A stretch of 64,000 nt of DNA from Bacteroidota bacterium (lineage in GTDB: Bacteria; Bacteroidota; Ignavibacteria; UBA10030; UBA6906). A program made the translations under genes and the position numbers. The notes under the pieces are model-generated. The model saw only the letters and a list, made by a program, of their open reading frames with translations, made no database searches and was not told where the DNA came from. Shown piece after piece: positions 1-64,000 of the stretch (positions within the stretch are counted from its first letter, which is position 1; each line of letters opens with the position of its first letter). The stretch spans positions 62,001 to 126,000 of the forward strand of contig JAHBUR010000012.1 of the NCBI GenBank assembly GCA_019637975.1, read 5' to 3'.

Positions 1-87
1 CACATCCCCGTCACACAACGCTTCACCCTCAAGCAACTCTCTAATGCTTGCTTCTCCCGGCATTTCTGTGTACTCTATCGCTGGCAG

Positions 88-855
88 ATGGTTTGCCTTG
101 CTCACGAATCGAATCGACTAATCCCGCATTCCCCAACCATGCAGACAAAAACCCCGGAACACGTCATGCGCGAAGTAACAACCGACATGGTTCTTCGCGC
201 AATCACTCTTGCGAAAAAGAAAGGACGCACAGTCCGCATAAGCAAAACTGCAAACGGAGTCGGCGTTGATGTTGCTACGCTCGATCCGCGTACGAGTGAT
301 GGCAAGGCTGCGCTTGACAAGTTTCTCGCCCAGCCGGCACGCCATTACACAATTTCGGGACTCGGCGCGCCGGAAGAATCGAATGCCATCAACTGGCGAC
401 AATTGAATCTTCCGGGATGGAGAAAGATTCTCGTCCTGCTTCAAGTCGGATGTTCATTTCTGATGAAAGGCACGCCGTTCAAGAACAAATGGTACCGATG
501 GATGGGCTGTACTATTGGAAAGAATGTTGAGATCATGCAGATGGCGTGGTTGGATCATTTCCGTCCCGAACTGATTTTCATTGGCAACAACACGCTGCTC
601 GGGGCTTTCACGCGCATCACTTGTCACGCGTACGAGGGCTGCGGAAAGTTTCGTTACGGACTGGTGGAGATTGGATCGAACTGTACAATCGGGGCGGGAA
701 CGGGCATCGGAATGATTCGCATCGAGGATAACGTGAGGACGTTGCCCGGTACCACGGTTTCTCCATTTCTAGCGCGTATTCGTGCCGGCTCTGTTGTCGG
801 TTATGACCCGCCTTCTGTAAAGCTTCCCGAACCGGAAACTCCACCTTCCGCATGA
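88..855 (+). CDS. hexapeptide-repeat (left-handed beta-helix) acyltransferase-like protein
   Basis: The C-terminal half (about residues 150-235) has the short hydrophobic periodicity of hexapeptide-repeat transferases (IGNNTLLG, VEIGSNCTIGAG, IRIEDNV), which build left-handed beta-helix acyl- or acetyltransferases. The N-terminal ~110 residues are basic and not recognised. A stretch around residues 105-135 (KILVLLQVGCSFLMKGTPF) could pack against a membrane. The acceptor substrate cannot be told from the sequence. The start is uncertain: ATGs at 88, 139, 166 and 187 are all in frame and none has a convincing ribosome-binding site. The gene ends 48 bases before the oxidase gene on the same strand and may be co-transcribed with it. 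Confidence 0.7.
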   Translation: MVCLAHESNRLIPHSPTMQTKTPEHVMREVTTDMVLRAITLAKKKGRTVRISKTANGVGVDVATLDPRTSDGKAALDKFLAQPARHYTISGLGAPEESNAINWRQLNLPGWRKILVLLQVGCSFLMKGTPFKNKWYRWMGCTIGKNVEIMQMAWLDHFRPELIFIGNNTLLGAFTRITCHAYEGCGKFRYGLVEIGSNCTIGAGTGIGMIRIEDNVRTLPGTTVSPFLARIRAGSVVGYDPPSVKLPEPETPPSA

Positions 856-902
856 ATGACAACCAAAGGTCGTAGACTCGAAACAACATACACTTGCCTG
901 AT

Positions 903-2303
903 ATGCCGTACAATACACTTACTCCCGAGCTAACCGGTTCGTTCATTTCAATTGTTGGTGGTGAGAATGCTCTTACCGACGACGAGGCAAAATCCGTTTA
1001 CGGTCAGGATGAAACCGAGGACTTCTCATTTCCTCCCGAACTTATTCTCAAGCCATCAACGGCTCAGCAAGTTTCCGAAATCATGAAACTTGCACACCGG
1101 CATATTATTCCTGTTACACCGCGTGGCGGCGGTACGGGACTTTCGGGCGGAGCGTTGCCCGTACACGGGGGCATAGTACTTTCGATGGAGAAGTTCAATC
1201 GCATCATCGATATTGATGAGAAGAACTTTCAGGCAACAGTGGAACCGGGAGTCATCACCCAGATATTTCAGGAAGAATGCGAGAAGCGCGGACTCTACTA
1301 TCCACCCGATCCTTCATCACGCGGCAGCTCACAACTCGGCGGTAATCTCGCAGAATGTGCCGGTGGACCGAGGGCTGTAAAGTACGGTGTGACAAAGGAT
1401 TACGTGCTCGGCGTCGAAGCCGTTCTTCCAACGGGTGAGATCATCAACGCGGGCGGACGGGTCCTCAAGAATGTTTCCGGCTACAACCTGACGCAGTTGA
1501 TCGTCGGAAGTGAAGGAACGCTTGCCGTCATCACGAAAATACTTTTCCGTCTCATTCCTCTTCCACGAATGAAGAAGGTACTCCTCGTCCCCTTCAATTC
1601 TCTTGAGAATGCCGTAGCCGCAGTTGCTGTAATCTTTCAACGCGGCATTACACCGTCGGCGTTGGAGTTCATGGAACAAGCGGCAGTCAGGGCGGCAGAG
1701 ATGCAGTTGGGCAAGACTTTCCCGAATGGAACCGCCGAAGCGCAGCTTCTCATAGAGGTTGACGGCAACTACGAAGAGACACTCGCCAAGGACATCGATG
1801 TCATCGCCGAAGTCGTTGAAAAACACGGCGCCAGCAATGTGCTGCTTGCGGAAGATCGGCAGAAAATTGAAGATGTGTGGGCGCTCCGGCGAAGCATGGG
1901 CGAAGCGGTGAAGAAGATATCAACATATAAAGAAGAAGACACTGTCGTTCCCCGGGCTCATCTTCCGCAACTCATACGGGGAGTAAAGGAAATATGTGGG
2001 AGATACGGCATCACCTCCATTTGCTACGGTCACGCGGGTGATGGCAACGTTCACGTCAACATCCTCAAAGACAAGATGGATGATACAAAATGGGAGAAAC
2101 ACCTTGACACGGCCATTCGTGAGATATTTCGACTGACAGTCTCACTCGGAGGAACCATCTCCGGGGAGCATGGCATCGGCTACTCGCAGAAAGCGTATCT
2201 TCCCATTGCCCTCTCCCCCGCCGAACTCACTCTGATGAAAGAAATCAAACGGACGTTCGATCCCAACAATATTCTGAACCCGGGGAAGATATTCGAGTGT
2301 TGA
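903..2303 (+). CDS. glcD: FAD-linked oxidase, glycolate oxidase GlcD-like
   Basis: Two-domain flavoprotein of the vanillyl-alcohol-oxidase fold. The N-terminal FAD-binding domain carries the PRGGGTGLSGGALP loop near residue 75 and an SSQLGGNLAECAGGPRAVKYG segment that would contact FAD. The C-terminal FAD-oxidase cap contains GHAGDGNVHVN and ends with SGEHGIG and FDPNNILNPGKIF, the usual GlcD/D-lactate dehydrogenase signatures. It likely oxidises a 2-hydroxy acid such as glycolate or D-lactate and passes electrons to a quinone or an iron-sulfur partner. No GlcE or GlcF gene lies next to it, so the substrate is inferred from family only. The ATG at 903 is preferred; an in-frame TTG at 894 is an alternative. 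Confidence 0.85.
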   Translation: MPYNTLTPELTGSFISIVGGENALTDDEAKSVYGQDETEDFSFPPELILKPSTAQQVSEIMKLAHRHIIPVTPRGGGTGLSGGALPVHGGIVLSMEKFNRIIDIDEKNFQATVEPGVITQIFQEECEKRGLYYPPDPSSRGSSQLGGNLAECAGGPRAVKYGVTKDYVLGVEAVLPTGEIINAGGRVLKNVSGYNLTQLIVGSEGTLAVITKILFRLIPLPRMKKVLLVPFNSLENAVAAVAVIFQRGITPSALEFMEQAAVRAAEMQLGKTFPNGTAEAQLLIEVDGNYEETLAKDIDVIAEVVEKHGASNVLLAEDRQKIEDVWALRRSMGEAVKKISTYKEEDTVVPRAHLPQLIRGVKEICGRYGITSICYGHAGDGNVHVNILKDKMDDTKWEKHLDTAIREIFRLTVSLGGTISGEHGIGYSQKAYLPIALSPAELTLMKEIKRTFDPNNILNPGKIFEC

Positions 2304-2320
2304 TATTCCGTTCATATCAA

Positions 2321-2356
2321 AAAGAAGGGACGCAGGTTACTGCGTCCCCTTTGTTT
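2321..2356. terminator. bidirectional hairpin terminator
   Basis: Perfect 9-bp stem GGGACGCAG / CTGCGTCCC with a 4-base loop (2327-2348), preceded by an A-rich run and followed by a T-rich run. It sits between two convergent genes, the GlcD-like gene and the HybB-like gene, and can serve both. Confidence 0.8.
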
Positions 2357-2372
2357 CTGAAAGACCTTCAGC

Positions 2373-3563
2373 CTACTTCGTCGGTGCCACGGCCAATCCC
2401 TCAGCAACTTCTGCTACTTCCTCTTTCACAGGCTTCGGCTCATGATGCACCTCATGCCCGAATACATTAAAGTACTTTGCCACAAATCCGAACGCAACAA
2501 ACCCGAACGCTACCAGACCGGCTGTGACAGCCAGTTCCTGCCACGAGGGAATGTACATGCGGTTCGGATATTGCTCCATGCTGGTGATCGCCGTGTTGAT
2601 GCGGTGAGCAATGAAACCAAGAATCACCAGAACAGACGAGTAGAATAATCCGGCTTTGTTTTCACGAATCTTCTTGCTCAGCAGCAGGAAGAATGGCACT
2701 ATCACCCCGAGAACAAGCTCTCCGGCAAACAGTATGCTCTGGTAGTTGATCTCGAATGCAAACTTCAGGGCATCCCGGGTAATCAAATCCTGTACGCGGA
2801 CAGTGAAGTAGAGAGCCAGTACAACGACAATCACTCGTGCCAACTCCGACAGCAGCGGCATCTCAATCTCCCGCCCGAATGCCCGTGACGAGAGGAATGA
2901 TTCAAATACTGTCATCGCCAATCCTGCGGCTACGCAGGAGATGATGAAGAGGAAGGGAATAATCTCGGAATACCACAGCGGATGCATCCGGCTCGGGATG
3001 ATGAGGAATAATGAGCCAAGCGACGACTGATGAAGCGTCGAAAGAATCACGCCCAACACCACCAACGGTATCGTAATAGCCTTGATGATCTTCAGCGGGC
3101 GTTCGAGATTGAAGCGCTCAAACACCACCGGACTGAATTCAAGCGCCAGCACTGTTGTGTACAACATCACGCACCACGCAACTTCGAACATCACCGAATG
3201 AGGATTCCAGTAGATCAGTGCATGCCAAATTGCCCAAGGGCGGCCAAGATCAACCATTAGTCCGGCAATGACGAGAAGATAGCCAAGAAATGCCGTCAGA
3301 ATCGTCGGACGTAAGATGGGACGAAACCGTTCGATGTTAAAAAGGTAGACGGTAGCAGCAATCGTGAAGCCGCCTGCCGCCAATCCGACACCGACCAGAA
3401 TGTCGAAGCCGATCCAGATGCCCCATGGAAACGTATCAACGAGGTTGGTGGATGGACCGAGGCCGGTTGAAAAGCGCCACACGGCGGCAATTGCGCCGGC
3501 GGTCATCAGCGCCACCGCAACCGCTTTCCAGAATGTAACCTTAAAGAGACCGGGAAAATTCAT
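2373..3563 (-). CDS. NrfD/HybB-type integral membrane quinone-interacting subunit
   Basis: A 396-residue, highly hydrophobic protein with about nine to ten predicted membrane segments. It matches the HybB/NrfD (PsrC-like) family, including the early FPWGIWIGFDILVGVGLAAGG segment and the DLGRPWAIWHAL loop typical of quinone-interacting membrane subunits. These proteins exchange electrons between an iron-sulfur subunit and the menaquinone pool. It is the last gene of a four-gene reverse-strand operon, 39 bases after the HybA-like gene, with an AAAGGA site 8 bases from the ATG. No hydrogenase, molybdopterin or cytochrome catalytic subunit is next to it, so the partner enzyme is unknown. The basic/acidic C-terminal tail (VHHEPKPVKEEV) is probably soluble. 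Confidence 0.88.
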   Translation of the reverse strand: MNFPGLFKVTFWKAVAVALMTAGAIAAVWRFSTGLGPSTNLVDTFPWGIWIGFDILVGVGLAAGGFTIAATVYLFNIERFRPILRPTILTAFLGYLLVIAGLMVDLGRPWAIWHALIYWNPHSVMFEVAWCVMLYTTVLALEFSPVVFERFNLERPLKIIKAITIPLVVLGVILSTLHQSSLGSLFLIIPSRMHPLWYSEIIPFLFIISCVAAGLAMTVFESFLSSRAFGREIEMPLLSELARVIVVVLALYFTVRVQDLITRDALKFAFEINYQSILFAGELVLGVIVPFFLLLSKKIRENKAGLFYSSVLVILGFIAHRINTAITSMEQYPNRMYIPSWQELAVTAGLVAFGFVAFGFVAKYFNVFGHEVHHEPKPVKEEVAEVAEGLAVAPTK

Positions 3564-3602
3564 AGGAGTATCCTTTAGTTTCAGAGTTCAAGTTCTGTTT
3601 CT

Positions 3603-4370
3603 CTAGTTGTGCAATTCCTGCTTTTGTTTCTCTTCCGCTTCAAACCGGGCTACTTCGGTGCGTCGCTTGGTAATCCAGTTGATACCAAACAATACGACAC
3701 CCGCCGCAACCGAGTATTTCGGAATCTGCGAAAGCACTCGCCACGACAGCTCGGGAATCGGATTCTTCGGGACATTCATCGGGAAGCCCAATTCCTCGAA
3801 CGGGACATTGGAGATGAACATCACTGCCGTCCCGCCCGCCTCATGCAAACCGTAGATATAGTCGATGTACTCGCCCGGATTCTCGTCAATACGTCTGCGG
3901 GCTTCCTTGATCAACTCATCACGATCGCCGAATACCGTCGCTTCAACAGGGCATGCCTCGGAGCAGGCCGTTTGTCCGCCTGCGGCAACAAGCTCGTAGC
4001 ACATTTTGCATTTCTGCACCCGCGGCGACAAGCTTGTCCACTCGTACCGGGGCACTTCAAACGGGCAGGCCTGCATGCAGTACCGGCAACCAATGCACTT
4101 CGATTCGTCGTACAGAACCGCGCCGGTTTCGGTTTTCGTGAACGCCCCGACGAGGCAGGCAGAAACGCAAGTCGGTTGTTCACAGTGCATGCACATGCGT
4201 CGGACGTATGTCTGGTCGTTGTTGTAGCTCTGCACAACCGTGTAGTGTGTTGCGGAAAGCTCGGTCGCTTCCTCTTCCGGAAGATGATTTGTTACGGCGC
4301 AGGCACGGCTGCATTCCCCGCAACCCACGCATCGTGTGATGTCGATGAGCAATCCTTTTGATTTACGCAT
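3603..4370 (-). CDS. HybA-like 4Fe-4S ferredoxin subunit with C-terminal membrane anchor
   Basis: Ferredoxin with the cysteine pattern for four [4Fe-4S] clusters: CVGCGECSRAC, CMHCEQPTCVSAC, CIGCRYCMQAC and CKMCYEL...CSEAC. This is the HybA/DmsB/PsrB electron-transfer family. A hydrophobic helix near the C-terminus (VAAGVVLFGINWI) should anchor it in the membrane, as in HybA. No Tat or Sec signal is visible at the N-terminus, so the clusters may face the cytoplasm, unlike periplasmic HybA; this is inference. The ATG at 4370 has a GGAG 9 bases upstream and is preferred over the ATG at 4385. The start overlaps the end of the upstream GcvH-like gene by 8 bases. It likely passes electrons to the NrfD-type subunit encoded next. 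Confidence 0.88.
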   Translation of the reverse strand: MRKSKGLLIDITRCVGCGECSRACAVTNHLPEEEATELSATHYTVVQSYNNDQTYVRRMCMHCEQPTCVSACLVGAFTKTETGAVLYDESKCIGCRYCMQACPFEVPRYEWTSLSPRVQKCKMCYELVAAGGQTACSEACPVEATVFGDRDELIKEARRRIDENPGEYIDYIYGLHEAGGTAVMFISNVPFEELGFPMNVPKNPIPELSWRVLSQIPKYSVAAGVVLFGINWITKRRTEVARFEAEEKQKQELHN

Positions 4371-5067
4371 TGTCGTATTCTCCATTCAATGGCGTTTCAC
4401 TTTCAGTGGTGAGAAATGTTGATTCGAACTCTTCCCACACGCGTTCATCGAATTCTTTCAGTACACCCGCTGCCGGAACGCCGCCATCCTGCATGGCCGC
4501 AAATTCGAGCTGCGGCACGCGGGCGACGAGAAATTCTTTCACCAGATCATTCTGCTTCTTCAGCCATTCGATGGCTCGTTCACCACTCAGGAATGACGTC
4601 AACGAACGGGCTCCGTCTGCCGGAATCAGCTTGAACAGCCATCCCGTCGTATAGGGATTCTGCGACGCCATTGACGGCGATTGCAGTGCTGAGTGATTGA
4701 TTGCCGATATTTGTCCCTCAAACGGCATATCAAGGGCGAGACTCTTGTTCTTTTCCCGAAGGACAATCGGCCTTTCGCCTCGGCCGACAATCTGGCCTTC
4801 TCTCGGCAGCTCAATTCGCTCGACCTTTCCCGTCAAGCCGAACAGGAAGTTGTCAATACCGACAGTGATGCTGTTGTCTCGCTCGCGCCTCATCCACAAG
4901 TGGTTGGGAGCAAGAACCAGATCATCCGACAAATTCCAATGTGATGCAGGGAAAAGCGGTGTTGAACGCAGCGCCGCCGTGCTGAGCGCTTTTTGTTTTC
5001 TCCGCTGAACAATGTAGTCGGCTGCGAGAAATGCGATTAATGTTAAGAGTACGAGTAAGACTGTCAT
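4363..5067 (-). CDS. membrane-anchored GcvH-fold protein lacking the lipoyl lysine (copy 2)
   Basis: An N-terminal membrane helix (MTVLLVLLTLIAFLAADYIV) is followed by a domain with the layout of glycine-cleavage H protein: an HLWMR...ITVGIDNFLFGLTGKVERIELP segment, then MPFEGQISAIN, NPYTTGWLFKL and a C-terminal helical part. In true H proteins a lysine sits seven residues before the APVSG-like motif and carries lipoate. Here that position is asparagine, flanked by lysines one residue either side (KNK), so normal lipoylation is doubtful. A second gene of the same type precedes it and redox genes follow, which suggests an accessory or assembly part of the HybA/HybB-like complex rather than glycine cleavage. 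AAGGAG lies 7 bases before the start. Confidence 0.8.
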   Translation of the reverse strand: MTVLLVLLTLIAFLAADYIVQRRKQKALSTAALRSTPLFPASHWNLSDDLVLAPNHLWMRRERDNSITVGIDNFLFGLTGKVERIELPREGQIVGRGERPIVLREKNKSLALDMPFEGQISAINHSALQSPSMASQNPYTTGWLFKLIPADGARSLTSFLSGERAIEWLKKQNDLVKEFLVARVPQLEFAAMQDGGVPAAGVLKEFDERVWEEFESTFLTTESETPLNGEYDNA

Positions 5068-5098
5068 GTTAGGATCTCCTTAGTTTGATACTATGTGT

Positions 5099-5758
5099 TC
5101 ACCATTGAGGAACTGATTTCTTCGAATGCAGGTTGTCGCCTGCCTGATCGCCGGTGAGGAAAAACTCCCTCTCAAGCGTATTCCATTCTTCATCCGACAC
5201 CTTGTCTGCCAGATCTTTCACGATCACGCCTCCGTCCTGATACATGAGGGCCGGGGTTGTCGAGAAAATCCGAACGAGTTGTTCTTTTGCCTGCTCAAGC
5301 CATTGCTGCATCGCTTTTCCCGTAAACAGGTTATTGAGTTGCGCGTGCAACTTCATCGGGCGAATGCGCAGCAACCAACCGTCGTTGTACGGCGAGGAAT
5401 TGACGAGCAACGGATTGTTTAGCACCATTTCATTCTTCTCAATTACCCTTCCGCTCACCGGGCTCACCATCCGTACAACTCGATTCCCATGTCTGACGGA
5501 CCACGCGACACTGCCCTGCCCGACTCGCCTCAGCAATCGCGGCAGTTCCACTGAATCAATCGTGCCGATAAGCGATTGGGCAAACTCGTCAACTCCGACA
5601 AGCACGTCTCCGTCCTCGGTCATTTTCATCCATGTGTGGCCCGGATGTACATACCGTCGGACAAACACAGGTTGCGTTTCTTCCTTCTTCTTCGTTTTGC
5701 GAAACATTCCCCAAACGATGAGCGCGCAAGCAGTCAAGAATGCAAGTATCGCTGACAT
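5099..5758 (-). CDS. membrane-anchored GcvH-fold protein lacking the lipoyl lysine (copy 1)
   Basis: First gene of the four-gene redox operon and paralogue of the next gene. An N-terminal membrane helix (ILAFLTACALIVWGMF) and a basic stop-transfer stretch (RKTKKKEE) precede an H-protein-like domain with HTWMKMTEDGDVLVGVDEFA, SPVSGRVIEKN and NSSPYNDGWLLRI. The position of the lipoyl lysine is asparagine in a GNR context and no lysine lies close by. The ATG at 5758 follows GGAG with good spacing; a longer in-frame ORF starts 22 codons earlier but adds only a charged, unlikely N-terminus. The function is inferred from context only: part of a membrane electron-transfer complex. Confidence 0.8.
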   Translation of the reverse strand: MSAILAFLTACALIVWGMFRKTKKKEETQPVFVRRYVHPGHTWMKMTEDGDVLVGVDEFAQSLIGTIDSVELPRLLRRVGQGSVAWSVRHGNRVVRMVSPVSGRVIEKNEMVLNNPLLVNSSPYNDGWLLRIRPMKLHAQLNNLFTGKAMQQWLEQAKEQLVRIFSTTPALMYQDGGVIVKDLADKVSDEEWNTLEREFFLTGDQAGDNLHSKKSVPQW

Positions 5759-6166
5759 GTTGGGCTCCTTTCTTTCTTTTCTGTTCTTGATGTAAGATTG
5801 ACTTCTGAACTTCACAACAATCATACTTCCAATAACCCTGCCAGAAACAAGCTTTGCAAAAAGAAACGACGCCTCTTTAACTCATTGTTACACAATAGGT
5901 TACAAACTGATTGGTGCGGATTCCAGCCACAGGAATTCGGAAAAAAACTCTTGTGTTGAATCATGCAACACCAGTCAATCAGTGAAGACGCGTCAGTCAT
6001 GCCATTGATATTGAGATATAACGAGTTACGATGATGTTAGAATTTTCAACAGAAAATTGAAGAACTCAACACGAAATTTTCCACGCTTTCAGTATACGCT
6101 ACTGTTCACTTCTTCCATACCATCGCATTTCTTCTTATTTTGTTTTTTTGAATTCTGGAGAATGTG
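5759..6166. promoter_or_regulatory. divergent intergenic region
   Basis: About 400 bases without a gene, more AT-rich than its surroundings, separating the reverse-strand redox operon from the forward-strand NHL lipoprotein gene. Promoters for both must lie here, but no convincing -35/-10 pair could be assigned. The only symmetrical element noticed is GTGTTG-7-CAACAC at 5953-5971, a possible small operator. Confidence 0.4.
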
Positions 6167-7171
6167 ATGAATTTTGCTGCATGTCGATACTTTTTCGTTG
6201 TGTTGGCCGCTTTGCTGATCGGCTTTGCATCGTGCAAGGATGATGTTCCGGCGAACGACCCGAATCAATCCGTTGTGTTGACCGGACCAACGGTGTTTGT
6301 TCAAGCAGGACTACTCAGGCTTCCGCAAGGCATTGCCGTTGATGCTTCGGGAAACGTCTGGGTGGCGGATACGAGAAACAACAGAATCCGCAAATTCTCG
6401 ACGGCTGGAACGCAAACCGATTCCATCAACGTCACGTCCCCTTCAGCAATCGCATTTGACAAGAACACGGGAGATCTTTTCATAGTTGAAAACAGTTCAA
6501 CTGTTTTGCGGTATATCGTACAAACACGAACTTGGATTGCAGCATTTCCCTTCATTCCCTTCACAGGGAATTCTACGTCGGTTTTTGATGTCGGCAACAG
6601 AGGTACAGTCTCAATCAATGTCGCGGTACTTGAGTTGGGCGATATTGATACATCGCCTTCGGGCGATATCTACGTCAGCGGACGCGGCTCGCCTGCGAAT
6701 TTCGTCGCCCGCATACTTCACGGAAACATCAGCATCGTTGCCGCATCATTTCTTGACAGCAGCATCGCACGGCCGTTGATGCTGGCGGCGGATGGTTTCG
6801 GGACGGTTTTCACTGCGTTCAGATTCTCACGCGGCCCGACTTCGCAAACAGAATTGTATGCCTGCATTCCTTCCAACATCCAGCAAAGTCATGTTATGGC
6901 CGAACCGTTCATCTCCGGCGCCGCGCAAGGAGCGACAGTCGATGCAGCGGGATATCTGTATATTGCGGACGCTGGTACGCAAGAACTGGTTGTGGTATCG
7001 ACAGCTTCCGAGAGAACCGTCGCCCGCCATCTGATTCCCGACGTCGGCGGCTTTTCCATGACTCCACAGGATATTTCAGTTGCATCTGATGGTTCTGTGT
7101 ACGTAGTTGTAACCGACAGGCTCGGCACGGAAGCAGGGGCGGTTCTCAAGTACACACGATCAACACGTTAA
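6167..7171 (+). CDS. NHL/beta-propeller repeat lipoprotein
   Basis: Exported lipoprotein: hydrophobic signal with lipobox LIGFASC, so the mature protein begins at the cysteine at about residue 23. The mature part contains at least one clear NHL repeat (LPQGIAVDASGNVWVADTRN followed by NRIRKFS) and degenerate copies further on (GATVDAAGYLYIADAG, DISVASDGSVYVVV), consistent with a six-bladed propeller. Such proteins usually bind ligands or partners at the cell surface; no enzyme residues could be assigned. The ATG at 6167 sits 6 bases after GGAG; a GTG immediately before it is less well placed. Confidence 0.8.
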   Translation: MNFAACRYFFVVLAALLIGFASCKDDVPANDPNQSVVLTGPTVFVQAGLLRLPQGIAVDASGNVWVADTRNNRIRKFSTAGTQTDSINVTSPSAIAFDKNTGDLFIVENSSTVLRYIVQTRTWIAAFPFIPFTGNSTSVFDVGNRGTVSINVAVLELGDIDTSPSGDIYVSGRGSPANFVARILHGNISIVAASFLDSSIARPLMLAADGFGTVFTAFRFSRGPTSQTELYACIPSNIQQSHVMAEPFISGAAQGATVDAAGYLYIADAGTQELVVVSTASERTVARHLIPDVGGFSMTPQDISVASDGSVYVVVTDRLGTEAGAVLKYTRSTR

Positions 7172-7194
7172 CATCATCAACGAAAGGCTCCCCT

Positions 7195-8394
7195 ATGAAG
7201 GCCCTCATTGCAGACGCTTTCCCCGAAAAGTACATCTCCGCTATTACCGAATCCGGTGTTGCAGTTGAATACAAACCGAAACTCAAAGCCGAAGAACTTG
7301 CTGCGGCAATTGGTGACTCCACCATCCTCATCGTCCGCTCCACAAAAGTGGGAGCTGATTGTATTTCAACGGCAAAAAACCTCACACTCATTATCCGTGC
7401 CGGTGCCGGAGTCAATACCATCGACATGAAAAGCGCAAACGAGCGGGGTATTTACGTGACGAATTGTCCGGGCAAGAACTCCATCGCCGTTGCCGAGCTT
7501 GCAATGGGATTGTTGCTCGCCCTCGACCGCCGTATTGCCGACAATGTGATCGACTTGCGAAATGGAAAATGGAACAAAGGCGAATACTCAAAAGCCGATG
7601 GCGTGTACGGTAAAACGTTGGGCGTCGTTGGCGTCGGGCAGATCGGGATGGAAGTGATTTCGCGAGCGAAGGCCTTCGGTTTGCACGTCATCGGCTGGTC
7701 AAAGTCCCTGACGCGGGAAAAGGCAGAAGCGCTTGGCATTCAACATGCCGGCACCATTCAGGATCTTGTGCCGAAATGCGATATCGTTTCAGTTCATCTG
7801 GCATTGAAACCTGAAACGCGGGGCATCATCAGCAGAAGCATCATCGATCAGATGAAGCCGGGGACAGTCTTCCTCAACACCTCACGGGCGGAAGTTGTTG
7901 ATGAAGCGGCACTTGCGGATGCCGTCCGTGCCGGTACAATCCGCGTCGGAACAGACGTGTTTGTCGGCGAGCCGGAAGAGAAGAAGGGAGAATTCAAAAG
8001 CGGATTTGCTTCGCTTCCCGGCGTGTACGGCACGCATCATATCGGCGCTTCAACAGAACAGGCACAGAATGCCGTGGCAGAGGAAACAGTCGCCATCATT
8101 CGGGAGTACATTCAACAGGGCAACGTACGCAACTGGGTGAACCGCGCAAAGAAAACCGCCGCAACATGGCAGCTTGTTGTGCGGCACTACGACAAGCCCG
8201 GCGTTCTCGCCGATGTGTTGGGAGAACTAAAAGCCTCCAACATCAACGTCGAAGAAATGGAGAATGTGATTTTCGATGGAGGGAAAACTGCCTGCGCGAC
8301 TATTCGGCTTGCTGCAAAACCTTCAGACGAGGTGTTGAAGAAGATGCTGTCACGAAGTGATGAGGTGATTCAGGCGAGTTTGAATGCGCTGTAG
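7195..8394 (+). CDS. serA: D-3-phosphoglycerate dehydrogenase with ACT domain
   Basis: NAD-dependent D-2-hydroxyacid dehydrogenase. The Rossmann motif GVVGVGQIGMEV is near residue 145, the catalytic arginine is in NTSRAEVVDE, the glutamate in FVGEPEE and the histidine in THHIGAS. About residues 325-395 form an ACT domain (LVVRHYDKPGVLADVLGELK), the usual serine-sensing regulatory domain of SerA. The enzyme would oxidise 3-phosphoglycerate as the first step of serine synthesis. With 399 residues it is the short SerA form without the extra intervening domain. A weak AAGG site precedes the ATG. The next gene is convergent with only 12 bases between. Confidence 0.85.
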   Translation: MKALIADAFPEKYISAITESGVAVEYKPKLKAEELAAAIGDSTILIVRSTKVGADCISTAKNLTLIIRAGAGVNTIDMKSANERGIYVTNCPGKNSIAVAELAMGLLLALDRRIADNVIDLRNGKWNKGEYSKADGVYGKTLGVVGVGQIGMEVISRAKAFGLHVIGWSKSLTREKAEALGIQHAGTIQDLVPKCDIVSVHLALKPETRGIISRSIIDQMKPGTVFLNTSRAEVVDEAALADAVRAGTIRVGTDVFVGEPEEKKGEFKSGFASLPGVYGTHHIGASTEQAQNAVAEETVAIIREYIQQGNVRNWVNRAKKTAATWQLVVRHYDKPGVLADVLGELKASNINVEEMENVIFDGGKTACATIRLAAKPSDEVLKKMLSRSDEVIQASLNAL

Positions 8395-8406
8395 AAGACT
8401 ATCCGC

Positions 8407-9534
8407 TTACCCGGCGATGCGCTTGTACGAATGAGGATCCGTTGCCCCCTCAGTCGAGATAACAAGGACCCTGCTGTAGGAATCAATGTCGAGTTTCTTG
8501 CGCATCTCATCATTCTTGTCTGAGAACATCTCCAGTAACGCCCCCATCCCGGCCGCCCCGGTTTCTCCGCTCACAATGCCGGACTCTGCAAGAAGCCGCA
8601 TTGCTTCCATCGCCTTCTCGTCTGAAATCGACACGAAACATCGAATCCCTTTTTGCATCACAGGAAACGAGACCAGCGACGGCGAGTCGCAGTTCATCCC
8701 CACCATCATCAATGTGTGCGGGCCGGGAATCCTGACGATGTTGCCGGCCTTCACCGATTCAAGCGCACACGCGGCGGAATCCGGCTCCACTCCTATGATT
8801 GTCGTCGATGAGCCGCTCCCGCGGTAGTGACGTACAACCGCTTCGGCGAACGAGCCGTTGCCAATCTGCACAAGCACGTGTGTCGGCTGAGGCTGACTCA
8901 TCGTAGCAAGAGCATCATCAATTTCGTGCAACATTGTTGAGTAGCCTTCGACAACGTAGCGCGGAATTTGTTCGTACCCCGCCCATCCATTATCCTGAAT
9001 AAGCAAGCCACCCGCATTGATTGCATCACGCTCCGCCCGTTCAACAGCCTCATCGTACGTTCCGTCAACGATCATTACTGATGCCCCCTCGCTTTCAATC
9101 GCGCAGATGCGAGCCTCGGCAGTCCCCTTCGGAACGAAGATGTAAGCCTTCAGTCCGAACAGTTTCGCAACGCGGGCAACTGCCCTTCCGTGATTTCCAT
9201 CGGTTGCAGAATAGAGAACAATCGGCCCGCTTGAGTTCACCCTCTCTCTCAGATCGTCAACAGTCCGCCAATCTGTTTGCAGATCGGGAAATCGATCACA
9301 GAGCACACGGTACGTTGCCCATGAAGCTCCGAGAATCTTGAATGCGGGAAGTCCGAGTCGGGAGGACTCATCTTTCACGTATACGCCTGCAACGCCAAGT
9401 TGTGAAGCAAGTGAAGGCAAGGAATGCAGCGGGGTCGGCTTGTACCCCTGCAGTTTTCTGTGAAATTCAAGCGGCGTCCGGCCCGGCTTCTCGAACGAAG
9501 AATCAGGCTCGAATGACGGATTCACGAAGATCAT
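8407..9534 (-). CDS. dpaL: diaminopropionate ammonia-lyase-like PLP enzyme
   Basis: Fold-type II PLP enzyme of the threonine dehydratase superfamily. LPAFKILGASWA near residue 65 provides the Schiff-base lysine in the context typical of diaminopropionate ammonia-lyase (YgeX/DpaL), and YSATDGNHGRAVA is the PLP-phosphate/asparagine region. It would split 2,3-diaminopropionate into pyruvate and ammonia. The length, 375 residues, is close to the family norm of about 400. The start codon overlaps the stop of the preceding secreted-protein gene as ATGA, so translation is probably coupled. No other gene of the YgeW/YgeY/YqeA set is adjacent, though a carbamate kinase and a carbamoyltransferase lie at the far end of the window. 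Confidence 0.78.
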   Translation of the reverse strand: MIFVNPSFEPDSSFEKPGRTPLEFHRKLQGYKPTPLHSLPSLASQLGVAGVYVKDESSRLGLPAFKILGASWATYRVLCDRFPDLQTDWRTVDDLRERVNSSGPIVLYSATDGNHGRAVARVAKLFGLKAYIFVPKGTAEARICAIESEGASVMIVDGTYDEAVERAERDAINAGGLLIQDNGWAGYEQIPRYVVEGYSTMLHEIDDALATMSQPQPTHVLVQIGNGSFAEAVVRHYRGSGSSTTIIGVEPDSAACALESVKAGNIVRIPGPHTLMMVGMNCDSPSLVSFPVMQKGIRCFVSISDEKAMEAMRLLAESGIVSGETGAAGMGALLEMFSDKNDEMRKKLDIDSYSRVLVISTEGATDPHSYKRIAG

Positions 9535-11261
9535 TTGGCGAGAATCATCTTCTTCGAGTCAACGTAAGCTCCGGCTCTTAATCGGTAGAAATAGACGCCG
9601 CTTGCAAGATTGGATGCGTCCACCGTCAGTTGATGAGTACCCGCTTCCTTCAATTCGCTCAGCAACACCGCCACTTCCCTGCCCAATACATCATAGACGT
9701 TGAGGCTTACGTGGGTGATTGTTGAAATCTGATAGGAGATTGTTGTCGACGGATTGAATGGGTTTGGATAATTTTGATGAAGCTCATATGATCCCGGCAA
9801 CTCTGAAACGGATTGCCGTACAGACGCTATGACACCAAGCTCTCCGTTCAAGTTCAACTCTTGAGCATACACGCCGTTGTCGTCAGAACGGTTATCCGAC
9901 CAGACAAGAATCGAGTTGCCTGTCTGCGTCATCACGCCGCCGAGTCTTCCTTTGCTGCTCGCAACAGAACTCACATCCTTTATTGTTCCACCCCACAGTA
10001 CATTGCCATTCCGATCAACTCTGAATCCTCTCACAAGATTGGTCGTAACCGTCACGCCATCAAGAAAGTACACAACCGCCGATGAGTCTTTGCCGAACGA
10101 TCGAATGAATGAAGGTTGGCCTCCGCCAAAAGGCCTCAACGCTTTTCCCGAGTCTGCCCATTGACGTGTGCCGTTAGATGATAATTTCTGACCGTACACT
10201 CCGTACGAACTCTGGAGAGCTGCATCAGTTTCGTACCAGAACATGTACGTCTCACCAGTGAGCGGCGTGTATGCCACCCACGCATCATTGTGCAGCCGTC
10301 CGGGCAATGTCGAACCGGCTGCTCCGTTGGCGGGAAAGAGTTTCGTTCCGCTTGATGTTATATGCTGCGCGTGCGAGAATGAGCTGCCGGTGCTGTTCCT
10401 GTCGTCATGCCACACGCAGAACGCCCCGTTGCTCCCGTCGGGGATCAGCTTTGGAACGAAGAACCCGGAAACCCTGCCGAGGCCGTAAACGGTGTCGGGG
10501 TTTGCGTTCCAAACGGAAATGCCATTACGCGAGATTTTCCTCGCGTAGATTCTGTAGTTGGCAGGATTGATGAAACTCCCCGTGTATCCCGAGTTCATAA
10601 GAATCACGCTACCGGTATCACAACCGACAACTGCCGGATAGTCGAGGTTCTCAGTGCCCGTTCCCGAGATGAGTATCGGATCGACGCCCCACTGTTTGAT
10701 ACCCGCGGCATTGAGTTTCTGCAAGGCGACTTTGCGCGGACTGGAGCTGAAAATCCATGCAAACACAAAATCTCCATCCGATGTATTCGCCACCCGCGGG
10801 TTTGCTTGAAAAGTCGCGGGCGAAGTCGAAAGCCCGACCCCGTTTACGCCCCAGACAAAACTCCCCGCCGGGCTGATGCGGTACGCGAACGGCTCGATCT
10901 GTCCGCCGTTGCGGATGTCTGTAAAAACAACTACCGCGCAGTTGCTGTCATCGACTGTCAGATCATAATCCACCAGCGATGTGTTCTGCGGGTTCGCGCT
11001 GATGAGTAATCCGTTTTCTCCCCATTGCTTGATACCCTGCGCGTTGAGCCTCTGCATGTACACTCTGTATGCGCCGGAACGAGTGTCAAACCAGGAAACG
11101 TAGCAGCCGCCGTCGGTGGTCACGGCAATTTTCGGAAGTTCCTGCCTTCCTGACGTATCGGAAACAGCCAAGTTGATGTTGGGGTTAGACGACCATTGCG
11201 CCAAAAGAGAAGTCGGGGCAATAACAAAACATAGAACCAGAAATCGTGAGATGACATGCAT
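9531..11261 (-). CDS. secreted protein with C-terminal (type IX-like) sorting domain
   Basis: A signal peptide (FLVLCFVIAPTSLLA) is followed by about 460 residues of beta-rich repeats with WFDTRSG, FTDIRNGG, WHDDRNS and WSDNRSDD motifs about 60-80 residues apart, a propeller-like pattern. The last ~85 residues are a classic sorting/adhesion domain: YELHQNYPNPFNPSTTISY, then VYDVLGREVAVL and ASGVYFYRLRAG...KKMILAK. Such domains direct proteins through type IX secretion in Bacteroidota, and this spelling is typical of Ignavibacteria and relatives. A GAGAGG site is 8 bases before the ATG. No enzymatic signature was seen. It is translationally coupled to the downstream PLP enzyme. Confidence 0.88.
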   Translation of the reverse strand: MHVISRFLVLCFVIAPTSLLAQWSSNPNINLAVSDTSGRQELPKIAVTTDGGCYVSWFDTRSGAYRVYMQRLNAQGIKQWGENGLLISANPQNTSLVDYDLTVDDSNCAVVVFTDIRNGGQIEPFAYRISPAGSFVWGVNGVGLSTSPATFQANPRVANTSDGDFVFAWIFSSSPRKVALQKLNAAGIKQWGVDPILISGTGTENLDYPAVVGCDTGSVILMNSGYTGSFINPANYRIYARKISRNGISVWNANPDTVYGLGRVSGFFVPKLIPDGSNGAFCVWHDDRNSTGSSFSHAQHITSSGTKLFPANGAAGSTLPGRLHNDAWVAYTPLTGETYMFWYETDAALQSSYGVYGQKLSSNGTRQWADSGKALRPFGGGQPSFIRSFGKDSSAVVYFLDGVTVTTNLVRGFRVDRNGNVLWGGTIKDVSSVASSKGRLGGVMTQTGNSILVWSDNRSDDNGVYAQELNLNGELGVIASVRQSVSELPGSYELHQNYPNPFNPSTTISYQISTITHVSLNVYDVLGREVAVLLSELKEAGTHQLTVDASNLASGVYFYRLRAGAYVDSKKMILAK

Positions 11262-11308
11262 GGTGAAAGCCTCTCGTGAAGCAAGTTAAAAATGAACGAT
11301 GAGATGTG

Positions 11309-12082
11309 TCAGGAAAGTAAGAACTTTAGAACTGCAATACCAAACTCCTCCGGCTTATCCGCATGAACCCAATGCCCTGTATCGGCAATTGTCGCGATGA
11401 TGGATCGGGGAAAGAGACGCTTGATCCGCTCTCTATCCTCTGCCGCTATGTACTTGGATTTTGCGCCTTTGACGAACAATGTGGGTTTTGAGAACACACT
11501 CTCGGCAGTAAGATCGCCGGCAATCTCATAATAGTGCTTCCTGATGATTGAGAGATTGACTTTCCATTTCAGCTTTCCATCGTCCGTACGCGTGAGGTTT
11601 TTCAAAATGAACTGCCGCAGAGCGAATCCGGGAATCCGTTTTGCTATTTCAACATCTGCTTCATGCCTGGTAGAGAGTCGGCCGAGCTTGAGCGAGCACA
11701 TCGCGTCAAGAATCTCATCATGTGCATTGGCATATTTTCGGGGAGCAACGTCAACAACGACCAATTTATCGACAAAATCGGGAAACATCAGCGCAAACTG
11801 CATTGCCGTCTTCCCTCCCATCGAATGCCCGAGTATGTGTGCAGAAGGAAGATGATGATGATGCATGAAATCCCGGATGTCGGTGGCCATTGCCTCATAA
11901 TTAAACGTGTCGCTGTGCGGGGACTTCCCGTGATTGCGCTGATCAACGGCGTAGACCTTGAATCCCGCCCCGGCATACTTCTTCGATTGCGTCTGCCAGT
12001 TGTCAAGCATACCGAGCAGGCCGTGCAGGATAATCAGCGGATGACCGCTATGGCCGTAGGATTTGTAGTTGAGATGAAGCAT
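11309..12082 (-). CDS. alpha/beta hydrolase (YbfF-like esterase)
   Basis: Alpha/beta-hydrolase fold. HGLLGMLDNW forms the oxyanion loop, VDQRNHGKS is a strand-turn typical of the family, GHSMGG (near residue 95) holds the nucleophile serine, and DTGHWVHADKPEEF near the C-terminus holds the catalytic histidine. The layout and length (257 residues) match YbfF-type short-chain acyl esterases. The ATG at 12082 is preferred to a TTG one codon earlier. It lies 25 bases after the phosphoesterase gene on the same strand. Confidence 0.85.
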   Translation of the reverse strand: MLHLNYKSYGHSGHPLIILHGLLGMLDNWQTQSKKYAGAGFKVYAVDQRNHGKSPHSDTFNYEAMATDIRDFMHHHHLPSAHILGHSMGGKTAMQFALMFPDFVDKLVVVDVAPRKYANAHDEILDAMCSLKLGRLSTRHEADVEIAKRIPGFALRQFILKNLTRTDDGKLKWKVNLSIIRKHYYEIAGDLTAESVFSKPTLFVKGAKSKYIAAEDRERIKRLFPRSIIATIADTGHWVHADKPEEFGIAVLKFLLS

Positions 12083-12107
12083 CAATATCTACCCTGTTTC
12101 CCGACTG

Positions 12108-12959
12108 TTAGACATCTGTCTCAGATGCCAGGACATGTTCCTTGATAATCGTCTTTCCGTCAACCAGCGTCACAAAGTTGAAACAAGGCGGATGATGAAT
12201 ATCGGGTTGCATTTTCTTGTCGTCAGGCCAGGAGTAGAACTGCCTGCCGGTACTCGCCACGCTCGAATAGAGAATGCCGTCCTTCATCACTTGAATTCCC
12301 CGGTGAACATGTCCGCCGAAAACGCCCTGCACTCTCTCTCTGAAGGGGAGAAGTGATTGATGAAAGCGTACGCCATTCAACAACAGCATATCTTCATCAA
12401 GCCAGCGTGAGTCAAGCGGCAACGTCGGAAAGTGTACGAAAAGAACAGTCGGGGCGTCATCCTTGCTCATCTCCTTGTCGAGAAAATCGAACTGATGATC
12501 TGCCAGAACACCGTGAGGATCTATCTCATCCGGCCCGCGTGCATCAAGCACGATGAATCGTATCCCCTTTCTCTCGAATGAATAGGAAAGAACATCTGTA
12601 TCAATACAGTAATCCTTCTTCTCCCCAATTGTCAGAAAGGTATGAATGTCCTTCGACGAATCATGATTCCCTGCCGCATAGTATATCGGAACACGCAAGG
12701 CGGAAAAAACCGACTCCGCAAGTCTGTACGCTGCTTCATCCGGATGAGCAACAACATCCCCCGTATGTATGACAAAGTCCGGCCGCGTGGGCAACGTATT
12801 GATTGTCTCAACAACGCGCTTTGCATTGCTGTACGAGTTGCAACCGTACAGTTGAAACGACCTCGACGGGCCTATATGTGTATCGCTGATGTGAACGAAG
12901 TAGAGAGGTGTCGAAGACATTGTTGGCATCATGTCGCTTGTGAAGGATGTGCTTGCCAT
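12108..12959 (-). CDS. calcineurin-like metallophosphoesterase (CpdA-like)
   Basis: Contains the metallophosphoesterase metal-binding set in order: SDTHIG, HTGDVV, AGNHD, VHFP and GGHVHRG. This arrangement resembles class III 3',5'-cyclic nucleotide phosphodiesterases (CpdA/Icc) and related phosphoesterases. A substrate cannot be assigned. No signal peptide is visible, so it is probably cytoplasmic. The start is uncertain: ATG at 12959 or an internal ATG at 12920 just before the STPLYFVHISD strand; neither has a strong ribosome-binding site. Confidence 0.83.
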   Translation of the reverse strand: MASTSFTSDMMPTMSSTPLYFVHISDTHIGPSRSFQLYGCNSYSNAKRVVETINTLPTRPDFVIHTGDVVAHPDEAAYRLAESVFSALRVPIYYAAGNHDSSKDIHTFLTIGEKKDYCIDTDVLSYSFERKGIRFIVLDARGPDEIDPHGVLADHQFDFLDKEMSKDDAPTVLFVHFPTLPLDSRWLDEDMLLLNGVRFHQSLLPFRERVQGVFGGHVHRGIQVMKDGILYSSVASTGRQFYSWPDDKKMQPDIHHPPCFNFVTLVDGKTIIKEHVLASETDV

Positions 12960-13010
12960 GCAATCTTGCTACCGATGAATTCGGTTGCGCCGGTGAGGAA
13001 GAGTTTCATT

Positions 13011-14609
13011 TCACGCCTCAGTATCCGAAGCGGATTCGACCATCGCCTGCGGCTCACCCTTTTCCTGCAGGTGCACAACAATGCGCCATACATGATACGT
13101 CAGACGGTCGAGCCAACGCATCGCCTCAAGAAGTTGACCCGATTGAAAAGGTGTGAGCTTCCCTTCGGCTGTTTGTTCCAACGTCACGTGCCGGTGTTTG
13201 CGACGGTGTTCCGCGGTTGCTCGGGATAATTCCTCGGCGTCTTCCAATGCCCGCCTTTCCGGCAAGAGCTTCTCCAGTCTCTCCAGCTTCTCACACACCA
13301 ACAGCGCAGCAGGATCGAGTTGTCCTGACTGACGAAATGCAGTAGACTTGTCTTTCTTAACTGCAGCAATCAACCGATCAAGGTGGTCGAGGGCATGCCA
13401 CGCCGACAAGTGCCGATCATGCTCGCCTGCACTTTCGGGACTTGAGCGAAACATTCCAAGAAACGAGCGTATCTCATCGGCGGCGGTGGCGGCTTCATTC
13501 ATGATTGAGGCGTGTTCTCCATCAGCTTTCTCGTTCCGAATCCCCTCTACAGCAACACGGATAACTTCCACAAGAACCTCCCTGATGGCGCGTTGCGCCG
13601 CTTCAACTGCAACAGATGGAACCACGGCAACGGACGGATCGAGATGTACTGTCAGCCTCGATCCTTTCTGCGGAACAAGACGCGTAATGAGTTTCGCAAA
13701 GAGGCCCAGGAAAGGAAGGAACAGAACAACACCGAGCAGGTTGAACAACGTGTGAAACGCCGCAATCTGAATTGCGGGCGACGGATCACCAACGAAGTCT
13801 GCAAACCGGAAGGCGGCGGTAGTAAACTGCCGGAGGAAGTAGAGAGCGACGGCCGCGGTAATCACATTGAAGAGAATATGCCCCACTGCAGCGCGACGGG
13901 CAGGCACCGAGGCTCCGATGCACACCAGTGCTGCCTTTACCGTTGTTCCGACATTCTGCCCGACGACAAGCAAAGCAGCCTGTTCAATAACAATCACGCC
14001 GCTGTACAACGCCGTAAGCGTGGTGGCAACTGCCGCACTCGAAGATTGCATCACAACAGTCATGACAATGCCGGTTACCACCAGCATGAGTCTTCCCCAG
14101 AATGCATCACCGGAAATTCCGGACAGGTCGATTTGCAGGGCAAGATCCTTCATTCCCGTCTGCAACGTCGCGATTCCGATAAACACAAGTCCGAACCCGG
14201 CAAGGGCCAGCCCGCTCGCGGCTGCACGTTCTTTGCCCAATAACTTCATCAACGCACCAATGCCTACAAGCGGAAGGGCGGCTGTGCCAAGACTGAACTT
14301 GAGGCCGAGCAGCGATACAAGCCAGCCGGTGCTTGTCGTGCCGATATTGGATCCGAGAATAACTCCCAACGCTTGCTTGAAGGTCAGTAGTCCGGCGCTC
14401 ACAAAGCCGATAGTCATGACGGTCGTGGCGCTTGACGATTGGACAACAGCGGCAACCACTGCACCGGACGTGATGGCGCGGAATGTTCCTCCCGTAAACC
14501 GCGACAGAATTCTGCGGAGGGCGTCACCGGCAAGGGATCGTAATGCCTCCGTCATAAGAATCATGCCGAGGAGAAAGAGGCCTATTCCTCCTAATACCGT
14601 TGCAATCAT
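13011..14609 (-). CDS. Na+/phosphate symporter with C-terminal PhoU-like domain
   Basis: Na/Pi cotransporter II family. The inverted-repeat QSSS motifs that define the transport site are present twice (VVQSSSATT near residue 56 and VMQSSSAAV near residue 188), each in a helical hairpin. The N-terminal ~310 residues hold about eight membrane segments; the remaining ~200 residues are charged and helical, resembling the PhoU-like domain of the bacterial YjbB/NptA family. It would import phosphate with sodium, possibly regulated by its own PhoU domain. It is part of a same-strand group of membrane genes with small gaps. Confidence 0.87.
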   Translation of the reverse strand: MIATVLGGIGLFLLGMILMTEALRSLAGDALRRILSRFTGGTFRAITSGAVVAAVVQSSSATTVMTIGFVSAGLLTFKQALGVILGSNIGTTSTGWLVSLLGLKFSLGTAALPLVGIGALMKLLGKERAAASGLALAGFGLVFIGIATLQTGMKDLALQIDLSGISGDAFWGRLMLVVTGIVMTVVMQSSSAAVATTLTALYSGVIVIEQAALLVVGQNVGTTVKAALVCIGASVPARRAAVGHILFNVITAAVALYFLRQFTTAAFRFADFVGDPSPAIQIAAFHTLFNLLGVVLFLPFLGLFAKLITRLVPQKGSRLTVHLDPSVAVVPSVAVEAAQRAIREVLVEVIRVAVEGIRNEKADGEHASIMNEAATAADEIRSFLGMFRSSPESAGEHDRHLSAWHALDHLDRLIAAVKKDKSTAFRQSGQLDPAALLVCEKLERLEKLLPERRALEDAEELSRATAEHRRKHRHVTLEQTAEGKLTPFQSGQLLEAMRWLDRLTYHVWRIVVHLQEKGEPQAMVESASDTEA

Positions 14610-14645
14610 CCGTAAGTCGTCTTTACGTATATCATCGTGGCTTTC

Positions 14646-15560
14646 TCATTTGTTGCCGTCCCTGCCTGCTCCCCTTTTCTTTCCCTTGCCAGTCAATTCG
14701 GGAGGAACGCTGCGAATGTGTACGTCACGTTGAGGGAACGGAATCAGTACGCCGGCAGACTGGAGTTTGTTGTGTATGGAAAAATTCAGATCGCTGACGA
14801 GTTTTCCCTTTCTATGCAAGAGGGATGATGTCCATGCCCGCAGTTCAAAGTCAAGACTGCTGTCGCCGAAACTCAGGAAGCGCACGGCGGGTGGCGGATC
14901 GTCGAGAACGTCGGGATTCTCCTTCGCAACATCGAGAAGCAATTGTTCCACGTGTCGCGGCTCTGAGCCGTAGGCAACGCCGACCGGAATCCGGAAGCGG
15001 ATCTTCCGATCCACGTAGCCCCAATTAATGACATTCTCGGACACAAACTTGGAGTTCGGAACGATGATGGCAATATTGTCATTCGTCACTACTGTTGTGC
15101 TGCGTGCATTGATGGCAACAACGTCTCCTTCAACCTCTCCGACTTCAATTCTATCACCAGTCTTTATCGGTCGCTCGAAAAGAATAATCAGGCCGCTGAT
15201 GAAGTTGCTTGCAATGTTTTGCAAACCGAATCCTACACCAATACCGATGGCGCCGGCAAGAACATTCAGCGTTGTCAGGTCTATGCCGGCCGTTTGAACG
15301 ATAATAAGAAAGCCGATCACGACGACAATGTAGCGGATGATTGTACCAACCGATTGGCGGACACTTACCTCCAATGTGCTCCGTCGGAGGACTGTGTTGG
15401 TGAGCCAGTTCTTGAGTTTTCCGGAGAGATAAACGAGAAGAACAATTGATACTGTCATATAGACGACAGTCCACAACGACACTTCGAAATCACCGAGACG
15501 GAAGATCGGAATGTCGAGAGCGTGTCTTACCGAGGTAAAGAACTGGAATATTCTATCCAT
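14646..15560 (-). CDS. MscS-type mechanosensitive channel
   Basis: The three N-terminal membrane helices are followed by the MscS pore helix and beta domain: LAGAIGIGVGFGLQNIASNFISG, then FERPIKTGDRIEVGEVEGDV and NDNIAIIVPNSKF. The C-terminal alpha/beta vestibule ends around residue 285 with a short basic tail. It would open under membrane tension to relieve hypo-osmotic shock. An AAAGGAG site is 8 bases before the ATG. It lies 19 bases after the SLC13-type transporter gene and is likely co-transcribed with it. Confidence 0.9.
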   Translation of the reverse strand: MDRIFQFFTSVRHALDIPIFRLGDFEVSLWTVVYMTVSIVLLVYLSGKLKNWLTNTVLRRSTLEVSVRQSVGTIIRYIVVVIGFLIIVQTAGIDLTTLNVLAGAIGIGVGFGLQNIASNFISGLIILFERPIKTGDRIEVGEVEGDVVAINARSTTVVTNDNIAIIVPNSKFVSENVINWGYVDRKIRFRIPVGVAYGSEPRHVEQLLLDVAKENPDVLDDPPPAVRFLSFGDSSLDFELRAWTSSLLHRKGKLVSDLNFSIHNKLQSAGVLIPFPQRDVHIRSVPPELTGKGKKRGAGRDGNK

Positions 15561-15579
15561 GAACTACTCTCCTTTGGAG

Positions 15580-17358
15580 TCAAAAAGGCCAGAACACAGG
15601 AATCAGCAGCGTCGCAAGAATCCAGAATATGAGATTCAGCGGCGCTCCCACTTTCAGAAAATCCGCAAACCGATACCGCCCGACACCGTAAATCATGGTA
15701 TTCGTTTGATATCCGACGGGTGTCATGAAACTCGCCGACGCAGCAAACGCAACGGCCATCAGCAGCGGCCGGGCATCAACTCCCATCGCTTGCGCCGAGC
15801 CGATGGCAATGGGGGCAAGCAAAACCGCCGTTGCGTTGTTCGACATTGTTTCCGTAAGCAGAGACGTCAGCAAGTAGAAAACCGCGACCAGAGCCACCGG
15901 CCCCAGGTCTCCAACAAGCGCAATGAGTTGTGTCGAGAGCAACGCCGCTGCGCCTGTTTTTTCCAACGCGAGCCCGAGCGAGAGTGTTCCGGCAAGAAGA
16001 AAAATTACCTTCCAGTCAATCGCTCTGTATGCCTCCTCCATGGTGATGCAACGGAACAGCACGAGCAAGACGCTTCCTGCGATTGCAGCCGCTACGATAT
16101 CGACAAGCCCGAGTGCCGCGCCTGACACAACGCCGGCAACAATCAGCAATGCGGGAATGACTTTTCTCCGCCTGAACTTCGGCAAGCCGACTTCGGAGAC
16201 AAACACAAATTCGTTGCTTGCCCTGAAAGCATCAATCTGATCCTTGGCAATCTCCAGCAGCAGCGAATCCCCCGAACGCAAGCGTGTGTCACCCAAATTC
16301 TCCCTCATCAATGTCCCCCGATGGCGGATGGCGAGAACCGTTGCGTTGAATCTGCTTCGAAATTGCGATTGCTTCAGTGACTTGCCGGCAAGGTTCGAAA
16401 TAGGCGCAACGATTGCCTCAACGAGAAGCATGTCTTCCGATTCGAGGTCCGCGTCCGTGAATTTCATGGAGGGTTTGATTGTGATGCCCACCCGCTCTTG
16501 CAGGGCTTTGATTTTCTTCACATCTCCAACTACGCGAAGCAAGTCACCCGCAGCAAGTGTTGTTGAGGCCGGCGATACGTGCAGCCGCTTTCCGTCTCTA
16601 AACACATCAAGAACCTGTACGCCGAGTTCCTCGACAAGCGGGCAGTTATTCAACTGCGTGCCGACGGATTTTGCCTCGGGTTGAAGGATGACCTCTGTGA
16701 TATACTCGCCAAGCCCGAACTTGTCCGTCAGCATCGTATCCGATTCTCTTGTCGGAATGAGCCGGATGCCGATGACCATCATATAGATTGTGCCTGCCGC
16801 AAAGAAGATCAACCCCAACGCCGAAAACTCGAACATCCCGAACGGCGCTTGATCGTACCGGACTGCAATAGAACTGATAAGAATGTTGGTAGAGGTTCCG
16901 ATCAGTGTGCAAACTCCTCCGAACATGGACGCGAATGAGAGGGGCATCAACAGCTTCGAGGCAGGGGTTCCGATATCACGCGAAGCGCCCAACATGATTG
17001 GAAGAAAGATTGCGACGATCGGCGTGTTGTTGACAAATGCGGAAAGCCCGCCTACAACAACCATCGTGGCAAGGAGCGCAACCCACAAATTGAATTTGAA
17101 CAACCGTACCACCAGCGCGCCGAGATAGTTGACGACTCCCGTGCGGAACAATCCCGCGCTGAGCACGAACATCGCTCCTACGGTCACTGTTGCGGTGTTG
17201 CTGAAACCGGCTATTCCTTCTTGCGGCGTGATAATTCCGCTGAGTAACAGAATAGCCATGATCGTCAGAGCTACTTGATCAACGGGGAAACGTTCAGTCG
17301 CAAAGAGAACAACTGCGAGCAGAACAACAGCAAGGACGACAATCATCTCGACTGTCAT
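15580..17358 (-). CDS. SLC13/DASS-family transporter with two TrkA-C (RCK_C) domains
   Basis: Two blocks of membrane helices (about residues 1-190 and 400-592) flank a soluble middle with two TrkA-C-like domains ([21 protein letters not shown] and [19 protein letters not shown]). The membrane halves carry the DASS signatures [13 protein letters not shown] and [15 protein letters not shown], whose asparagine-threonine hairpins bind sodium and anion. Proteins of this architecture move sulfate or other divalent anions with Na+. The substrate is not certain. It is the upstream member of the MscS and Na/Pi gene group. Confidence 0.88.
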
Positions 17359-17412
17359 GAGACGGGTCCGGCTGCAGTGGGTACGATAGTTCGGGGATTG
17401 TCAAACATCCGG

Positions 17413-17625
17413 CTAAATAATGTCGGGTTTTTTCTTGCTGAGAATCATGCCGGCGACAATGCCCACAGCCGCTCCAATCAACGCCGAGATGAAGATCAAA
17501 AGAGCCCGGGGCATACTGATGGTGACAAAAAGAATGCGAGTATCAACATCCTCGGTGTTCTGCAGAATGACGATGATGAGAAGAACCACTCCGATGAGTG
17601 CGCCAACAAGCCTCAGCTTTTCCAT
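17413..17625 (-). CDS. small LapA-domain membrane protein
   Basis: A 70-residue protein with two membrane helices (VGALIGVVLLIIVILQN and ALLIFISALIGAAVGIVAGM) joined by a short loop, matching the LapA (DUF1049) family that assists lipopolysaccharide assembly in proteobacteria. The QNTEDV motif after the first helix and the charged end KKKP are typical. AAGGA lies 9 bases before the ATG. Its role in this organism is inferred only from the family. Confidence 0.75.
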   Translation of the reverse strand: MEKLRLVGALIGVVLLIIVILQNTEDVDTRILFVTISMPRALLIFISALIGAAVGIVAGMILSKKKPDII

Positions 17626-17676
17626 GGCAAGTATCCTTCAGTGGTTGTGTGAATGGAACAGGCGCTCGAGGAATCG

Positions 17677-18777
17677 TCAAGCAGCGGCGGCTTCCGGCAG
17701 CGGATAATCCTCAAGAATGTCGTACAGTGTGTTTCGTTGCGCCGCCGCAAACCCGGCCCCGTGAATCAGTTCAATACACTCTTCCGTATTTGACTTATTC
17801 ACAAAATTCGCCGCAGCGTGAACGTTCTCTTCGAGGATTGTTCCGCCGAAATCATCAGCGCCGAAGTGCAAGGCAATTTGTCCGGCTTTCTTCCCTTCCG
17901 AAAACCATGACGCTTGAATGTGGTCGAAGTTGTCAAGATAGATGCGCGAGAGGGCGATGATTTGATAGTAGCGGTTCGCCGTTGCGTAATGCGGAATAAT
18001 CTTCTCTAACGGCGTGTTGCCCGGTTTGAAACTCCACGGAATGAACGCCGTGAAGCCGTGATACTCATCCTGCAGTTGCCGGATCACTTCAAGGTGCTCA
18101 ATGATATCTTCATCTTTTTCTAAGTGGCCGTACATCATCGTGGCCGTTGTCTTGTAGCCGATTTTATGCGCCTCGCGCATCACGTTCAGCCAATCGGCGC
18201 TTGTTCCTTTTTTGCTGCTGATTTTCTTCTTCACCCGATCGGAAAGAATCTCCGCACCGCCGCCGGGAATCGAGCGCTGTCCCGCATCCCAAAGTCGCTG
18301 CAACACTTGAGGAACAGTCTGACCTGAAATCTCCGCCATGCCGATAATTTCAGAAGTCGAGTAGAAGTGGGGAGTAACGCCGGGGATTTCTTTCACGGTT
18401 CGTTCGACCATCTCAACATAATAGTCAAAAGGAACCGCCGGGTTCACGCCACCCTGCAGAAGGATGGTCGTGACGCCCTTCGCCGCCGACTCCTTGAAAC
18501 TCCTGATCATGTGGTCAACGGAGTACGTGTACTCACCTTCTTTGCCCGCATGCCGGTAAAATGCGCAGAAGATACAGTCAATGTTGCAGATGTTCGTGTA
18601 GTTCGGGTTGGTATCGACAACGAAGGTCACCCGCGATTCGGGGTTCTTCGTGAACCGGATTTCGTTCGCGAGTGCGCCGAGGTCGAGGAGGTTCGTATTG
18701 CGGAGTAGGAAGAGGGCGTCGCCTGGGGTGATTCGGTGACCTGCCCGGACACTGGAATGGATTTCTGACAAATGCAT
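17677..18777 (-). CDS. mqnC: cyclic dehypoxanthinyl futalosine synthase (radical SAM)
   Basis: Radical SAM enzyme with the CNIDCIFCAF cluster motif (CX3CX2C), the SIPGGGAEIL segment and FIPWSFKPGNTPLE, all characteristic of MqnC. MqnC closes the ring of dehypoxanthine futalosine in the futalosine route to menaquinone. A longer ORF begins at 18834, but its extra residues overlap the toxin gene; the ATG at 18777 follows GAAGAG and is chosen. It is separated from the fused mqnE-mqnA gene by a toxin-antitoxin pair on the same strand. Confidence 0.88.
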   Translation of the reverse strand: MHLSEIHSSVRAGHRITPGDALFLLRNTNLLDLGALANEIRFTKNPESRVTFVVDTNPNYTNICNIDCIFCAFYRHAGKEGEYTYSVDHMIRSFKESAAKGVTTILLQGGVNPAVPFDYYVEMVERTVKEIPGVTPHFYSTSEIIGMAEISGQTVPQVLQRLWDAGQRSIPGGGAEILSDRVKKKISSKKGTSADWLNVMREAHKIGYKTTATMMYGHLEKDEDIIEHLEVIRQLQDEYHGFTAFIPWSFKPGNTPLEKIIPHYATANRYYQIIALSRIYLDNFDHIQASWFSEGKKAGQIALHFGADDFGGTILEENVHAAANFVNKSNTEECIELIHGAGFAAAQRNTLYDILEDYPLPEAAAA

Positions 18778-18799
18778 ATAGGCTCTTCGGTTTGTCGGC

Positions 18800-19066
18800 T
18801 TAAGGTTTTCTGTACACCTCTCTGCGATGGCCAACGCGGATGACGGTGATCATCAGAAGATCTTTCTCAACTGTGTAGATGACGCGGTAGTCACTGACTC
18901 GAATGCGATATGCGTTAGACGATCCTGTAATCTTCTCCGACCGATGAGGGAATGGGTCATTAGCCAAGGCTTCGATCGCTTTCGTGATTCTTGGGGTGAC
19001 CGATCTCGACAGCTTTCTCAACTCCCTTTCTGCTGACGGCTTGAACGCAATTCTATAAGAGACCAT
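18800..19066 (-). CDS. RelE/ParE-family toxin
   Basis: An 88-residue basic protein with the RelE fold signature: YRIAFKPSAERELRKL at the start, then the central NAYRIRVSDYRVIYTV strand pair and the terminal VIRVGHRREVYRK. RelE toxins cut mRNA at the ribosome. The start overlaps the antitoxin gene by 14 bases, the usual toxin-antitoxin arrangement. The ATG at 19066 is used; a GTG immediately before it is possible. Confidence 0.87.
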   Translation of the reverse strand: MVSYRIAFKPSAERELRKLSRSVTPRITKAIEALANDPFPHRSEKITGSSNAYRIRVSDYRVIYTVEKDLLMITVIRVGHRREVYRKP

Positions 19067-19253
19067 CACGTCTGAGCCGTCTTTTCACCTGCTCCCACGG
19101 AACCGTCTTTTCGTCTCTTCTGGACGCTATGGCAGCAAGATCCGCCACGTCCTCCATGAGTCGTTCGTACTCCCTCACGCCGATAATCACGGCTGTCTTT
19201 TTCCCATTTCGATCAACCACGTACGTGGCGTCAGGCTCCTTCACCTTGCCCAT
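19053..19253 (-). CDS. Phd/YefM-like antitoxin
   Basis: A 66-residue protein with the Phd/YefM fold pattern (TYVVDRNGKKTAVIIGVREYERLMEDV), an N-terminal DNA-binding part and a C-terminal charged tail expected to wrap the toxin. AAGGAG lies just upstream of the ATG. It precedes and overlaps the RelE-like gene. As in other modules, the pair probably represses its own promoter, located between 19254 and 19373. Confidence 0.83.
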   Translation of the reverse strand: MGKVKEPDATYVVDRNGKKTAVIIGVREYERLMEDVADLAAIASRRDEKTVPWEQVKRRLRRDGLL

Positions 19254-19373
19254 ACTTTCTCCTTAATTGTCATCTCAACAAAAGCATTTTGCGTGTGAAT
19301 GTAAACTGCCCGGGGGTTACACGGTAAAGCGCGCAAAGCAGGCGGGCACTGTTTGTTCTTGATCAACATGACC

Positions 19374-21257
19374 TCAGGATCGGGAATCCTTGGCGATCAC
19401 CCGATTTCCTTCTTCAGCCGCCTCCACCAACTCTGCAAACCTCACCATCGCCTCCCGTTCTCTCTCACCCAACCGGTAATTGAACCCGGCCAAATACTCC
19501 TGCGTTTCAGTCGGCGTAAGTCCGATAGAGATTCCATGCTGCGCTCCAGCGGCGGAGGGTTCTTCTTCAGTCTTCGAAAGTGACGAGCCAATCATCTCCT
19601 TCAACTCTGCTTTGCGCTCTTCAGGCAAAGATTTCTTCATCGCCCACACGGCAAAGACAAACGGCAGCTTCTGCCAATCGTACCATTCTCGTGCGAGATC
19701 GAACACCAACTCAAAACCTTCGAGGCCCGTTTTGTTGGCTCGTAATGCCTCATCGCCAATAAGCAACACGGCATCGTATTTCGAGTAGTCGTTTACGCCG
19801 GAATGCAGTCGCTCGAACTTCGCCGACACTCCGTATTTCTTCTCCAGCAGTACTTTCAGCAGCTTCACAGATGTTGCGGTATCATCAGTAATCCCGATCG
19901 TCTTGCCGTTCAAATCCAACCATCCTTCGTTCGAGAAGAGCATCACGCTTTTTACCTGATCTCGCGTAGCAATACACCAGCCCATCAACTCCAACTTCTC
20001 TTGTTGACCGAAATAGTCCATCAGAGAGAAAAGTCCGGCATCAATCTGATTCTGCTCGCTGAGAATTCCCATGCGTCGAGGCGCAACGGGCAGAATGCGA
20101 TACTGTCCCTTCTCGAAGTTTGCGTAGAACGGCACCGAGTTGAGATACGGTATCTTGCCGATGACATTATCGGTGTACAGCTTCAGCGGATTGTAGTACA
20201 CATCCCGCTCGACCGGAATCTTCCCCGCATCTTTGATAATGCGGATGATCTGGTCCTTCGCAAGTTTCATCGGACTGGTGGCTCCGGCGTCGTGGGCGAT
20301 TTTCTCTCCGCCGACTGTGCCGTCCATATCGTCTGCGCCGAAGTTCAACGCCATCGCCGCAACTTCCTCCGTCAGCATCACCCAGTAGGCTTTGATGTGC
20401 GGGAAGTTGTCCAACATGAGCCGAGAGATGGCAATCGTCTTGAGATCGTCGATGGCGGAGGTGAACTGGTTCTTCGGCTTGATGCCGGTGTCACCGGGCT
20501 GAAATGCAAGAGGAATGAACGTCAGGAAACCGCCTGTCTCATCCTGCGCCTCGCGCAGTTTCATCATGTGGGTGAGTCGTTCTTCAAGCGTCTCGATGTG
20601 TCCGTACAGAAGTGTCGAGTTTGTCGGAATGCCCAACTTGTGTGCCGCCTTGTGTACTTGGAACCATCCCTTCGCGCCGATCTTCTGCGGGAAGAGAAGC
20701 TTCCGGACCCGCTCGGAAAACACTTCCGCTCCGCCACCGGGCATCGTCCGCAGTCCGGCATCATACAATTGACGCAACACCTCTTCAATCGGCATTCTGA
20801 ATTTCTTGTGGAAGAAGTCTATCTCAACCGCCGTGAACGCTTTGACATCCGTGTTCGGAAATTTCTCGTGAATCGTCCGGACGATATCGAGGTACCGCTC
20901 CCACGGCCAGTCCGCCGGCATGCCGCCGGTAATGTGGACTTCGTGAATATCCGGCGTGAGTTTGGAGAGGATTTCCTCCGTTGTCATTTCGTAGGCGTCG
21001 GGACGCCCTTTCTTCGTGGCGAAGTCGCAGAACTTGCAGGAGAGGACACAGATGTTCGTGTGCTCGATCTTCTGGTTGAGCACAAAGTACACCGCGTCGC
21101 CGCTCTTCTCCTGCTGGACGTAGTGCGCCATCTTGCCAAGCGAAAGAAGGTCGGGCGTTTTGTAGAGCGTCAGGCCATCTTCCAACGTGAGGCGTTCACC
21201 ACGCTGCACTTTGGACCAGATGGGAGTGAGGTTGTTGTCTCGGAAATGGATGTTCAT
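19374..21257 (-). CDS. mqnE-mqnA: fused aminofutalosine synthase (MqnE) - chorismate dehydratase (MqnA)
   Basis: Residues 1 to about 365 are a radical SAM aminofutalosine synthase: CVLSCKFCDFA (CX3CX2C), TGGMPADWPW, TMPGGGAEVFSERVR and FIPLAFQPGDTG. From about residue 370 the chain continues without a stop into an MqnA-type chorismate dehydratase (GKIPYLNSVPFYANF, RRMGILSEQNQIDAGLFSLMDY, GKTIGITDDTATSVKL). MqnA makes 3-enolpyruvylbenzoate from chorismate and MqnE joins it to SAM, so the two fused activities are consecutive steps of the futalosine menaquinone pathway. The fusion could channel the intermediate. The last ~40 residues include an acidic segment. It is the first gene of the reverse-strand menaquinone group. 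Confidence 0.88.
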   Translation of the reverse strand: MNIHFRDNNLTPIWSKVQRGERLTLEDGLTLYKTPDLLSLGKMAHYVQQEKSGDAVYFVLNQKIEHTNICVLSCKFCDFATKKGRPDAYEMTTEEILSKLTPDIHEVHITGGMPADWPWERYLDIVRTIHEKFPNTDVKAFTAVEIDFFHKKFRMPIEEVLRQLYDAGLRTMPGGGAEVFSERVRKLLFPQKIGAKGWFQVHKAAHKLGIPTNSTLLYGHIETLEERLTHMMKLREAQDETGGFLTFIPLAFQPGDTGIKPKNQFTSAIDDLKTIAISRLMLDNFPHIKAYWVMLTEEVAAMALNFGADDMDGTVGGEKIAHDAGATSPMKLAKDQIIRIIKDAGKIPVERDVYYNPLKLYTDNVIGKIPYLNSVPFYANFEKGQYRILPVAPRRMGILSEQNQIDAGLFSLMDYFGQQEKLELMGWCIATRDQVKSVMLFSNEGWLDLNGKTIGITDDTATSVKLLKVLLEKKYGVSAKFERLHSGVNDYSKYDAVLLIGDEALRANKTGLEGFELVFDLAREWYDWQKLPFVFAVWAMKKSLPEERKAELKEMIGSSLSKTEEEPSAAGAQHGISIGLTPTETQEYLAGFNYRLGEREREAMVRFAELVEAAEEGNRVIAKDSRS

Positions 21258-21418
21258 GGATGAAAAATCAGACTATGCGAGAGTCAATATAAGGTTTTGG
21301 GGAGGAGGAAGAAAGGAGGGAGTTTATTGTAGAGAAGGGTGTCCTGTGCGAGTGTTGGCGAAACTCTTTAGACAAATGCTGAACTTAGAAACAAAAATAG
21401 TATATTCATAAGCACATC

Positions 21419-22774
21419 ATGAGAGACCTGACAATCGAGAAGCAGATCCATAAGGAAACTCAATCCCGCTCCGGCTCAGACGGGTTCCTCGTAAAGGATT
21501 ATACCGCCCAGTACAAACCACTCATTCATTTCAATAAAAACAAATCTGCTCTTGTCCATCAGTGGTATCCCTTCCTAGAGGGATACTCGAGCGAGTTCAT
21601 ACAAGGAATCAGGAATGAACTCAGCTATGATCCTCAATGCGCCCTTGACCCTTTTGTTGGAAGTGGAACTACGGCGCTGGAGTTGCAGCGATTAGGCGTC
21701 AAGTGTGTGTCATTTGAAGTGAATCCATTCTTGCACACACTTGCTGTTGTGAAGATGAGGACGGACTACTCACAGAGCTCATTGGTCAGAAGTATCGAAA
21801 ACGTTAAAAAGTGCGTAGCTAAGAAGAGAACAAATATAAGACTGGTGCAGCCACCACCACTCGCAAAGACAATGTACAGGCGAAACGGGAATGACAAGTG
21901 GCTTTTCAACGACGCGGCATTGGATGGTATACTTGATCTAAAGTACGCCATCTCACAATTACCTGATTTGAGAGATCGCGAGTTGCTCAAGATAACGCTT
22001 GCCTCTATCCTGCTTGATGTAAGCAACGTATTCCGAAATGGCAAAGCACTTTCGTATCGAGAACGGAGAGGTACAGAAAGAAGGATTAGACGAGCAGAAG
22101 TTCACCGCCAGTTCTTTGATAGACTTGAATCAGTATTTCTTCCTGATGTAAGAGAGATAGAAGCAAAGAGCGGAGGAATGAGTAATGCCGAGTTTTGTCA
22201 CCTTTGCGATGTCAGGAAGGGCATAGGGGAAATTCCCGATAGATCAATCGATTTGGTCATCACTTCTCCGCCTTACTTGAACTCCCGCGACTACACCGAC
22301 AGTTACATTGTAGAGCTATGGCTGTTGGACTTTGTTAAGAACTATGAAGAACTCCGGCAGTTGCGAACTCGTACCCTTCACTCTCATGTCCAAGTGAAAA
22401 TTGGAGAAAAACATTATCCAAGACTCAAGAAGCTCGAAGAAATAATAGCGTCGATGGAAAGCATCTCAGAGCAATTCTGGAACACGCAGCTTCTCAATAT
22501 GGTCAAAGGTTACTTTGCAGATATGGATTTGTTGATGGCACAGCTGGCATTGAAGATGAAGGAGAAGAGTAGGCTTTATTGCAACGTTGCCAACTCAGCA
22601 TATTATGGGATTGAGATACCGGTTGATGAGTTGATTGGCGAGATTGCGGAATCGAAGGGTTTTAGGGTGGTTGAGATTAGAGAAGCAAGACGGATAAGAC
22701 CCAGTAGTCAACAAAACGCCATAATTGGTTCGCTTCGCGAGAGCGTTGTCGTAATCGAAAGCTGTGGGAACTAA
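21419..22774 (+). CDS. DNA amino-methyltransferase (N4-cytosine/N6-adenine type)
   Basis: SAM-dependent DNA methyltransferase: motif I DPFVGSGTT at residues 77-85 (SAM binding) and motif IV TSPPY at residues 282-286 (catalytic, typical of N4-cytosine and some N6-adenine enzymes). Motif I comes before motif IV with about 200 residues between, which probably hold target recognition; in beta-class enzymes SPPY comes first. The gene is AT-richer than its GC-rich neighbours, as are the three genes on the opposite strand. Its 3' end overlaps the convergent nuclease gene by 4 bases. It may protect host DNA from that nuclease system (inference). The ATG at 21419 is used. Confidence 0.87.
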   Translation: MRDLTIEKQIHKETQSRSGSDGFLVKDYTAQYKPLIHFNKNKSALVHQWYPFLEGYSSEFIQGIRNELSYDPQCALDPFVGSGTTALELQRLGVKCVSFEVNPFLHTLAVVKMRTDYSQSSLVRSIENVKKCVAKKRTNIRLVQPPPLAKTMYRRNGNDKWLFNDAALDGILDLKYAISQLPDLRDRELLKITLASILLDVSNVFRNGKALSYRERRGTERRIRRAEVHRQFFDRLESVFLPDVREIEAKSGGMSNAEFCHLCDVRKGIGEIPDRSIDLVITSPPYLNSRDYTDSYIVELWLLDFVKNYEELRQLRTRTLHSHVQVKIGEKHYPRLKKLEEIIASMESISEQFWNTQLLNMVKGYFADMDLLMAQLALKMKEKSRLYCNVANSAYYGIEIPVDELIGEIAESKGFRVVEIREARRIRPSSQQNAIIGSLRESVVVIESCGN

Positions 22775-23841
22775 TTTGGAATAATGTTATCCACCTCCAA
22801 GTCTGGAATCTTCCGAAATAGGTGGACGTAGGGATGAAGATCTTTCTGAACATAGGTTAGATCAATGACGTCAAGGCTGTCTCCGTCTCTGTTGACCCTA
22901 GCGTCAAAGACAACGAGGTACCCTGACCTTACCCCGAACTTTAGGTCCCTTGCCTCCTTGATGTATCCAAGAACTTGGGGAACGGCTTCTTCCTTAATGT
23001 ACTTTGGTCCTATGGTGTGACCCACTTTTTTTTCGTTTTGGCTTATGCTTTGTCCGATCCACTTCACTTCAATTATGATGTAGTTGCCGTTCTGATCATA
23101 TGTCCAGATATCAAGGCGGTTGCCCGACTCAAGCAAAAGCTCTTTCGCGAAAACAAAAGTCCCCATGATGTTTGCCTTCAAGAACATCAGAAGATCATTC
23201 CTAAAAGTGTTTTCTGGCTTGTTCTTCAATAGGTTCTTCCGCTTCGGTATCTGACTCGGAGGAAACAATCGTTTAAGGGTTGTCTTGTACACGAAGAACT
23301 TGCAGTAGGTTGCTTGCTCTTTGAGCCTGCCTCGGTATTCATCAATAACTTCTTCGATTTGAGATATCTCCCTCTTCTGCAAGTATGCCTTAATGGCCTT
23401 CTCCGTGCAGAAGACTCCGTCTCCAAAATCATTGCCCTGAACAAAGTATATGATACGGCGGTCTCCAACAAAAAAGACACAGAGGCCATGCTTTGACATT
23501 TCCGTAAAGAGCCGACGCGCTTCGTTGGAATCCGAAATATCATCCTGCCTCGATTCAATGCTAGCAATTTGAGAACTAATCACAATGTAATTGTGTGTCA
23601 AGAGTACCGTATCCAACAAATTCGCAAGTCGATCGGCGATGTCGCCGATAGATAATGTTGATACGTCATCCTCAGAAATTACCAAAGCAAATGGGACATG
23701 AGTTTTCCTCTGCGAGTACGAAACCAAATTTGCATGAAGCAACTTGAAGGTCTCTTCACTATGAATTCCCTCACTTGCTCGTTGCTCGACTTTGGATGCA
23801 CTTGATTTGATTATCTCACTCAACTCCTCCCGGGAAATCAT
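22771..23841 (-). CDS. PD-(D/E)XK nuclease, candidate effector of three-component ABC system
   Basis: A 356-residue protein. The N-terminal ~200 residues are unrecognised and alpha/beta-like. The C-terminal part has the restriction-endonuclease core: E210 in ENTFRNDLL, D244 in GNRLDIWTY, E258-x-K260 in IIIEVKW, and Q289 in VPQVLGYI, all on predicted strands or helices in the right order. It is therefore probably a DNA nuclease. The start codon overlaps the stop of the middle-component gene as ATGA, indicating translational coupling. The 3' end overlaps the convergent methyltransferase gene. By position and content it matches the effector slot of ABC-three-component/Lamassu-like defence operons. 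Confidence 0.8.
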   Translation of the reverse strand: MISREELSEIIKSSASKVEQRASEGIHSEETFKLLHANLVSYSQRKTHVPFALVISEDDVSTLSIGDIADRLANLLDTVLLTHNYIVISSQIASIESRQDDISDSNEARRLFTEMSKHGLCVFFVGDRRIIYFVQGNDFGDGVFCTEKAIKAYLQKREISQIEEVIDEYRGRLKEQATYCKFFVYKTTLKRLFPPSQIPKRKNLLKNKPENTFRNDLLMFLKANIMGTFVFAKELLLESGNRLDIWTYDQNGNYIIIEVKWIGQSISQNEKKVGHTIGPKYIKEEAVPQVLGYIKEARDLKFGVRSGYLVVFDARVNRDGDSLDVIDLTYVQKDLHPYVHLFRKIPDLEVDNIIPN

Positions 23842-24479
23842 AGTTTGAACTCACCCTTCAGAACCTTGCTGAACACGTAGTCAAAGTATAATTCCAAATA
23901 CTCCTTTGAATCTATTTTGTTTGCTTTCGAGCCCAACGTCTCTTCAAATGAACTCTTAAAGGAGTTCAGTGTGGAGATAGACCTGTTGGTCCTACTTACA
24001 TCAATTTCAGTAACCAGGTTTCGTTCGATGTTGTCCTGATATTGTGGGTCACGAATCACGAACTCATAGACTTTGCTTTCACCATAAACTCCAAGTAATA
24101 GGAGAATTGTCTTAAGCCAGTCTCTCTTTGTCTCATGATTTGGGAGACGAGAAATGTCTGGAAGCGTATTATCACCTAGGGTGAACACATCTTTACTACT
24201 TCGACGCACATATTCGTTGGCCTCCAGAAATGCTACTGAGCTTCTTACGTCGTCACTATACGGACCTGTTGGAACAACGGAAAAATGATAGTGATCCAAG
24301 AAGGGGTTTTTTGTTGCTGGGTTTCTAAAGGAGAAAAGAACGCTGGCCAGATATAGAATGCGATAGATGGAGAGCTCGCGTATACCATCCCAGCCAATCG
24401 ACGATGCCAGATCAATAAGGCTGACAATGTCCCCGTTTATGTTTGGAACGGTATCGGAGAAGCTAGTTGGCTTTGGCAT
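23838..24479 (-). CDS. winged-helix-like middle component of ABC-type defence system
   Basis: A 213-residue protein without enzymatic motifs. Residues ~35-105 have the pattern of a small winged-helix domain: RILYLASVLFSF, then VVPTGPYSDDVRSSVAFLEANEYV and a beta-hairpin (DVFTLGD). The TGPYS...L...YV motif recurs in accessory proteins of ABC-three-component systems. The remaining half is helical. The ATG at 24479 has a strong GAGGAGG site and is preferred over 24524; it overlaps the ATPase gene by 17 bases, and its stop overlaps the nuclease start (ATGA). It probably bridges ATPase and nuclease, by analogy to LmuC-like proteins. Confidence 0.72.
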   Translation of the reverse strand: MPKPTSFSDTVPNINGDIVSLIDLASSIGWDGIRELSIYRILYLASVLFSFRNPATKNPFLDHYHFSVVPTGPYSDDVRSSVAFLEANEYVRRSSKDVFTLGDNTLPDISRLPNHETKRDWLKTILLLLGVYGESKVYEFVIRDPQYQDNIERNLVTEIDVSRTNRSISTLNSFKSSFEETLGSKANKIDSKEYLELYFDYVFSKVLKGEFKL

Positions 24480-26475
24480 TGATCCTCCTCTTGATTCTAC
24501 TGAGGATTTGTTTGATTTGTTCACTCTCGGTCTGGATTGCCGACTTCTTTCCTATCTCAAAAAGATTGATGCAGTCGATCTTGTCGGATTGAGTGATGAT
24601 GTGGTCAAGAAACTCGCTGTTGTTGACGTTTGATGTTATTATCAGAACATTTGGACGACTAAGAAACCGTAGAAACACGTTCGCCGCATTCCTTTCGTAG
24701 GAGACATCGAGACTGCTATCAGGAGTTTCACACATAAAAAAAGTCGGCTTCTGATAGAAGAATTGAAGCAAGCTCATCCGGTACGAATGATCAACAAAAA
24801 ACCTCTGTGATTCTGACAGTTCCTCTTCGCCTAACCTTGCTTTGCCATCAATGACTGGAATAAATCGTCTGCCCCGTTGATCTCCAAGCGCATCATACGT
24901 TAAGGATGCGTCCACCCTTAGAAAGTCGCCAGCAAACGCAGAAAAGATCCCAGAAAGTTCACGCGTGATCCTTGAGTTTTCTGCATCCATCTTTGCCGTT
25001 ATCGTCTCCGCCAGGGCCTCCGCCTCTCGACTTTTTTCTTCGTTCTCCTGCTTCTTCCTCTCAAGTTTCCTGATCTCGCTCGTCATCGCCTGAAGCTCAA
25101 ATGAATCTTTCTCACCTGCTTTGACATTGAGGCTGTGTTCAAGAGCTCTAAGCTTCTGTGCCAGGTCAAATACAACCTCATTTATTTCAGAATACTCTCT
25201 GTCCAGTTTCTCAACCTGTTTCTCGTTCCTTAGAATCTGAAGTTCGACGTTCTGACGGCCACGAGCTATCTTCTGAAGTTCCTTTTGCAATTCCACTGTC
25301 TCATCTTCAGGTTGAACTGTTGGTCTTATGGCCTGATGACACAGAAAACACTCACCGCCATTGCTCAGGACTTTTGACAACTGATTTTCCAACAAATCTT
25401 GGTTACACATGGGGCAAATATGATTGCGACGACCACTTTCCAAATAGAGATCATACTTAGGATTCAGTCTTGTCCAGAGTGCTTTCGCAGACCTGGAGAA
25501 AGCATCATGAAGTTGATTTTCCAAGTTATCGTAGTTTAACGCGGCCCTAGTCCTTTCTTCGTGATACAGCCTTTGTTGTTTTGTCAAGGCTTCTCTTTCG
25601 CGTTGAATAGCAGTTAGCTTCTTCTTCTGTCTAGCAATCTGGCCTTTCAATTTATGCATGTCGGTTAGTGTAGTCTTAACGCCCTTCTTTGTATCTCTAC
25701 TCTCTTCAACCTGCTTAATGATTTTTGATATCGCACGAATGTCCTCGGAATTGTGTCGAGCTAGACTATCATAGTACTTGGCTTGCCCCCGTGCATGGTC
25801 ACGTTTTGCGTCTTCGTCTGGATCATTAAAGTACTTGCTCGAAAGTCGCTCTTGAATGCTGTTCTCGCTTTCGTCCCAAAGGATGGTCCTGTGTCCTTCG
25901 TCGAAGGTCAAGATTTCATTGACAAAGAAAATGAAGTCGTCAAAACTGTAGACATTGGCGGCTTTCGCTACTTCTGTTTCGTACCTATATTGCAAATACT
26001 TTTTCCTCTCGTCTGGCTCCAAACGCTCGTACTTCGCTTGAGTTATTGTGTCACCTTTGAGCAGGCGGGAGTTATTTCCATCTCGGACACTCACTTCTTC
26101 CAATAGAATCGTCTGTAATTTTCGTTTCACTTTGAATTGAGTATCATTTAGCTGAAAGGATAGGGAAACATATGCGTTTTCATTGTTCTGGTAGCTCCCG
26201 TCCATACGATTCGCGAAGTATTCCATAGGATACTGAACTCGACTCTCAATCTTTCTTCCGAGATAGGTCCGTTGAAATGCAAAATCCTTCTTGTAAAGAC
26301 CTATTAATCCATACTTGATCAGATTTACGAAGGTTGTCTTCCCAATTCCGTTACCGCCTAGAATCAGGTTCACACCCTTAACAAAATCATAACGGAAGTC
26401 CAGTCCACCGGGGTAGAGAGAGAAGTCTCGAACGTGGATACTCTTCAAATTTGGAAGGTAGATGTGATGGCTCAT
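24463..26475 (-). CDS. Rad50/SMC-like ABC ATPase with zinc-binding coiled-coil apex
   Basis: Split-head ABC ATPase of 670 residues. Walker A is GGNGIGKTT at residues 40-48, the signature is LSESQ at 553-557 in place of LSGGQ, and the Walker B/D-loop is ETPDSSLD at 583-590. Long charged heptad-rich helices (about 245-330 and 390-505) enclose a zinc module with two CxxC pairs, C354-C357 and C376-C379, at the apex. This is not a housekeeping RecN, RecF or SbcC: it is short, has a doubled CxxC and the SESQR/ETPxxSLD motifs seen in ABC-three-component defence ATPases. It is the first gene of the operon and presumably the sensor or DNA-binding engine that licenses the nuclease. Confidence 0.85.
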   Translation of the reverse strand: MSHHIYLPNLKSIHVRDFSLYPGGLDFRYDFVKGVNLILGGNGIGKTTFVNLIKYGLIGLYKKDFAFQRTYLGRKIESRVQYPMEYFANRMDGSYQNNENAYVSLSFQLNDTQFKVKRKLQTILLEEVSVRDGNNSRLLKGDTITQAKYERLEPDERKKYLQYRYETEVAKAANVYSFDDFIFFVNEILTFDEGHRTILWDESENSIQERLSSKYFNDPDEDAKRDHARGQAKYYDSLARHNSEDIRAISKIIKQVEESRDTKKGVKTTLTDMHKLKGQIARQKKKLTAIQREREALTKQQRLYHEERTRAALNYDNLENQLHDAFSRSAKALWTRLNPKYDLYLESGRRNHICPMCNQDLLENQLSKVLSNGGECFLCHQAIRPTVQPEDETVELQKELQKIARGRQNVELQILRNEKQVEKLDREYSEINEVVFDLAQKLRALEHSLNVKAGEKDSFELQAMTSEIRKLERKKQENEEKSREAEALAETITAKMDAENSRITRELSGIFSAFAGDFLRVDASLTYDALGDQRGRRFIPVIDGKARLGEEELSESQRFFVDHSYRMSLLQFFYQKPTFFMCETPDSSLDVSYERNAANVFLRFLSRPNVLIITSNVNNSEFLDHIITQSDKIDCINLFEIGKKSAIQTESEQIKQILSRIKRRINAKAN

Positions 26476-26851
26476 ATTATGATGGCGAGATCAGTCTCAC
26501 AACAATATGGTAAATGATGCCTAGTGAATCAAGGCACTATGAGAAGGCGCGGCTCCGCGTGAAGGTCCTTTTTTGGAACCAAAAAGAAAGAAATCAACCC
26601 CTCTGCCATGTCCGGCCTGCATAGCGGGCACTCGGTCGTTTCATTGGCGGGTGGGGTGGAGACCTGAGTTAACAATATCGACTTTCTGGTTAAAAAAGAA
26701 AGTGGAGAACAAAAATCCTCCGAAACCATCAGCCTGACGGTGTAGCCTGTTGACCCGCTCGCGATGACCCGCTGTTGAATTGGGTTTCGTCGTGTTCATC
26801 ATGCTGATCTTGCTGTCCGGTACTTCACGTTCGGCTCTTCCACACCGAACC
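26476..26851. other. intergenic region between defence operon and ORF6N gene
   Basis: About 375 bases with no recognisable gene. It must contain the promoter for the reverse-strand ATPase operon (near 26476-26530, AT-rich) and the 3' untranslated region of the ORF6N gene. A small inverted match GGTCC-6-GGAACC lies near 26570. The short open frames here resemble no known protein. Confidence 0.35.
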
Positions 26852-27451
26852 CTATCGGTCTTTTCTTCGGCGGGTCCGGGGCGTCATGAGTTGGCGAATG
26901 GCTTCAAATACAACGCGGAATTGGTCGTCGTACTTCTTCTCCAAGTCCGCCAGGTTTCGGGCGAGGTCTTTGTGCGTGGAGAGCAACTCCCGCAGCCGCA
27001 CGAATGCGCGCATGATCTCTATGTTGACCTGCACGGCACGCTTGCTCTTCAGGACGCTCGACAACATGGCTACGCCTTGCTCGGTGAACACATAGGGAAG
27101 ATACTTGGCATGCTCACCCCATCTTAAGGTGCCAAACTGGCTCCTTAAGATTGCGTACTCATCCTTCGTCAACTCAAACATGAAGTCCGACGGGAATCTG
27201 TCGATGTTTCTTTTCACGGCTCGCTTCAGTACCTTTGTCTCGACTCCATAGAGTCCGGCAAGATGGAAATCCAGCATAACCTTCTGGCCTCGAATCAAGA
27301 GAATTCTTCGCTCGATGAATTCAGGGACCAATATGCTGGATGATGCCTTGGAGTGCTTCACTTTGGCCACGATATGTCTCTCATCTTGTGCGCATTTTGA
27401 CTTCGGCTTTCCACTCTGATCCGCGTTTCTCGGACGCGTACCGTGATTCAT
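26852..27451 (-). CDS. ORF6N-domain DNA-binding protein
   Basis: A 199-residue protein with the ORF6N domain in its middle: [30 protein letters not shown] is its opening region, followed by [28 protein letters not shown] and [13 protein letters not shown]. This domain is common in phage antirepressors and in chromosomal genes of accessory regions; it is thought to bind DNA. The C-terminus is a charged helix. The ATG overlaps the stop of the DUF2235 gene (ATGA) with a GAGGTGG just upstream, so the two are co-translated. Confidence 0.82.
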
Positions 27452-28461
27452 TCCACCTCATACTTCCCGCGAAGAATCCACGGGTTGTACGGCGGGTCGG
27501 CGTTGTTTTTCTGATTAGGCTTCCGCTGAACAACACTGGAATGCACCACCGGCGTCCCGTGCGTTGCGGGCCACGAACGCTCGGCGCGGCGGAACAACGA
27601 AGCGGGAAATTTCCCGCGGGAGTCGTGCATGACACCGTCGGGGTCGGGCGCAATCTTTACCTTGTGACGCGGGTAGATCCTCAGTCCGTGCGCATGCGCT
27701 TTGTCCACCATCCATTGCAGCACGATGTCGGAGAGCTGTTGCTCACGATATCCGCCGCCGACATCGGTGTGCATGCCGCTGAACCAGACTTGATGCATGT
27801 TCTGATATTCCTTCACTACCGGATCCCAGAGTGTCGGGTGGAACGTCAGACGTTCGTCATCAATGGCAAGCGCATGATACGCATTCTCCACACTTTCGCT
27901 CAGGCGCAAGTTGTGAAAGCGGTGCTTGAACCAGGGAATCATCTCGACAACATTATCCATCCACGTGAACGGAAGCCCGAGCGCGGCCACCGTATCCCAC
28001 ACGCCGAGGAACTTGATGCGGCACCACATGGTCCGGTTTTTTGCAATCAGCTCTTCAGCTTTCTCTTTACGCCTCTCCTGATCCTTGATCCGGTAGATGG
28101 CATAAGCCCGCTTGATGAGTTCCGGTCTTGATTGGGGCAGAATCCCGAACAGATGAATGAACCCCGACAGACTGCGCACGGTTGTTGCGCCGCGGCTGAA
28201 CCCGAACAGATAAATGTTGTCGTCTGCTTCGAAGTTTTCGAAAATGAACTGGTAGCAATCACGGATGTTTCTTGAAATTCCCATGCCCGCCATGTTGCCG
28301 GTGACCTTCCTCCATCCCGTGCCCAGCCCCCGATCATAGTACGCAACCTGATCCTTCGTCCGATCTTCGATCATGTTGAAGAGCTTGTACACATTCGTGT
28401 TGTACGTCTTACCCCCTTCCTGGCCCGTGCCGTCGGAGAATACAACGATGTTTTTGCCCAT
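27448..28461 (-). CDS. DUF2235 alpha/beta hydrolase (Tle1-like phospholipase domain)
   Basis: Begins with the DUF2235 signature [10 protein letters not shown], followed by YYDRGLGTG, and has the nucleophile motif GFSRGA near residue 98, [12 protein letters not shown], and later [11 protein letters not shown] and [13 protein letters not shown] that supply the acid and histidine. This is the catalytic core of Tle1-type phospholipases, known both as type VI secretion effectors and as stand-alone hydrolases. No signal peptide, VgrG or PAAR partner is present. It is upstream of, and translationally coupled to, the ORF6N gene. Its role in this organism is unknown. Confidence 0.83.
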
Positions 28462-28502
28462 GGGTTACCTTTGATGATGTGATTGGTGATGGATGTTCGT
28501 TG

Positions 28503-30281
28503 CTATTTCCAGTACGCGTCCCATCGTTCCTCCACCCTCTTCTTCACTTCGTCCGTCATCCTCAGCGGGTTCGGATACCCGGGCTTCCACGTTGCATCAA
28601 TGCCCATCACGCCTTTGTAGATCGGGCTGATGCCGTGAAGTTTCTGTTCCGTGAAAATGACATCCCGCTCACAATCGAACCGCGTGAACACTCCCCAGAT
28701 ATAATTCTCCTTGTCATGAATGTCAACATCCTCGCTGACCGCTGCGATGACCTTGATGCCGGCCAGGTCGGATTGCACAACGAGCTTCTCGACAACACTT
28801 CTGCCCTCTCCACTCACCTTTACCAACAAGAGAGCGTCGTGGACAAAGTTTGCATCAACGATGCGCCGGTCAAGAGATTTCACTCCCCTCCATTTCTCGT
28901 TCCCCCCATCATTCCTCATTGGCGATTCCGGAGAAGTTCGTTGCTTCATCGTCGCATCAAGAATCATCTTGCTTCCCAAATTCATCTTGAAGCTCGTGAA
29001 GTCGAGTGTATCGAGCGGCACTTTCGGAATCATCACAAAATCAAAATGCGGATCGAAGTTGTCACGCACATTCTTCATCACTTCGTCGAAGTTCCTGACG
29101 TTCACTCCTTCAGAAACGAGTATGATACATTTGGTGAGAGAAAGCTGAGACATCCCCATCAATCCCAACGCCGTCTTCATCGCTTCTTTTTGGTAGCGCT
29201 GATCAACAGCAACAACGAGCAGGTTGTGAAATCCCGCTTCGTAATACGCCCACATGTTGGTGATTTCTGAATGTATGAGTTTGATCAGCGGGCCGAGAAT
29301 CTGCTGTGTTGCATCCCCCAACCATTTATCCTCCATCGGCGGAATGCCGACGACTGTTGCGGGATAAACGGGATTGATGCGATGCGTTATCTTCTTGAGA
29401 TGAAAGACAGGAAACTCAGCGGCATGAGAATAATGTCCGAAGTGATCGCCAAAAGGGCCTTCCATTCTTCTCTCTCTTGCGGGAACAACTCCTTCGAGCA
29501 CAAACTCGGCATTTGCGGGGACTTGGATGGAAAGCGATTTTGCTTTGACGAACTCCGTTCGCTGGCCTCGTAGAAATCCGGCGAACATTGCTTCGTCGAT
29601 ATTCTCCGGCAAGGCAGCGATTGTTGCCATCAGCAGCGCAGGATCGGTTCCCAACGCGACTGCCAGCTCGAAGTCTCGACCGAGCCTTTCAGCTTCGTAA
29701 TAATGAAATCCTCCCCCCTTTTGAATCTGCCAATGCATCCCCGTTGTCTGCTTGTCGAACACATGCATGCGGTACATGCCGATGTTGCGCTTTCCGTTTC
29801 GGGGATCATACGTTACGACTTGCGGCAGCGTGATGAAGCGTCCGCCATCCTCCGGCCAACAGGTCAGAATCGGCAGTTCATCGAGATTTGGCCCTTCAAC
29901 AACCTCCTGCACAAGAGCGGACGAGACGGATTTGTTCCGAGTCTTGAGGAATCTACCAACGAGCGGCTTATGCTTCCAGAACACAGATGGCTTCGGCGGC
30001 ATCGCATCCAGCATAAATCGAATCAGTTCTTCGCCGAGTTGTTCGGGATGTTTGTTCAGTGCAAGCTCGCAGCGATGTTCGCTTGCCATCGTGTTGATGA
30101 CGAGGGGGTACTTCGAGCCTTTGACATTCTCAAACAATAACGCCGGGCGTCGTTCCTTGATGGCCCGCGTTGCGATTTCTGTGATTTCGAGATATGAGTC
30201 AACTTCGACTCGTACTCTGTGCAACTCGCCTGCCGATTCCAGATAGCGGGCGTAGTCGCCTAAGGTTCTGTAGGTCGTCAT
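28503..30281 (-). CDS. ubiD: UbiD-family decarboxylase, menaquinone-type
   Basis: A 592-residue UbiD-family protein starting YRTLGDYARYLESAGELHRV, with the long form typical of menaquinone-biosynthesis decarboxylases rather than the ~490-residue ubiquinone enzyme. Conserved stretches include GMYRMHVFDKQTTGMHWQ, EGPFGDHFGHYS and NITNMWAYYEAG-like SEITNMWAYYEAGF. It needs prenylated FMN, which the UbiX-type enzyme encoded nearby would supply. With the MqnC, MqnE-MqnA, UbiX and UbiA genes of this window it forms the futalosine menaquinone route. The specific step is inferred from the pathway. Confidence 0.86.
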   Translation of the reverse strand: MTTYRTLGDYARYLESAGELHRVRVEVDSYLEITEIATRAIKERRPALLFENVKGSKYPLVINTMASEHRCELALNKHPEQLGEELIRFMLDAMPPKPSVFWKHKPLVGRFLKTRNKSVSSALVQEVVEGPNLDELPILTCWPEDGGRFITLPQVVTYDPRNGKRNIGMYRMHVFDKQTTGMHWQIQKGGGFHYYEAERLGRDFELAVALGTDPALLMATIAALPENIDEAMFAGFLRGQRTEFVKAKSLSIQVPANAEFVLEGVVPARERRMEGPFGDHFGHYSHAAEFPVFHLKKITHRINPVYPATVVGIPPMEDKWLGDATQQILGPLIKLIHSEITNMWAYYEAGFHNLLVVAVDQRYQKEAMKTALGLMGMSQLSLTKCIILVSEGVNVRNFDEVMKNVRDNFDPHFDFVMIPKVPLDTLDFTSFKMNLGSKMILDATMKQRTSPESPMRNDGGNEKWRGVKSLDRRIVDANFVHDALLLVKVSGEGRSVVEKLVVQSDLAGIKVIAAVSEDVDIHDKENYIWGVFTRFDCERDVIFTEQKLHGISPIYKGVMGIDATWKPGYPNPLRMTDEVKKRVEERWDAYWK

Positions 30282-30374
30282 GGGAATTGGTTCGGATAGC
30301 TTCGATCAGGAATTGTCGGTTACAAGATAGGAATTTGAGGGGATATTTCAGAACGGTGATGTTCCGAAAAACAG

Positions 30375-30875
30375 CTACAGCCCTTCGACCAGTGACGATG
30401 CCATCTTTTCCGCCACAGGCGAATCCGCGGCAAGCCAGTAGAGATAATTCCTGCTGACAAAGAAATAGTGATCCTGTTCCTGGCCGAAACAAAACGAAGC
30501 TTCGAGATTGCCCAACCGTGTAACCCGGTAGTCGGTAAACAGCGGATTTCCTTTCTCAATGCTGCGAGCCATTTTCGTGTACGCCTTCCGCGCATCGGAA
30601 CGGGACCGGTAAACGGAGAGATAGATCACCGTGTTGCCTGAGCTGTACACACCGATGAGATTCGTGGAGGGAGTGACTTCCTTGTCGTGCATGCGGTTGA
30701 GAATTTCGTTCGCCCTCTCGCCGTCAATCATCTGCATCAATTGTGCATCAGCAAGGTGTTGAGGAAGGCTTACCGGCGCCGTTTCTTGCAGAAAAAAATA
30801 CACTGCAACCGCAATCGCAAGTCCTGAAGCGATCGCAAACCAGATAACGAAAAGGCGTCTTGGGGAACTCTGCAT
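30375..30875 (-). CDS. membrane-anchored protein of unknown function
   Basis: One N-terminal membrane helix (FVIWFAIASGLAIAVAVYFFL) and a soluble domain of about 130 residues outside it (TNLIGVYSSGNTVIYLSVYRS, then SFCFGQEQDHYFFVSRNYLYWL), possibly a small alpha/beta domain resembling a periplasmic sensor or binding domain. No family was recognised. The ATG at 30875 is suggested because it leaves a normal signal anchor; a longer in-frame start at 30929 exists. It sits between the ubiD-type gene and a lipoprotein gene on the same strand. Confidence 0.6.
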   Translation of the reverse strand: MQSSPRRLFVIWFAIASGLAIAVAVYFFLQETAPVSLPQHLADAQLMQMIDGERANEILNRMHDKEVTPSTNLIGVYSSGNTVIYLSVYRSRSDARKAYTKMARSIEKGNPLFTDYRVTRLGNLEASFCFGQEQDHYFFVSRNYLYWLAADSPVAEKMASSLVEGL

Positions 30876-30952
30876 CACAGGCGAGAATACTTGGAAAGAA
30901 ACTGTGAAAAGAAGAAAGCGGACCGGCACGCCAGCCCGCTTCCTGAAACTTG

Positions 30953-31429
30953 CTATTCAGCCACCGCTTCAGTCACGACGCGATGTGCTTCAAACGTGCC
31001 GCCATTCATCAGGCCGCGAAAGCCAACCCACTTCCATTGTCCGATGTATTGATTGCGGTCGAAGCGACCTGAAAGAAGCACATTGTTGTCGGCGTTATTC
31101 GGATTTAGGTTGATGTTGAGGATGCCGTCAGAGAAACTGCCGGTAAGAATGCCGCGTCCAATCTGCGGTCCGATGCGGCCTTCGTTCAGTGCCGAAGCCA
31201 ATCGCCAGTTTCCTCTGACATTAGCGGGCGAAACCGACAACACCAACTGCCCCCTGACAATAGGCGACCCATCCCGCGCATAACCGACGTACTGATACGT
31301 TACTTGCGTTGCGGCATCGGGTTTGTCAAGATCCAGCGAGCGTTGAGAATCGGGAGCTACAGCCGACTGCTGTTCGGCACAGCCGAAGAAGACCAGTCCC
31401 GCGACGAGTAGCAGAGAAAGATACTTCAT
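30953..31429 (-). CDS. lipoprotein of unknown function
   Basis: Signal peptide with lipobox VFFGC, giving a mature lipoprotein of about 140 residues. The mature part is beta-rich and repetitive in style (GRGILTGSFSDGILNINL, NVLLSGRFDRNQYIGQW), suggesting a small barrel of lipocalin-like or adhesin type, but no family is recognised. Aggregation of Gly, Asn and Arg is typical of surface lipoproteins in this phylum. GGAGG precedes the ATG by 5 bases. Confidence 0.7.
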   Translation of the reverse strand: MKYLSLLLVAGLVFFGCAEQQSAVAPDSQRSLDLDKPDAATQVTYQYVGYARDGSPIVRGQLVLSVSPANVRGNWRLASALNEGRIGPQIGRGILTGSFSDGILNINLNPNNADNNVLLSGRFDRNQYIGQWKWVGFRGLMNGGTFEAHRVVTEAVAE

Positions 31430-31516
31430 GAGAACCTCCTGCTTGCTTCTTTACGTATTACAGACCCCGAGAAAATATACGAAGCGTGGAAGTGAATTGC
31501 CATACCCGCGCCTGCA

Positions 31517-32356
31517 TTATCGCACTTTTGTCCTCGCCACCACGGCAAGAGTCACGCCGGAGAATATCGCAACACCGGCGATGGCCAGCCGCAAGGTCAC
31601 GGATTCGTCAAGAAAGAGAACTCCACCGTACGCAGCGAGCACAGGAACAAGCAGTTGCACAATCCCGGCCTGTGATGCGGATAATCCCCGTAACGCCGTG
31701 TACCAGATTGCGTAACCGACTCCCGAAGCGAGTGCGCCGGAACCGATTGCAAGGAGAATTCCCTCACTGGAAGCAACACGCCCGACCACCGGCACGGCAG
31801 CAATCGGCAACACGAATACGAGGCTCACAACAAAGTTGCTTGCCGTGGCGCGCAACGGATCGGCAACGCCCTTCCCTCTTAACGAGTACACGCCCCAAGC
31901 AACTCCTGCGACTGCCATTATTCCGGCACCAAGCAAATCCGGCGCATCTGCTCCCGGCAACGTGAGGCCCGCAAGCCCGGCGAGAGCCAGCAACAACCCG
32001 ATCAACTCCCGCACGTGCAGCCGATTCCCTTCGAAAAGATGGCTCCCGATCATCGTTGCCTGAACAGCACCGAACAAAATCAGCGCTCCGACTCCGGCGG
32101 AAATGCGAAGATAGGCAAACGAGAATGGAACCGCGTAGCTAAACAATGCAAAAGCGGAAAGCCAGTTCAGTTGAAATGCGGGAACGCCTTTCTCCCGCGC
32201 AGCGAGGATGATTGCAAGCGCCAACGCGCCGCTTATCAAGCGAATGGATGTGAATGATGCAGCATCAATAAGGCCCGGAGCCAAAGCAAGTCGGCAGAGA
32301 ATGGAGTTTGACGCGAAGAAGATGAGGGTGAGTGAGGTGAGAATGAAGGTTCGCAA
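31517..32356 (-). CDS. EamA/DMT-superfamily transporter
   Basis: A 279-residue protein with about ten membrane helices in two halves, each an EamA domain (FFASNSILCRLALAPGLIDAAS and GIMAVAGVAWGVYSLRGKG). The drug/metabolite transporter superfamily exports amino acids, nucleotides or other small metabolites. The substrate cannot be read from the sequence. The reverse-strand gene is followed by 87 bases before the lipoprotein start. Confidence 0.85.
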   Translation of the reverse strand: MRTFILTSLTLIFFASNSILCRLALAPGLIDAASFTSIRLISGALALAIILAAREKGVPAFQLNWLSAFALFSYAVPFSFAYLRISAGVGALILFGAVQATMIGSHLFEGNRLHVRELIGLLLALAGLAGLTLPGADAPDLLGAGIMAVAGVAWGVYSLRGKGVADPLRATASNFVVSLVFVLPIAAVPVVGRVASSEGILLAIGSGALASGVGYAIWYTALRGLSASQAGIVQLLVPVLAAYGGVLFLDESVTLRLAIAGVAIFSGVTLAVVARTKVR

Positions 32357-32394
32357 GGAGGTATTCTGGCCGCCGAAACGGAATCAATTCAGGT

Positions 32395-32796
32395 TCAGAA
32401 CAGATATAGAATCGAAAGAGATTCGTTCAGGCCAATTTGCATCCTCGCCATGAGATCCCTTCCGAGAAGACAACGGCGAAGCTGAACTTCAGGGAAAAAC
32501 AATTCTGCTTGAAAGGTCTCATCCAAAACCCTGACTTGGACTGTATGCCCGAATGCACTAAAAGATGATCCATTGGCGGCCGTAAAAATCATTCGCCTCC
32601 CAGCAGCAGGGATTAAGCCTATGTCTACTGCATATTGGGGAGAAAGGAGTGTATGCTGCGCGCCAGTGTCCACAATGGCAGGGAGATCAACTGCTCTGCC
32701 ATTTGCTTCTATGCCTAACTCAATAACGGGGAACACACCGTCATGTAGAGGATAGTAACGAAAGTTTCTTTTGTATTTGTATGTTACACTATACAA
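32395..32796 (-). CDS. retropepsin-like aspartic protease domain protein
   Basis: A small clan-AA aspartic protease: the active-site motif IVDTGAQHTLL (D-T-G) lies in the first half, followed by the flap-like FTAANGSSFSAFG region and CLLGRDLMARM near the end, as in bacterial single-domain retropepsins that dimerise. A longer ORF from 32991 overlaps the preceding gene in another frame and is unlikely; a TTG at 32796, 5 bases after that gene's stop, is proposed with modest confidence. The gene pairs with the small DUF5678-like gene before it. Confidence 0.68.
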   Translation of the reverse strand: MYSVTYKYKRNFRYYPLHDGVFPVIELGIEANGRAVDLPAIVDTGAQHTLLSPQYAVDIGLIPAAGRRMIFTAANGSSFSAFGHTVQVRVLDETFQAELFFPEVQLRRCLLGRDLMARMQIGLNESLSILYLF

Positions 32797-32801
32797 TGCG
32801 C

Positions 32802-33050
32802 CTACAGTCCGATTGATGAACCCGGGACAGACTCGGGAACATAAAGAATGAAGGGAGAGACTATGCCGGATGATCGCGCTTTGTCTGATACCTTGGCAAA
32901 TTCGACATCTGCGCCTACAAGTGTGCCTCCCTCCAAAGCAATCCACTTTCCACTCAGAGTGGCCAGCAATTCCTTGTTGTCTTCGAGCCATTTCATTTCA
33001 AGTTCCCTACTGCTCACCATCGCGCTCATTGACCTTGCTGCATTAGGCAT
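32802..33050 (-). CDS. small DUF5678-like protein
   Basis: An 82-residue protein containing MKWLEDNKELLATLSGKWIA and the short strands after it (GTLVGADVEFAKVSDKA), resembling the DUF5678 type of short acidic proteins that accompany retropepsin-like genes. AAGGAG lies 9 bases before the ATG. No function is known; the gene is immediately upstream of the protease-like gene and probably co-transcribed. Confidence 0.62.
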   Translation of the reverse strand: MPNAARSMSAMVSSRELEMKWLEDNKELLATLSGKWIALEGGTLVGADVEFAKVSDKARSSGIVSPFILYVPESVPGSSIGL

Positions 33051-33119
33051 CTTTCATCTCTCCTTATCTGTTTCAATATACTTCCGAAGTCAGACTGAAT
33101 CAAGGTTGATAGACCACAC

Positions 33120-33671
33120 TTACTCGAACTCTTCCGCCCGCCAGCCTTTTGCCGAACGGATACCGAGTTGCCCCATCACCTTGTCCGTGAATGCGCCAAT
33201 GTATTCATCAACACTCTTCGGAACAAAATACAGCGGCGATGAAATCGGCATGATGACTGCACCGTAACTCGACAGTCGTGCGCATTGTTCAAGAGAAAGC
33301 GTGGAGAGCGGCGTTTCACGGACGCAGATTATCAGCTTGTAGCGTTCTTTCAAACAGACTTGAGCCGTTCGTGTGATGAGTGTGTCGCCAATCCCTGATG
33401 CGATTTTGCCGAGTGTAGATGTTGATGCAGGAAGAATAACAAATGCGTCCAAGTAGTTCGATCCCGAAGCCATCGGCGCAGTAAGGTCATCGTCCGAGAA
33501 TTGCTTCTTGATGTACGGCTTCAGGTCTTTGTCGCTCATGTTCAGCTCATCGCGCAGCAACACCTTCCCCCACGAACTGACGATGAGATATTTGTCGGCA
33601 GGACATTTCTTGAGGAAGTCGTGCGCATAGACTGCGCCGGATGAACCGGTTATGCCGACAACGATTTTCAT
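33120..33671 (-). CDS. ubiX: UbiX-type flavin prenyltransferase
   Basis: Flavoprotein-fold prenyltransferase: VVGITGSSGAVYAHDFL is the FMN-binding loop, ASGSNYLDAFVILPASTSTL and VCLKERYKLIICVRETPLS follow in the expected order. UbiX transfers a dimethylallyl group to FMN to make the prenylated cofactor of UbiD. The ATG at 33671 (MKIVVGITG) is preferred over the ORF start 12 codons upstream. It is separated from the ubiA-type gene by the GxxExxY cassette. Confidence 0.88.
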   Translation of the reverse strand: MKIVVGITGSSGAVYAHDFLKKCPADKYLIVSSWGKVLLRDELNMSDKDLKPYIKKQFSDDDLTAPMASGSNYLDAFVILPASTSTLGKIASGIGDTLITRTAQVCLKERYKLIICVRETPLSTLSLEQCARLSSYGAVIMPISSPLYFVPKSVDEYIGAFTDKVMGQLGIRSAKGWRAEEFE

Positions 33672-33692
33672 GGTTGCTGAATGCCTGTTATG

Positions 33693-34188
33693 GGACACTG
33701 AAAACACAGATGGTACTGATTTTCACTGTTTGCCTTTTTGCCACCTGCGATCATCCTGGTGTGTCTGTTCTTTTTCTATCGTTTGTGAATATCTTCCTTC
33801 TCACAACAGGCTGTTTGCCGAAGTTCAGCAACAAGCCAATTTCAATCTCAGTGGCTTTGAGGTAGTTGATGAGCTGGAATTCATGCTCTTCCGCTGCAAC
33901 TTCTGCGGCTTTCAGTTCTACAATAACCAAATCATTGACGATGATGTCGGCATAGTAATCTCCAACCTGTTCTCCCTTGTACTGCACTTTGATCGGAACT
34001 TGAGTTCTAACTTCCAATCCACATCTCGACAATTCTATGACCATCGAGCGCTCATATACACGCTCAAGAAATCCATATCCCAGTTGGTTATACACCTCAT
34101 AGAAACAGCCGATTATCTTCTCGGTCAGATCTTGATGAAGGTATTTCGTCATCTGTGATTATCGCTGTGATCTGTGTTATCTGTGTCC
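33693..34188. mobile_element. small cassette with imperfect terminal inverted repeats carrying a GxxExxY gene
   Basis: The left end (33693-33728, beginning GGACACTGAAAACACAGAT) and the reverse complement of the right end (34151-34188, beginning GGACACAGATAACACAGAT) match at most positions over about 36 bases. They enclose one gene, whose start codon lies at the inner edge of the right repeat. The insert falls between ubiX and ubiA, which are otherwise neighbouring pathway genes. It looks like a small non-autonomous mobile cassette. No transposase is encoded. Confidence 0.6.
33751..34152 (-). CDS. GxxExxY family protein (PD-(D/E)XK superfamily)
   Basis: A 133-residue protein with the defining motif GYGFLERVY (G..E..Y) near residue 25 and the nuclease-like strand pair DYYADIIVNDLVIVELKA, whose D...E-x-K spacing fits the PD-(D/E)XK superfamily. 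The family is abundant in Bacteroidota and Chlorobi intergenic cassettes, and its function is unknown. The start codon is at the boundary of the flanking inverted repeat. Confidence 0.85.
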   Translation of the reverse strand: MTKYLHQDLTEKIIGCFYEVYNQLGYGFLERVYERSMVIELSRCGLEVRTQVPIKVQYKGEQVGDYYADIIVNDLVIVELKAAEVAAEEHEFQLINYLKATEIEIGLLLNFGKQPVVRRKIFTNDRKRTDTPG

Positions 34189-34197
34189 ATTCCAAGT

Positions 34198-35031
34198 TCA
34201 AACGTAGACTCCGACGAGCACCATCGCAAAAACCGAGAATCCCGCGACGGCATTGATCTTGAAGAACGCCAGTTCAACATCCTCAGCTTTCTTCTGCTCA
34301 AGATAGAGGAGATAACCTGTCATCACAAGAAGCGGTAATGCGAGAAGTGAAAAAGGTGAATAGAAGAACAACACCGTCAGAAACGCAAACGCAACCAGAT
34401 GGAACAGCGCGGAAAACTGCAACGCACGCTCTTTGCCAAATCGGGAGGGGAATGAATACAGCGATTCTTTCTTGTCGAATTCTTCATCCAGCGTCGCATA
34501 GATTATGTCAAACCCTGCCACCCAAAAAAGGGTAAACAGCGAAAGCAACGCCGGTGGCAGCAAGTTATCAAACGAGGGCGAGATGGCAAACCATCCACCC
34601 AGCGGACCCATCGCCAATCCCATCCCGACCCCGAAATGTGCAAGCGGGGTGTAGCGCTTCATCGTTGGATAGATGATGAACACAGCAAGGGGAATGGGCG
34701 ACATGTAGAAGCAAAAATCAGAAATGAAATACGCCGACCCGAAGTACAGCGCAAGTCCCGCAATCATCACCCAGCTTGCCTCCCAGATCGTCATGCGGCC
34801 GCTGGGCAGATCACGAGCGGCGGTGCGGGGATTACGGGAATCGATGTGCCTGTCGATGATCCGATTCAATGCAAATGCAACTGTTCGGGCGCCCGTCGCG
34901 GCCGTTAAAACAAGAATCAGCACTCTGAGCGGCGGAACCGTGTTACGCGAAGCAAGCATAACTCCGCTGTATATAAGAGGTAACGAGAATAGCGTATGCT
35001 CGATTTTAACAAAGGAGAAGAACTTCTTCAC
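34198..35031 (-). CDS. ubiA: UbiA-family prenyltransferase, menaquinone-type
   Basis: Integral membrane prenyltransferase with both aspartate-rich motifs: NRIIDRHID near residue 57 and YATLDEEFD near residue 180, which bind Mg-diphosphate. The order of membrane helices fits UbiA/MqnP. It would attach the polyprenyl tail to the naphthoate precursor of menaquinone. It precedes the GxxExxY cassette and ubiX on the same strand. Confidence 0.87.
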   Translation of the reverse strand: MKKFFSFVKIEHTLFSLPLIYSGVMLASRNTVPPLRVLILVLTAATGARTVAFALNRIIDRHIDSRNPRTAARDLPSGRMTIWEASWVMIAGLALYFGSAYFISDFCFYMSPIPLAVFIIYPTMKRYTPLAHFGVGMGLAMGPLGGWFAISPSFDNLLPPALLSLFTLFWVAGFDIIYATLDEEFDKKESLYSFPSRFGKERALQFSALFHLVAFAFLTVLFFYSPFSLLALPLLVMTGYLLYLEQKKAEDVELAFFKINAVAGFSVFAMVLVGVYV

Positions 35032-35218
35032 AGGGATTTGGATTGTTTTTCGATTGGTATGATCTCAATATAGACAATTCCAGAAACTTCCACAAAACAT
35101 CTTTCCCTGCGGGGTTGCGAAGCACGCTATTGGTACGTATAATGAATCAGCCCATCCCGGCGTGCAGGTGTTTCGTGCGCAATCCTTAAACACATCAACA
35201 ATCAAGAAAGGGAAACCA

Positions 35219-35905
35219 ATGAACCGATCGATCTGCCTAGTTCAGATTGTCGCCCTCCTTGCCGTGGTTACGCAAGCATCTCACGCGCAAAAAACCGGAA
35301 GCCAACTCGAGAAGGAAGGCTACAAGCGTTATGCAATGAGTTCTGCGATTGTTGAATACAAGTTGAGCGGCGTGCAGAGCGGAAAAGAAACCATTCGTTT
35401 CGACCGGTGGGGACTGAGGGAAGCCAATCTGACAGAGACTGAAGTCAAGGCGGGCGGCATGACGATCCCTTCGAAATCCGAAACGATTATGGACGGAGAA
35501 TTCACCTACGCGCTTGACCGCGACGCCAACACCGCGACGAAAACCCACAACACTCTCCTCACCCAGATCAGCGCAACACACAAGACCAAGGACCTTGAGG
35601 AAGTCGGTGAAAAAACCCTCAAGGCAATGAACGCAACAAAGACCGGCACCGAGACTTTTCTCGGCAAGAAATGCGACGTGTGGGAAGTCAAGAACCTTGG
35701 AACAAAAATGTGGGTGTACAAGGGACTGACATTGAAATCTGAAACAAACATGTCCGGCATGAAAGTCATCAGGGAAGCGGTGAAGTTTGAGGAGAATGCA
35801 AAAGTCCCGGAAGATAAACTCACCGTCTCTTCGAAGATGAAAGTGACGGAAGGCGGAAATCCCATGGACATGCTGAAGCAGATGAAATCAAAGAAAAAGA
35901 AGTAA
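35219..35905 (+). CDS. secreted protein of unknown function
   Basis: A Sec signal peptide (LVQIVALLAVVTQASHA) is followed by ~205 residues rich in Lys, Thr and Glu. The mature part has beta strands and a C-terminal segment VPEDKLTVSSKMKVTEGG followed by a lysine-rich tail (MKSKKKK). No family is recognised; the pattern AIVEYKLSGVQSGKETIRFDRWG and later VWEVKNLG resembles small periplasmic beta-proteins. GAAAGGG precedes the ATG at 35219; an upstream in-frame ATG is not used. Confidence 0.62.
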   Translation: MNRSICLVQIVALLAVVTQASHAQKTGSQLEKEGYKRYAMSSAIVEYKLSGVQSGKETIRFDRWGLREANLTETEVKAGGMTIPSKSETIMDGEFTYALDRDANTATKTHNTLLTQISATHKTKDLEEVGEKTLKAMNATKTGTETFLGKKCDVWEVKNLGTKMWVYKGLTLKSETNMSGMKVIREAVKFEENAKVPEDKLTVSSKMKVTEGGNPMDMLKQMKSKKKK

Positions 35906-36060
35906 GAGTCCCGGCCGCCTCAAGAACAGTACGCACAGGAGGTACACACCATACCATCGGCAACTTTACGTTCCGGCTTCTTGTTATAAACAAGTAGTGC
36001 TTCACCCTGTATTCTCCCGGCGATAACAACTGTTCTTTCACACAACAAAAGGTGGACTTT

Positions 36061-36738
36061 ATGGGAACGAGCCGAATTCTCACAGCTTCTTTTTTCGCGG
36101 CGGCGATTGCTTTGCTCATTGGAAGTTGTTCGAAGGATGAAGGAGGAACTACTCCGCCCGCAACCCCGACGGGCATTTCCATCAGTCAGGCAATTCCCAC
36201 CTTGTCGGTCGGCGACTCGGTTTCAAGAACACTCTCCGGCGGAACACCCCCTTATTCGCTTGTCTCATCGGGTACTACGAGCATTGCAGTGCCGACCCTC
36301 AGCGGAACGACATTGACAGTGCGGGCAGTCGCCAACGGCAACTCCACTATCATCATCGGCGATGCCGGATCGCCGCAAAGAACGCTATCCATCAGTATCC
36401 AGGTTGGCGCGGCTACGGTCTCGTTTTCCGGACAAATCCAACCAATCTTCACGGCAAACTGCGCAGTTTCAGGATGTCACGTTACCGGCGGACTTGCGCC
36501 GTTTTCGCTTGCCTCGGGAGCCAGTCACGACAATCTCGTCAATCAGGCTGCAACAAGTTCACCAGCATGCAGCCTGCCGTTGCGCGTAAAGCCCTTCTCT
36601 GCGGATTCAAGTGTGATGTACAAGAGAATTTCGGGGCCTGATTGCGGCCAGCAAATGCCGCAAGGCGCGTCGCCGCTTTCATCGGCTAACCAGCAGTTGA
36701 TCCGGAATTGGATTAATCAGGGTGCCGCGGAAAACTGA
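36061..36738 (+). CDS. lipoprotein with cytochrome c-like C-terminal domain (CX4CH)
   Basis: Lipoprotein signal with lipobox LLIGSC, a middle region of Ig-like strands (ISISQAIPTLSVGDSVSRTL), and a C-terminal domain (residues ~130-225) that begins FSGQIQPIFTANCAVSGCH. Short c-type cytochrome domains in this phylum often start this way. Here the haem-binding motif would be CX4CH rather than CX2CH, with a later QQMPQGASPLS that could supply the axial methionine and a terminal NWINQGA helix. Haem attachment is therefore plausible but not certain. The start at 36061 follows AAAGGTGG. Confidence 0.72.
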   Translation: MGTSRILTASFFAAAIALLIGSCSKDEGGTTPPATPTGISISQAIPTLSVGDSVSRTLSGGTPPYSLVSSGTTSIAVPTLSGTTLTVRAVANGNSTIIIGDAGSPQRTLSISIQVGAATVSFSGQIQPIFTANCAVSGCHVTGGLAPFSLASGASHDNLVNQAATSSPACSLPLRVKPFSADSSVMYKRISGPDCGQQMPQGASPLSSANQQLIRNWINQGAAEN

Positions 36739-36816
36739 ATCCATAAGAAGATCGGAATGTGGCCGGTTGTCCGGATTCGGCGGCGGATTTCAACTCGGAC
36801 GAGTGTAAGACGATTG

Positions 36817-36844
36817 GGTAGTGTCTCAAAACTGAGACACTACC
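36817..36844. repeat. perfect 12-bp palindrome
   Basis: GGTAGTGTCTCA / TGAGACACTACC with a 4-base AAAC spacer, no T-tract on either side. It lies in the 386-base gap before the giant secreted protein gene. It is better explained as an operator or a mobile-repeat end than as a terminator. Confidence 0.7.
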
Positions 36845-36849
36845 GACGG

Positions 36850-36878
36850 TTGACATTTGTTTGCCAAATCTCTATCCT
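36850..36878 (+). promoter_or_regulatory. possible sigma-70-like promoter
   Basis: TTGACA at 36850-36855 and TATCCT at 36873-36878, spacing 17, directly after the palindrome. If used, it would leave a leader of roughly 240 bases before the next gene. The rest of the 36739-37124 gap holds no gene. Confidence 0.35.
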
Positions 36879-37124
36879 TCCGTCAGTGAATACCTCCTAT
36901 ATTCTATCCTGTTTCCCGCAGCGCTCGGCAATGATCCTTGATCTGGTTATATAGGTCAGTTCATCGGTCCCAACTTTTCGGACCGGATGATTCATTCTCA
37001 TGCAAGTCGGGTATCGATCCCGATTTTCCGGCAACAACTTCGCTCCCTCTGCTGCTGACAGTCACCGTTAGCTGATCGAGAGTTTCAGGAAAGCTATATG
37101 TTCTCTGACATAGGAGTTGCGACC

Positions 37125-40100
37125 ATGGCTTGGAAAACAATGAACAAGCTGTCCTTCCCTCTCTTCTGCATCCTCTTTCTCTTTGCCCCGCTCCATGCCC
37201 AAACGTGGAACGTGACAGTCTTCATGCAGCCCTTCCCCTCGCCATATCTCAGCGACTGGGAAAACAATCCTACCATCGGTTCACTCACAATCACGAACAA
37301 CACTTCCGCTCCCGCTGATGCGATTATTCATCTCACCATCAGAAGGAGTAACGGAAGTACCCTCGCTTCCGGAAACAGCAATCCCGTTTTCATTCAACCC
37401 GCGGTTCCCACGCAAATCAATTCCGACCGCTTCATTGATTGGAATACCGTCTCGTACGATGCCGGCATCCGCACCCAAACCATTCAAACAGGGAGGCTTC
37501 CCGAGGGTGAATACAACGCATGCATCACACTGCGGGACATGAGCGGAACGATTCTCGCAACGAATGTCTGTGCACCGTTCACGATCGTCTATCCGAATCC
37601 ACCTACACTTTTCTTGCCCATGAATGGCGACACACTTCATTCGGCACATCCGGTTTTTACGTGGACTCCCGTAAACGTTCCTCCCGCCTACCAGCTTCGA
37701 TACGTTATGAGAATGGTTGAGATCCTGGCAGGCCAAACGCCGCATCAGGCTTTGCTCGCCAATGTTGTCCAGTTCGAGGACGACAATCTTCTCACAACAA
37801 ATCTCCAGTATCCCGTCGGCGCACTGACACTGGAAGCCGGCAAAACGTATGCGTGGCAAGTTCAGGCGGTTGACCAGAACGGATTTCCGCCCGCGGCAAA
37901 TCAGGGACGGAGCGAGATCTGGACATTCGTCACGAGGGAAATCATCGGTCAACCACCCACTCACCCGCCGTCCGGCAATCCGTTGTTCCTCAAAATCGTC
38001 AGGGCCTCGACAGGAACACTGGGAAACCCCGGGGGCAGTTCGTTCGAGAACTTCCGCCAGGAACTTTCGGCATACAACTCAACAGGCGGAACGGTTGCAC
38101 TTGCGCTGCCTGCATTGGAGGACACAAGTGTCGCGCCACGCGACACGATCATAACCATTGAAGCTTCCGGCGGATTCCATTTCAATCCACAAAAGAGATC
38201 ATGGGCAATCAAAGGACGCTTATGGGGGAATGATGTTGAGAGAGCCGAAATTCTGCTCGCAGGCATCTGGGGAAACAGCATGGACTTGCGGAAGACCATC
38301 GTGGTGTTGAAGCGTCCGTTCCTCCTCTCTCAGATATTTCCGGATGTCTTTGACGGACTCACTGAAGGATTTCTGATTCTCTCTCCCGGCGATTTTAGTT
38401 TTGCGCCGTCAGATCTACCCGACTCCATCGCGGGATTCATTACAGACTCTGATTCGGCGACAGGCACGACTACAACTGTTGCCGGTTTTTTCGGAGCCGA
38501 GGATGAAATTGATGTGAAAGCCGGCCTCAATTTGCTTGCTAGATTTGACCTTCGACACGCCCCCCGATTGACTGATTTCGTGTCCGCATGGGGAGTCGAA
38601 GATCCACATTTGAAACTCACTGGATTTATCAGCGGCAAGTGGGAATGGGCGGTCGCACGCTCCGGCGGCCAGACGCAGAACTATACGGAAACAACGTTCG
38701 GGATGGAACTGATGGCCCAACTCCCCCTGATGCGTTCACAAGTGCCCTGGCTTCCCGAGTTGGATGCAAAATTCGGGATCTCTTGGAAACAAAAACGAAG
38801 GGCAATACAAGGGCCGGACTCGCTTGAACGAAAGCTCGCTCCAAAAATAGGATTGACGGGCAAGGTCACGTTCCCGTTCCTCCGAAGCATGAATTTCCTG
38901 AACGACACGATTGCGGTAACCGGCATGATCGAATTCGAGTTCGACTCTCCGGGCACACCCGACATTGTTGCAAAATTGGAGTTCGATGATATTGTAAAGT
39001 TTGAGAGATTTGAGAATGTCTTCCGGGTTCATGATCCGAAGTTCGAATGGAACATCAGCAAATGGATGCGCAACGAAGGAGGCCTGCGCCTCAAGGCTTC
39101 GTTCGACTTTGCCCAAATCACGAATGTCGGAGCTATTGAAGTACAATTTGAAAAGGAATCCGACAGCGCCCAAGTAAAATTGGAGAGACGTCGTGCCGGT
39201 GTGTGGGACCCGACAAATCCGCCCGAGAATCCGCGGCATGCCGGCCAATGGCCGCCTGCAAATCCTCCTGAAAACCGGCGTCATGCCGGTGTTTGGGCGG
39301 CGACAAATCCCGAACCACTAAAGGGCGCCAAACCAGAAAGTCACTGGAAGCCCAAGGTCGTTGTTAGATTTGATCCCGTTGCTTTGGCGAGTCTCCAACT
39401 TTCACTGGTGTTGAGAACAGCTTTGGGCGACGGGATTTTTGGAGACGCGGGAAATGAATTCTCGACTATCGGGAGGAACAGAACGCCGCCGCCAAACTAC
39501 GCGCCGCCCGAAATTCCGGACTTCTTCAACAACCTGCCAACGCTCGAAGAACTGAGTATGTCCTTCCGACCCGGAACTCTCGGTTCAATGGTGGTGAGAG
39601 GAAGAACATCTTTTCAGAACTCCTCCACCGAGATAATCGTGGCGCGGGCCGAGTCTGCAACCAAGACCGGATTCCTTCTCGGCCTGAAGCCGAATAATTG
39701 GAGCATCAGAAATTATTTCCCAAATTTCTCGATGCCCGGGCTGGACAACCTCACGCTTTCGAATCTCGCGCTCGTCTTCAGCACCGTCGAAGGGATGATG
39801 CCGTCAGTTGAATTGTCTGATGAGGAGTTTGAGTTCTACTCAGCCGCGTACGGCAGTGACGACTTCATGGTCGTCATCAAAGAAGGGCTCAACCTTATTG
39901 CCTCGATCCCCGGAGAGAATCTTGGGTCAAGCGGCCCTCTTGCTCCCATCATGGAGAAACTCGGTGTTGAGCGCGGAACGCTTCTTCTGCAGGGGAGTCT
40001 TGGGAGGAGACTCCAGGATATCTATCTGCTTGCTGTGTTCCCATCAATCGAGCCTCCGGGTGCACCCGAGTGGTTTCGGTCGGGCGAGATGGCCATCGAA

Positions 40101-41501
40101 CTTACCGGTCAACCTTCGATCGGGCTTGTCGGTGCGTTGACCGTCGCTATTGAAGGTGATGATGTTACCTTCCTGCTGAAAACCAAAGCAAGTCCTTCGG
40201 GTCTGATTCTTGCCGGAGGAATGGCTTCGACAGAGGGATGGCAATCTCCGTTTGGGATTGAATGGTTGACGCTTAATCGGGTGATGTTTTTGCTTGGGGT
40301 GACGCCTGCCGGAAGCGTACAACTTGGCTTCAATGCAGACATGGTGATAGGGACAAAGGACATCGATGTTGCCGTTCTCGTTGCGATCAGTCCGACAGGC
40401 GTTCCGACAAATTTCATGTTCGATGGGGAAAGCGAGGCGGGGTTCGGCCTTGATGATGTCATGGACCTGCACGCCAAGATAGCCGCGGCAAGCGGACAAC
40501 AGGGAATACCGTTGGACGCCATTCCGCCATTAGGATTGAAAGATGCCAAACTGAAGTTTGCTCCCAAGGATTCACCGGAATTGGGGATCACTCGTGGAAT
40601 GGCCATCGGTGGCATGTTGTATCTTCGCAGCGGCACATCAACCAAGGAGATTGCCTCGGCATTGCTCGACATCAGTCTGGACGGAATCATCGCGCGGGGC
40701 AACATAGCCCCATTCACGTTAGGTCCCGTGAAGCTCGAGCAGGCAACCATGGACCTGACACTCACACGACAGGAGCAGTACTTCATCCTCGCTGGCCGGA
40801 CCAATCTTGGTTTCATGGACGCTGCCGTTGACATGCACATCAACAAGACCTCGGCGATGTTTGAAACGGAAACAAAGATCTTCAATGTCTTTCAAGCACA
40901 ATTGAAGGCGAATGCTGCCATCAACATCCTGCAGCCCGCCTTCAACGTTAACGCGAAGATGAAGAACGATTTCAACGAGGCCGTTGCACCGCAGTTGCGA
41001 CAGGCTATCAAAGATGCAGTCACGCAGAAAAAGAATGCCGCCAAAGCCGAAGCGGATAAAGCGGAACTACAATGGCAGGATGCAGTACGCGCTCGCGACG
41101 CCGCGCAAAAGAAATGGGCCGATTTGCCTCTCCTTCCCCGTGACCCGAAAGTAGCCGCGCGCAAAGCCCTGGAAGCTGCCATCGCGAAGGCAGCTCCACT
41201 TCGTGTTCAAAAGGAGCTTGCTGAAGGGAAGGAACGGCGGTGGACTTTGGCAAACAACCTGCTTTCCCAGTTTCAACAGCAGGCGGGGTCCGGTAATTTT
41301 GTGGTAATACGAAAAGCCGAATTCGAAGCCGACCTCGCCAATTTGAAAACAGGCGCCGTGAAGAAGATGGCGCTGGACGCCAGAGTCGGCAACAGGGATT
41401 TTGATCTCGCACTCACAGGCTGGAATTTCAAGAACATGGGGGCAAGCGTGAAAGGCGCCGCCCAGAACATCGCCGACAAGCTGTTTGCATCGTTCCAATA
41501 G
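37125..41501 (+). CDS. giant secreted protein with TANFOR-like N-terminal domain and C-terminal coiled coil
   Basis: A 1,458-residue secreted protein (signal ending in FLFAPLHAQ). The next segment (MQPFPSPYLSDWENNP, then SLTITNNTSAP) closely follows the spelling of the TANFOR domain, which occurs in Bacteroidota surface proteins. An Ig/FnIII-like module (PVFTWTPVN, then KTYAWQVQAVDQNGF) comes next, followed by a very long beta-rich region with repeated short motifs and an acidic central part. Residues 689-730 contain three tandem 15-residue copies of RHAGVW/PxNPPEN. The last ~200 residues are charged and heptad-like (KNAAKAEADKAELQWQDAV), a probable coiled coil. TAGGAG lies 8 bases before the ATG at 37125. 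It is followed by an outer-membrane barrel gene 12 bases later, a likely partner. Confidence 0.75.
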   Translation: MAWKTMNKLSFPLFCILFLFAPLHAQTWNVTVFMQPFPSPYLSDWENNPTIGSLTITNNTSAPADAIIHLTIRRSNGSTLASGNSNPVFIQPAVPTQINSDRFIDWNTVSYDAGIRTQTIQTGRLPEGEYNACITLRDMSGTILATNVCAPFTIVYPNPPTLFLPMNGDTLHSAHPVFTWTPVNVPPAYQLRYVMRMVEILAGQTPHQALLANVVQFEDDNLLTTNLQYPVGALTLEAGKTYAWQVQAVDQNGFPPAANQGRSEIWTFVTREIIGQPPTHPPSGNPLFLKIVRASTGTLGNPGGSSFENFRQELSAYNSTGGTVALALPALEDTSVAPRDTIITIEASGGFHFNPQKRSWAIKGRLWGNDVERAEILLAGIWGNSMDLRKTIVVLKRPFLLSQIFPDVFDGLTEGFLILSPGDFSFAPSDLPDSIAGFITDSDSATGTTTTVAGFFGAEDEIDVKAGLNLLARFDLRHAPRLTDFVSAWGVEDPHLKLTGFISGKWEWAVARSGGQTQNYTETTFGMELMAQLPLMRSQVPWLPELDAKFGISWKQKRRAIQGPDSLERKLAPKIGLTGKVTFPFLRSMNFLNDTIAVTGMIEFEFDSPGTPDIVAKLEFDDIVKFERFENVFRVHDPKFEWNISKWMRNEGGLRLKASFDFAQITNVGAIEVQFEKESDSAQVKLERRRAGVWDPTNPPENPRHAGQWPPANPPENRRHAGVWAATNPEPLKGAKPESHWKPKVVVRFDPVALASLQLSLVLRTALGDGIFGDAGNEFSTIGRNRTPPPNYAPPEIPDFFNNLPTLEELSMSFRPGTLGSMVVRGRTSFQNSSTEIIVARAESATKTGFLLGLKPNNWSIRNYFPNFSMPGLDNLTLSNLALVFSTVEGMMPSVELSDEEFEFYSAAYGSDDFMVVIKEGLNLIASIPGENLGSSGPLAPIMEKLGVERGTLLLQGSLGRRLQDIYLLAVFPSIEPPGAPEWFRSGEMAIELTGQPSIGLVGALTVAIEGDDVTFLLKTKASPSGLILAGGMASTEGWQSPFGIEWLTLNRVMFLLGVTPAGSVQLGFNADMVIGTKDIDVAVLVAISPTGVPTNFMFDGESEAGFGLDDVMDLHAKIAAASGQQGIPLDAIPPLGLKDAKLKFAPKDSPELGITRGMAIGGMLYLRSGTSTKEIASALLDISLDGIIARGNIAPFTLGPVKLEQATMDLTLTRQEQYFILAGRTNLGFMDAAVDMHINKTSAMFETETKIFNVFQAQLKANAAINILQPAFNVNAKMKNDFNEAVAPQLRQAIKDAVTQKKNAAKAEADKAELQWQDAVRARDAAQKKWADLPLLPRDPKVAARKALEAAIAKAAPLRVQKELAEGKERRWTLANNLLSQFQQQAGSGNFVVIRKAEFEADLANLKTGAVKKMALDARVGNRDFDLALTGWNFKNMGASVKGAAQNIADKLFASFQ
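39189..39313 (+). repeat. tandem 45-bp coding repeat (2.7 copies)
   Basis: Three consecutive in-frame copies of a 45-base unit (starting 39189, 39234 and 39279) encode RRAGVWDPTNPPENP, RHAGQWPPANPPENR and RHAGVWAATNPEP. They stand out from the surrounding unique sequence of the giant protein. Confidence 0.75.
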
Positions 41502-41513
41502 GAGCCGACCAAC

Positions 41514-43202
41514 GTGAGAATAATTCTGCTTGCTGTCGCATTGCTGATTGTTCCGCCGTTCACCGCTATTTCGCAAACGGGAATCCCTTCTGCGGTGATT
41601 CAGGGAGTTCACGGGCAGGCAATCAGTCTGAGCGGCGACATTGGCACGTACGGCGAACTCTACAGTATCTCGGGTCGCGACAGCCGCCGTCCATCGAGCA
41701 CCGCCCGGCTTTTCTTCCGTCCTACCGTTTCATTCTACGATGCGATGACTGTGTCATTCAATTTTCTTCTTTCAACGGAGGGAAGCTCGCGTTCGGCGAC
41801 ACACCAGGTGAATCAGATCAATCAATTCGGTATTCGACCGCAATGGGGGTGGGGATATGCGAATGCCGGCGACTTCACCGAGTCGTTCACGCCCTACACG
41901 CTCAACGGCATCCAAATCCGTGGCGGGGGCGTTGCCATCAATCCGGGTTTGTTCCGGTTCTCGGCCCTCGGAGGTTATTCGCGTCGCGGCGAAGGCGGCG
42001 GATTTGATCGGTATTTGTACGGAGGCAAAGTTGGAGTCGGTCGGGATTCTGAATCGTACTTCGATCTCATTTTCGTCCGGACGAGAGACATCCCCTCACG
42101 ATTTCAAGTATTCTATCCCGATTCCATCCCTCCGCCGGATTCAACACAGATTGGCACCGCAGTCAATCCGTATCAAGAGACTCCTCAGGAGAATCTCGTC
42201 GTTGCGCTGGCCGGCGCGTTGAGGATGTTTGACAATGCCCTTTCGTTGAACGGTGAGGTGAGTGGCAGCGCATTCACGCGGGATATGCATTCGACTGCAT
42301 TCAACAACGAGAAAATTCCATCCATTATCAAAGGACTCTACACACCAAGGCTGAGCAGCAGCGCGGATTATGCATACACGCTCGGCATGAATGTGAACTT
42401 ATCCCAGCTTGGCTTTCGAGCAGGGTTCCGGCGCATTGGTCCGGGATATAATTCTTTGGGCGTATCTTCGTTGATAACGGACTTGAGTGAAGTCCTGCTT
42501 GGTGTGAACGTCCGTTTTCAGCAGTGGGCAACAAGCTTCACCTGGACGCGGCAGAACGATAACCTTCTGAAGCAGAAAATCAACACAACAGTCCGGCAAA
42601 CGTTCGGTGGAAATTTCAGTGTCAGGCCGCTCAATGAATGGAATGCCGGACTTTTCGTGAATGTACTGACAATGAGAAACTACGCATTCAGCAGTCCCGA
42701 CTTTCTCTGGTTCACGACATTTAGTATCGGCACCAATCATGGGATCTTCTTCGGCAGGGAGGCGCTTGTGCAGACAGCCGCCGTGAACTACATCTTTCAG
42801 AAGTCTGTGGACGACAACCCGATCCGGGCAGGGCATGGATTGGAGTCGCATATAGTAAACCTGAATTCCACGTTCATTCCCTCTCCGGATTGGACGATTG
42901 TCCCCGCCGTTGGCATCACTTCATCTCGAGTCGGCCTCACGCCACGCACGACGATCCAAACCTACTCGGTTACACCCCAGTATCGGGCATTGGAAAACGC
43001 ATTGGCTATTTCGCTGACAATCGGGCTCACCTCTTCCACATCCGTGAGTTCACTGCTTGTCAATACAACAGCGAGTTACCGCGTGTCCCCTTCTAATACG
43101 ATCACTCTCGTTCTCAGACGGATGGGATTCAGCTCTGAGGAGCCTGTGACGGGAAACTATAACGAGTATGTTGCAAGCCTTACGGTGTCGCAAAAGTTGT
43201 AG
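41514..43202 (+). CDS. outer-membrane beta-barrel protein
   Basis: A signal peptide (LLAVALLIVPPFTAIS) and ~540 residues of amphipathic beta strands with frequent aromatic ends (LFFRPTVSFYDAMTVSFNFLL, FRFSALGGYSRRGEGGGFDR, TTASYRVSPSNTITLVLRRM) indicate an outer-membrane barrel of about 16 to 18 strands. The chain ends VASLTVSQKL. The GTG start at 41514 has GGAG 9 bases before it. It follows the giant secreted protein by 12 bases and may anchor or export it. No specific family is recognised. Confidence 0.72.
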   Translation: MRIILLAVALLIVPPFTAISQTGIPSAVIQGVHGQAISLSGDIGTYGELYSISGRDSRRPSSTARLFFRPTVSFYDAMTVSFNFLLSTEGSSRSATHQVNQINQFGIRPQWGWGYANAGDFTESFTPYTLNGIQIRGGGVAINPGLFRFSALGGYSRRGEGGGFDRYLYGGKVGVGRDSESYFDLIFVRTRDIPSRFQVFYPDSIPPPDSTQIGTAVNPYQETPQENLVVALAGALRMFDNALSLNGEVSGSAFTRDMHSTAFNNEKIPSIIKGLYTPRLSSSADYAYTLGMNVNLSQLGFRAGFRRIGPGYNSLGVSSLITDLSEVLLGVNVRFQQWATSFTWTRQNDNLLKQKINTTVRQTFGGNFSVRPLNEWNAGLFVNVLTMRNYAFSSPDFLWFTTFSIGTNHGIFFGREALVQTAAVNYIFQKSVDDNPIRAGHGLESHIVNLNSTFIPSPDWTIVPAVGITSSRVGLTPRTTIQTYSVTPQYRALENALAISLTIGLTSSTSVSSLLVNTTASYRVSPSNTITLVLRRMGFSSEEPVTGNYNEYVASLTVSQKL

Positions 43203-43248
43203 GCAGCACTTCAGATTGCCTCAAGAGAATTTCAGTCGGATTCCTGAT

Positions 43249-44799
43249 CTACTCCCACTCAATCGTCGCGGGCGGCTTCGAGCTGATGTCGTACACAACG
43301 CGGTTGATGCCCCGGACTTCGTTTGTGATGCGTGAGGATATTTTGGCGAGAACATCATGCGGCATCCGGAACCAATCCGCCGTCATTCCGTCAACACTGG
43401 CTACAGAACGGATCGCGACCGTATACTCGTATGTTCGTCCGTCTCCCATCACCCCGACGCTTCTTACGGGCAGGAGAACGACAAATCCCTGCCAAATGTC
43501 ACGATACAGGCCGGCTCTTTTCACCTCTTCTACAAAGATTGCATCGGCTTCGCGCAGAAGAGCAAGGCGTTCTTTCGTGATCTCTCCCAAAACGCGAACC
43601 GCAAGTCCCGGACCCGGGAACGGATGCCGCCAGATCAACTCATCCGACAAGCCGAGTTCGTGCCCTACTGCCCGGACTTCGTCTTTGAACAATTCACGGA
43701 ACGGCTCGATGAGTTTCAGATTCATCTTCTCCGGCAAACCGCCGACGTTGTGATGGGTTTTGATCGTGACGGAAGGGCCTTTGAATGAGACGGACTCAAT
43801 CACGTCGGGGTACAATGTTCCTTGACAAAGATAATCCACTTGTCCGATCTTCTTTGCTTCCTGCTCAAACACATCGATGAACAGCTTGCCGATGATTTTC
43901 CGTTTCTTTTCCGGATCGGTGACGCCGGCGAGTTCATCCAGAAACACATCCGTCGCATCAACATAGTCGAGGTTCATGTGGAAGTTGTCGCGGAAGGTCT
44001 GCACAACCTGCTCACTCTCCCCTTTCCGCATCAGGCCGTTGTCGATGTGAATGCAGTAGAGCTGGTCGCCGATGGCCTTGTGGAGAAGAACGGCCGCAAC
44101 CGATGAATCAACGCCGCCGCTGAGGGCACAAATTACTCTTCCGGTTCCGACTCTCTTCCTGATGTCATCAACCGTATTCTGAATGAAGGAAGTTGAACTC
44201 CACCCTCCCCTGCATTGACAAACCTTGTAGAGAAAGTTCTTGAGAATCTGCTTTCCGTTCGGGGTATGAACGACTTCGGGATGAAACTGAATTCCGTAAA
44301 TCTTCCTCTGCGGATCTTTGATGGCGCAGATGGGCGAGTTGCTTGTGTGCGCCATCGGCTGAAACCCCGGCGGCATGCGTGTCAAATGGTCGCCGTGGCT
44401 CATCCAGACTCTCGTTGTTGTTCCATTCCCTTCAAATCCATCGAACAAATCCGAAGTATCGTCAATTGTCAAGTCTGCGTGGCCGTATTCGCGTTTCGCC
44501 GCTTTGTCCACCTCGCCGCCGAGTTGATAGGCCATTAACTGCAAGCCGAAACAAATTCCCAGCACAGGAATACCCATCTCGAATATTTGCGGTGTGGAAA
44601 TGGGAGCCCCCTCCTCGTAGGCGCTGTGTGGACTGCCGGAGAGAATAATTCCTTTGGGATTCAGAGACCGGATTTTTTCAAGAGAGATGTTGAAGGGATG
44701 TAGTTCGGAATACACACCCAACTCGCGCACTCGACGGGCAATCAGTTGTGTGTATTGGGAACCGTAATCGAGGATGAGGATGAGTTCTTCGTGAGTCAT
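43249..44799 (-). CDS. guaA: GMP synthase (glutamine-hydrolysing)
   Basis: A class I glutamine amidotransferase domain ([16 protein letters not shown] with the nucleophile cysteine, FHPEV with histidine-glutamate) is followed by an ATP pyrophosphatase domain starting [12 protein letters not shown] and a C-terminal dimerisation domain ([16 protein letters not shown]). The 516-residue length is normal. It converts XMP to GMP using glutamine and ATP. It is convergent with the outer-membrane barrel gene, 46 bases apart, and no terminator was seen between them. Confidence 0.95.
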
Positions 44800-44978
44800 G
44801 ATGATGTGAAAAATGTTGCAGAAATATAGGAAAAGAAGCCATTTCCTCCAACATGCGTCTCTAACGGAATCGCCTTTCCTGCAAATTAATTTTGTTGCAC
44901 GACGCCATCACTGAAACCTCTGCAGAGCAGCATCGTATCGAAACATGCAACTCAACATATCCATTCATGGAGGTCATT

Positions 44979-45482
44979 ATGAAAACCATACACGCTCTGT
45001 GTGTGGCACTGGTCATAATGATACCCGCCCTGGTCAGGGCCTCAGATCCACCCGCCGCACCGCGATTTACCAATGCGACGATCGAACAAACCGAGCAAAG
45101 CATGGTGCAGGGTATTACTTACAACAATCCCTACATGACCGCAACAATTGCCTTTACCGTTCGTGACCTGAAGGGGTTGTATCCCGAACATTCCTTCACG
45201 CCGTTGATCATTCCGTTAATGGGCGTGCTGAAAAATGAGGATGCCCCTGCATTCGCCCGGACTGCGGCGGCAATTGCCTTGCACGATTTGCGTTCGTCCC
45301 GCGGCGACTACGCCATCGCACAAGCGGCAATCTTCACTTCGTCCGAGAAAGTGAAAACTGTCTGTTCGTGGCTCCGGTATTACCGTCTGATCGAGAAACA
45401 CCCTGAACTGGCAGCAGTGTCGTCACCCGATCTGTTCAGCCATGTTATTCCTGTTCCATTGCCGGAGAATATGATCGAGTAG
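44979..45482 (+). CDS. secreted HEAT-like small protein of unknown function
   Basis: A signal peptide (MKTIHALCVALVIMIPALVRA) is followed by ~145 residues with a repeated helical pattern (SFTPLIIPLMGVLKNEDAPAFARTAAAIAL), reminiscent of HEAT-like hairpins. No family was recognised and the last part (PLPENMIE) is unremarkable. The ATG at 44979 has GGAGG five bases upstream; earlier in-frame starts are not used. It lies upstream of the phosphofructokinase gene on the same strand. Confidence 0.65.
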   Translation: MKTIHALCVALVIMIPALVRASDPPAAPRFTNATIEQTEQSMVQGITYNNPYMTATIAFTVRDLKGLYPEHSFTPLIIPLMGVLKNEDAPAFARTAAAIALHDLRSSRGDYAIAQAAIFTSSEKVKTVCSWLRYYRLIEKHPELAAVSSPDLFSHVIPVPLPENMIE

Positions 45483-45646
45483 CCTCTCTCACATACTCAC
45501 TCATCGTCGCAAGGCTGATTGATTCTTGTTCAAAGATGGCGTACCTTTCAGCCGACGAATGATGAGTTCTTTGTCAACCCGCGCAGCTACTACTCAGGAA
45601 GCGTGGGTTTTTCTTATCCCCAAGGTGAACGGCGAGAGGGGCCAAC

Positions 45647-46852
45647 ATGGCGAATATCAGAGCGAAACAAGGAGTTATCGGAATTCTTACTGGCGGAGGC
45701 GATGTGCCCGGATTGAATCCGGCCATTCGTGCCGTCACGATTCGCGCTTTGCGTGAAGGATATCAGGTTATCGGAATACGCAGGGGGTGGGCAGGGGCCG
45801 TCGAAATCATCCGCGACAAGAATGCCGACAATAGCGACAACTACCAGGTTCTTACCGAAGAGATTGTTAACAAAGCGGGCCGGACGGGAGGTACATTCCT
45901 CCATACGTCGCGTACACGTCCGAGCAGCGTGAAGAAATCACAGGTTCCGCTTCATCTCCGCGAAACCTATGCCGCCGATTCGAATGATCTGACTCCCGAG
46001 GTTCTCAAGAATCTTGACTACCTCGGGATTGATTATCTGATTCCGATAGGCGGGGATGATACGCTCAGCTACGGCGTGCATCTCTACAAGCAGGGAGTGA
46101 AAGTCATCGCCATCCCGAAAACGATGGATAACGATGTGCCGGGCACGGATTATTGCATCGGCTTCAGCACGTGCGTAACGAGAACCATTCACATGACCAA
46201 CAGTCTGCGTACATCGGCAGGCTCGCATGAACGGCTGCTTGTGATGGAAGTGTTCGGACGATACGCCGGATACACTGCGATGGTTCCGACAATGGCAGGG
46301 GCGGCAAACCGTTGCGTTATTCCCGAATACAAGTTTAACATCGAACGGCTGGCGGAATTGATGGTGTACGACCGGAACCGGAACCCGAGCAAATACGCCG
46401 TTGTGCTTGTATCCGAGGGGGCGATGTTTGAAGGCGGGGAAATGGTGTTTCAGGATTCGCGTACCGATGCATACGGGCACGCGAAGTTGGGAGGCATTGG
46501 CGACCTCGTGTCCCAGCAGCTCGAGTTGCTTTCACCAAAGTTCAACAACGGGAAAACCATCCATATTATCAACCAGAAACTCGGCTATCTCGTCCGCGGC
46601 GGTGACCCCGATGCAATTGACTCGATAGTACCGATGGCGTATGGTAATCTTGCACTCGACCTCGCCCTGAAAGGTGTGCACGGCCGTCTTGTTGTTCTGA
46701 AAAACGGCCGTTACGACAACATGCCGCTCGACGTCGTGACAAGCACGAAGAAAGTCGTGAACGTGAAGGAACACTACAACACCGAACGACTTCGCCCTCA
46801 CTACAAGAGCTTCGAGATGAAGCCTCTATTCCTTACAACAAGCGAGTGGTAA
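45647..46852 (+). CDS. pfp: 6-phosphofructokinase, PPi-dependent type
   Basis: Phosphofructokinase fold: IGILTGGGDVPGLNPAIRA at the start, GGDDTLSYG near residue 130, PKTMDNDVPGTD near 157 and MEVFGRYAGYTAM near 199. In ATP-dependent E. coli PfkA the two selectivity residues are glycines (GGDGS and PGTIDND). Here they are aspartate and lysine (GGDD and PKTMDND), the pattern of pyrophosphate-dependent enzymes, so the likely phosphoryl donor is PPi. A GAGAGGGG is 5 bases before the ATG. Confidence 0.87.
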   Translation: MANIRAKQGVIGILTGGGDVPGLNPAIRAVTIRALREGYQVIGIRRGWAGAVEIIRDKNADNSDNYQVLTEEIVNKAGRTGGTFLHTSRTRPSSVKKSQVPLHLRETYAADSNDLTPEVLKNLDYLGIDYLIPIGGDDTLSYGVHLYKQGVKVIAIPKTMDNDVPGTDYCIGFSTCVTRTIHMTNSLRTSAGSHERLLVMEVFGRYAGYTAMVPTMAGAANRCVIPEYKFNIERLAELMVYDRNRNPSKYAVVLVSEGAMFEGGEMVFQDSRTDAYGHAKLGGIGDLVSQQLELLSPKFNNGKTIHIINQKLGYLVRGGDPDAIDSIVPMAYGNLALDLALKGVHGRLVVLKNGRYDNMPLDVVTSTKKVVNVKEHYNTERLRPHYKSFEMKPLFLTTSEW

Positions 46853-46857
46853 AATAG

Positions 46858-46902
46858 AACTTCGACCGGGCAGCGGAACAACAAACGCTGCCCGCGAAGT
46901 TC
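46858..46902 (+). terminator. strong hairpin downstream of the phosphofructokinase gene
   Basis: GAACTTCG-AC-CGGGCAGCG pairs with CGCTGCCCG-CGAAGTTC around a 10-base loop, a 17-bp stem with a two-base bulge. No U-tract follows, so it may stabilise the transcript's 3' end or act as a weak terminator. Confidence 0.5.
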
Positions 46903-47068
46903 CATTCGAACATCCCTCAGAAAAAATTCTCCAAAAAAATTTCCGTACAAGAAACCTGACGGAACTTGACCCTCCGAAGTGATGTTCAAGTCTCGTGCTG
47001 CACAACGTACAAAACGTACATAGTGCAAGAGACGACAGTTCTTTCACATAATAATCATGGAGGGTTTG

Positions 47069-48370
47069 ATGTTTCGCAAGAAGTTTTTCCTGCCGATGGT
47101 TGCCGCTTTGGCAACGATGCTGGTGGTTGCCGGCTGCAAAAAAGACGACGATACCATTACACCAACGCCCGCAGGCTCGGCCCAGATAAAGGCCGTTCAT
47201 GCATCACCGAACGCCCCTGCAGTTGACATTCTGGTCGATGGCAACCTTGTGCGCTCAGGACTTACGTTCCCGGCTAACACGGGATACGCCCAGGTCACAG
47301 CCGGCACACGCAACATCAAGGTTCGCGTCAGCGGCACCTCGACCATTGCAATCGATGCAAATGTGCCGTTCTCTGAGAACACATTTACCAGCGTCTTTGC
47401 GGTTGACTCAGTTTCGAAAATTTCGACGGTTGTTCTGAACGACAATCTCACATCCCCTGCGGCAGGCAAGGCGCATGTCCGTTTTGTGCATCTCTCCCCC
47501 AATGCACCTGCAGTTGATATCGCGTTGCAGGGGGGCGCTGTTGTGTTCGCAAATACGTCGTTCAAAGGCTTCAAGGATTTCCCTCCGCTCGATGCCGGCA
47601 CGTATGACCTTGAAGTCCGTGTAGCCGGAACTCAAACCGTAGTCCTGCCGCTGAACGGAATTGTGCTGAAGGCAGGCGAGATCTACACTGTCTTTGCTCG
47701 TGGATTTGTTGGAGGAACTGGAGCCCAGGCATTGGGTGCCGAAATCATTGTGAACAAAGCTGTGCCCGGCGCCCCGACAGTAGGCAACGGACGCGTGCTT
47801 GTTGCTCATGCTTCGCCTGATGCGCCGGGAGTTGATCTCCTCGTAGCGAACGCCATTGCCGGTAGCAACCTCACTTTCCCCAACAATACCGGATATCTGA
47901 ATGTTGCCGGCGGTGCACGCGGCGTGAAGGTTAACGTCACAGGTACGTCAACAACTGTCATCAACGCGAACCTGCCGATTGCGGCAAATGCAAACTATTC
48001 CGTTTTCGCAATTGACTCGGTTGCAAAGCTCTCAACCCTCGTGCTGACGGATGATTTGACTGCACCTGCGGCGGGAAAAGCACATGTCCGTTTCGTGCAT
48101 CTTTCGCCCAACGCACCGGCAGTTGACGTTGCGGTGACGGGCGGACCGGTGGTATTCGGTAACAGGGCATTCAAGCAGTTCACCAACTTCACGCCGCTTG
48201 ATGCAGGGACGTACAATCTGGAAGTCCGGGTGGCAGGAACTGCAACAGTAGTGTTGCCGTTGCCCGGAATTGCTTTGCAAGCAGGAAAGATTTACACAGT
48301 GTTTGCGAGAGGATTTGTGGGTGGGACGGGAGCGCAGGCTCTCGGCGCACAGATTATCGAGAACAACTGA
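47069..48370 (+). CDS. lipoprotein with duplicated DUF4397 domains
   Basis: Lipobox VVAGC after a hydrophobic signal. The mature part has two near-identical ~215-residue halves, each with two DUF4397-like units: AVHASPNAPAVDILVDG, then HVRFVHLSPNAPAVDIAL, and again VAHASPDAPGVDLLVAN and HVRFVHLSPNAPAVDVAV, each half ending in FARGFVGGTGAQALGA. DUF4397 proteins are cell-surface beta-domains of unknown role. The start at 47069 is chosen because GGAGGG ends 4 bases earlier; an ATG at 47057 is inside the ribosome-binding site itself. Confidence 0.85.
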   Translation: MFRKKFFLPMVAALATMLVVAGCKKDDDTITPTPAGSAQIKAVHASPNAPAVDILVDGNLVRSGLTFPANTGYAQVTAGTRNIKVRVSGTSTIAIDANVPFSENTFTSVFAVDSVSKISTVVLNDNLTSPAAGKAHVRFVHLSPNAPAVDIALQGGAVVFANTSFKGFKDFPPLDAGTYDLEVRVAGTQTVVLPLNGIVLKAGEIYTVFARGFVGGTGAQALGAEIIVNKAVPGAPTVGNGRVLVAHASPDAPGVDLLVANAIAGSNLTFPNNTGYLNVAGGARGVKVNVTGTSTTVINANLPIAANANYSVFAIDSVAKLSTLVLTDDLTAPAAGKAHVRFVHLSPNAPAVDVAVTGGPVVFGNRAFKQFTNFTPLDAGTYNLEVRVAGTATVVLPLPGIALQAGKIYTVFARGFVGGTGAQALGAQIIENN

Positions 48371-48376
48371 TGACAT

Positions 48377-48430
48377 CGTAGGGAGGCCGCCGTTCGCGAT
48401 TGCGGCGGCTTCTCTACGTTATTGTTTTCA
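48377..48430. terminator. bidirectional terminator between convergent genes
   Basis: The GC-rich stem GCCGCCG / CGGCGGC (48386-48409) is extended by CGTAGGGAG / CTTCTCTACG on the outside, followed by TTATTGTTTT. It overlaps the last codons of the aminotransferase gene and serves the DUF4397 gene from the other side. Confidence 0.7.
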
Positions 48431-49580
48431 GAATTACTTTCACCCCTTCTTCAAACTCATCACGCCGCTGCAGCAGACTCAGAACAAGATATCCTTCTTG
48501 CTGAAACTCAAAGAAGTAACCCGGGAAAACGTACACACCGGACTCTTCAAGCAACTCAAGAGCCCATTCCTCCTCCGATTTCGTCGTTGGAATTCTAAGA
48601 ATTGCGTACCATCCCCCTTCGGTCGAAAGAAGCGATATAAGCGGATTAGCTGGAAGGGATTGTTTGAGGAACGTTAGATTCTGTTCGATACGAAGAACTA
48701 TCTGCTCCCCGACTTTTTTCCCCGCCGACAAAAGCTTCGGCAGTCCGACTTGAACGGGAGTATTTACCGAAAGAAATGTATCGCTGATGATTTCGAGACG
48801 ATGCAGCGCTTCTGTTTTCACCTCATCCCTACCGCTTACAACAATCCACCCCAATTTCAATTGCGGGAAGCCGCATGACTTGGAAATTCCGTTCAGTGTG
48901 AAGGTCAGTACCTCACTGTTCGCGGCAGTGGAACCAACTCTTCTGTCATCTTCTCCAAAACCATAATCGGCAAAAACTTCGTCAACAATAAGTGCAAGAT
49001 GATGTTGACGGGCGATGTTGTTCAGCGACTGCAGTTCATCCTTCTTCAGAAACATTCCCGTCGGATTGTGTGGACTTACAACGACGATTGCTTTTGTGGC
49101 TGGAGAAACAGCCCTTCTCACGGAATCAAGATCAATATGCCATTCGCCGTCGTAGCCGAGATGGTAATTGCTAACCCGAACGTCGTTCAACTGCGCAAGA
49201 TATTCGAACAGCGGATACGACGGAACAGGAACAAGTACGCTATCTCCTGCTTCACATAAGAGTGTAAAGAGAAATGAGTACGCCTCGCTCGTACTTGCAG
49301 TCAGCACAATGGCTGATGGCGCGACGGTTATTCCCCTCCCGGCATAGTATGATGTAACTGCCTCTCTTGCAGAGGGCATGCCGAGTGGGTCAGGCGTGTA
49401 ATGCAGGGACGAGTCTTGCGAAAGTGCCGAGAGAATTTCCGTTGTCGGATACTCAAAGCCTGCCTCAGTCGGATTGGAGAGAGTGAGATCAATGACGGGC
49501 TTGCCGCTTCTGTGGCGTTCGTCCAGAAGCAGGGAGAGTCGGTTGCGTTGCCGGTGCCAATTTGTGCGGGATGAGAACAT
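48414..49580 (-). CDS. PLP-dependent aminotransferase (class I/II)
   Basis: Fold-type I aminotransferase: SNPTEAGF and YTPDPLGMPSARE bind substrate, SPHNPTG precedes the IVDEVFADYGF strand that holds the cofactor aspartate, LNGISKSCGFPQLKLGW contains the Schiff-base lysine, and FPGYFFEF is near the C-terminus. The amino donor is not determinable; the family includes aromatic and aspartate aminotransferases. The ATG at 49580 is preferred to a TTG 5 codons earlier. Confidence 0.85.
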   Translation of the reverse strand: MFSSRTNWHRQRNRLSLLLDERHRSGKPVIDLTLSNPTEAGFEYPTTEILSALSQDSSLHYTPDPLGMPSAREAVTSYYAGRGITVAPSAIVLTASTSEAYSFLFTLLCEAGDSVLVPVPSYPLFEYLAQLNDVRVSNYHLGYDGEWHIDLDSVRRAVSPATKAIVVVSPHNPTGMFLKKDELQSLNNIARQHHLALIVDEVFADYGFGEDDRRVGSTAANSEVLTFTLNGISKSCGFPQLKLGWIVVSGRDEVKTEALHRLEIISDTFLSVNTPVQVGLPKLLSAGKKVGEQIVLRIEQNLTFLKQSLPANPLISLLSTEGGWYAILRIPTTKSEEEWALELLEESGVYVFPGYFFEFQQEGYLVLSLLQRRDEFEEGVKVILKTIT

Positions 49581-49793
49581 GAAACAGAATAGCAAAATCC
49601 GCCAACAGAATCACTATTGGGCACTTTTGCCGCCAGCGAAATCGCTGCCCGGCGGTTCTTCTTGCATTTCGCGATGAACGAACGTATCTTTTGTCAGGCA
49701 GTACATCCAATCCCCATAAACCGGCTGCCTCCTTTCACACCATCACAAAGGCCGGCAGCAGTAACGCATCGCCAATTTCTGACGGAGGTTCCT

Positions 49794-52517
49794 ATGGCAT
49801 GCAAGCTGTTTTCTTTCCGACATGTTCTTCTCTTCTCAGTTCTTTCATTCTCTGTAGTACCCCGAGCCCTTGGCCAGGAGCAGACAAACAGTCCGCCCGC
49901 TGAAACGAGTGCGGACACTTCCCTTTCCGTTTTTCCGGGAACCGTTCACTCCTACACATCAAAACAGTTGATGCGCTATCCGTTTCGAGGGTTGCAGAAC
50001 TATCTCTCCCTTGCGCCGGGAGTCGTGTTGCAGGACGGGTCGTTGCATGTGAGGGGCAATCGAAGAAACGATCTCGGCTACTCACTCAACGGCACATCTA
50101 TAACAAACCGCTTCACGGGACTCGAAGGCGTGCAGGTGATTCCCGAAGCGATGGCGCGCATTGATCTGTATTCGGGAGGCGGATTGATGTCCGACGGATT
50201 TTCCGGTGCGGGCATTCTTCACACAACGATGAAAACGGGAGGAGATGAGTTCCGCGTTGCGGCGAAATATCTGACGGATGATTTTGCCAAGCCGGGCAAG
50301 GAGTTTCTCGGAACGTCGTCGTACGGATTTCGAACCGGAGTATTGACTGCCGAAGGGCCGGTTCCGGGCATTGATGATCTTCGCTTCTTTGTCGCAGGCG
50401 AACATCATTACATGCGCAATCGCAGGCCGATGTGGCTGACGCCGTTTTCGTTTCAATTGGAGAACGACATATTTTCCGCCAACCCGGGCATAGCATTACC
50501 TTACCCGGTAGCCTTTTCCTCCAATTATGTTCCGAACAGTTGGACGGAAAGCAATACCGTACAGGGAACACTGACATACGAATGGGAGCCGCTGACGTTC
50601 CACTTTACCGGCAGTTATCAAAAGCGGGCACAAACCCAAGGCGGTGAATGGCCTGCGGCGCTTACCCGCTTCTTCAACCAGAAGCGAACGCCCACGCTCG
50701 AAAATGAAACGTCGTTCTTCCGGCTGCACGCCACACACAAAGTCTTCGATAATTTCTCATACGAGTTGACTGCCGCTCACCAACGGTACTCGAGCGAAAC
50801 ACTCGATCCCGACTTCGGCTCGGATTGGCAATCGTACCAGGACAGCTCGAAGAATGCGCAGAAAGGGTACACGGGATTCTTGACATACTGGCGCGGACCG
50901 CTCCAGTATTCGGTAATCGACTTCTTCCGTCTCAACCACCCTAATGCACCAAATAACACCTTCACGAAAAGCAGTCAGCAGGCGTGGACTTTCTCAGGCA
51001 AAGCCACCTACTCGCCTCTTGACAATCTTACTCTTCATTTCGGAGGAGAGGTTGAGGAATGGACGATACGTTTTTTTGACATTAGAGATATCCAGCAAAC
51101 CATGATCTATCTTTATGGAGAATATGGTCAACACCCGCGTGCATTTACATCAGATTTCGAAAAGAGGGTGCTTGTTGCCCAACGGGGAAGGATCAACCAC
51201 TACGGATTTGACGTTGACGGCAACAGCGTCGATGATGGCTTCGACTCACCGCGTAAGCCGGTGATTGCCTCCGGGTTTTTCCAGGGGACTCTGCGCTATG
51301 AGGATTTGATTATCGATCTGGGTCTTCGGGTGGAATCCTACAACATCAAGCAGAAGACGTTTGAGGATTTCACCTGGGAGGTTTTTGATAACCGGTTTGA
51401 AGTTCTCGATGAAACAAAACTCACAGACATGCCGAGCTCGACAGTTATTCTCCCCCGGCTCGGGCTCTCGTATCCTGTTTCAGCTTCAACGGTTTTGTTC
51501 GGATCATACGGTGAAACTGCACAGTTGCCGCCGCTCAATCTGATTTATGCCGGTAACACATACTTGAGCCGCACACTTTCCTTGACCTCACGCGGACAGG
51601 CATTTCTCCCTCCCTACACAACATCGCTCAAGCCCGAACGGACGGCGCATATTGAAGCAGGGTTGAGGCAACGTTTGCCGTACGGCATTCTGCTGAACGC
51701 AACAGTTTTTCTCAAATCTATTCGCGATCAGCTTGCCTACGCACGTTCATGGACGGACGACACGGGGGGATTTACAACTTGGAAGAACAGAGATGAAGCC
51801 TCGGTAAAGGGACTTGAGTTTGCTCTAACCCTCACCCGAAAGAGCGGCTTTTCGGCACAGCTTTTCTACACACTTTCTTCTGCAACAGGAACAGGCTCCG
51901 ACCCGCGCTCACGGGCAGGCAGAGTGGAACAGCGCATCGCCGAGGATTTCCTCTTCTCGCCGCTCGATTTCAATCAAACACACAAGGCAACCCTGTTTCT
52001 CGACTACGTCGTGCCGCAAGAAACGCATCCGGTTCTCGATGGACTGGGGTTGCATTGTATTCTTCACTACAGCAGCGGGCACAACTACACAAAACTACGT
52101 GATAACCTGTCCGGCTCATGGACACCATGGAATCTCGGTGTTTTAGACTTCGTTGACCCTCGCGGTGCTTCTCCCGCGGAACCTCTCAACAATTCGAACA
52201 CCCCGCCAGTATTCAATGTTGATGCACGGTTGAGCAAGCATTTCCGGGCAGGGGGACTCGATATAACCGTATTCGTCAATGTACTCAACCTGTTCAACAA
52301 CCAGCACGTTCTGAATGTGTATTCTCTAACAGGAAGCCCGCAGGATGATGGCGTGCTGACAAGTTTGCGTACACAAGGCTTTACGAGTACACCGAACTAC
52401 GAAGCCTTCTACCGTGCGATCAATCTGCAAAACCGCTGGGCGTACATGGGCGCAACGGGAAACGACTTGTACGGCACGCCGCGGCAAATACGTGTGGGGC
52501 TGAATGTAAGTTATTGA
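49794..52517 (+). CDS. TonB-dependent receptor
   Basis: The signal peptide ends near VVPRALGQ and is followed by a plug domain with HSYTSKQLMRYPFRGLQNYLSLAPGVV, then VRGNRRNDLGYSLNGTSI and EAMARIDLYSGG, and a large beta barrel with the terminal aromatic residue (VGLNVSY). TonB-dependent receptors import iron chelates, oligosaccharides or other large nutrients. The two following genes encode large sorting-domain proteins, so the locus may be a binding/uptake set like SusCD but with a different partner family. The ATG at 49794 follows GGAGG; the ORF has many upstream in-frame codons that are not used. Confidence 0.85.
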   Translation: MACKLFSFRHVLLFSVLSFSVVPRALGQEQTNSPPAETSADTSLSVFPGTVHSYTSKQLMRYPFRGLQNYLSLAPGVVLQDGSLHVRGNRRNDLGYSLNGTSITNRFTGLEGVQVIPEAMARIDLYSGGGLMSDGFSGAGILHTTMKTGGDEFRVAAKYLTDDFAKPGKEFLGTSSYGFRTGVLTAEGPVPGIDDLRFFVAGEHHYMRNRRPMWLTPFSFQLENDIFSANPGIALPYPVAFSSNYVPNSWTESNTVQGTLTYEWEPLTFHFTGSYQKRAQTQGGEWPAALTRFFNQKRTPTLENETSFFRLHATHKVFDNFSYELTAAHQRYSSETLDPDFGSDWQSYQDSSKNAQKGYTGFLTYWRGPLQYSVIDFFRLNHPNAPNNTFTKSSQQAWTFSGKATYSPLDNLTLHFGGEVEEWTIRFFDIRDIQQTMIYLYGEYGQHPRAFTSDFEKRVLVAQRGRINHYGFDVDGNSVDDGFDSPRKPVIASGFFQGTLRYEDLIIDLGLRVESYNIKQKTFEDFTWEVFDNRFEVLDETKLTDMPSSTVILPRLGLSYPVSASTVLFGSYGETAQLPPLNLIYAGNTYLSRTLSLTSRGQAFLPPYTTSLKPERTAHIEAGLRQRLPYGILLNATVFLKSIRDQLAYARSWTDDTGGFTTWKNRDEASVKGLEFALTLTRKSGFSAQLFYTLSSATGTGSDPRSRAGRVEQRIAEDFLFSPLDFNQTHKATLFLDYVVPQETHPVLDGLGLHCILHYSSGHNYTKLRDNLSGSWTPWNLGVLDFVDPRGASPAEPLNNSNTPPVFNVDARLSKHFRAGGLDITVFVNVLNLFNNQHVLNVYSLTGSPQDDGVLTSLRTQGFTSTPNYEAFYRAINLQNRWAYMGATGNDLYGTPRQIRVGLNVSY

Positions 52518-52522
52518 GTAAT

Positions 52523-52667
52523 GCCACAGAGGCACAGAGATGTATGAAGTATGCACGGGCGTCACGGACCACTCCGTGACGCAAACAATGCCATGTAGAC
52601 CTGATTCCTGTCACGGTATGGACCGCGACACTCCGGAAAATTCTCCGTGTCTCTGCGTCTCCGTGGC
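52523..52667. repeat. structured repeat element, copy R1
   Basis: A 145-base element running from GCCACAGAGGCACAGAGA to CTCTGCGTCTCCGTGGC, with imperfect terminal inverted repeats and an internal hairpin GCGTCACGGA-CCAC-TCCGTGACGC (52559-52582). It ends 21 bases upstream of the first paralogue of the sorting-domain protein. R2 and R3 are related copies. Confidence 0.78.
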
Positions 52668-52688
52668 CAACAAAAGGAGAAGATACCT

Positions 52689-55600
52689 ATGAAGAGATTG
52701 CTACTACTACCCGCTTTGACATATTCCCTGTTCTTCTCAACTCTTGCCCAACATCCGGGCAAAGAGTTACCGCAGGGAATGGTCTCGCCGCAGCAAACCG
52801 CGGCCGGCCCGAACTATCAAATCCTCAACATCAACAACATCACGACGTGGATGCGGCGTGATGGCCAATCCAACCATTCATGACCGGCTGGGATGGAGCA
52901 ATCTATCCCAACGGAACGGCTCCGGTCGTATATCAGGACGGACTGCTCTGGGCCGCCAAAGTATTTCTTGATGCGGGGTATACCGTTCCCCCTGACAGCC
53001 AGCTTATCAGAGTCGGAGGGCAAACCTACAACGTCGGCACGCAGGCTGGATGGGTGACGGGACTTGGGGCTAACGCTGTTCCGGTTAGCCCCACCGACCC
53101 GGCGGTACGCATCTACCGGATTCGACGCGACTACCGACAAATGTTCTACCAGGAAGATCTACGCGACGCTGCCGAATTCTATGAGATACCATTTGAAAAC
53201 GTAACCTACACAAATCACATCGCCCCTTTGAAGGCACAATATGAGGAAGACTGGAACACGTGGCCCGTTGACCGCGGTGCGCCCTACATCGAGCGAAACG
53301 GAATTCCCGGATTTCAAAGGCCGCCTTCAGGGCTGTACCCCGAAGACCTGATTGCAGGTAACTATGACGAACCCGGCATCGCCGGCGGACCCGGCTCGCA
53401 GCCTGCCGATCAGGTAATCTGGACTGTGTTCAACGATCTCAACCCGGCATGGACGCTGGGATTGTACGGATCGTTGCCGCTGGGACTCGAGGTACAGACA
53501 ACATTGTGGGGATACAAACGAACCGACGGCTTGGGGCACACCTACTTCAAGCGGTACCGACTCATCAACAAGGGCGGCGTTGATATCGGCGGCGGAGCGA
53601 AAGGTTCGTTCTGGATTGACAGCCTCTTCCTTGGAGTATTCACTGATACCGATCTCGGCTCCTTTAGTGATGATCTCCTCGGTTGCGTGCCTGAGCTCAA
53701 CCTCGGCTATACATACAACTCACGGTCTATTGATCAACTCTTCCAACCATTCAACATCCCGGCGCCTGCATTGGGTTATGCCATTGTCCAAGGTCCGATC
53801 GTACAAGGGAGCGCCTCCGACTCTGCCATTTTTGACTTCCGGTGGATTCGGGGGAAGATGAATCTCGGACTGACCTCTTATTCACCAAAATTCACTGGGA
53901 CGGGCTTTAGCGATCCACCATTTACTCGCGACGGGGCACTGCGTTGGTGGCGATGGATACAGGGATATCTTCCAGATCCGTCTACTACTCCTTTGAGACT
54001 TTACCCATTCCCGCCGGGCATGCCGCAGACGAAGTTTCCCTTTTCCGGCGACCCGATCACGCGAACAGGCTTCATCGACGGGTTAATGACAGTCTACTCC
54101 GGCTATCCCGGTGACCGCCGCTTCACCATCAGTACGGGGCCGATACGTCTCGCCCCCGCCGACACACAGGAAGTCATCTACGCAATCGTCGGCGGCCTGG
54201 GCGCCGACCATCTCACCAGCATCAGCGCAATGAAGTACCATCTGCGCTCGGCACGAGCTGCGGCAAGTCAATTGTTTGCAGTCTCAGTGCCACCGCCGCA
54301 ACCGACCGTGAAGGCAATTGAGTTGGATCAGGAGATTGTGTTAGACTGGGGTTCTGATTTGCAGAAGGTAAAGAACGTGGAAGAGTTTGTGGGAAGAGGC
54401 GGGTACTTGTTCGAGGGATACAACATCTATCAACTTCCTGCGGCCAATTCTACGCTTGCGGATGCCGTCCGGATTGCGACGTTCGATGTAGTGAATGGCG
54501 TCGCCAACATCATTGATGAAGTATTCGATTACAACTCCGGCCTCGTTGTTCCCACAATCGTTCAGCACGGCACCGACTCCGGCGTGCAGCGGTATCTTAG
54601 CATCAAGAAGAATTTCGTGCATGAACCCTACAACCGTCCCCCGTTGCGAAACGGAACGGCGTACTATTTTGCCGTCACGGCGTACAACTACTCAAACAGG
54701 CCCGACGCAGCGCCGAAGTCGCTCGAATCTTCCCCAACTATTCTGACGGCAAAGCCGCGAAAGCCCTTCGGCACGGCGCTGCATACGCAGCACGGCGATA
54801 CACTCAACGCGACGCATTCCGGCGGCAACAGCGACGGGAAAGTCATCCCGATAATCGTGAACCCGCTTGCAGGTACCGGACACACGTATGAGGTACGATT
54901 TGATGCTGTGGGAAATGCCGTTACGTGGAAACTCCGCAACGCAACAAAGGACACCATCCTGTTCAGCGGCAAGACGAATCAAAGCGGTGACAGGAACTAC
55001 GACATTGTTGACGGAGGCATCTATCTCCAAGTCATCGGCCCGCCGCCGGGGATGAGGGATTGGGCGGTACCATCGGGAGAACGGCGTTTTACTTTTGCCT
55101 ACTCGAACATGGGGTTTGAAGGATTCAACGGCACCATCGGGTGGAACGAACCGGGCTACTATTTCGGCTCCCTGCCCGATAGAACAGTACAAGCACATCA
55201 ACTTACCAACGTGCTGATCAAACTTGCTGCGGCAGGTTCCGGAACTGCGGGAAACGGGCTCGACATGTACGGTGGCTGGAATGAGAACAACCCCGGCCCC
55301 GACACGAATTTCTCTTATGGGTACCGATACCTGCGGGGGGCTACATCCCCACCTGCGCGTCCTGAGTTCGCCCCCTACATCGTGAATCCCACGGCCGGAT
55401 ATGCTTACCAGGATTACAAGCGCGGTGTCCCTCTCTCTGCGTGGAACATTGATGCAAATCCTCCTGTGCGACTCGCCGTTGGATTCCTGGAAAGCAATAT
55501 CCTGCAAGGTCTTGTCGACGGCAAATGGTGGCCCCCCCTTAACAGTCAGAATGGAGCAAGCGGCACAACTCCGCGGGAATGGCTATTCATCCTGAACGCG

Positions 55601-56137
55601 CCGTACACAGGCTCAACACCCGATCCGGCATTCCAGATAGACATTCTCGGCAATAGATACCCCGTCATGTGGTGGCTCGCGATCACACGCCGGACCGAGG
55701 CGAGTTTCGCCTCGGGAGATCAATTCCTCATCTACGCCAATCATGCAAACGGCCCGGATGACGTGTTTGAGTACACAGTCCCCGCACCGCAATCGAGCCC
55801 CGAAATCAAGAAAGCAAGCGCTGAACATGTCGGCGTGTTTCCCAATCCGTACTATGCGGGACAAGCGGACGGGGCCGCCACAACCGGAAGGTTCGTCACG
55901 TTCAACAACCTGCCGCCGAAAGCAACCATCCGCGTTTTCAATCTGGCGGGACATGCGGTGCGGACATTACGAAAAGACAACGAGTCACAATTTCTTGAGT
56001 GGGATTTGACGAACGAACACTCATACATTGTCGGCAGCGGCATGTATATTTGTTACGTTGAGATGCCGGAAATCGGCACAACGAAAATCCTGAAGCTTGC
56101 GGTGATACAGGGAAGTCAACTTCCCGCCGTACGGTAA
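52689..56137 (+). pseudogene. frameshifted sorting-domain protein (first paralogue)
   Basis: Full-length relative of the following gene, but the reading frame is broken at 52880: the first part (64 codons, signal peptide and QTAAGPNYQ) ends RRDGQSNHS and a stop, while the remaining 1,085 codons are intact in the next frame and begin TGWDGAIYP. In the intact paralogue the same junction reads NHSPTGDDG, so a single base is missing around 52879. Stop and a downstream ATG overlap as ATGA, so re-initiation is possible, but the product would lack the export signal. The C-terminal ~90 residues keep a sorting-like domain (VFPNPYYAGQ, VRTLRKDNESQFLEWDL, MYICYVEMPEIG). This is either a recent pseudogene or a sequence error. 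Confidence 0.75.
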
Positions 56138-56193
56138 CTCCCGAAAGGAGATGTGAGACCGCAACACTATGGAAACGTGAGCTACAGAAGACA

Positions 56194-56325
56194 GCCACAG
56201 AGGCACAGAGACACAGAGATGTATGAAGTATGCACGGGCGTCACGGACCACTCCGTGACGCAAACAATGCCAACAAGCATGGTTTCGTGTTGCGGTATGG
56301 ACCGTGACATCCCGGGAAAAAGATA
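56194..56325. repeat. structured repeat element, copy R2 (partial)
   Basis: The left half matches R1 and R3, including the GCGTCACGGA hairpin, but the right half diverges after the shared AACAATGCCA and lacks the CTCCGTGGC end. It is directly followed by R3. Confidence 0.75.
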
Positions 56326-56478
56326 GCCACAGAGGCACAGAGACACAGAGATGTATGAAGTATGCACGGGCGTCACGGACGACTCCGTGACGCAAACAAT
56401 GCCATGTAGAACTGATTCCTGTCACGATATGGATCGCGACACTCCGGAAAATACTCTGCGTCTCTGTGTCTCCGTGGC
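56326..56478. repeat. structured repeat element, copy R3
   Basis: A 153-base copy almost identical to R1, including both terminal inverted repeats and the internal hairpin (loop CGAC instead of CCAC). It ends 21 bases upstream of the second paralogue, the same relative place as R1 upstream of the first. Confidence 0.78.
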
Positions 56479-56499
56479 CAACAAAAGGAGAAGATGCCT

Positions 56500-59400
56500 A
56501 TGAAGAGATTGCTACTACTACCCGCGTTGACATATTCCCTGTTCTTCTCAACTCTTGCTCAACATCCGGGCAAGGAGTTGCCACAGGGGATTGTTTCGCC
56601 GCAGCAAACCGCGGCAGGCCCGAGCTACCAACTTCTCAACATCAACAACATTACGACATGGGCAAGGAGAGACGGTCAATCCAATCACTCGCCCACCGGC
56701 GATGATGGATGCTATTTCCCCCGCGGCACACGCTGGGTAATTTACCAGGACGGAATTCTGTGGGGAGGAATCCCCTACTACGACTCGGCGTACACAAGCT
56801 GGCCTACGCAACGGATTCGGGTCGGAGGATCGAGCTACAACATTGGCACACAGGCGGGAAGAGTCATCGGCTTCGGCTCCACCGCCCTGCCGTCTAACCC
56901 GCAAGACCCTGCCGTGCGAGTGTACCGCATCAGGCGTGATTATGCCCGCATGACACAGGCCGAATTGCTGCGCGATGCATCGGAGTCTTTTGAGATATTG
57001 TTGGCAGATGTCACTCCTTCTCATATCGAGCAGATCCGTGGGGCATACGAAACGGATTGGCGCGAGTGGCCCGTGGAGTTCGGCGCGCCATACATCGAGC
57101 GGAACGGCGTTCCCGGCTATCAACCTCCCCCGCCCTTCTCTGCCACGTTTACCGTGCTTGACCTGATCAACGGAAACTACGACGAGCCGGGATTTGCCGG
57201 AATTGATAACCGCATTCCCGCTGACCAGGTGTTGTGGACTGTGTGCAATGACTTGAATCGAAATCTGACATTGAGTGTTTACGGGTCTGAACCACTCGGC
57301 CTCGAGAATCAAATCCTCGTCTGGGGCTACAAGCGAACAGACGGATTGCGAAATGCCTACTTCAAGAGAATCCGCCTCATCAACAAAGGAGGAGTGGATG
57401 TTGGTGGAGGACAGAAGGGAGTGTACTGGTTAGACAGCGTGTTCGTCTCACAATGGTCGGATATTGACATCGGTTCATTCGGAGATGATCTTGTCGGATG
57501 CGACACGCTCTTGCAGCTCGGATTCGGTTACAACGGCAATCCGATTGACTTGGAGTTTCGCAAATTCAATCTCCCCCCTCCTTCAGTCGGGTATGTTCTG
57601 CTGCAAGGCCCGATTGTTCCGGGCGGTGCGACCGACACTGCCACATTCAACTTCACGCGAAGGCCCTTCGCAAGAAATCTTCCGATGACTTCGTTTGCCT
57701 GGTACGGCGCAGGCAGCAGCATAAGTGATCCCCCATTCAGCTACGAAGGAGCGTTGCGGATGTGGAAGGTCTTCAACGGCTACATTCCCAATGCATCAAC
57801 CGCCGCTTGGCAACTCTACCCTCATCCTCCGGGAATAACGCCCGGCAAGTTCTCTCTCTCGGGAGATCCTGTCCGCCAAACGGGATTTCTTGATGGATTG
57901 GGTGTTGCCTATTCGTTCCCGCCGGGTCCGCGTAGCATCCATGTCAATGCCGGGCCGTTCAGGATGGCGCCGGGGGATACGCAGGAGGTGTTCGTTGCAA
58001 CTGTTGCGGGGATTGGTGCTGACAGGCTTTCAAGCGTCGGGGTGATGAAGAGTAACGCCCGATACGCACGAGAAGCGGCACGCAGAATGTTCGCTACGCC
58101 GAAACCTCCTGCCGAACCGATCGTCAAGGTCTCGGAATTGGACGGGGAGATTGTTCTTGATTGGGGCTCGCAGCTCGAAAAAGTGGAAGAAACGGAAAGC
58201 CCGACAGCCGTGCCGGGGTATGAGTTTGAAGGATACAACGTCTATCAACTCCCCTCCGATTCTGCTACGCTTGCGGATGGTGTGAAGATTGCCGTGTTTG
58301 ACCGCATCAACGGCATCCGGCACATTTACGACGAGATGCCCGACCCGCAAACCGGCCTGCCGATACAAATCCTTGTGCAGCACGGGTTCGACACAGGCGT
58401 CCGGCGAAGCATTCGTATCGCCACCGATTCCCTGCACGGCGGCAGATTGCGGAACGGAACGAGGTACTACTTTTCTGTCACTGCCTACAACTACTCGCCT
58501 TCGACTGACGCTATTCCGAAATCACTCGAATCCCAACTCAACATACTAACCGTACAACCTCGCATTCCTTTCGGGGTTCAGCTCGGGGCAAAGTTCGGGG
58601 ATACGCTGCGTGTTACTCACACAAGCGGAAGAAGTGACGGACACGTGTTCCCCATCGTGATTGATCCGCTGACGGGCACGGGGCACGAGTATGAAGTTCG
58701 CTTTGACACAAGCGGCGAGTCAACAAGCTGGCGGTTGATCAACACAACAACCAATACCACTGTCATCGCGCAGCAGGCGAATCAGGGAAACTTGGAGGAG
58801 TTCAAGAATCTCGAAGGGGGCGTCTTGCTGCAGGTTATTGGTCCTCCCGGTGGCATGCGCGACTGGAGTGTTCCAAGTGGAGAGAGGCGAATAACCTTCG
58901 CCGACGCCAACATGGGATTCGAGGGATTTGAAGGTTCTATCGGCTGGAACGAACCGGCATTCTTCTTCGGGAACATCTCACGCCGGACGACAAGAGATTT
59001 TGAGATCAGAAATGTGTTGATCAGACTTGCCGCCGCAAACTCTTCCACAATACGAAATCCTGACGCAGGCGACAATCCTTACGGCGGTTGGAATGAGAAC
59101 AATCCGGGCTCCGACGAGAACTTCTCGTATGCTTACCGCTACCTTGCGGGGGCAGCGAACCCGGCGGCTCGCCCCGAGTTTGCGCCGTACGTCGTCAACC
59201 CGTCACCCGGCTTCGCCTATCAGGATTACAAGCGTGGCGTTCCTCTCTCGGCGTGGAACCTCGAAACCAATCCGCCAACTCGTCTCGCAATCGGACACCT
59301 TGAGAACAACATTGCATCAGGTTTGGTGGACGGCAAATGGTGGCCTCCCTCAAACGGCACCGGAATCAGAAACGACACATCAGCGAGGAGTCCGTTAGAG

Positions 59401-59958
59401 TGGCTGTTTGTTTTCAACATGCCATATACCGGAAGCACGCCTGATCCGTCTCTTCAACACGACATCCTGAACAATCCGACACCCGTCATGTGGTGGATTG
59501 TGGCAAACCGGCGGGCGAATACCAATTTCAGCGAGGGAGATGAATTCCTCATTTTAGCAAACCATCCGAATGCAGCGGATGATGTATTCAGGTACATGGT
59601 TCCTGCACCCGAATCTAATTTGGAAACCAAAAAAGCAAGCGCACAGCGAGTGGGGGTTTTTCCCAATCCCTACTACGCCGGTCAGACTGACGGCAGCGTG
59701 ATGCGGGGAAGGTTCGTCACGTTCAACAATCTGCCGCCGAAAGCGACCGTCCGCATTTTCAATCTTGCGGGACAAGCCGTGCGGACATTGAGGAAGGAAA
59801 ACGAATCACAGTTTCTTGAGTGGGATTTGAAGAACGAGAATTCCTGGCTCGTCGCAAGCGGAATGTATTTGTGCTATGTTGAGATGCCGGAAATTGGAGA
59901 GACGAAAGTGTTGAAGCTTGCGGTGATTCAGGGAGACTTCATTCCGAGCGTGAAGTAG
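56500..59958 (+). CDS. secreted protein with C-terminal sorting-like domain (second paralogue, intact)
   Basis: A 1,152-residue protein with signal peptide LLLLPALTYSLFFSTLA. The body is a large beta-rich region with repeated short motifs such as RNGTRYYFSVTAYNYSP and NGTPY-like stretches; a FnIII-like fold is suggested but not proven. The last ~90 residues (VGVFPNPYYAGQTDG, VRTLRKENESQFLEWDL, MYLCYVEMPEIGETK) form a sorting/adhesion domain of the type used for type IX secretion. The ATG at 56500 is chosen; an ATG at 56494 is also close to GGAG, but the paralogue lacks it. The gene lies downstream of the TonB receptor and a frameshifted paralogue and may work with the receptor in nutrient capture. 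Confidence 0.82.
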   Translation: MKRLLLLPALTYSLFFSTLAQHPGKELPQGIVSPQQTAAGPSYQLLNINNITTWARRDGQSNHSPTGDDGCYFPRGTRWVIYQDGILWGGIPYYDSAYTSWPTQRIRVGGSSYNIGTQAGRVIGFGSTALPSNPQDPAVRVYRIRRDYARMTQAELLRDASESFEILLADVTPSHIEQIRGAYETDWREWPVEFGAPYIERNGVPGYQPPPPFSATFTVLDLINGNYDEPGFAGIDNRIPADQVLWTVCNDLNRNLTLSVYGSEPLGLENQILVWGYKRTDGLRNAYFKRIRLINKGGVDVGGGQKGVYWLDSVFVSQWSDIDIGSFGDDLVGCDTLLQLGFGYNGNPIDLEFRKFNLPPPSVGYVLLQGPIVPGGATDTATFNFTRRPFARNLPMTSFAWYGAGSSISDPPFSYEGALRMWKVFNGYIPNASTAAWQLYPHPPGITPGKFSLSGDPVRQTGFLDGLGVAYSFPPGPRSIHVNAGPFRMAPGDTQEVFVATVAGIGADRLSSVGVMKSNARYAREAARRMFATPKPPAEPIVKVSELDGEIVLDWGSQLEKVEETESPTAVPGYEFEGYNVYQLPSDSATLADGVKIAVFDRINGIRHIYDEMPDPQTGLPIQILVQHGFDTGVRRSIRIATDSLHGGRLRNGTRYYFSVTAYNYSPSTDAIPKSLESQLNILTVQPRIPFGVQLGAKFGDTLRVTHTSGRSDGHVFPIVIDPLTGTGHEYEVRFDTSGESTSWRLINTTTNTTVIAQQANQGNLEEFKNLEGGVLLQVIGPPGGMRDWSVPSGERRITFADANMGFEGFEGSIGWNEPAFFFGNISRRTTRDFEIRNVLIRLAAANSSTIRNPDAGDNPYGGWNENNPGSDENFSYAYRYLAGAANPAARPEFAPYVVNPSPGFAYQDYKRGVPLSAWNLETNPPTRLAIGHLENNIASGLVDGKWWPPSNGTGIRNDTSARSPLEWLFVFNMPYTGSTPDPSLQHDILNNPTPVMWWIVANRRANTNFSEGDEFLILANHPNAADDVFRYMVPAPESNLETKKASAQRVGVFPNPYYAGQTDGSVMRGRFVTFNNLPPKATVRIFNLAGQAVRTLRKENESQFLEWDLKNENSWLVASGMYLCYVEMPEIGETKVLKLAVIQGDFIPSVK

Positions 59959-59979
59959 CAGCATATCGCCGCAGGTCTT

Positions 59980-60038
59980 GGACACGGCGGAACCTTGTCC
60001 CTACAATTCCGCGGTAGGGACACGCTTCCGGCGTGTCC
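59980..60038. repeat. inverted repeat (GGACACG...GTAGGGACACG family)
   Basis: The 25-base arm GGACACGGCGGAACCTTG (59980-60004) pairs with GTAGGGACACGCTTCCGGC (60014-60038) with about 21 matches, around a 9-base loop. Such hairpin repeats occur in many genomes between genes. It is not followed by a U-tract. Confidence 0.65.
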
Positions 60039-60072
60039 TCGTTGCTAAATCTGACGAGTCTCCTGAGAGAAC

Positions 60073-60110
60073 AAAAGGCCGGTGAGTTCGCCTCACCGAC
60101 CTTTTCGTTT
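60073..60110. terminator. bidirectional hairpin terminator
   Basis: Stem AAAGG-C-CGGTGAG / CTCACCG-A-CCTTT with a 5-base loop, then TTTTCGTTTT on the right and A-rich sequence on the left. It separates the convergent sorting-domain gene and the cyclic-diphosphoglycerate-synthase-like gene. Confidence 0.8.
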
Positions 60111-60125
60111 TAGTCAGGTCTTGTT

Positions 60126-61472
60126 CTACTTCCGATGGAATGCGTGCCCGCGTTCCTTGTGAAGAAACTTGTGCAGCACATCTTCCAGATCGGGCTTCGT
60201 TTTCTCATCGAGAGAATATGCCACACGTGTACTCGGCTTCTTGATCTTGATGATCCGCCGCAAATCTATCGGCGTGCCGATAATGACTGAATCACACGGA
60301 ACCTGATTGATTGTCGTTTCAAGATCCTTCACCTGTTTGTCGCCGTAACCCATTGCAGGCAAGAGAGTTCCCGTTTTCGGATACTTCTCGTATGTTGCGG
60401 CAATCGACTTCACAGCATACGGCCTCGGATCGACAATCTCGCGGGCGCCAAACCGCTTCGCCGCGAGCATACCGGCACCGTACACCATCTCGCCGTGCGT
60501 CAATGTCGGGCCGTCTTCAACCACAAGCACTTTCTTTCCGCGGATTACCTCCTCATTCTCAACATCAATCTTCGAGTTCGCCTGAATCACCGTTGCGTGC
60601 GGATTGACAGATACCGCGTTCTTGAGAACCGTCGCAATATTTTCCGGTTCGGCTGAATCAACCTTGTTCACGACAATTACATCTGCAAGACGCACATTGG
60701 CTGCACCCGGATAGTAGGTCAGCTCATGCCCAGGTCGATGCGGATCAACAACCGTGATGGTGAGATCGGGTTTATAGAACGGCATATCGTTATTCCCGCC
60801 ATCCCATACAATAATGTCGGCCTCTTTTTCCGCCTGCCGCAGAATCGCCTCATAATCCACTCCCGCGTAAATGATTCCGCCTTCGACGATGTGCGGCTCG
60901 TATTCCTCCATCTCCTCGACCGTACATTTGTGTTTCTTCAGGTCGGCAATCGAAGCGTAGCGTTGTACCTTTTGCTTCACGAGATCGCCGTACGGCATCG
61001 GATGGCGGACAGCAACAACCCGTTTGCCCTGCGAACGAAGGTACGTGCACACTTTGCGTGACGTCTGGCTCTTCCCCGATCCCGTGCGTACAGCAACAAT
61101 GGCAACCACCGGCACTTTGGACTTGAGCATGGTATCGCGGGCACCGAGCACTTTGAAATGCGCGCCGCAGGCCATCACCAGCGAAGCCTTTTCCATCACA
61201 TAGTTGTGAGAAACATCGGAATACGAGAACACCACCTCGTCAGCCCGATACTTTTCGATAAGGCGGGCAAGATCTTCTTCGGCAAAAATCGGGATGCCCT
61301 TCGGATACAGCTTCCCGGCAAGCGCCGCCGGATACTTGCGTCCGTGAATGTTGGGAATTTGTGTTGCGGTAAATGCGACTACTTCATATTTCTTGTTATC
61401 CCGGAAGACGGTGTTGAAGTTGTGAAAATCCCTTCCCGCCGCTCCCATAATGATAACTTTTGTTGCTGGCAT
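60126..61472 (-). CDS. cyclic 2,3-diphosphoglycerate synthase-like GTPase/ATPase
   Basis: P-loop protein of COG2403. It starts KVIIMGAAGRDFHNFNTVFR and has the nucleotide-binding segment VAVRTGSGKSQTSRKV near residue 130, ADIIVWDGGNNDMPF near 225, and ADVIVVNKVDSAEP near 270, the last resembling a G4-like NKxD box. The family includes cyclic 2,3-diphosphoglycerate synthase of methanogens and many bacterial relatives of unknown product. In this window it follows carbamate kinase and ornithine carbamoyltransferase on the same strand (118-base gap). Confidence 0.78.
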   Translation of the reverse strand: MPATKVIIMGAAGRDFHNFNTVFRDNKKYEVVAFTATQIPNIHGRKYPAALAGKLYPKGIPIFAEEDLARLIEKYRADEVVFSYSDVSHNYVMEKASLVMACGAHFKVLGARDTMLKSKVPVVAIVAVRTGSGKSQTSRKVCTYLRSQGKRVVAVRHPMPYGDLVKQKVQRYASIADLKKHKCTVEEMEEYEPHIVEGGIIYAGVDYEAILRQAEKEADIIVWDGGNNDMPFYKPDLTITVVDPHRPGHELTYYPGAANVRLADVIVVNKVDSAEPENIATVLKNAVSVNPHATVIQANSKIDVENEEVIRGKKVLVVEDGPTLTHGEMVYGAGMLAAKRFGAREIVDPRPYAVKSIAATYEKYPKTGTLLPAMGYGDKQVKDLETTINQVPCDSVIIGTPIDLRRIIKIKKPSTRVAYSLDEKTKPDLEDVLHKFLHKERGHAFHRK

Positions 61473-61590
61473 GTCCCCTCCGTAGGTTCATGAAATTGTT
61501 AAGTGAATCACACATGTGTGAGAAACGTGGACGAAAACTCGCATTCATTGATGAACAGCTTCGTATCGGAAACAATCCCGGTGCTCTCCT

Positions 61591-62571
61591 TTAAAAAATG
61601 GTACTTCTCGTCCACGTCTCGAGTACATCTTCTTCAGCCGGCAGAATGTGCGTGCCGGATTTTCCTTCAATTGCATCATACAAATGTTCAATATCGCTGA
61701 TGACCGCTTGCTTGCCGCCGCGTTCGAGGTAAAGAAGCGCCGCTTTTACTTTCGGACCCATGTTGCCTTCCGGAAACTGACCTTCTTTGTAATAGTTTCT
61801 GCATTCCTCCGCCGTGATCGCTTCGAGCTTGCGCTGCGTTGGCTTCTGATAATCAACGTAGACGTACTCGACTTCCGTCGCAATCGCAAACACGTCAGCG
61901 TTGAGATGTGTTGCAAGAAGCGAAGAAGTCAAGTCTTTGTCTATGACGGCCTCCACACCCTTCTCTGTAACGTGATCATTCAGAACGGGAATACCGCCGC
62001 CGCCACCTGCAATCACGACTAAACCTCTGTTTACGCACGCCCGAATGGCGTCGAGTTCGATGATTTCCTTCGGTTCAGGAGATGAAACAACGCGGCGATA
62101 CCCGTGGGAATCCTCAATCATCTCCCATTTCATCTGATGCTGGTAGCGTTCGGCGACTTCCTTCGTGTAGAACGGCCCGATTGGTTTTGTATGATGATCG
62201 AATGCAGGATCGTGCTTATCAACACGGACTTGCGTTATGAGCGAGACAACCGGGACGTAAACCTGCATTTTCTGCATCATCTGCCACATGGCATATTGCA
62301 GGTAGTAGCCGATTTCTCCTTGTGTTGCCGCCACACAGACGTCAAGCGGCATGCGGTACGAATGATGCGCCGCCAACTCCGATCGAGTCAATGCCGCCCC
62401 GACCTGCGGGCCGTTGCCGTGCGTCAGCACGACGCGATGGCCTGCTTTGATAAGCCGGACCACCGTTGTTGCAGTGTCAATGGCATTCTGAAATTGCAAT
62501 TCGGCTGTGCCGACTTCATTGGCCTTGATCAAGGCGTTCCCCCCTACTGCTAACAGCACCAGCTTCGACAT
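61591..62571 (-). CDS. arcC: carbamate kinase
   Basis: Amino-acid-kinase fold: LVLLAVGGNALIKANE at the start, LTHGNGPQVGAAL near residue 50, VIAGGGGGIPVLN near 190 and AVIDKDLTSSLLAT near 215 (substrate and nucleotide binding). It would form ATP from carbamoyl phosphate, releasing ammonia and CO2, or the reverse. The ATG at 62571 follows AGGTGA 5 bases away; a GTG one codon earlier is possible. It lies four bases after the argF stop and is co-transcribed with it. Confidence 0.9.
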   Translation of the reverse strand: MSKLVLLAVGGNALIKANEVGTAELQFQNAIDTATTVVRLIKAGHRVVLTHGNGPQVGAALTRSELAAHHSYRMPLDVCVAATQGEIGYYLQYAMWQMMQKMQVYVPVVSLITQVRVDKHDPAFDHHTKPIGPFYTKEVAERYQHQMKWEMIEDSHGYRRVVSSPEPKEIIELDAIRACVNRGLVVIAGGGGGIPVLNDHVTEKGVEAVIDKDLTSSLLATHLNADVFAIATEVEYVYVDYQKPTQRKLEAITAEECRNYYKEGQFPEGNMGPKVKAALLYLERGGKQAVISDIEHLYDAIEGKSGTHILPAEEDVLETWTRSTIF

Positions 62572-62575
62572 CACA

Positions 62576-63529
62576 TCACCTCATCAATGCGTACAGTATT
62601 GCCTTCTGTGCGTGGAGCCTGTTCTCCGCCTCCTGAAACACGACGGAATTCGGCGAATCAATAATCTCATCCGTTACTTCCTCGCCGCGATGGGCGGGCA
62701 AACAGTGCAAAAACAATGCGTCGGGTTTTGCATGAGAGAAGAGTTCACGATTCACCTGATACGGCTTGAAAATATTCCTCCGAACAATCGCCTCTGCTTC
62801 CTGTCCCATACTCGTCCACGTATCGGTGTAAATCACATCAGCGTCGCGGGCTGCTTCCATCGGATCGGTGGTGATAATAATCGAGCCGCCGCTTTTTGCC
62901 GCAAGCTCTTTTGCCCGCTGCACGACTTCATCCTTTGCCGCGTAATCGGGCGGGGTGGCAACACAGAACGTCGTTCCCCACTTTCCTCCCATCAGAAGCA
63001 ACGAGTGTGTCACGTTGTTGCCGTCGCCGATGTAAGAGATTTTGAGATTCTTGAGATTCTTCTTGTGTTCTGTAATCGTGAAGAAATCCGCCATTGCCTG
63101 GCAGGGATGCTCATAGTCTGTCAGCCCGTTAATGACGGGAACAGATGCATGCTCGGCAAACGACGTTACTACATTCTGCCCGAACGTTCGAATCATCACG
63201 CCGTCAACCATCCGCTCAAGGTTCTTCGCAACATCAAACACCGACTCGCGCTTGCCAAGGATGTTATCACTGGGCGGATAGTCAATGCTGCTGCCGCCGA
63301 GCGTGTGAATCCCGACCGTGAATGTCGTGCGCGTTCGAAGCGACGGCTTTTCAAAAATCAGCGCAAGCATCTTCCCCTCCAACGCCTTTCGATATTTCTT
63401 CGGCTTCTTCTTCATATCCGCCGTAAGCTCGAACAGCGATTTGATTTCCTGAATCGAAAGATCATCCACCGAAAGGAAATCCGTTCCTTTCAACTTGGCG
63501 TATGCAGGTTTCCTGGAGTTCTTTTTCAA
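62576..63529 (-). CDS. argF: ornithine carbamoyltransferase
   Basis: Transcarbamylase: the phosphate-binding motif KPSLRTRTTF near residue 62, the carbamoyl-phosphate motif HPCQA near 142, the ornithine motif DTWTSMGQE near 220 and HCLPAHRGEEV near 262. These distinguish it from aspartate transcarbamylase. It converts ornithine and carbamoyl phosphate to citrulline. As the first gene of an operon with carbamate kinase it could work in either arginine synthesis or carbamoyl-phosphate turnover; no arginine deiminase is in the window. Confidence 0.93.
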   Translation of the reverse strand: MKKNSRKPAYAKLKGTDFLSVDDLSIQEIKSLFELTADMKKKPKKYRKALEGKMLALIFEKPSLRTRTTFTVGIHTLGGSSIDYPPSDNILGKRESVFDVAKNLERMVDGVMIRTFGQNVVTSFAEHASVPVINGLTDYEHPCQAMADFFTITEHKKNLKNLKISYIGDGNNVTHSLLLMGGKWGTTFCVATPPDYAAKDEVVQRAKELAAKSGGSIIITTDPMEAARDADVIYTDTWTSMGQEAEAIVRRNIFKPYQVNRELFSHAKPDALFLHCLPAHRGEEVTDEIIDSPNSVVFQEAENRLHAQKAILYALMR

Positions 63530-63947
63530 GCGTGATTCCTTTTAGTTGTTGTTGAAGTATTCAACCGCGGATTGACGAATTCTGTACGCAAAATTGGTCT
63601 TGCGTTAACAGTCATAAGCAGGCGTCAGAAAGCCCTGCTCTCAAATGTGGCAACTTGTGTGCCCATCAGTGACACTGAAAACCATTGAAAAACAAGCAAC
63701 TTACAGCATGGGGATGTGTGTCCGTTCTCATCTTTGGGAAAAAAACCGTGTACAACAAGACGATAGTGGCACCAAGCCATCTTCATCTAAATAAGTGGAA
63801 GTATCGAAAGAAGCAATGAAATCACCGGTTTCCGTTGATTTCCGCAATGTTTCTCGGTACATTTCATCGGCGAGAAGACCCAGAGTGTAGGCATAATCAG
63901 GGATGCTTACACCCCTTTGAATGGACGTTTATTCCAAAGGAGGCATT
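63530..63947. promoter_or_regulatory. divergent intergenic region upstream of argF and the last partial gene
   Basis: About 418 bases without a gene, containing the start regions of two divergent genes. Near its right end, an imperfect hairpin GTGTAGGCAT / ATGCTTACAC (63885-63912, 9 of 10 pairs, 8-base loop) lies in the probable leader of the partial forward gene. No promoter could be assigned with confidence. Confidence 0.45.
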
Positions 63948-64000
63948 ATGTCTACTCGGTTCATTCCCCTTGCAACCCTGTTCTTCTCTTTCACCCTCAC
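63948..64000 (+). CDS. exported protein, truncated by window end
   Basis: An ATG at 63948 with AAAGGAGG ending 4 bases upstream begins MSTRFIPLATLFFSFTL, a signal-peptide-like start. Only 17 codons are visible, so the product is unknown. Confidence 0.6.
   Translation, partial: MSTRFIPLATLFFSFTL

What the first reader, a model, noticed from the sequence alone, without database searches (positions are those of the whole stretch)
4363..5758. Tandem membrane-anchored GcvH-fold proteins without lipoyl lysine in a HybA/HybB operon
Both proteins keep the H-protein architecture (PVSG/PFEG turn, NPY..GW strand) but have asparagine where lipoate would be attached, and both have an N-terminal membrane helix. 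They head an operon with a four-cluster ferredoxin and an NrfD-type subunit, with no catalytic subunit. This looks like reuse of the lipoyl scaffold as a structural part of a respiratory or sulfur/hydrogen complex.
Basis: partly seen in the sequence, partly recalled or inferred. Interest (0 to 1): 0.62.

Follow-up and report, generated by a model that had tools for sequence, protein, structure and literature searches.

The report
Lipoate-less H-protein redox-signalling operon
Two membrane-anchored proteins built like the glycine-cleavage H-protein, but lacking the lysine that carries lipoate, belong to a widespread gene set of a quinone-type membrane module, a heme-bearing sensor kinase, its sigma-54 regulator and a protease-like protein; no description of this set was found in the open-access papers searched.

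Summary
4363-5067 and 5099-5758 (minus strand) encode one membrane helix plus an H-protein fold (AlphaFold2; Z 16-19 to solved H-proteins) with asparagine at the lipoyl position, heading an operon with HybA-like and HybB/NrfD-like genes and no catalytic gene. None of 192 non-canonical relatives has the lipoylation motif. An NrfD-type gene lies nearby in 58/80 multi-phylum and 20/20 phylum loci, against 0/20 canonical gcvH. Some loci keep GH plus kinase without HybA/HybB; two HybA/HybB/cytochrome operons lack both GH and kinase. The window operon has no kinase cassette of its own, but two copies lie elsewhere in the genome, and it carries the sigma-54 promoter (5828-5843) and enhancer dyad (5953-5971) typical of kinase-bearing relatives. 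Best reading: a lipoate-free H-protein fold reused as a cytosolic, membrane-tethered adaptor between NrfD-type quinone modules and a redox-sensing sigma-54 circuit. The adaptor step is inferred.

The parts
5099..5758 (-). GHa: one TM helix + H-protein fold without lipoyl lysine (N instead) + C-terminal DGG segment
   Evidence: Pfam GCV_H 8e-23; model pLDDT 87.7, Z 19.0 to 1htp; no lipoyl Lys; start ATG at 5758 with AGGAG upstream
4363..5067 (-). GHb: second TM + H-protein-fold protein, N at lipoyl position, C-terminal DGG segment
   Evidence: Pfam GCV_H 2.3e-13; model pLDDT 88.0, Z 16.5 to E. coli H-protein; KNK at the hairpin
3603..4385 (-). HybA/HmcB-like four-cluster ferredoxin subunit, no TAT signal, C-terminal hydrophobic segment
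   Evidence: NCBIfam HmcB 258 bits (cut-off 420), HybA 209 (263): a relative, not an equivalog; sequence read, relatives
2373..3563 (-). HybB/HmcC-like NrfD-type integral membrane quinone-interacting subunit
   Evidence: Pfam NrfD 1.9e-29; HybB 316 bits (cut-off 450), HmcC 305 (550)
5828..5843 (-). Sigma-54 (-24/-12) promoter TGGCAGGGTTATTGGA, 69 bp before the ATG
   Evidence: Only match to TGGCAN6TTGSA in the window; same element class at 41/85 GH operon starts vs 10/564 control genes; conserved in the congener
5953..5971 (.). Perfect dyad GTGTTG-N7-CAACAC, putative NtrC-type enhancer (UAS)
   Evidence: same dyad (at most 2 mismatches) in 31/44 NtrC-bearing GH operons, 0/20 receiver-fused operons, 18/552 control genes

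Best explanation
The window operon is the membrane half of a two-part redox-signalling system. HybB (NrfD-type) exchanges electrons with menaquinol and passes them to the HybA-like iron-sulfur subunit. The two GH proteins sit on the cytosolic face as membrane-tethered, lipoate-free H-protein folds and act as adaptors that couple the module to a histidine kinase with a periplasmic di-heme sensor. In this genome the kinase is encoded in trans, as kinase/NtrC/archaemetzincin cassettes at C31 and C34. The kinase phosphorylates an NtrC-type activator, which binds the GTGTTG-N7-CAACAC dyad and drives the sigma-54 promoter of the GH operon: a feedback loop on quinone-pool or periplasmic redox state. 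Where there is no NtrC (type III operons), the GH domain itself carries the receiver and would be the phosphorylated output acting on the complex. Shown by sequence: the fold, loss of the lipoyl lysine, TM anchors, operon, conserved neighbourhood, di-heme motifs, receiver fusions, promoter and dyad. Inferred: electron path, physical contact of GH with kinase or HybAB, direction of control, and the protease's role.
For: GH with NrfD-type gene 58/80 + 20/20 and with kinase 59/80 + 15/20; canonical gcvH with NrfD 0/20. 73/78 nearby kinases carry CxxCH + Cx4CH ahead of the kinase core, between two predicted TM helices in the examples inspected. GH-receiver fusions, 46/46 receiver sites intact. GH is cytosolic: RKTKKK and QRRKQK follow the TM helices, and receiver domains are fused on the same side. 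Sigma-54 element in 28/40 GH-first operons with NtrC and 1/21 receiver-type operons; dyad 31/44 vs 0/20 vs 18/552; the window has both. Genome has rpoN. Archaemetzincin (M54) in 13/52 genomes, including all 12 with type I or Qrc-type GH operons; cassette number equals operon number in 11/12 by my tally. Own genome and two others keep a cassette detached at another locus (L189, L190, L191). HybB and extra GH co-occur across 52 genomes (26 both, 2 GH only, 3 HybB only, 21 neither; p = 2.5e-9). GH without HybAB but with kinase cassette: L066, L070, L078 and Desulfobacterota loci; HybAB-cytochrome without GH and without kinase: L182, L183.
Against: No physical interaction or phenotype has been tested. 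In the window HybA lacks a TAT signal (most relatives have one), so its clusters may be cytosolic and could not then pass electrons directly to a periplasmic heme. Type III and Qrc-type operons carry cytochromes, so these modules may simply respire. Desulfobacterota GH loci have kinases without heme motifs. Which of the two cassettes serves the window operon is unknown. One genome (G184) has the cassette with no extra GH detected. The dyad was found and counted on overlapping sets of operons, so its p-value is partly circular. Loci cut by contig ends were not counted separately.
Confidence: 0.5

Rival explanations
1. GHa and GHb are structural or assembly subunits of an NrfD-type quinone oxidoreductase: they cap or stabilise the cytosolic side of HybB/QrcD and have no signalling role; the kinase cassette only controls expression.
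For: GH genes flank HybAB and a Qrc-like operon on both sides (QrcA 211 and QrcD 577 bits reach their NCBIfam cut-offs). A lipoyl-like barrel-sandwich domain without cofactor already exists in NqrA (weak Pfam hit). Sigma-54 control of an operon does not require its products to signal.
Against: GH occurs with the kinase cassette without HybAB; L182 and L183 have HybA-HybB-cytochrome with no GH; receiver-GH fusions; Bacteroidales relatives join GH through a TM helix to a large N-terminal region.
Confidence: 0.3
2. GH proteins are carriers of something other than lipoate: a bound sulfur species, metal or cluster held by the 4-Cys motif of some members (CxWMxxGVxxYKLCDxxYDCxxC), delivered to the membrane module.
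For: The 4-Cys motif recurs in GH2-type, C34 and Desulfobacterota proteins; lipoyl-binding GcvH relatives (LbpA) serve sulfur oxidation (PMC6067878).
Against: Window GHa and GHb have no such motif; no hit to a known metal-carrier family.
Confidence: 0.1
3. GHa/GHb are still lipoylated, at the neighbouring lysine of KNK, and work as ordinary lipoyl relays.
For: Lys or Arg is common at +1 (82 K, 39 R of 192).
Against: The +1 residue is often Arg, which cannot be lipoylated; GHa itself has Arg there; the E-x-x-K recognition motif is absent from all 192.
Confidence: 0.03
4. Decayed paralogues of gcvH without function, carried along with HybAB.
For: Loss of the active lysine.
Against: Deep separate clade (support 0.964), invariant H/W/G/P fold residues and DGG tail, 95-96% identity in the congener, conservation across phyla.
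Confidence: 0.02

Closest known systems
Glycine cleavage H-protein GcvH (PF01597, TIGR00527)
   Same: Complete fold, Z 16-19, 24-30% identity over about 125 residues
   Different: No lipoyl lysine or E-x-x-K motif, membrane helix, extra C-terminal DGG segment, no glycine-cleavage genes beside it, separate clade
LbpA of the sHdr sulfur-oxidation system (PMC6067878) and GcvH-L/TIGR03077
   Same: GcvH relatives used outside glycine cleavage, in redox gene clusters
   Different: LbpA keeps a strictly conserved lipoyl lysine; GH has none. The neighbourhoods read here showed no hdr cluster, but no HdrA/B/C search was run
HybA/HybB of hydrogenase 2; HmcB/HmcC; QrcABCD
   Same: HybA and HybB homologues; own C46/C34 operon reaches QrcA and QrcD cut-offs
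   Different: Window subunits fall below all equivalog cut-offs; no hydrogenase or catalytic gene; GH genes and signalling cassette added
NtrC-type two-component systems with sigma-54 promoters
   Same: Kinase, AAA+ regulator, -24/-12 promoter and upstream dyad
   Different: Di-heme sensor motifs, an archaemetzincin gene in the cassette, and GH/HybAB as recurrent partners

Membership tests
Glycine cleavage H-protein (GcvH) | H-protein fold | tested here: met
   Z 19.0 and 16.5 to solved H-proteins
Glycine cleavage H-protein (GcvH) | Lipoyl lysine in E-S/A-V-K motif | tested here: not met
   N in both; 0/192 relatives have the motif
Glycine cleavage H-protein (GcvH) | NCBIfam equivalog cut-off (115.85 bits) | tested here: not met
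   52.8 and 73.2 bits for TIGR00527
LbpA / lipoate-binding GcvH relatives | Strictly conserved lipoyl lysine | tested here: not met
Hydrogenase 2 HybA/HybB | NCBIfam equivalog cut-offs | tested here: not met
   HybA 209 (263), HybB 316 (450)
Hydrogenase 2 HybA/HybB | HybO/HybC genes in the operon | tested here: not met
Hmc complex | NCBIfam HmcB/HmcC cut-offs | tested here: not met
   258 (420), 305 (550)
Qrc (own C46/C34 operon, not the window) | QrcA and QrcD cut-offs | tested here: met
   211 (180), 577 (570); QrcB 312 (440) below
Sigma-54/NtrC-controlled operon | -24/-12 promoter upstream | tested here: met
   Sequence match at 5828-5843; activity not tested
Sigma-54/NtrC-controlled operon | Activation by the C31/C34 NtrC | not testable with these tools
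   Dyad at 5953-5971 only
Receiver-domain output protein | Receiver in the window GH proteins | tested here: not met
   Window pair is TM + GH only; fusions exist in relatives

The most novel reading that the evidence does not exclude
A categorically new class of signal transducer: the H-protein fold, stripped of lipoate, as the output/adaptor domain of a multi-phylum membrane redox-sensing system in which quinone modules, di-heme kinases, sigma-54 regulators and an archaemetzincin act as one circuit.
Probability: 0.35. Interest if true: 0.88.

Novelty: new variant of a known kind. Interest (0 to 1): 0.7.

Why it matters
It gives a defined, testable gene set for how anaerobes and facultative anaerobes of many phyla could report quinone-pool or periplasmic redox state to sigma-54 transcription, and suggests the lipoyl fold doing work without lipoate. 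Several hosts are named strains rather than metagenome bins (Sunxiuqinia dokdonensis, L118; Geothrix rubra, L140), so tests need not wait for uncultured organisms. Annotation by fold alone would call these proteins 'glycine cleavage system protein H', which would mislead metabolic reconstructions.

Tried and rejected
Literature: no open-access paper in the library holds GcvH with NrfD or with the Qrc complex, and those holding GcvH with 'receiver domain', or archaemetzincin with operon, are by title on other subjects; subscription journals are not held. Hydrogenase partner: rejected, NiFe large subunits lie elsewhere. NrfD in general as the partner: rejected, three other NrfD loci in the own genome (two ACIII-like, one Psr-like by content) have no GH. 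Regulon search with the dyad: three perfect sites in the genome, but sites with at most one mismatch are about as many as in the reversed-pattern control (24 vs 19), so no regulon is claimed. C-terminal DGG segment: not searched alone by fold. Structure matches beyond H-proteins (BCCP, lipoyl domains, Z about 4-6) are the common barrel-sandwich arrangement. Position-1 versus position-2 GH clades did not resolve cleanly.

Full report
What is in the window. On the minus strand lie, in order, GHa (5099-5758), GHb (4363-5067), a HybA-like gene (3603-4385) and a HybB-like gene (2373-3563), with gaps of 31, -23 and 39 nt. GHa and GHb both pass Pfam's GCV_H cut-off but not the NCBIfam gcvH equivalog cut-offs. 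Each starts with one membrane helix followed by a positively charged stretch (RKTKKK; QRRKQK), which by the positive-inside rule places the rest in the cytosol. Aligned to solved H-proteins, the lipoyl lysine is asparagine in both. Models of both (pLDDT 87.7 and 88.0) show the helix and a full H-protein fold, Z 19.0 and 16.5 to solved H-proteins. The genome has a separate canonical gcvH at C12:6250 with EAVKAVS.

Relatives. A search of 198 genomes of the phylum, with 20 regions fetched, and one scan of GTDB contigs gave relatives in Ignavibacteriota, Bacteroidales and Prolixibacteraceae, Methylomirabilota, Betaproteobacteria, Acidobacteriota, Gemmatimonadota, Desulfobacterota, KSB1 and Neomarinimicrobiota (record titles). 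The contig scan used a motif typical of the non-canonical group and kept the best 80, so it is not an unbiased sample. Among 199 distinct domains from the loci then in hand, 7 are canonical; the other 192 lack the E-x-x-K motif, and 11 have a lysine at the aligned column but without the motif, mostly in a G-K-K/R type hairpin. With 20 canonical gcvH neighbourhoods added (27 canonical sequences in the tree), canonical and non-canonical domains separate with support 0.964.

Operon types. Type I: TM-GH, HybA, HybB, GH, histidine kinase, NtrC-type regulator, and a ~178-aa gene of the archaemetzincin family (the own C34 copy passes the NCBIfam cut-off, 161.9 vs 145). Type II: a Qrc-like operon flanked by GH genes; in the own genome it is split over the ends of contigs C46 and C34, and its joined form is seen in relatives (L053, L060, L062). 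Type III: HybA, HybB, 13-heme cytochrome, kinase, and two receiver-GH fusions. In Bacteroidales the first GH protein carries a large N-terminal region before its TM helix that looks to me like a periplasmic substrate-binding domain; Pfam did not name it, so this is a guess.

Controls. An NrfD-type gene lies within 5 kb on the same strand in 58 of 80 GTDB loci and 20 of 20 phylum loci, against 0 of 20 canonical gcvH loci. Of 78 kinases near GH, 73 have both CxxCH and Cx4CH motifs before the kinase core; the 5 without are Desulfobacterota loci that also lack HybA/HybB. All 46 receiver-GH proteins keep the receiver active-site pattern. Across 52 genomes HybB-like genes and extra GH genes co-occur (26 both, 2 GH only, 3 HybB only, 21 neither; p = 2.5e-9). 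Two genomes have HybA-HybB-13-heme cytochrome operons with neither GH nor kinase detected nearby (L182, L183). Archaemetzincin occurs in 13 of the 52 genomes, including all 12 with a type I or II GH operon; in 11 of these 12 the number of archaemetzincin cassettes equals the number of such operons by my tally.

The window operon's missing cassette. The window operon has no kinase cassette beside it. The own genome has two, at C34 (L006 5529-9102) and at C31 (L189 5869-9408): di-heme kinase, NtrC and archaemetzincin. The congener G055 and genome G156 also keep theirs detached from the GH operon. The genome has sigma-54. Upstream of GHa lies TGGCAGGGTTATTGGA (5828-5843), the only match to TGGCAN6TTGSA in the window (one such match somewhere is expected in about a third of shuffles of the whole window, so its position and conservation carry the weight). 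The element class occurs within 150 bp of 41/85 GH operon starts, 10/564 other genes and 0.6% of shuffles; by type, 28/40 GH-first operons with NtrC and 1/21 receiver-type operons. A dyad GTGTTG-N7-CAACAC, perfect at 5953-5971, occurs with at most two mismatches in 31/44 NtrC-bearing operons, 0/20 receiver-type operons and 18/552 control genes. The dyad was discovered in part of this set, so these figures are somewhat optimistic; the 0/20 is the fairer contrast.

Reading. GH tracks the kinase cassette at least as well as it tracks HybAB, is fused to receivers in relatives, and in the window is under the same promoter type as its kinase-bearing relatives. I therefore prefer an adaptor in a redox-signalling circuit (0.5) over a purely structural subunit (0.3). 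Electron flow, contacts and direction of control are inferred. A weakness is that the window's HybA has no TAT signal, unlike most relatives, so its side of the membrane is uncertain.

Compared with what is known. The fold is that of GcvH, but the defining lysine is absent, so these are not H-proteins in function and not LbpA either. HybA and HybB are relatives of the hydrogenase-2 and Hmc subunits but fall below each equivalog cut-off. The control part looks like an ordinary NtrC/sigma-54 system with an unusual di-heme sensor and an archaemetzincin. The combination was not found in the open-access literature searched; that is a limited search.

Noticed in passing
L007 12953-17630 and L006 1-2293 (own contigs C46 and C34): A Qrc-like operon (QrcA, QrcD over NCBIfam cut-offs) flanked by two GH proteins and a small TM protein with the same DGG motif; apparently split by the assembly.
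   Followed up: partly
L208 432-15042 (own C4:144-159k): Large multiheme cytochrome cluster (13, 19, 6 and 11 CxxCH) with Rieske- and cytochrome-b-like genes, a UspA-like gene, an NtrC-like regulator, sigma-54-like sites and a near-match to the dyad.
   Followed up: no
L127 7049-8050 and other Desulfobacterota loci: GH proteins with two 4-Cys motifs (CxWMxxGVxxYKLCDxxYDCxxC) next to kinase-NtrC-archaemetzincin, without HybA/HybB; their kinases lack the heme motifs.
   Followed up: partly
L053 16461-16760, L062 12386-12667: Small TM proteins whose tail carries the TMADGG motif seen at the C-terminus of GH proteins, with no H-protein domain.
   Followed up: no
L192 5201-8692 (G184): Di-heme kinase, NtrC and archaemetzincin cassette in a genome where no extra GH was found.
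   Followed up: no
window 894-2303 +: GlcD-type FAD-linked oxidase convergent with the operon; no evidence that it belongs to it.
   Followed up: no
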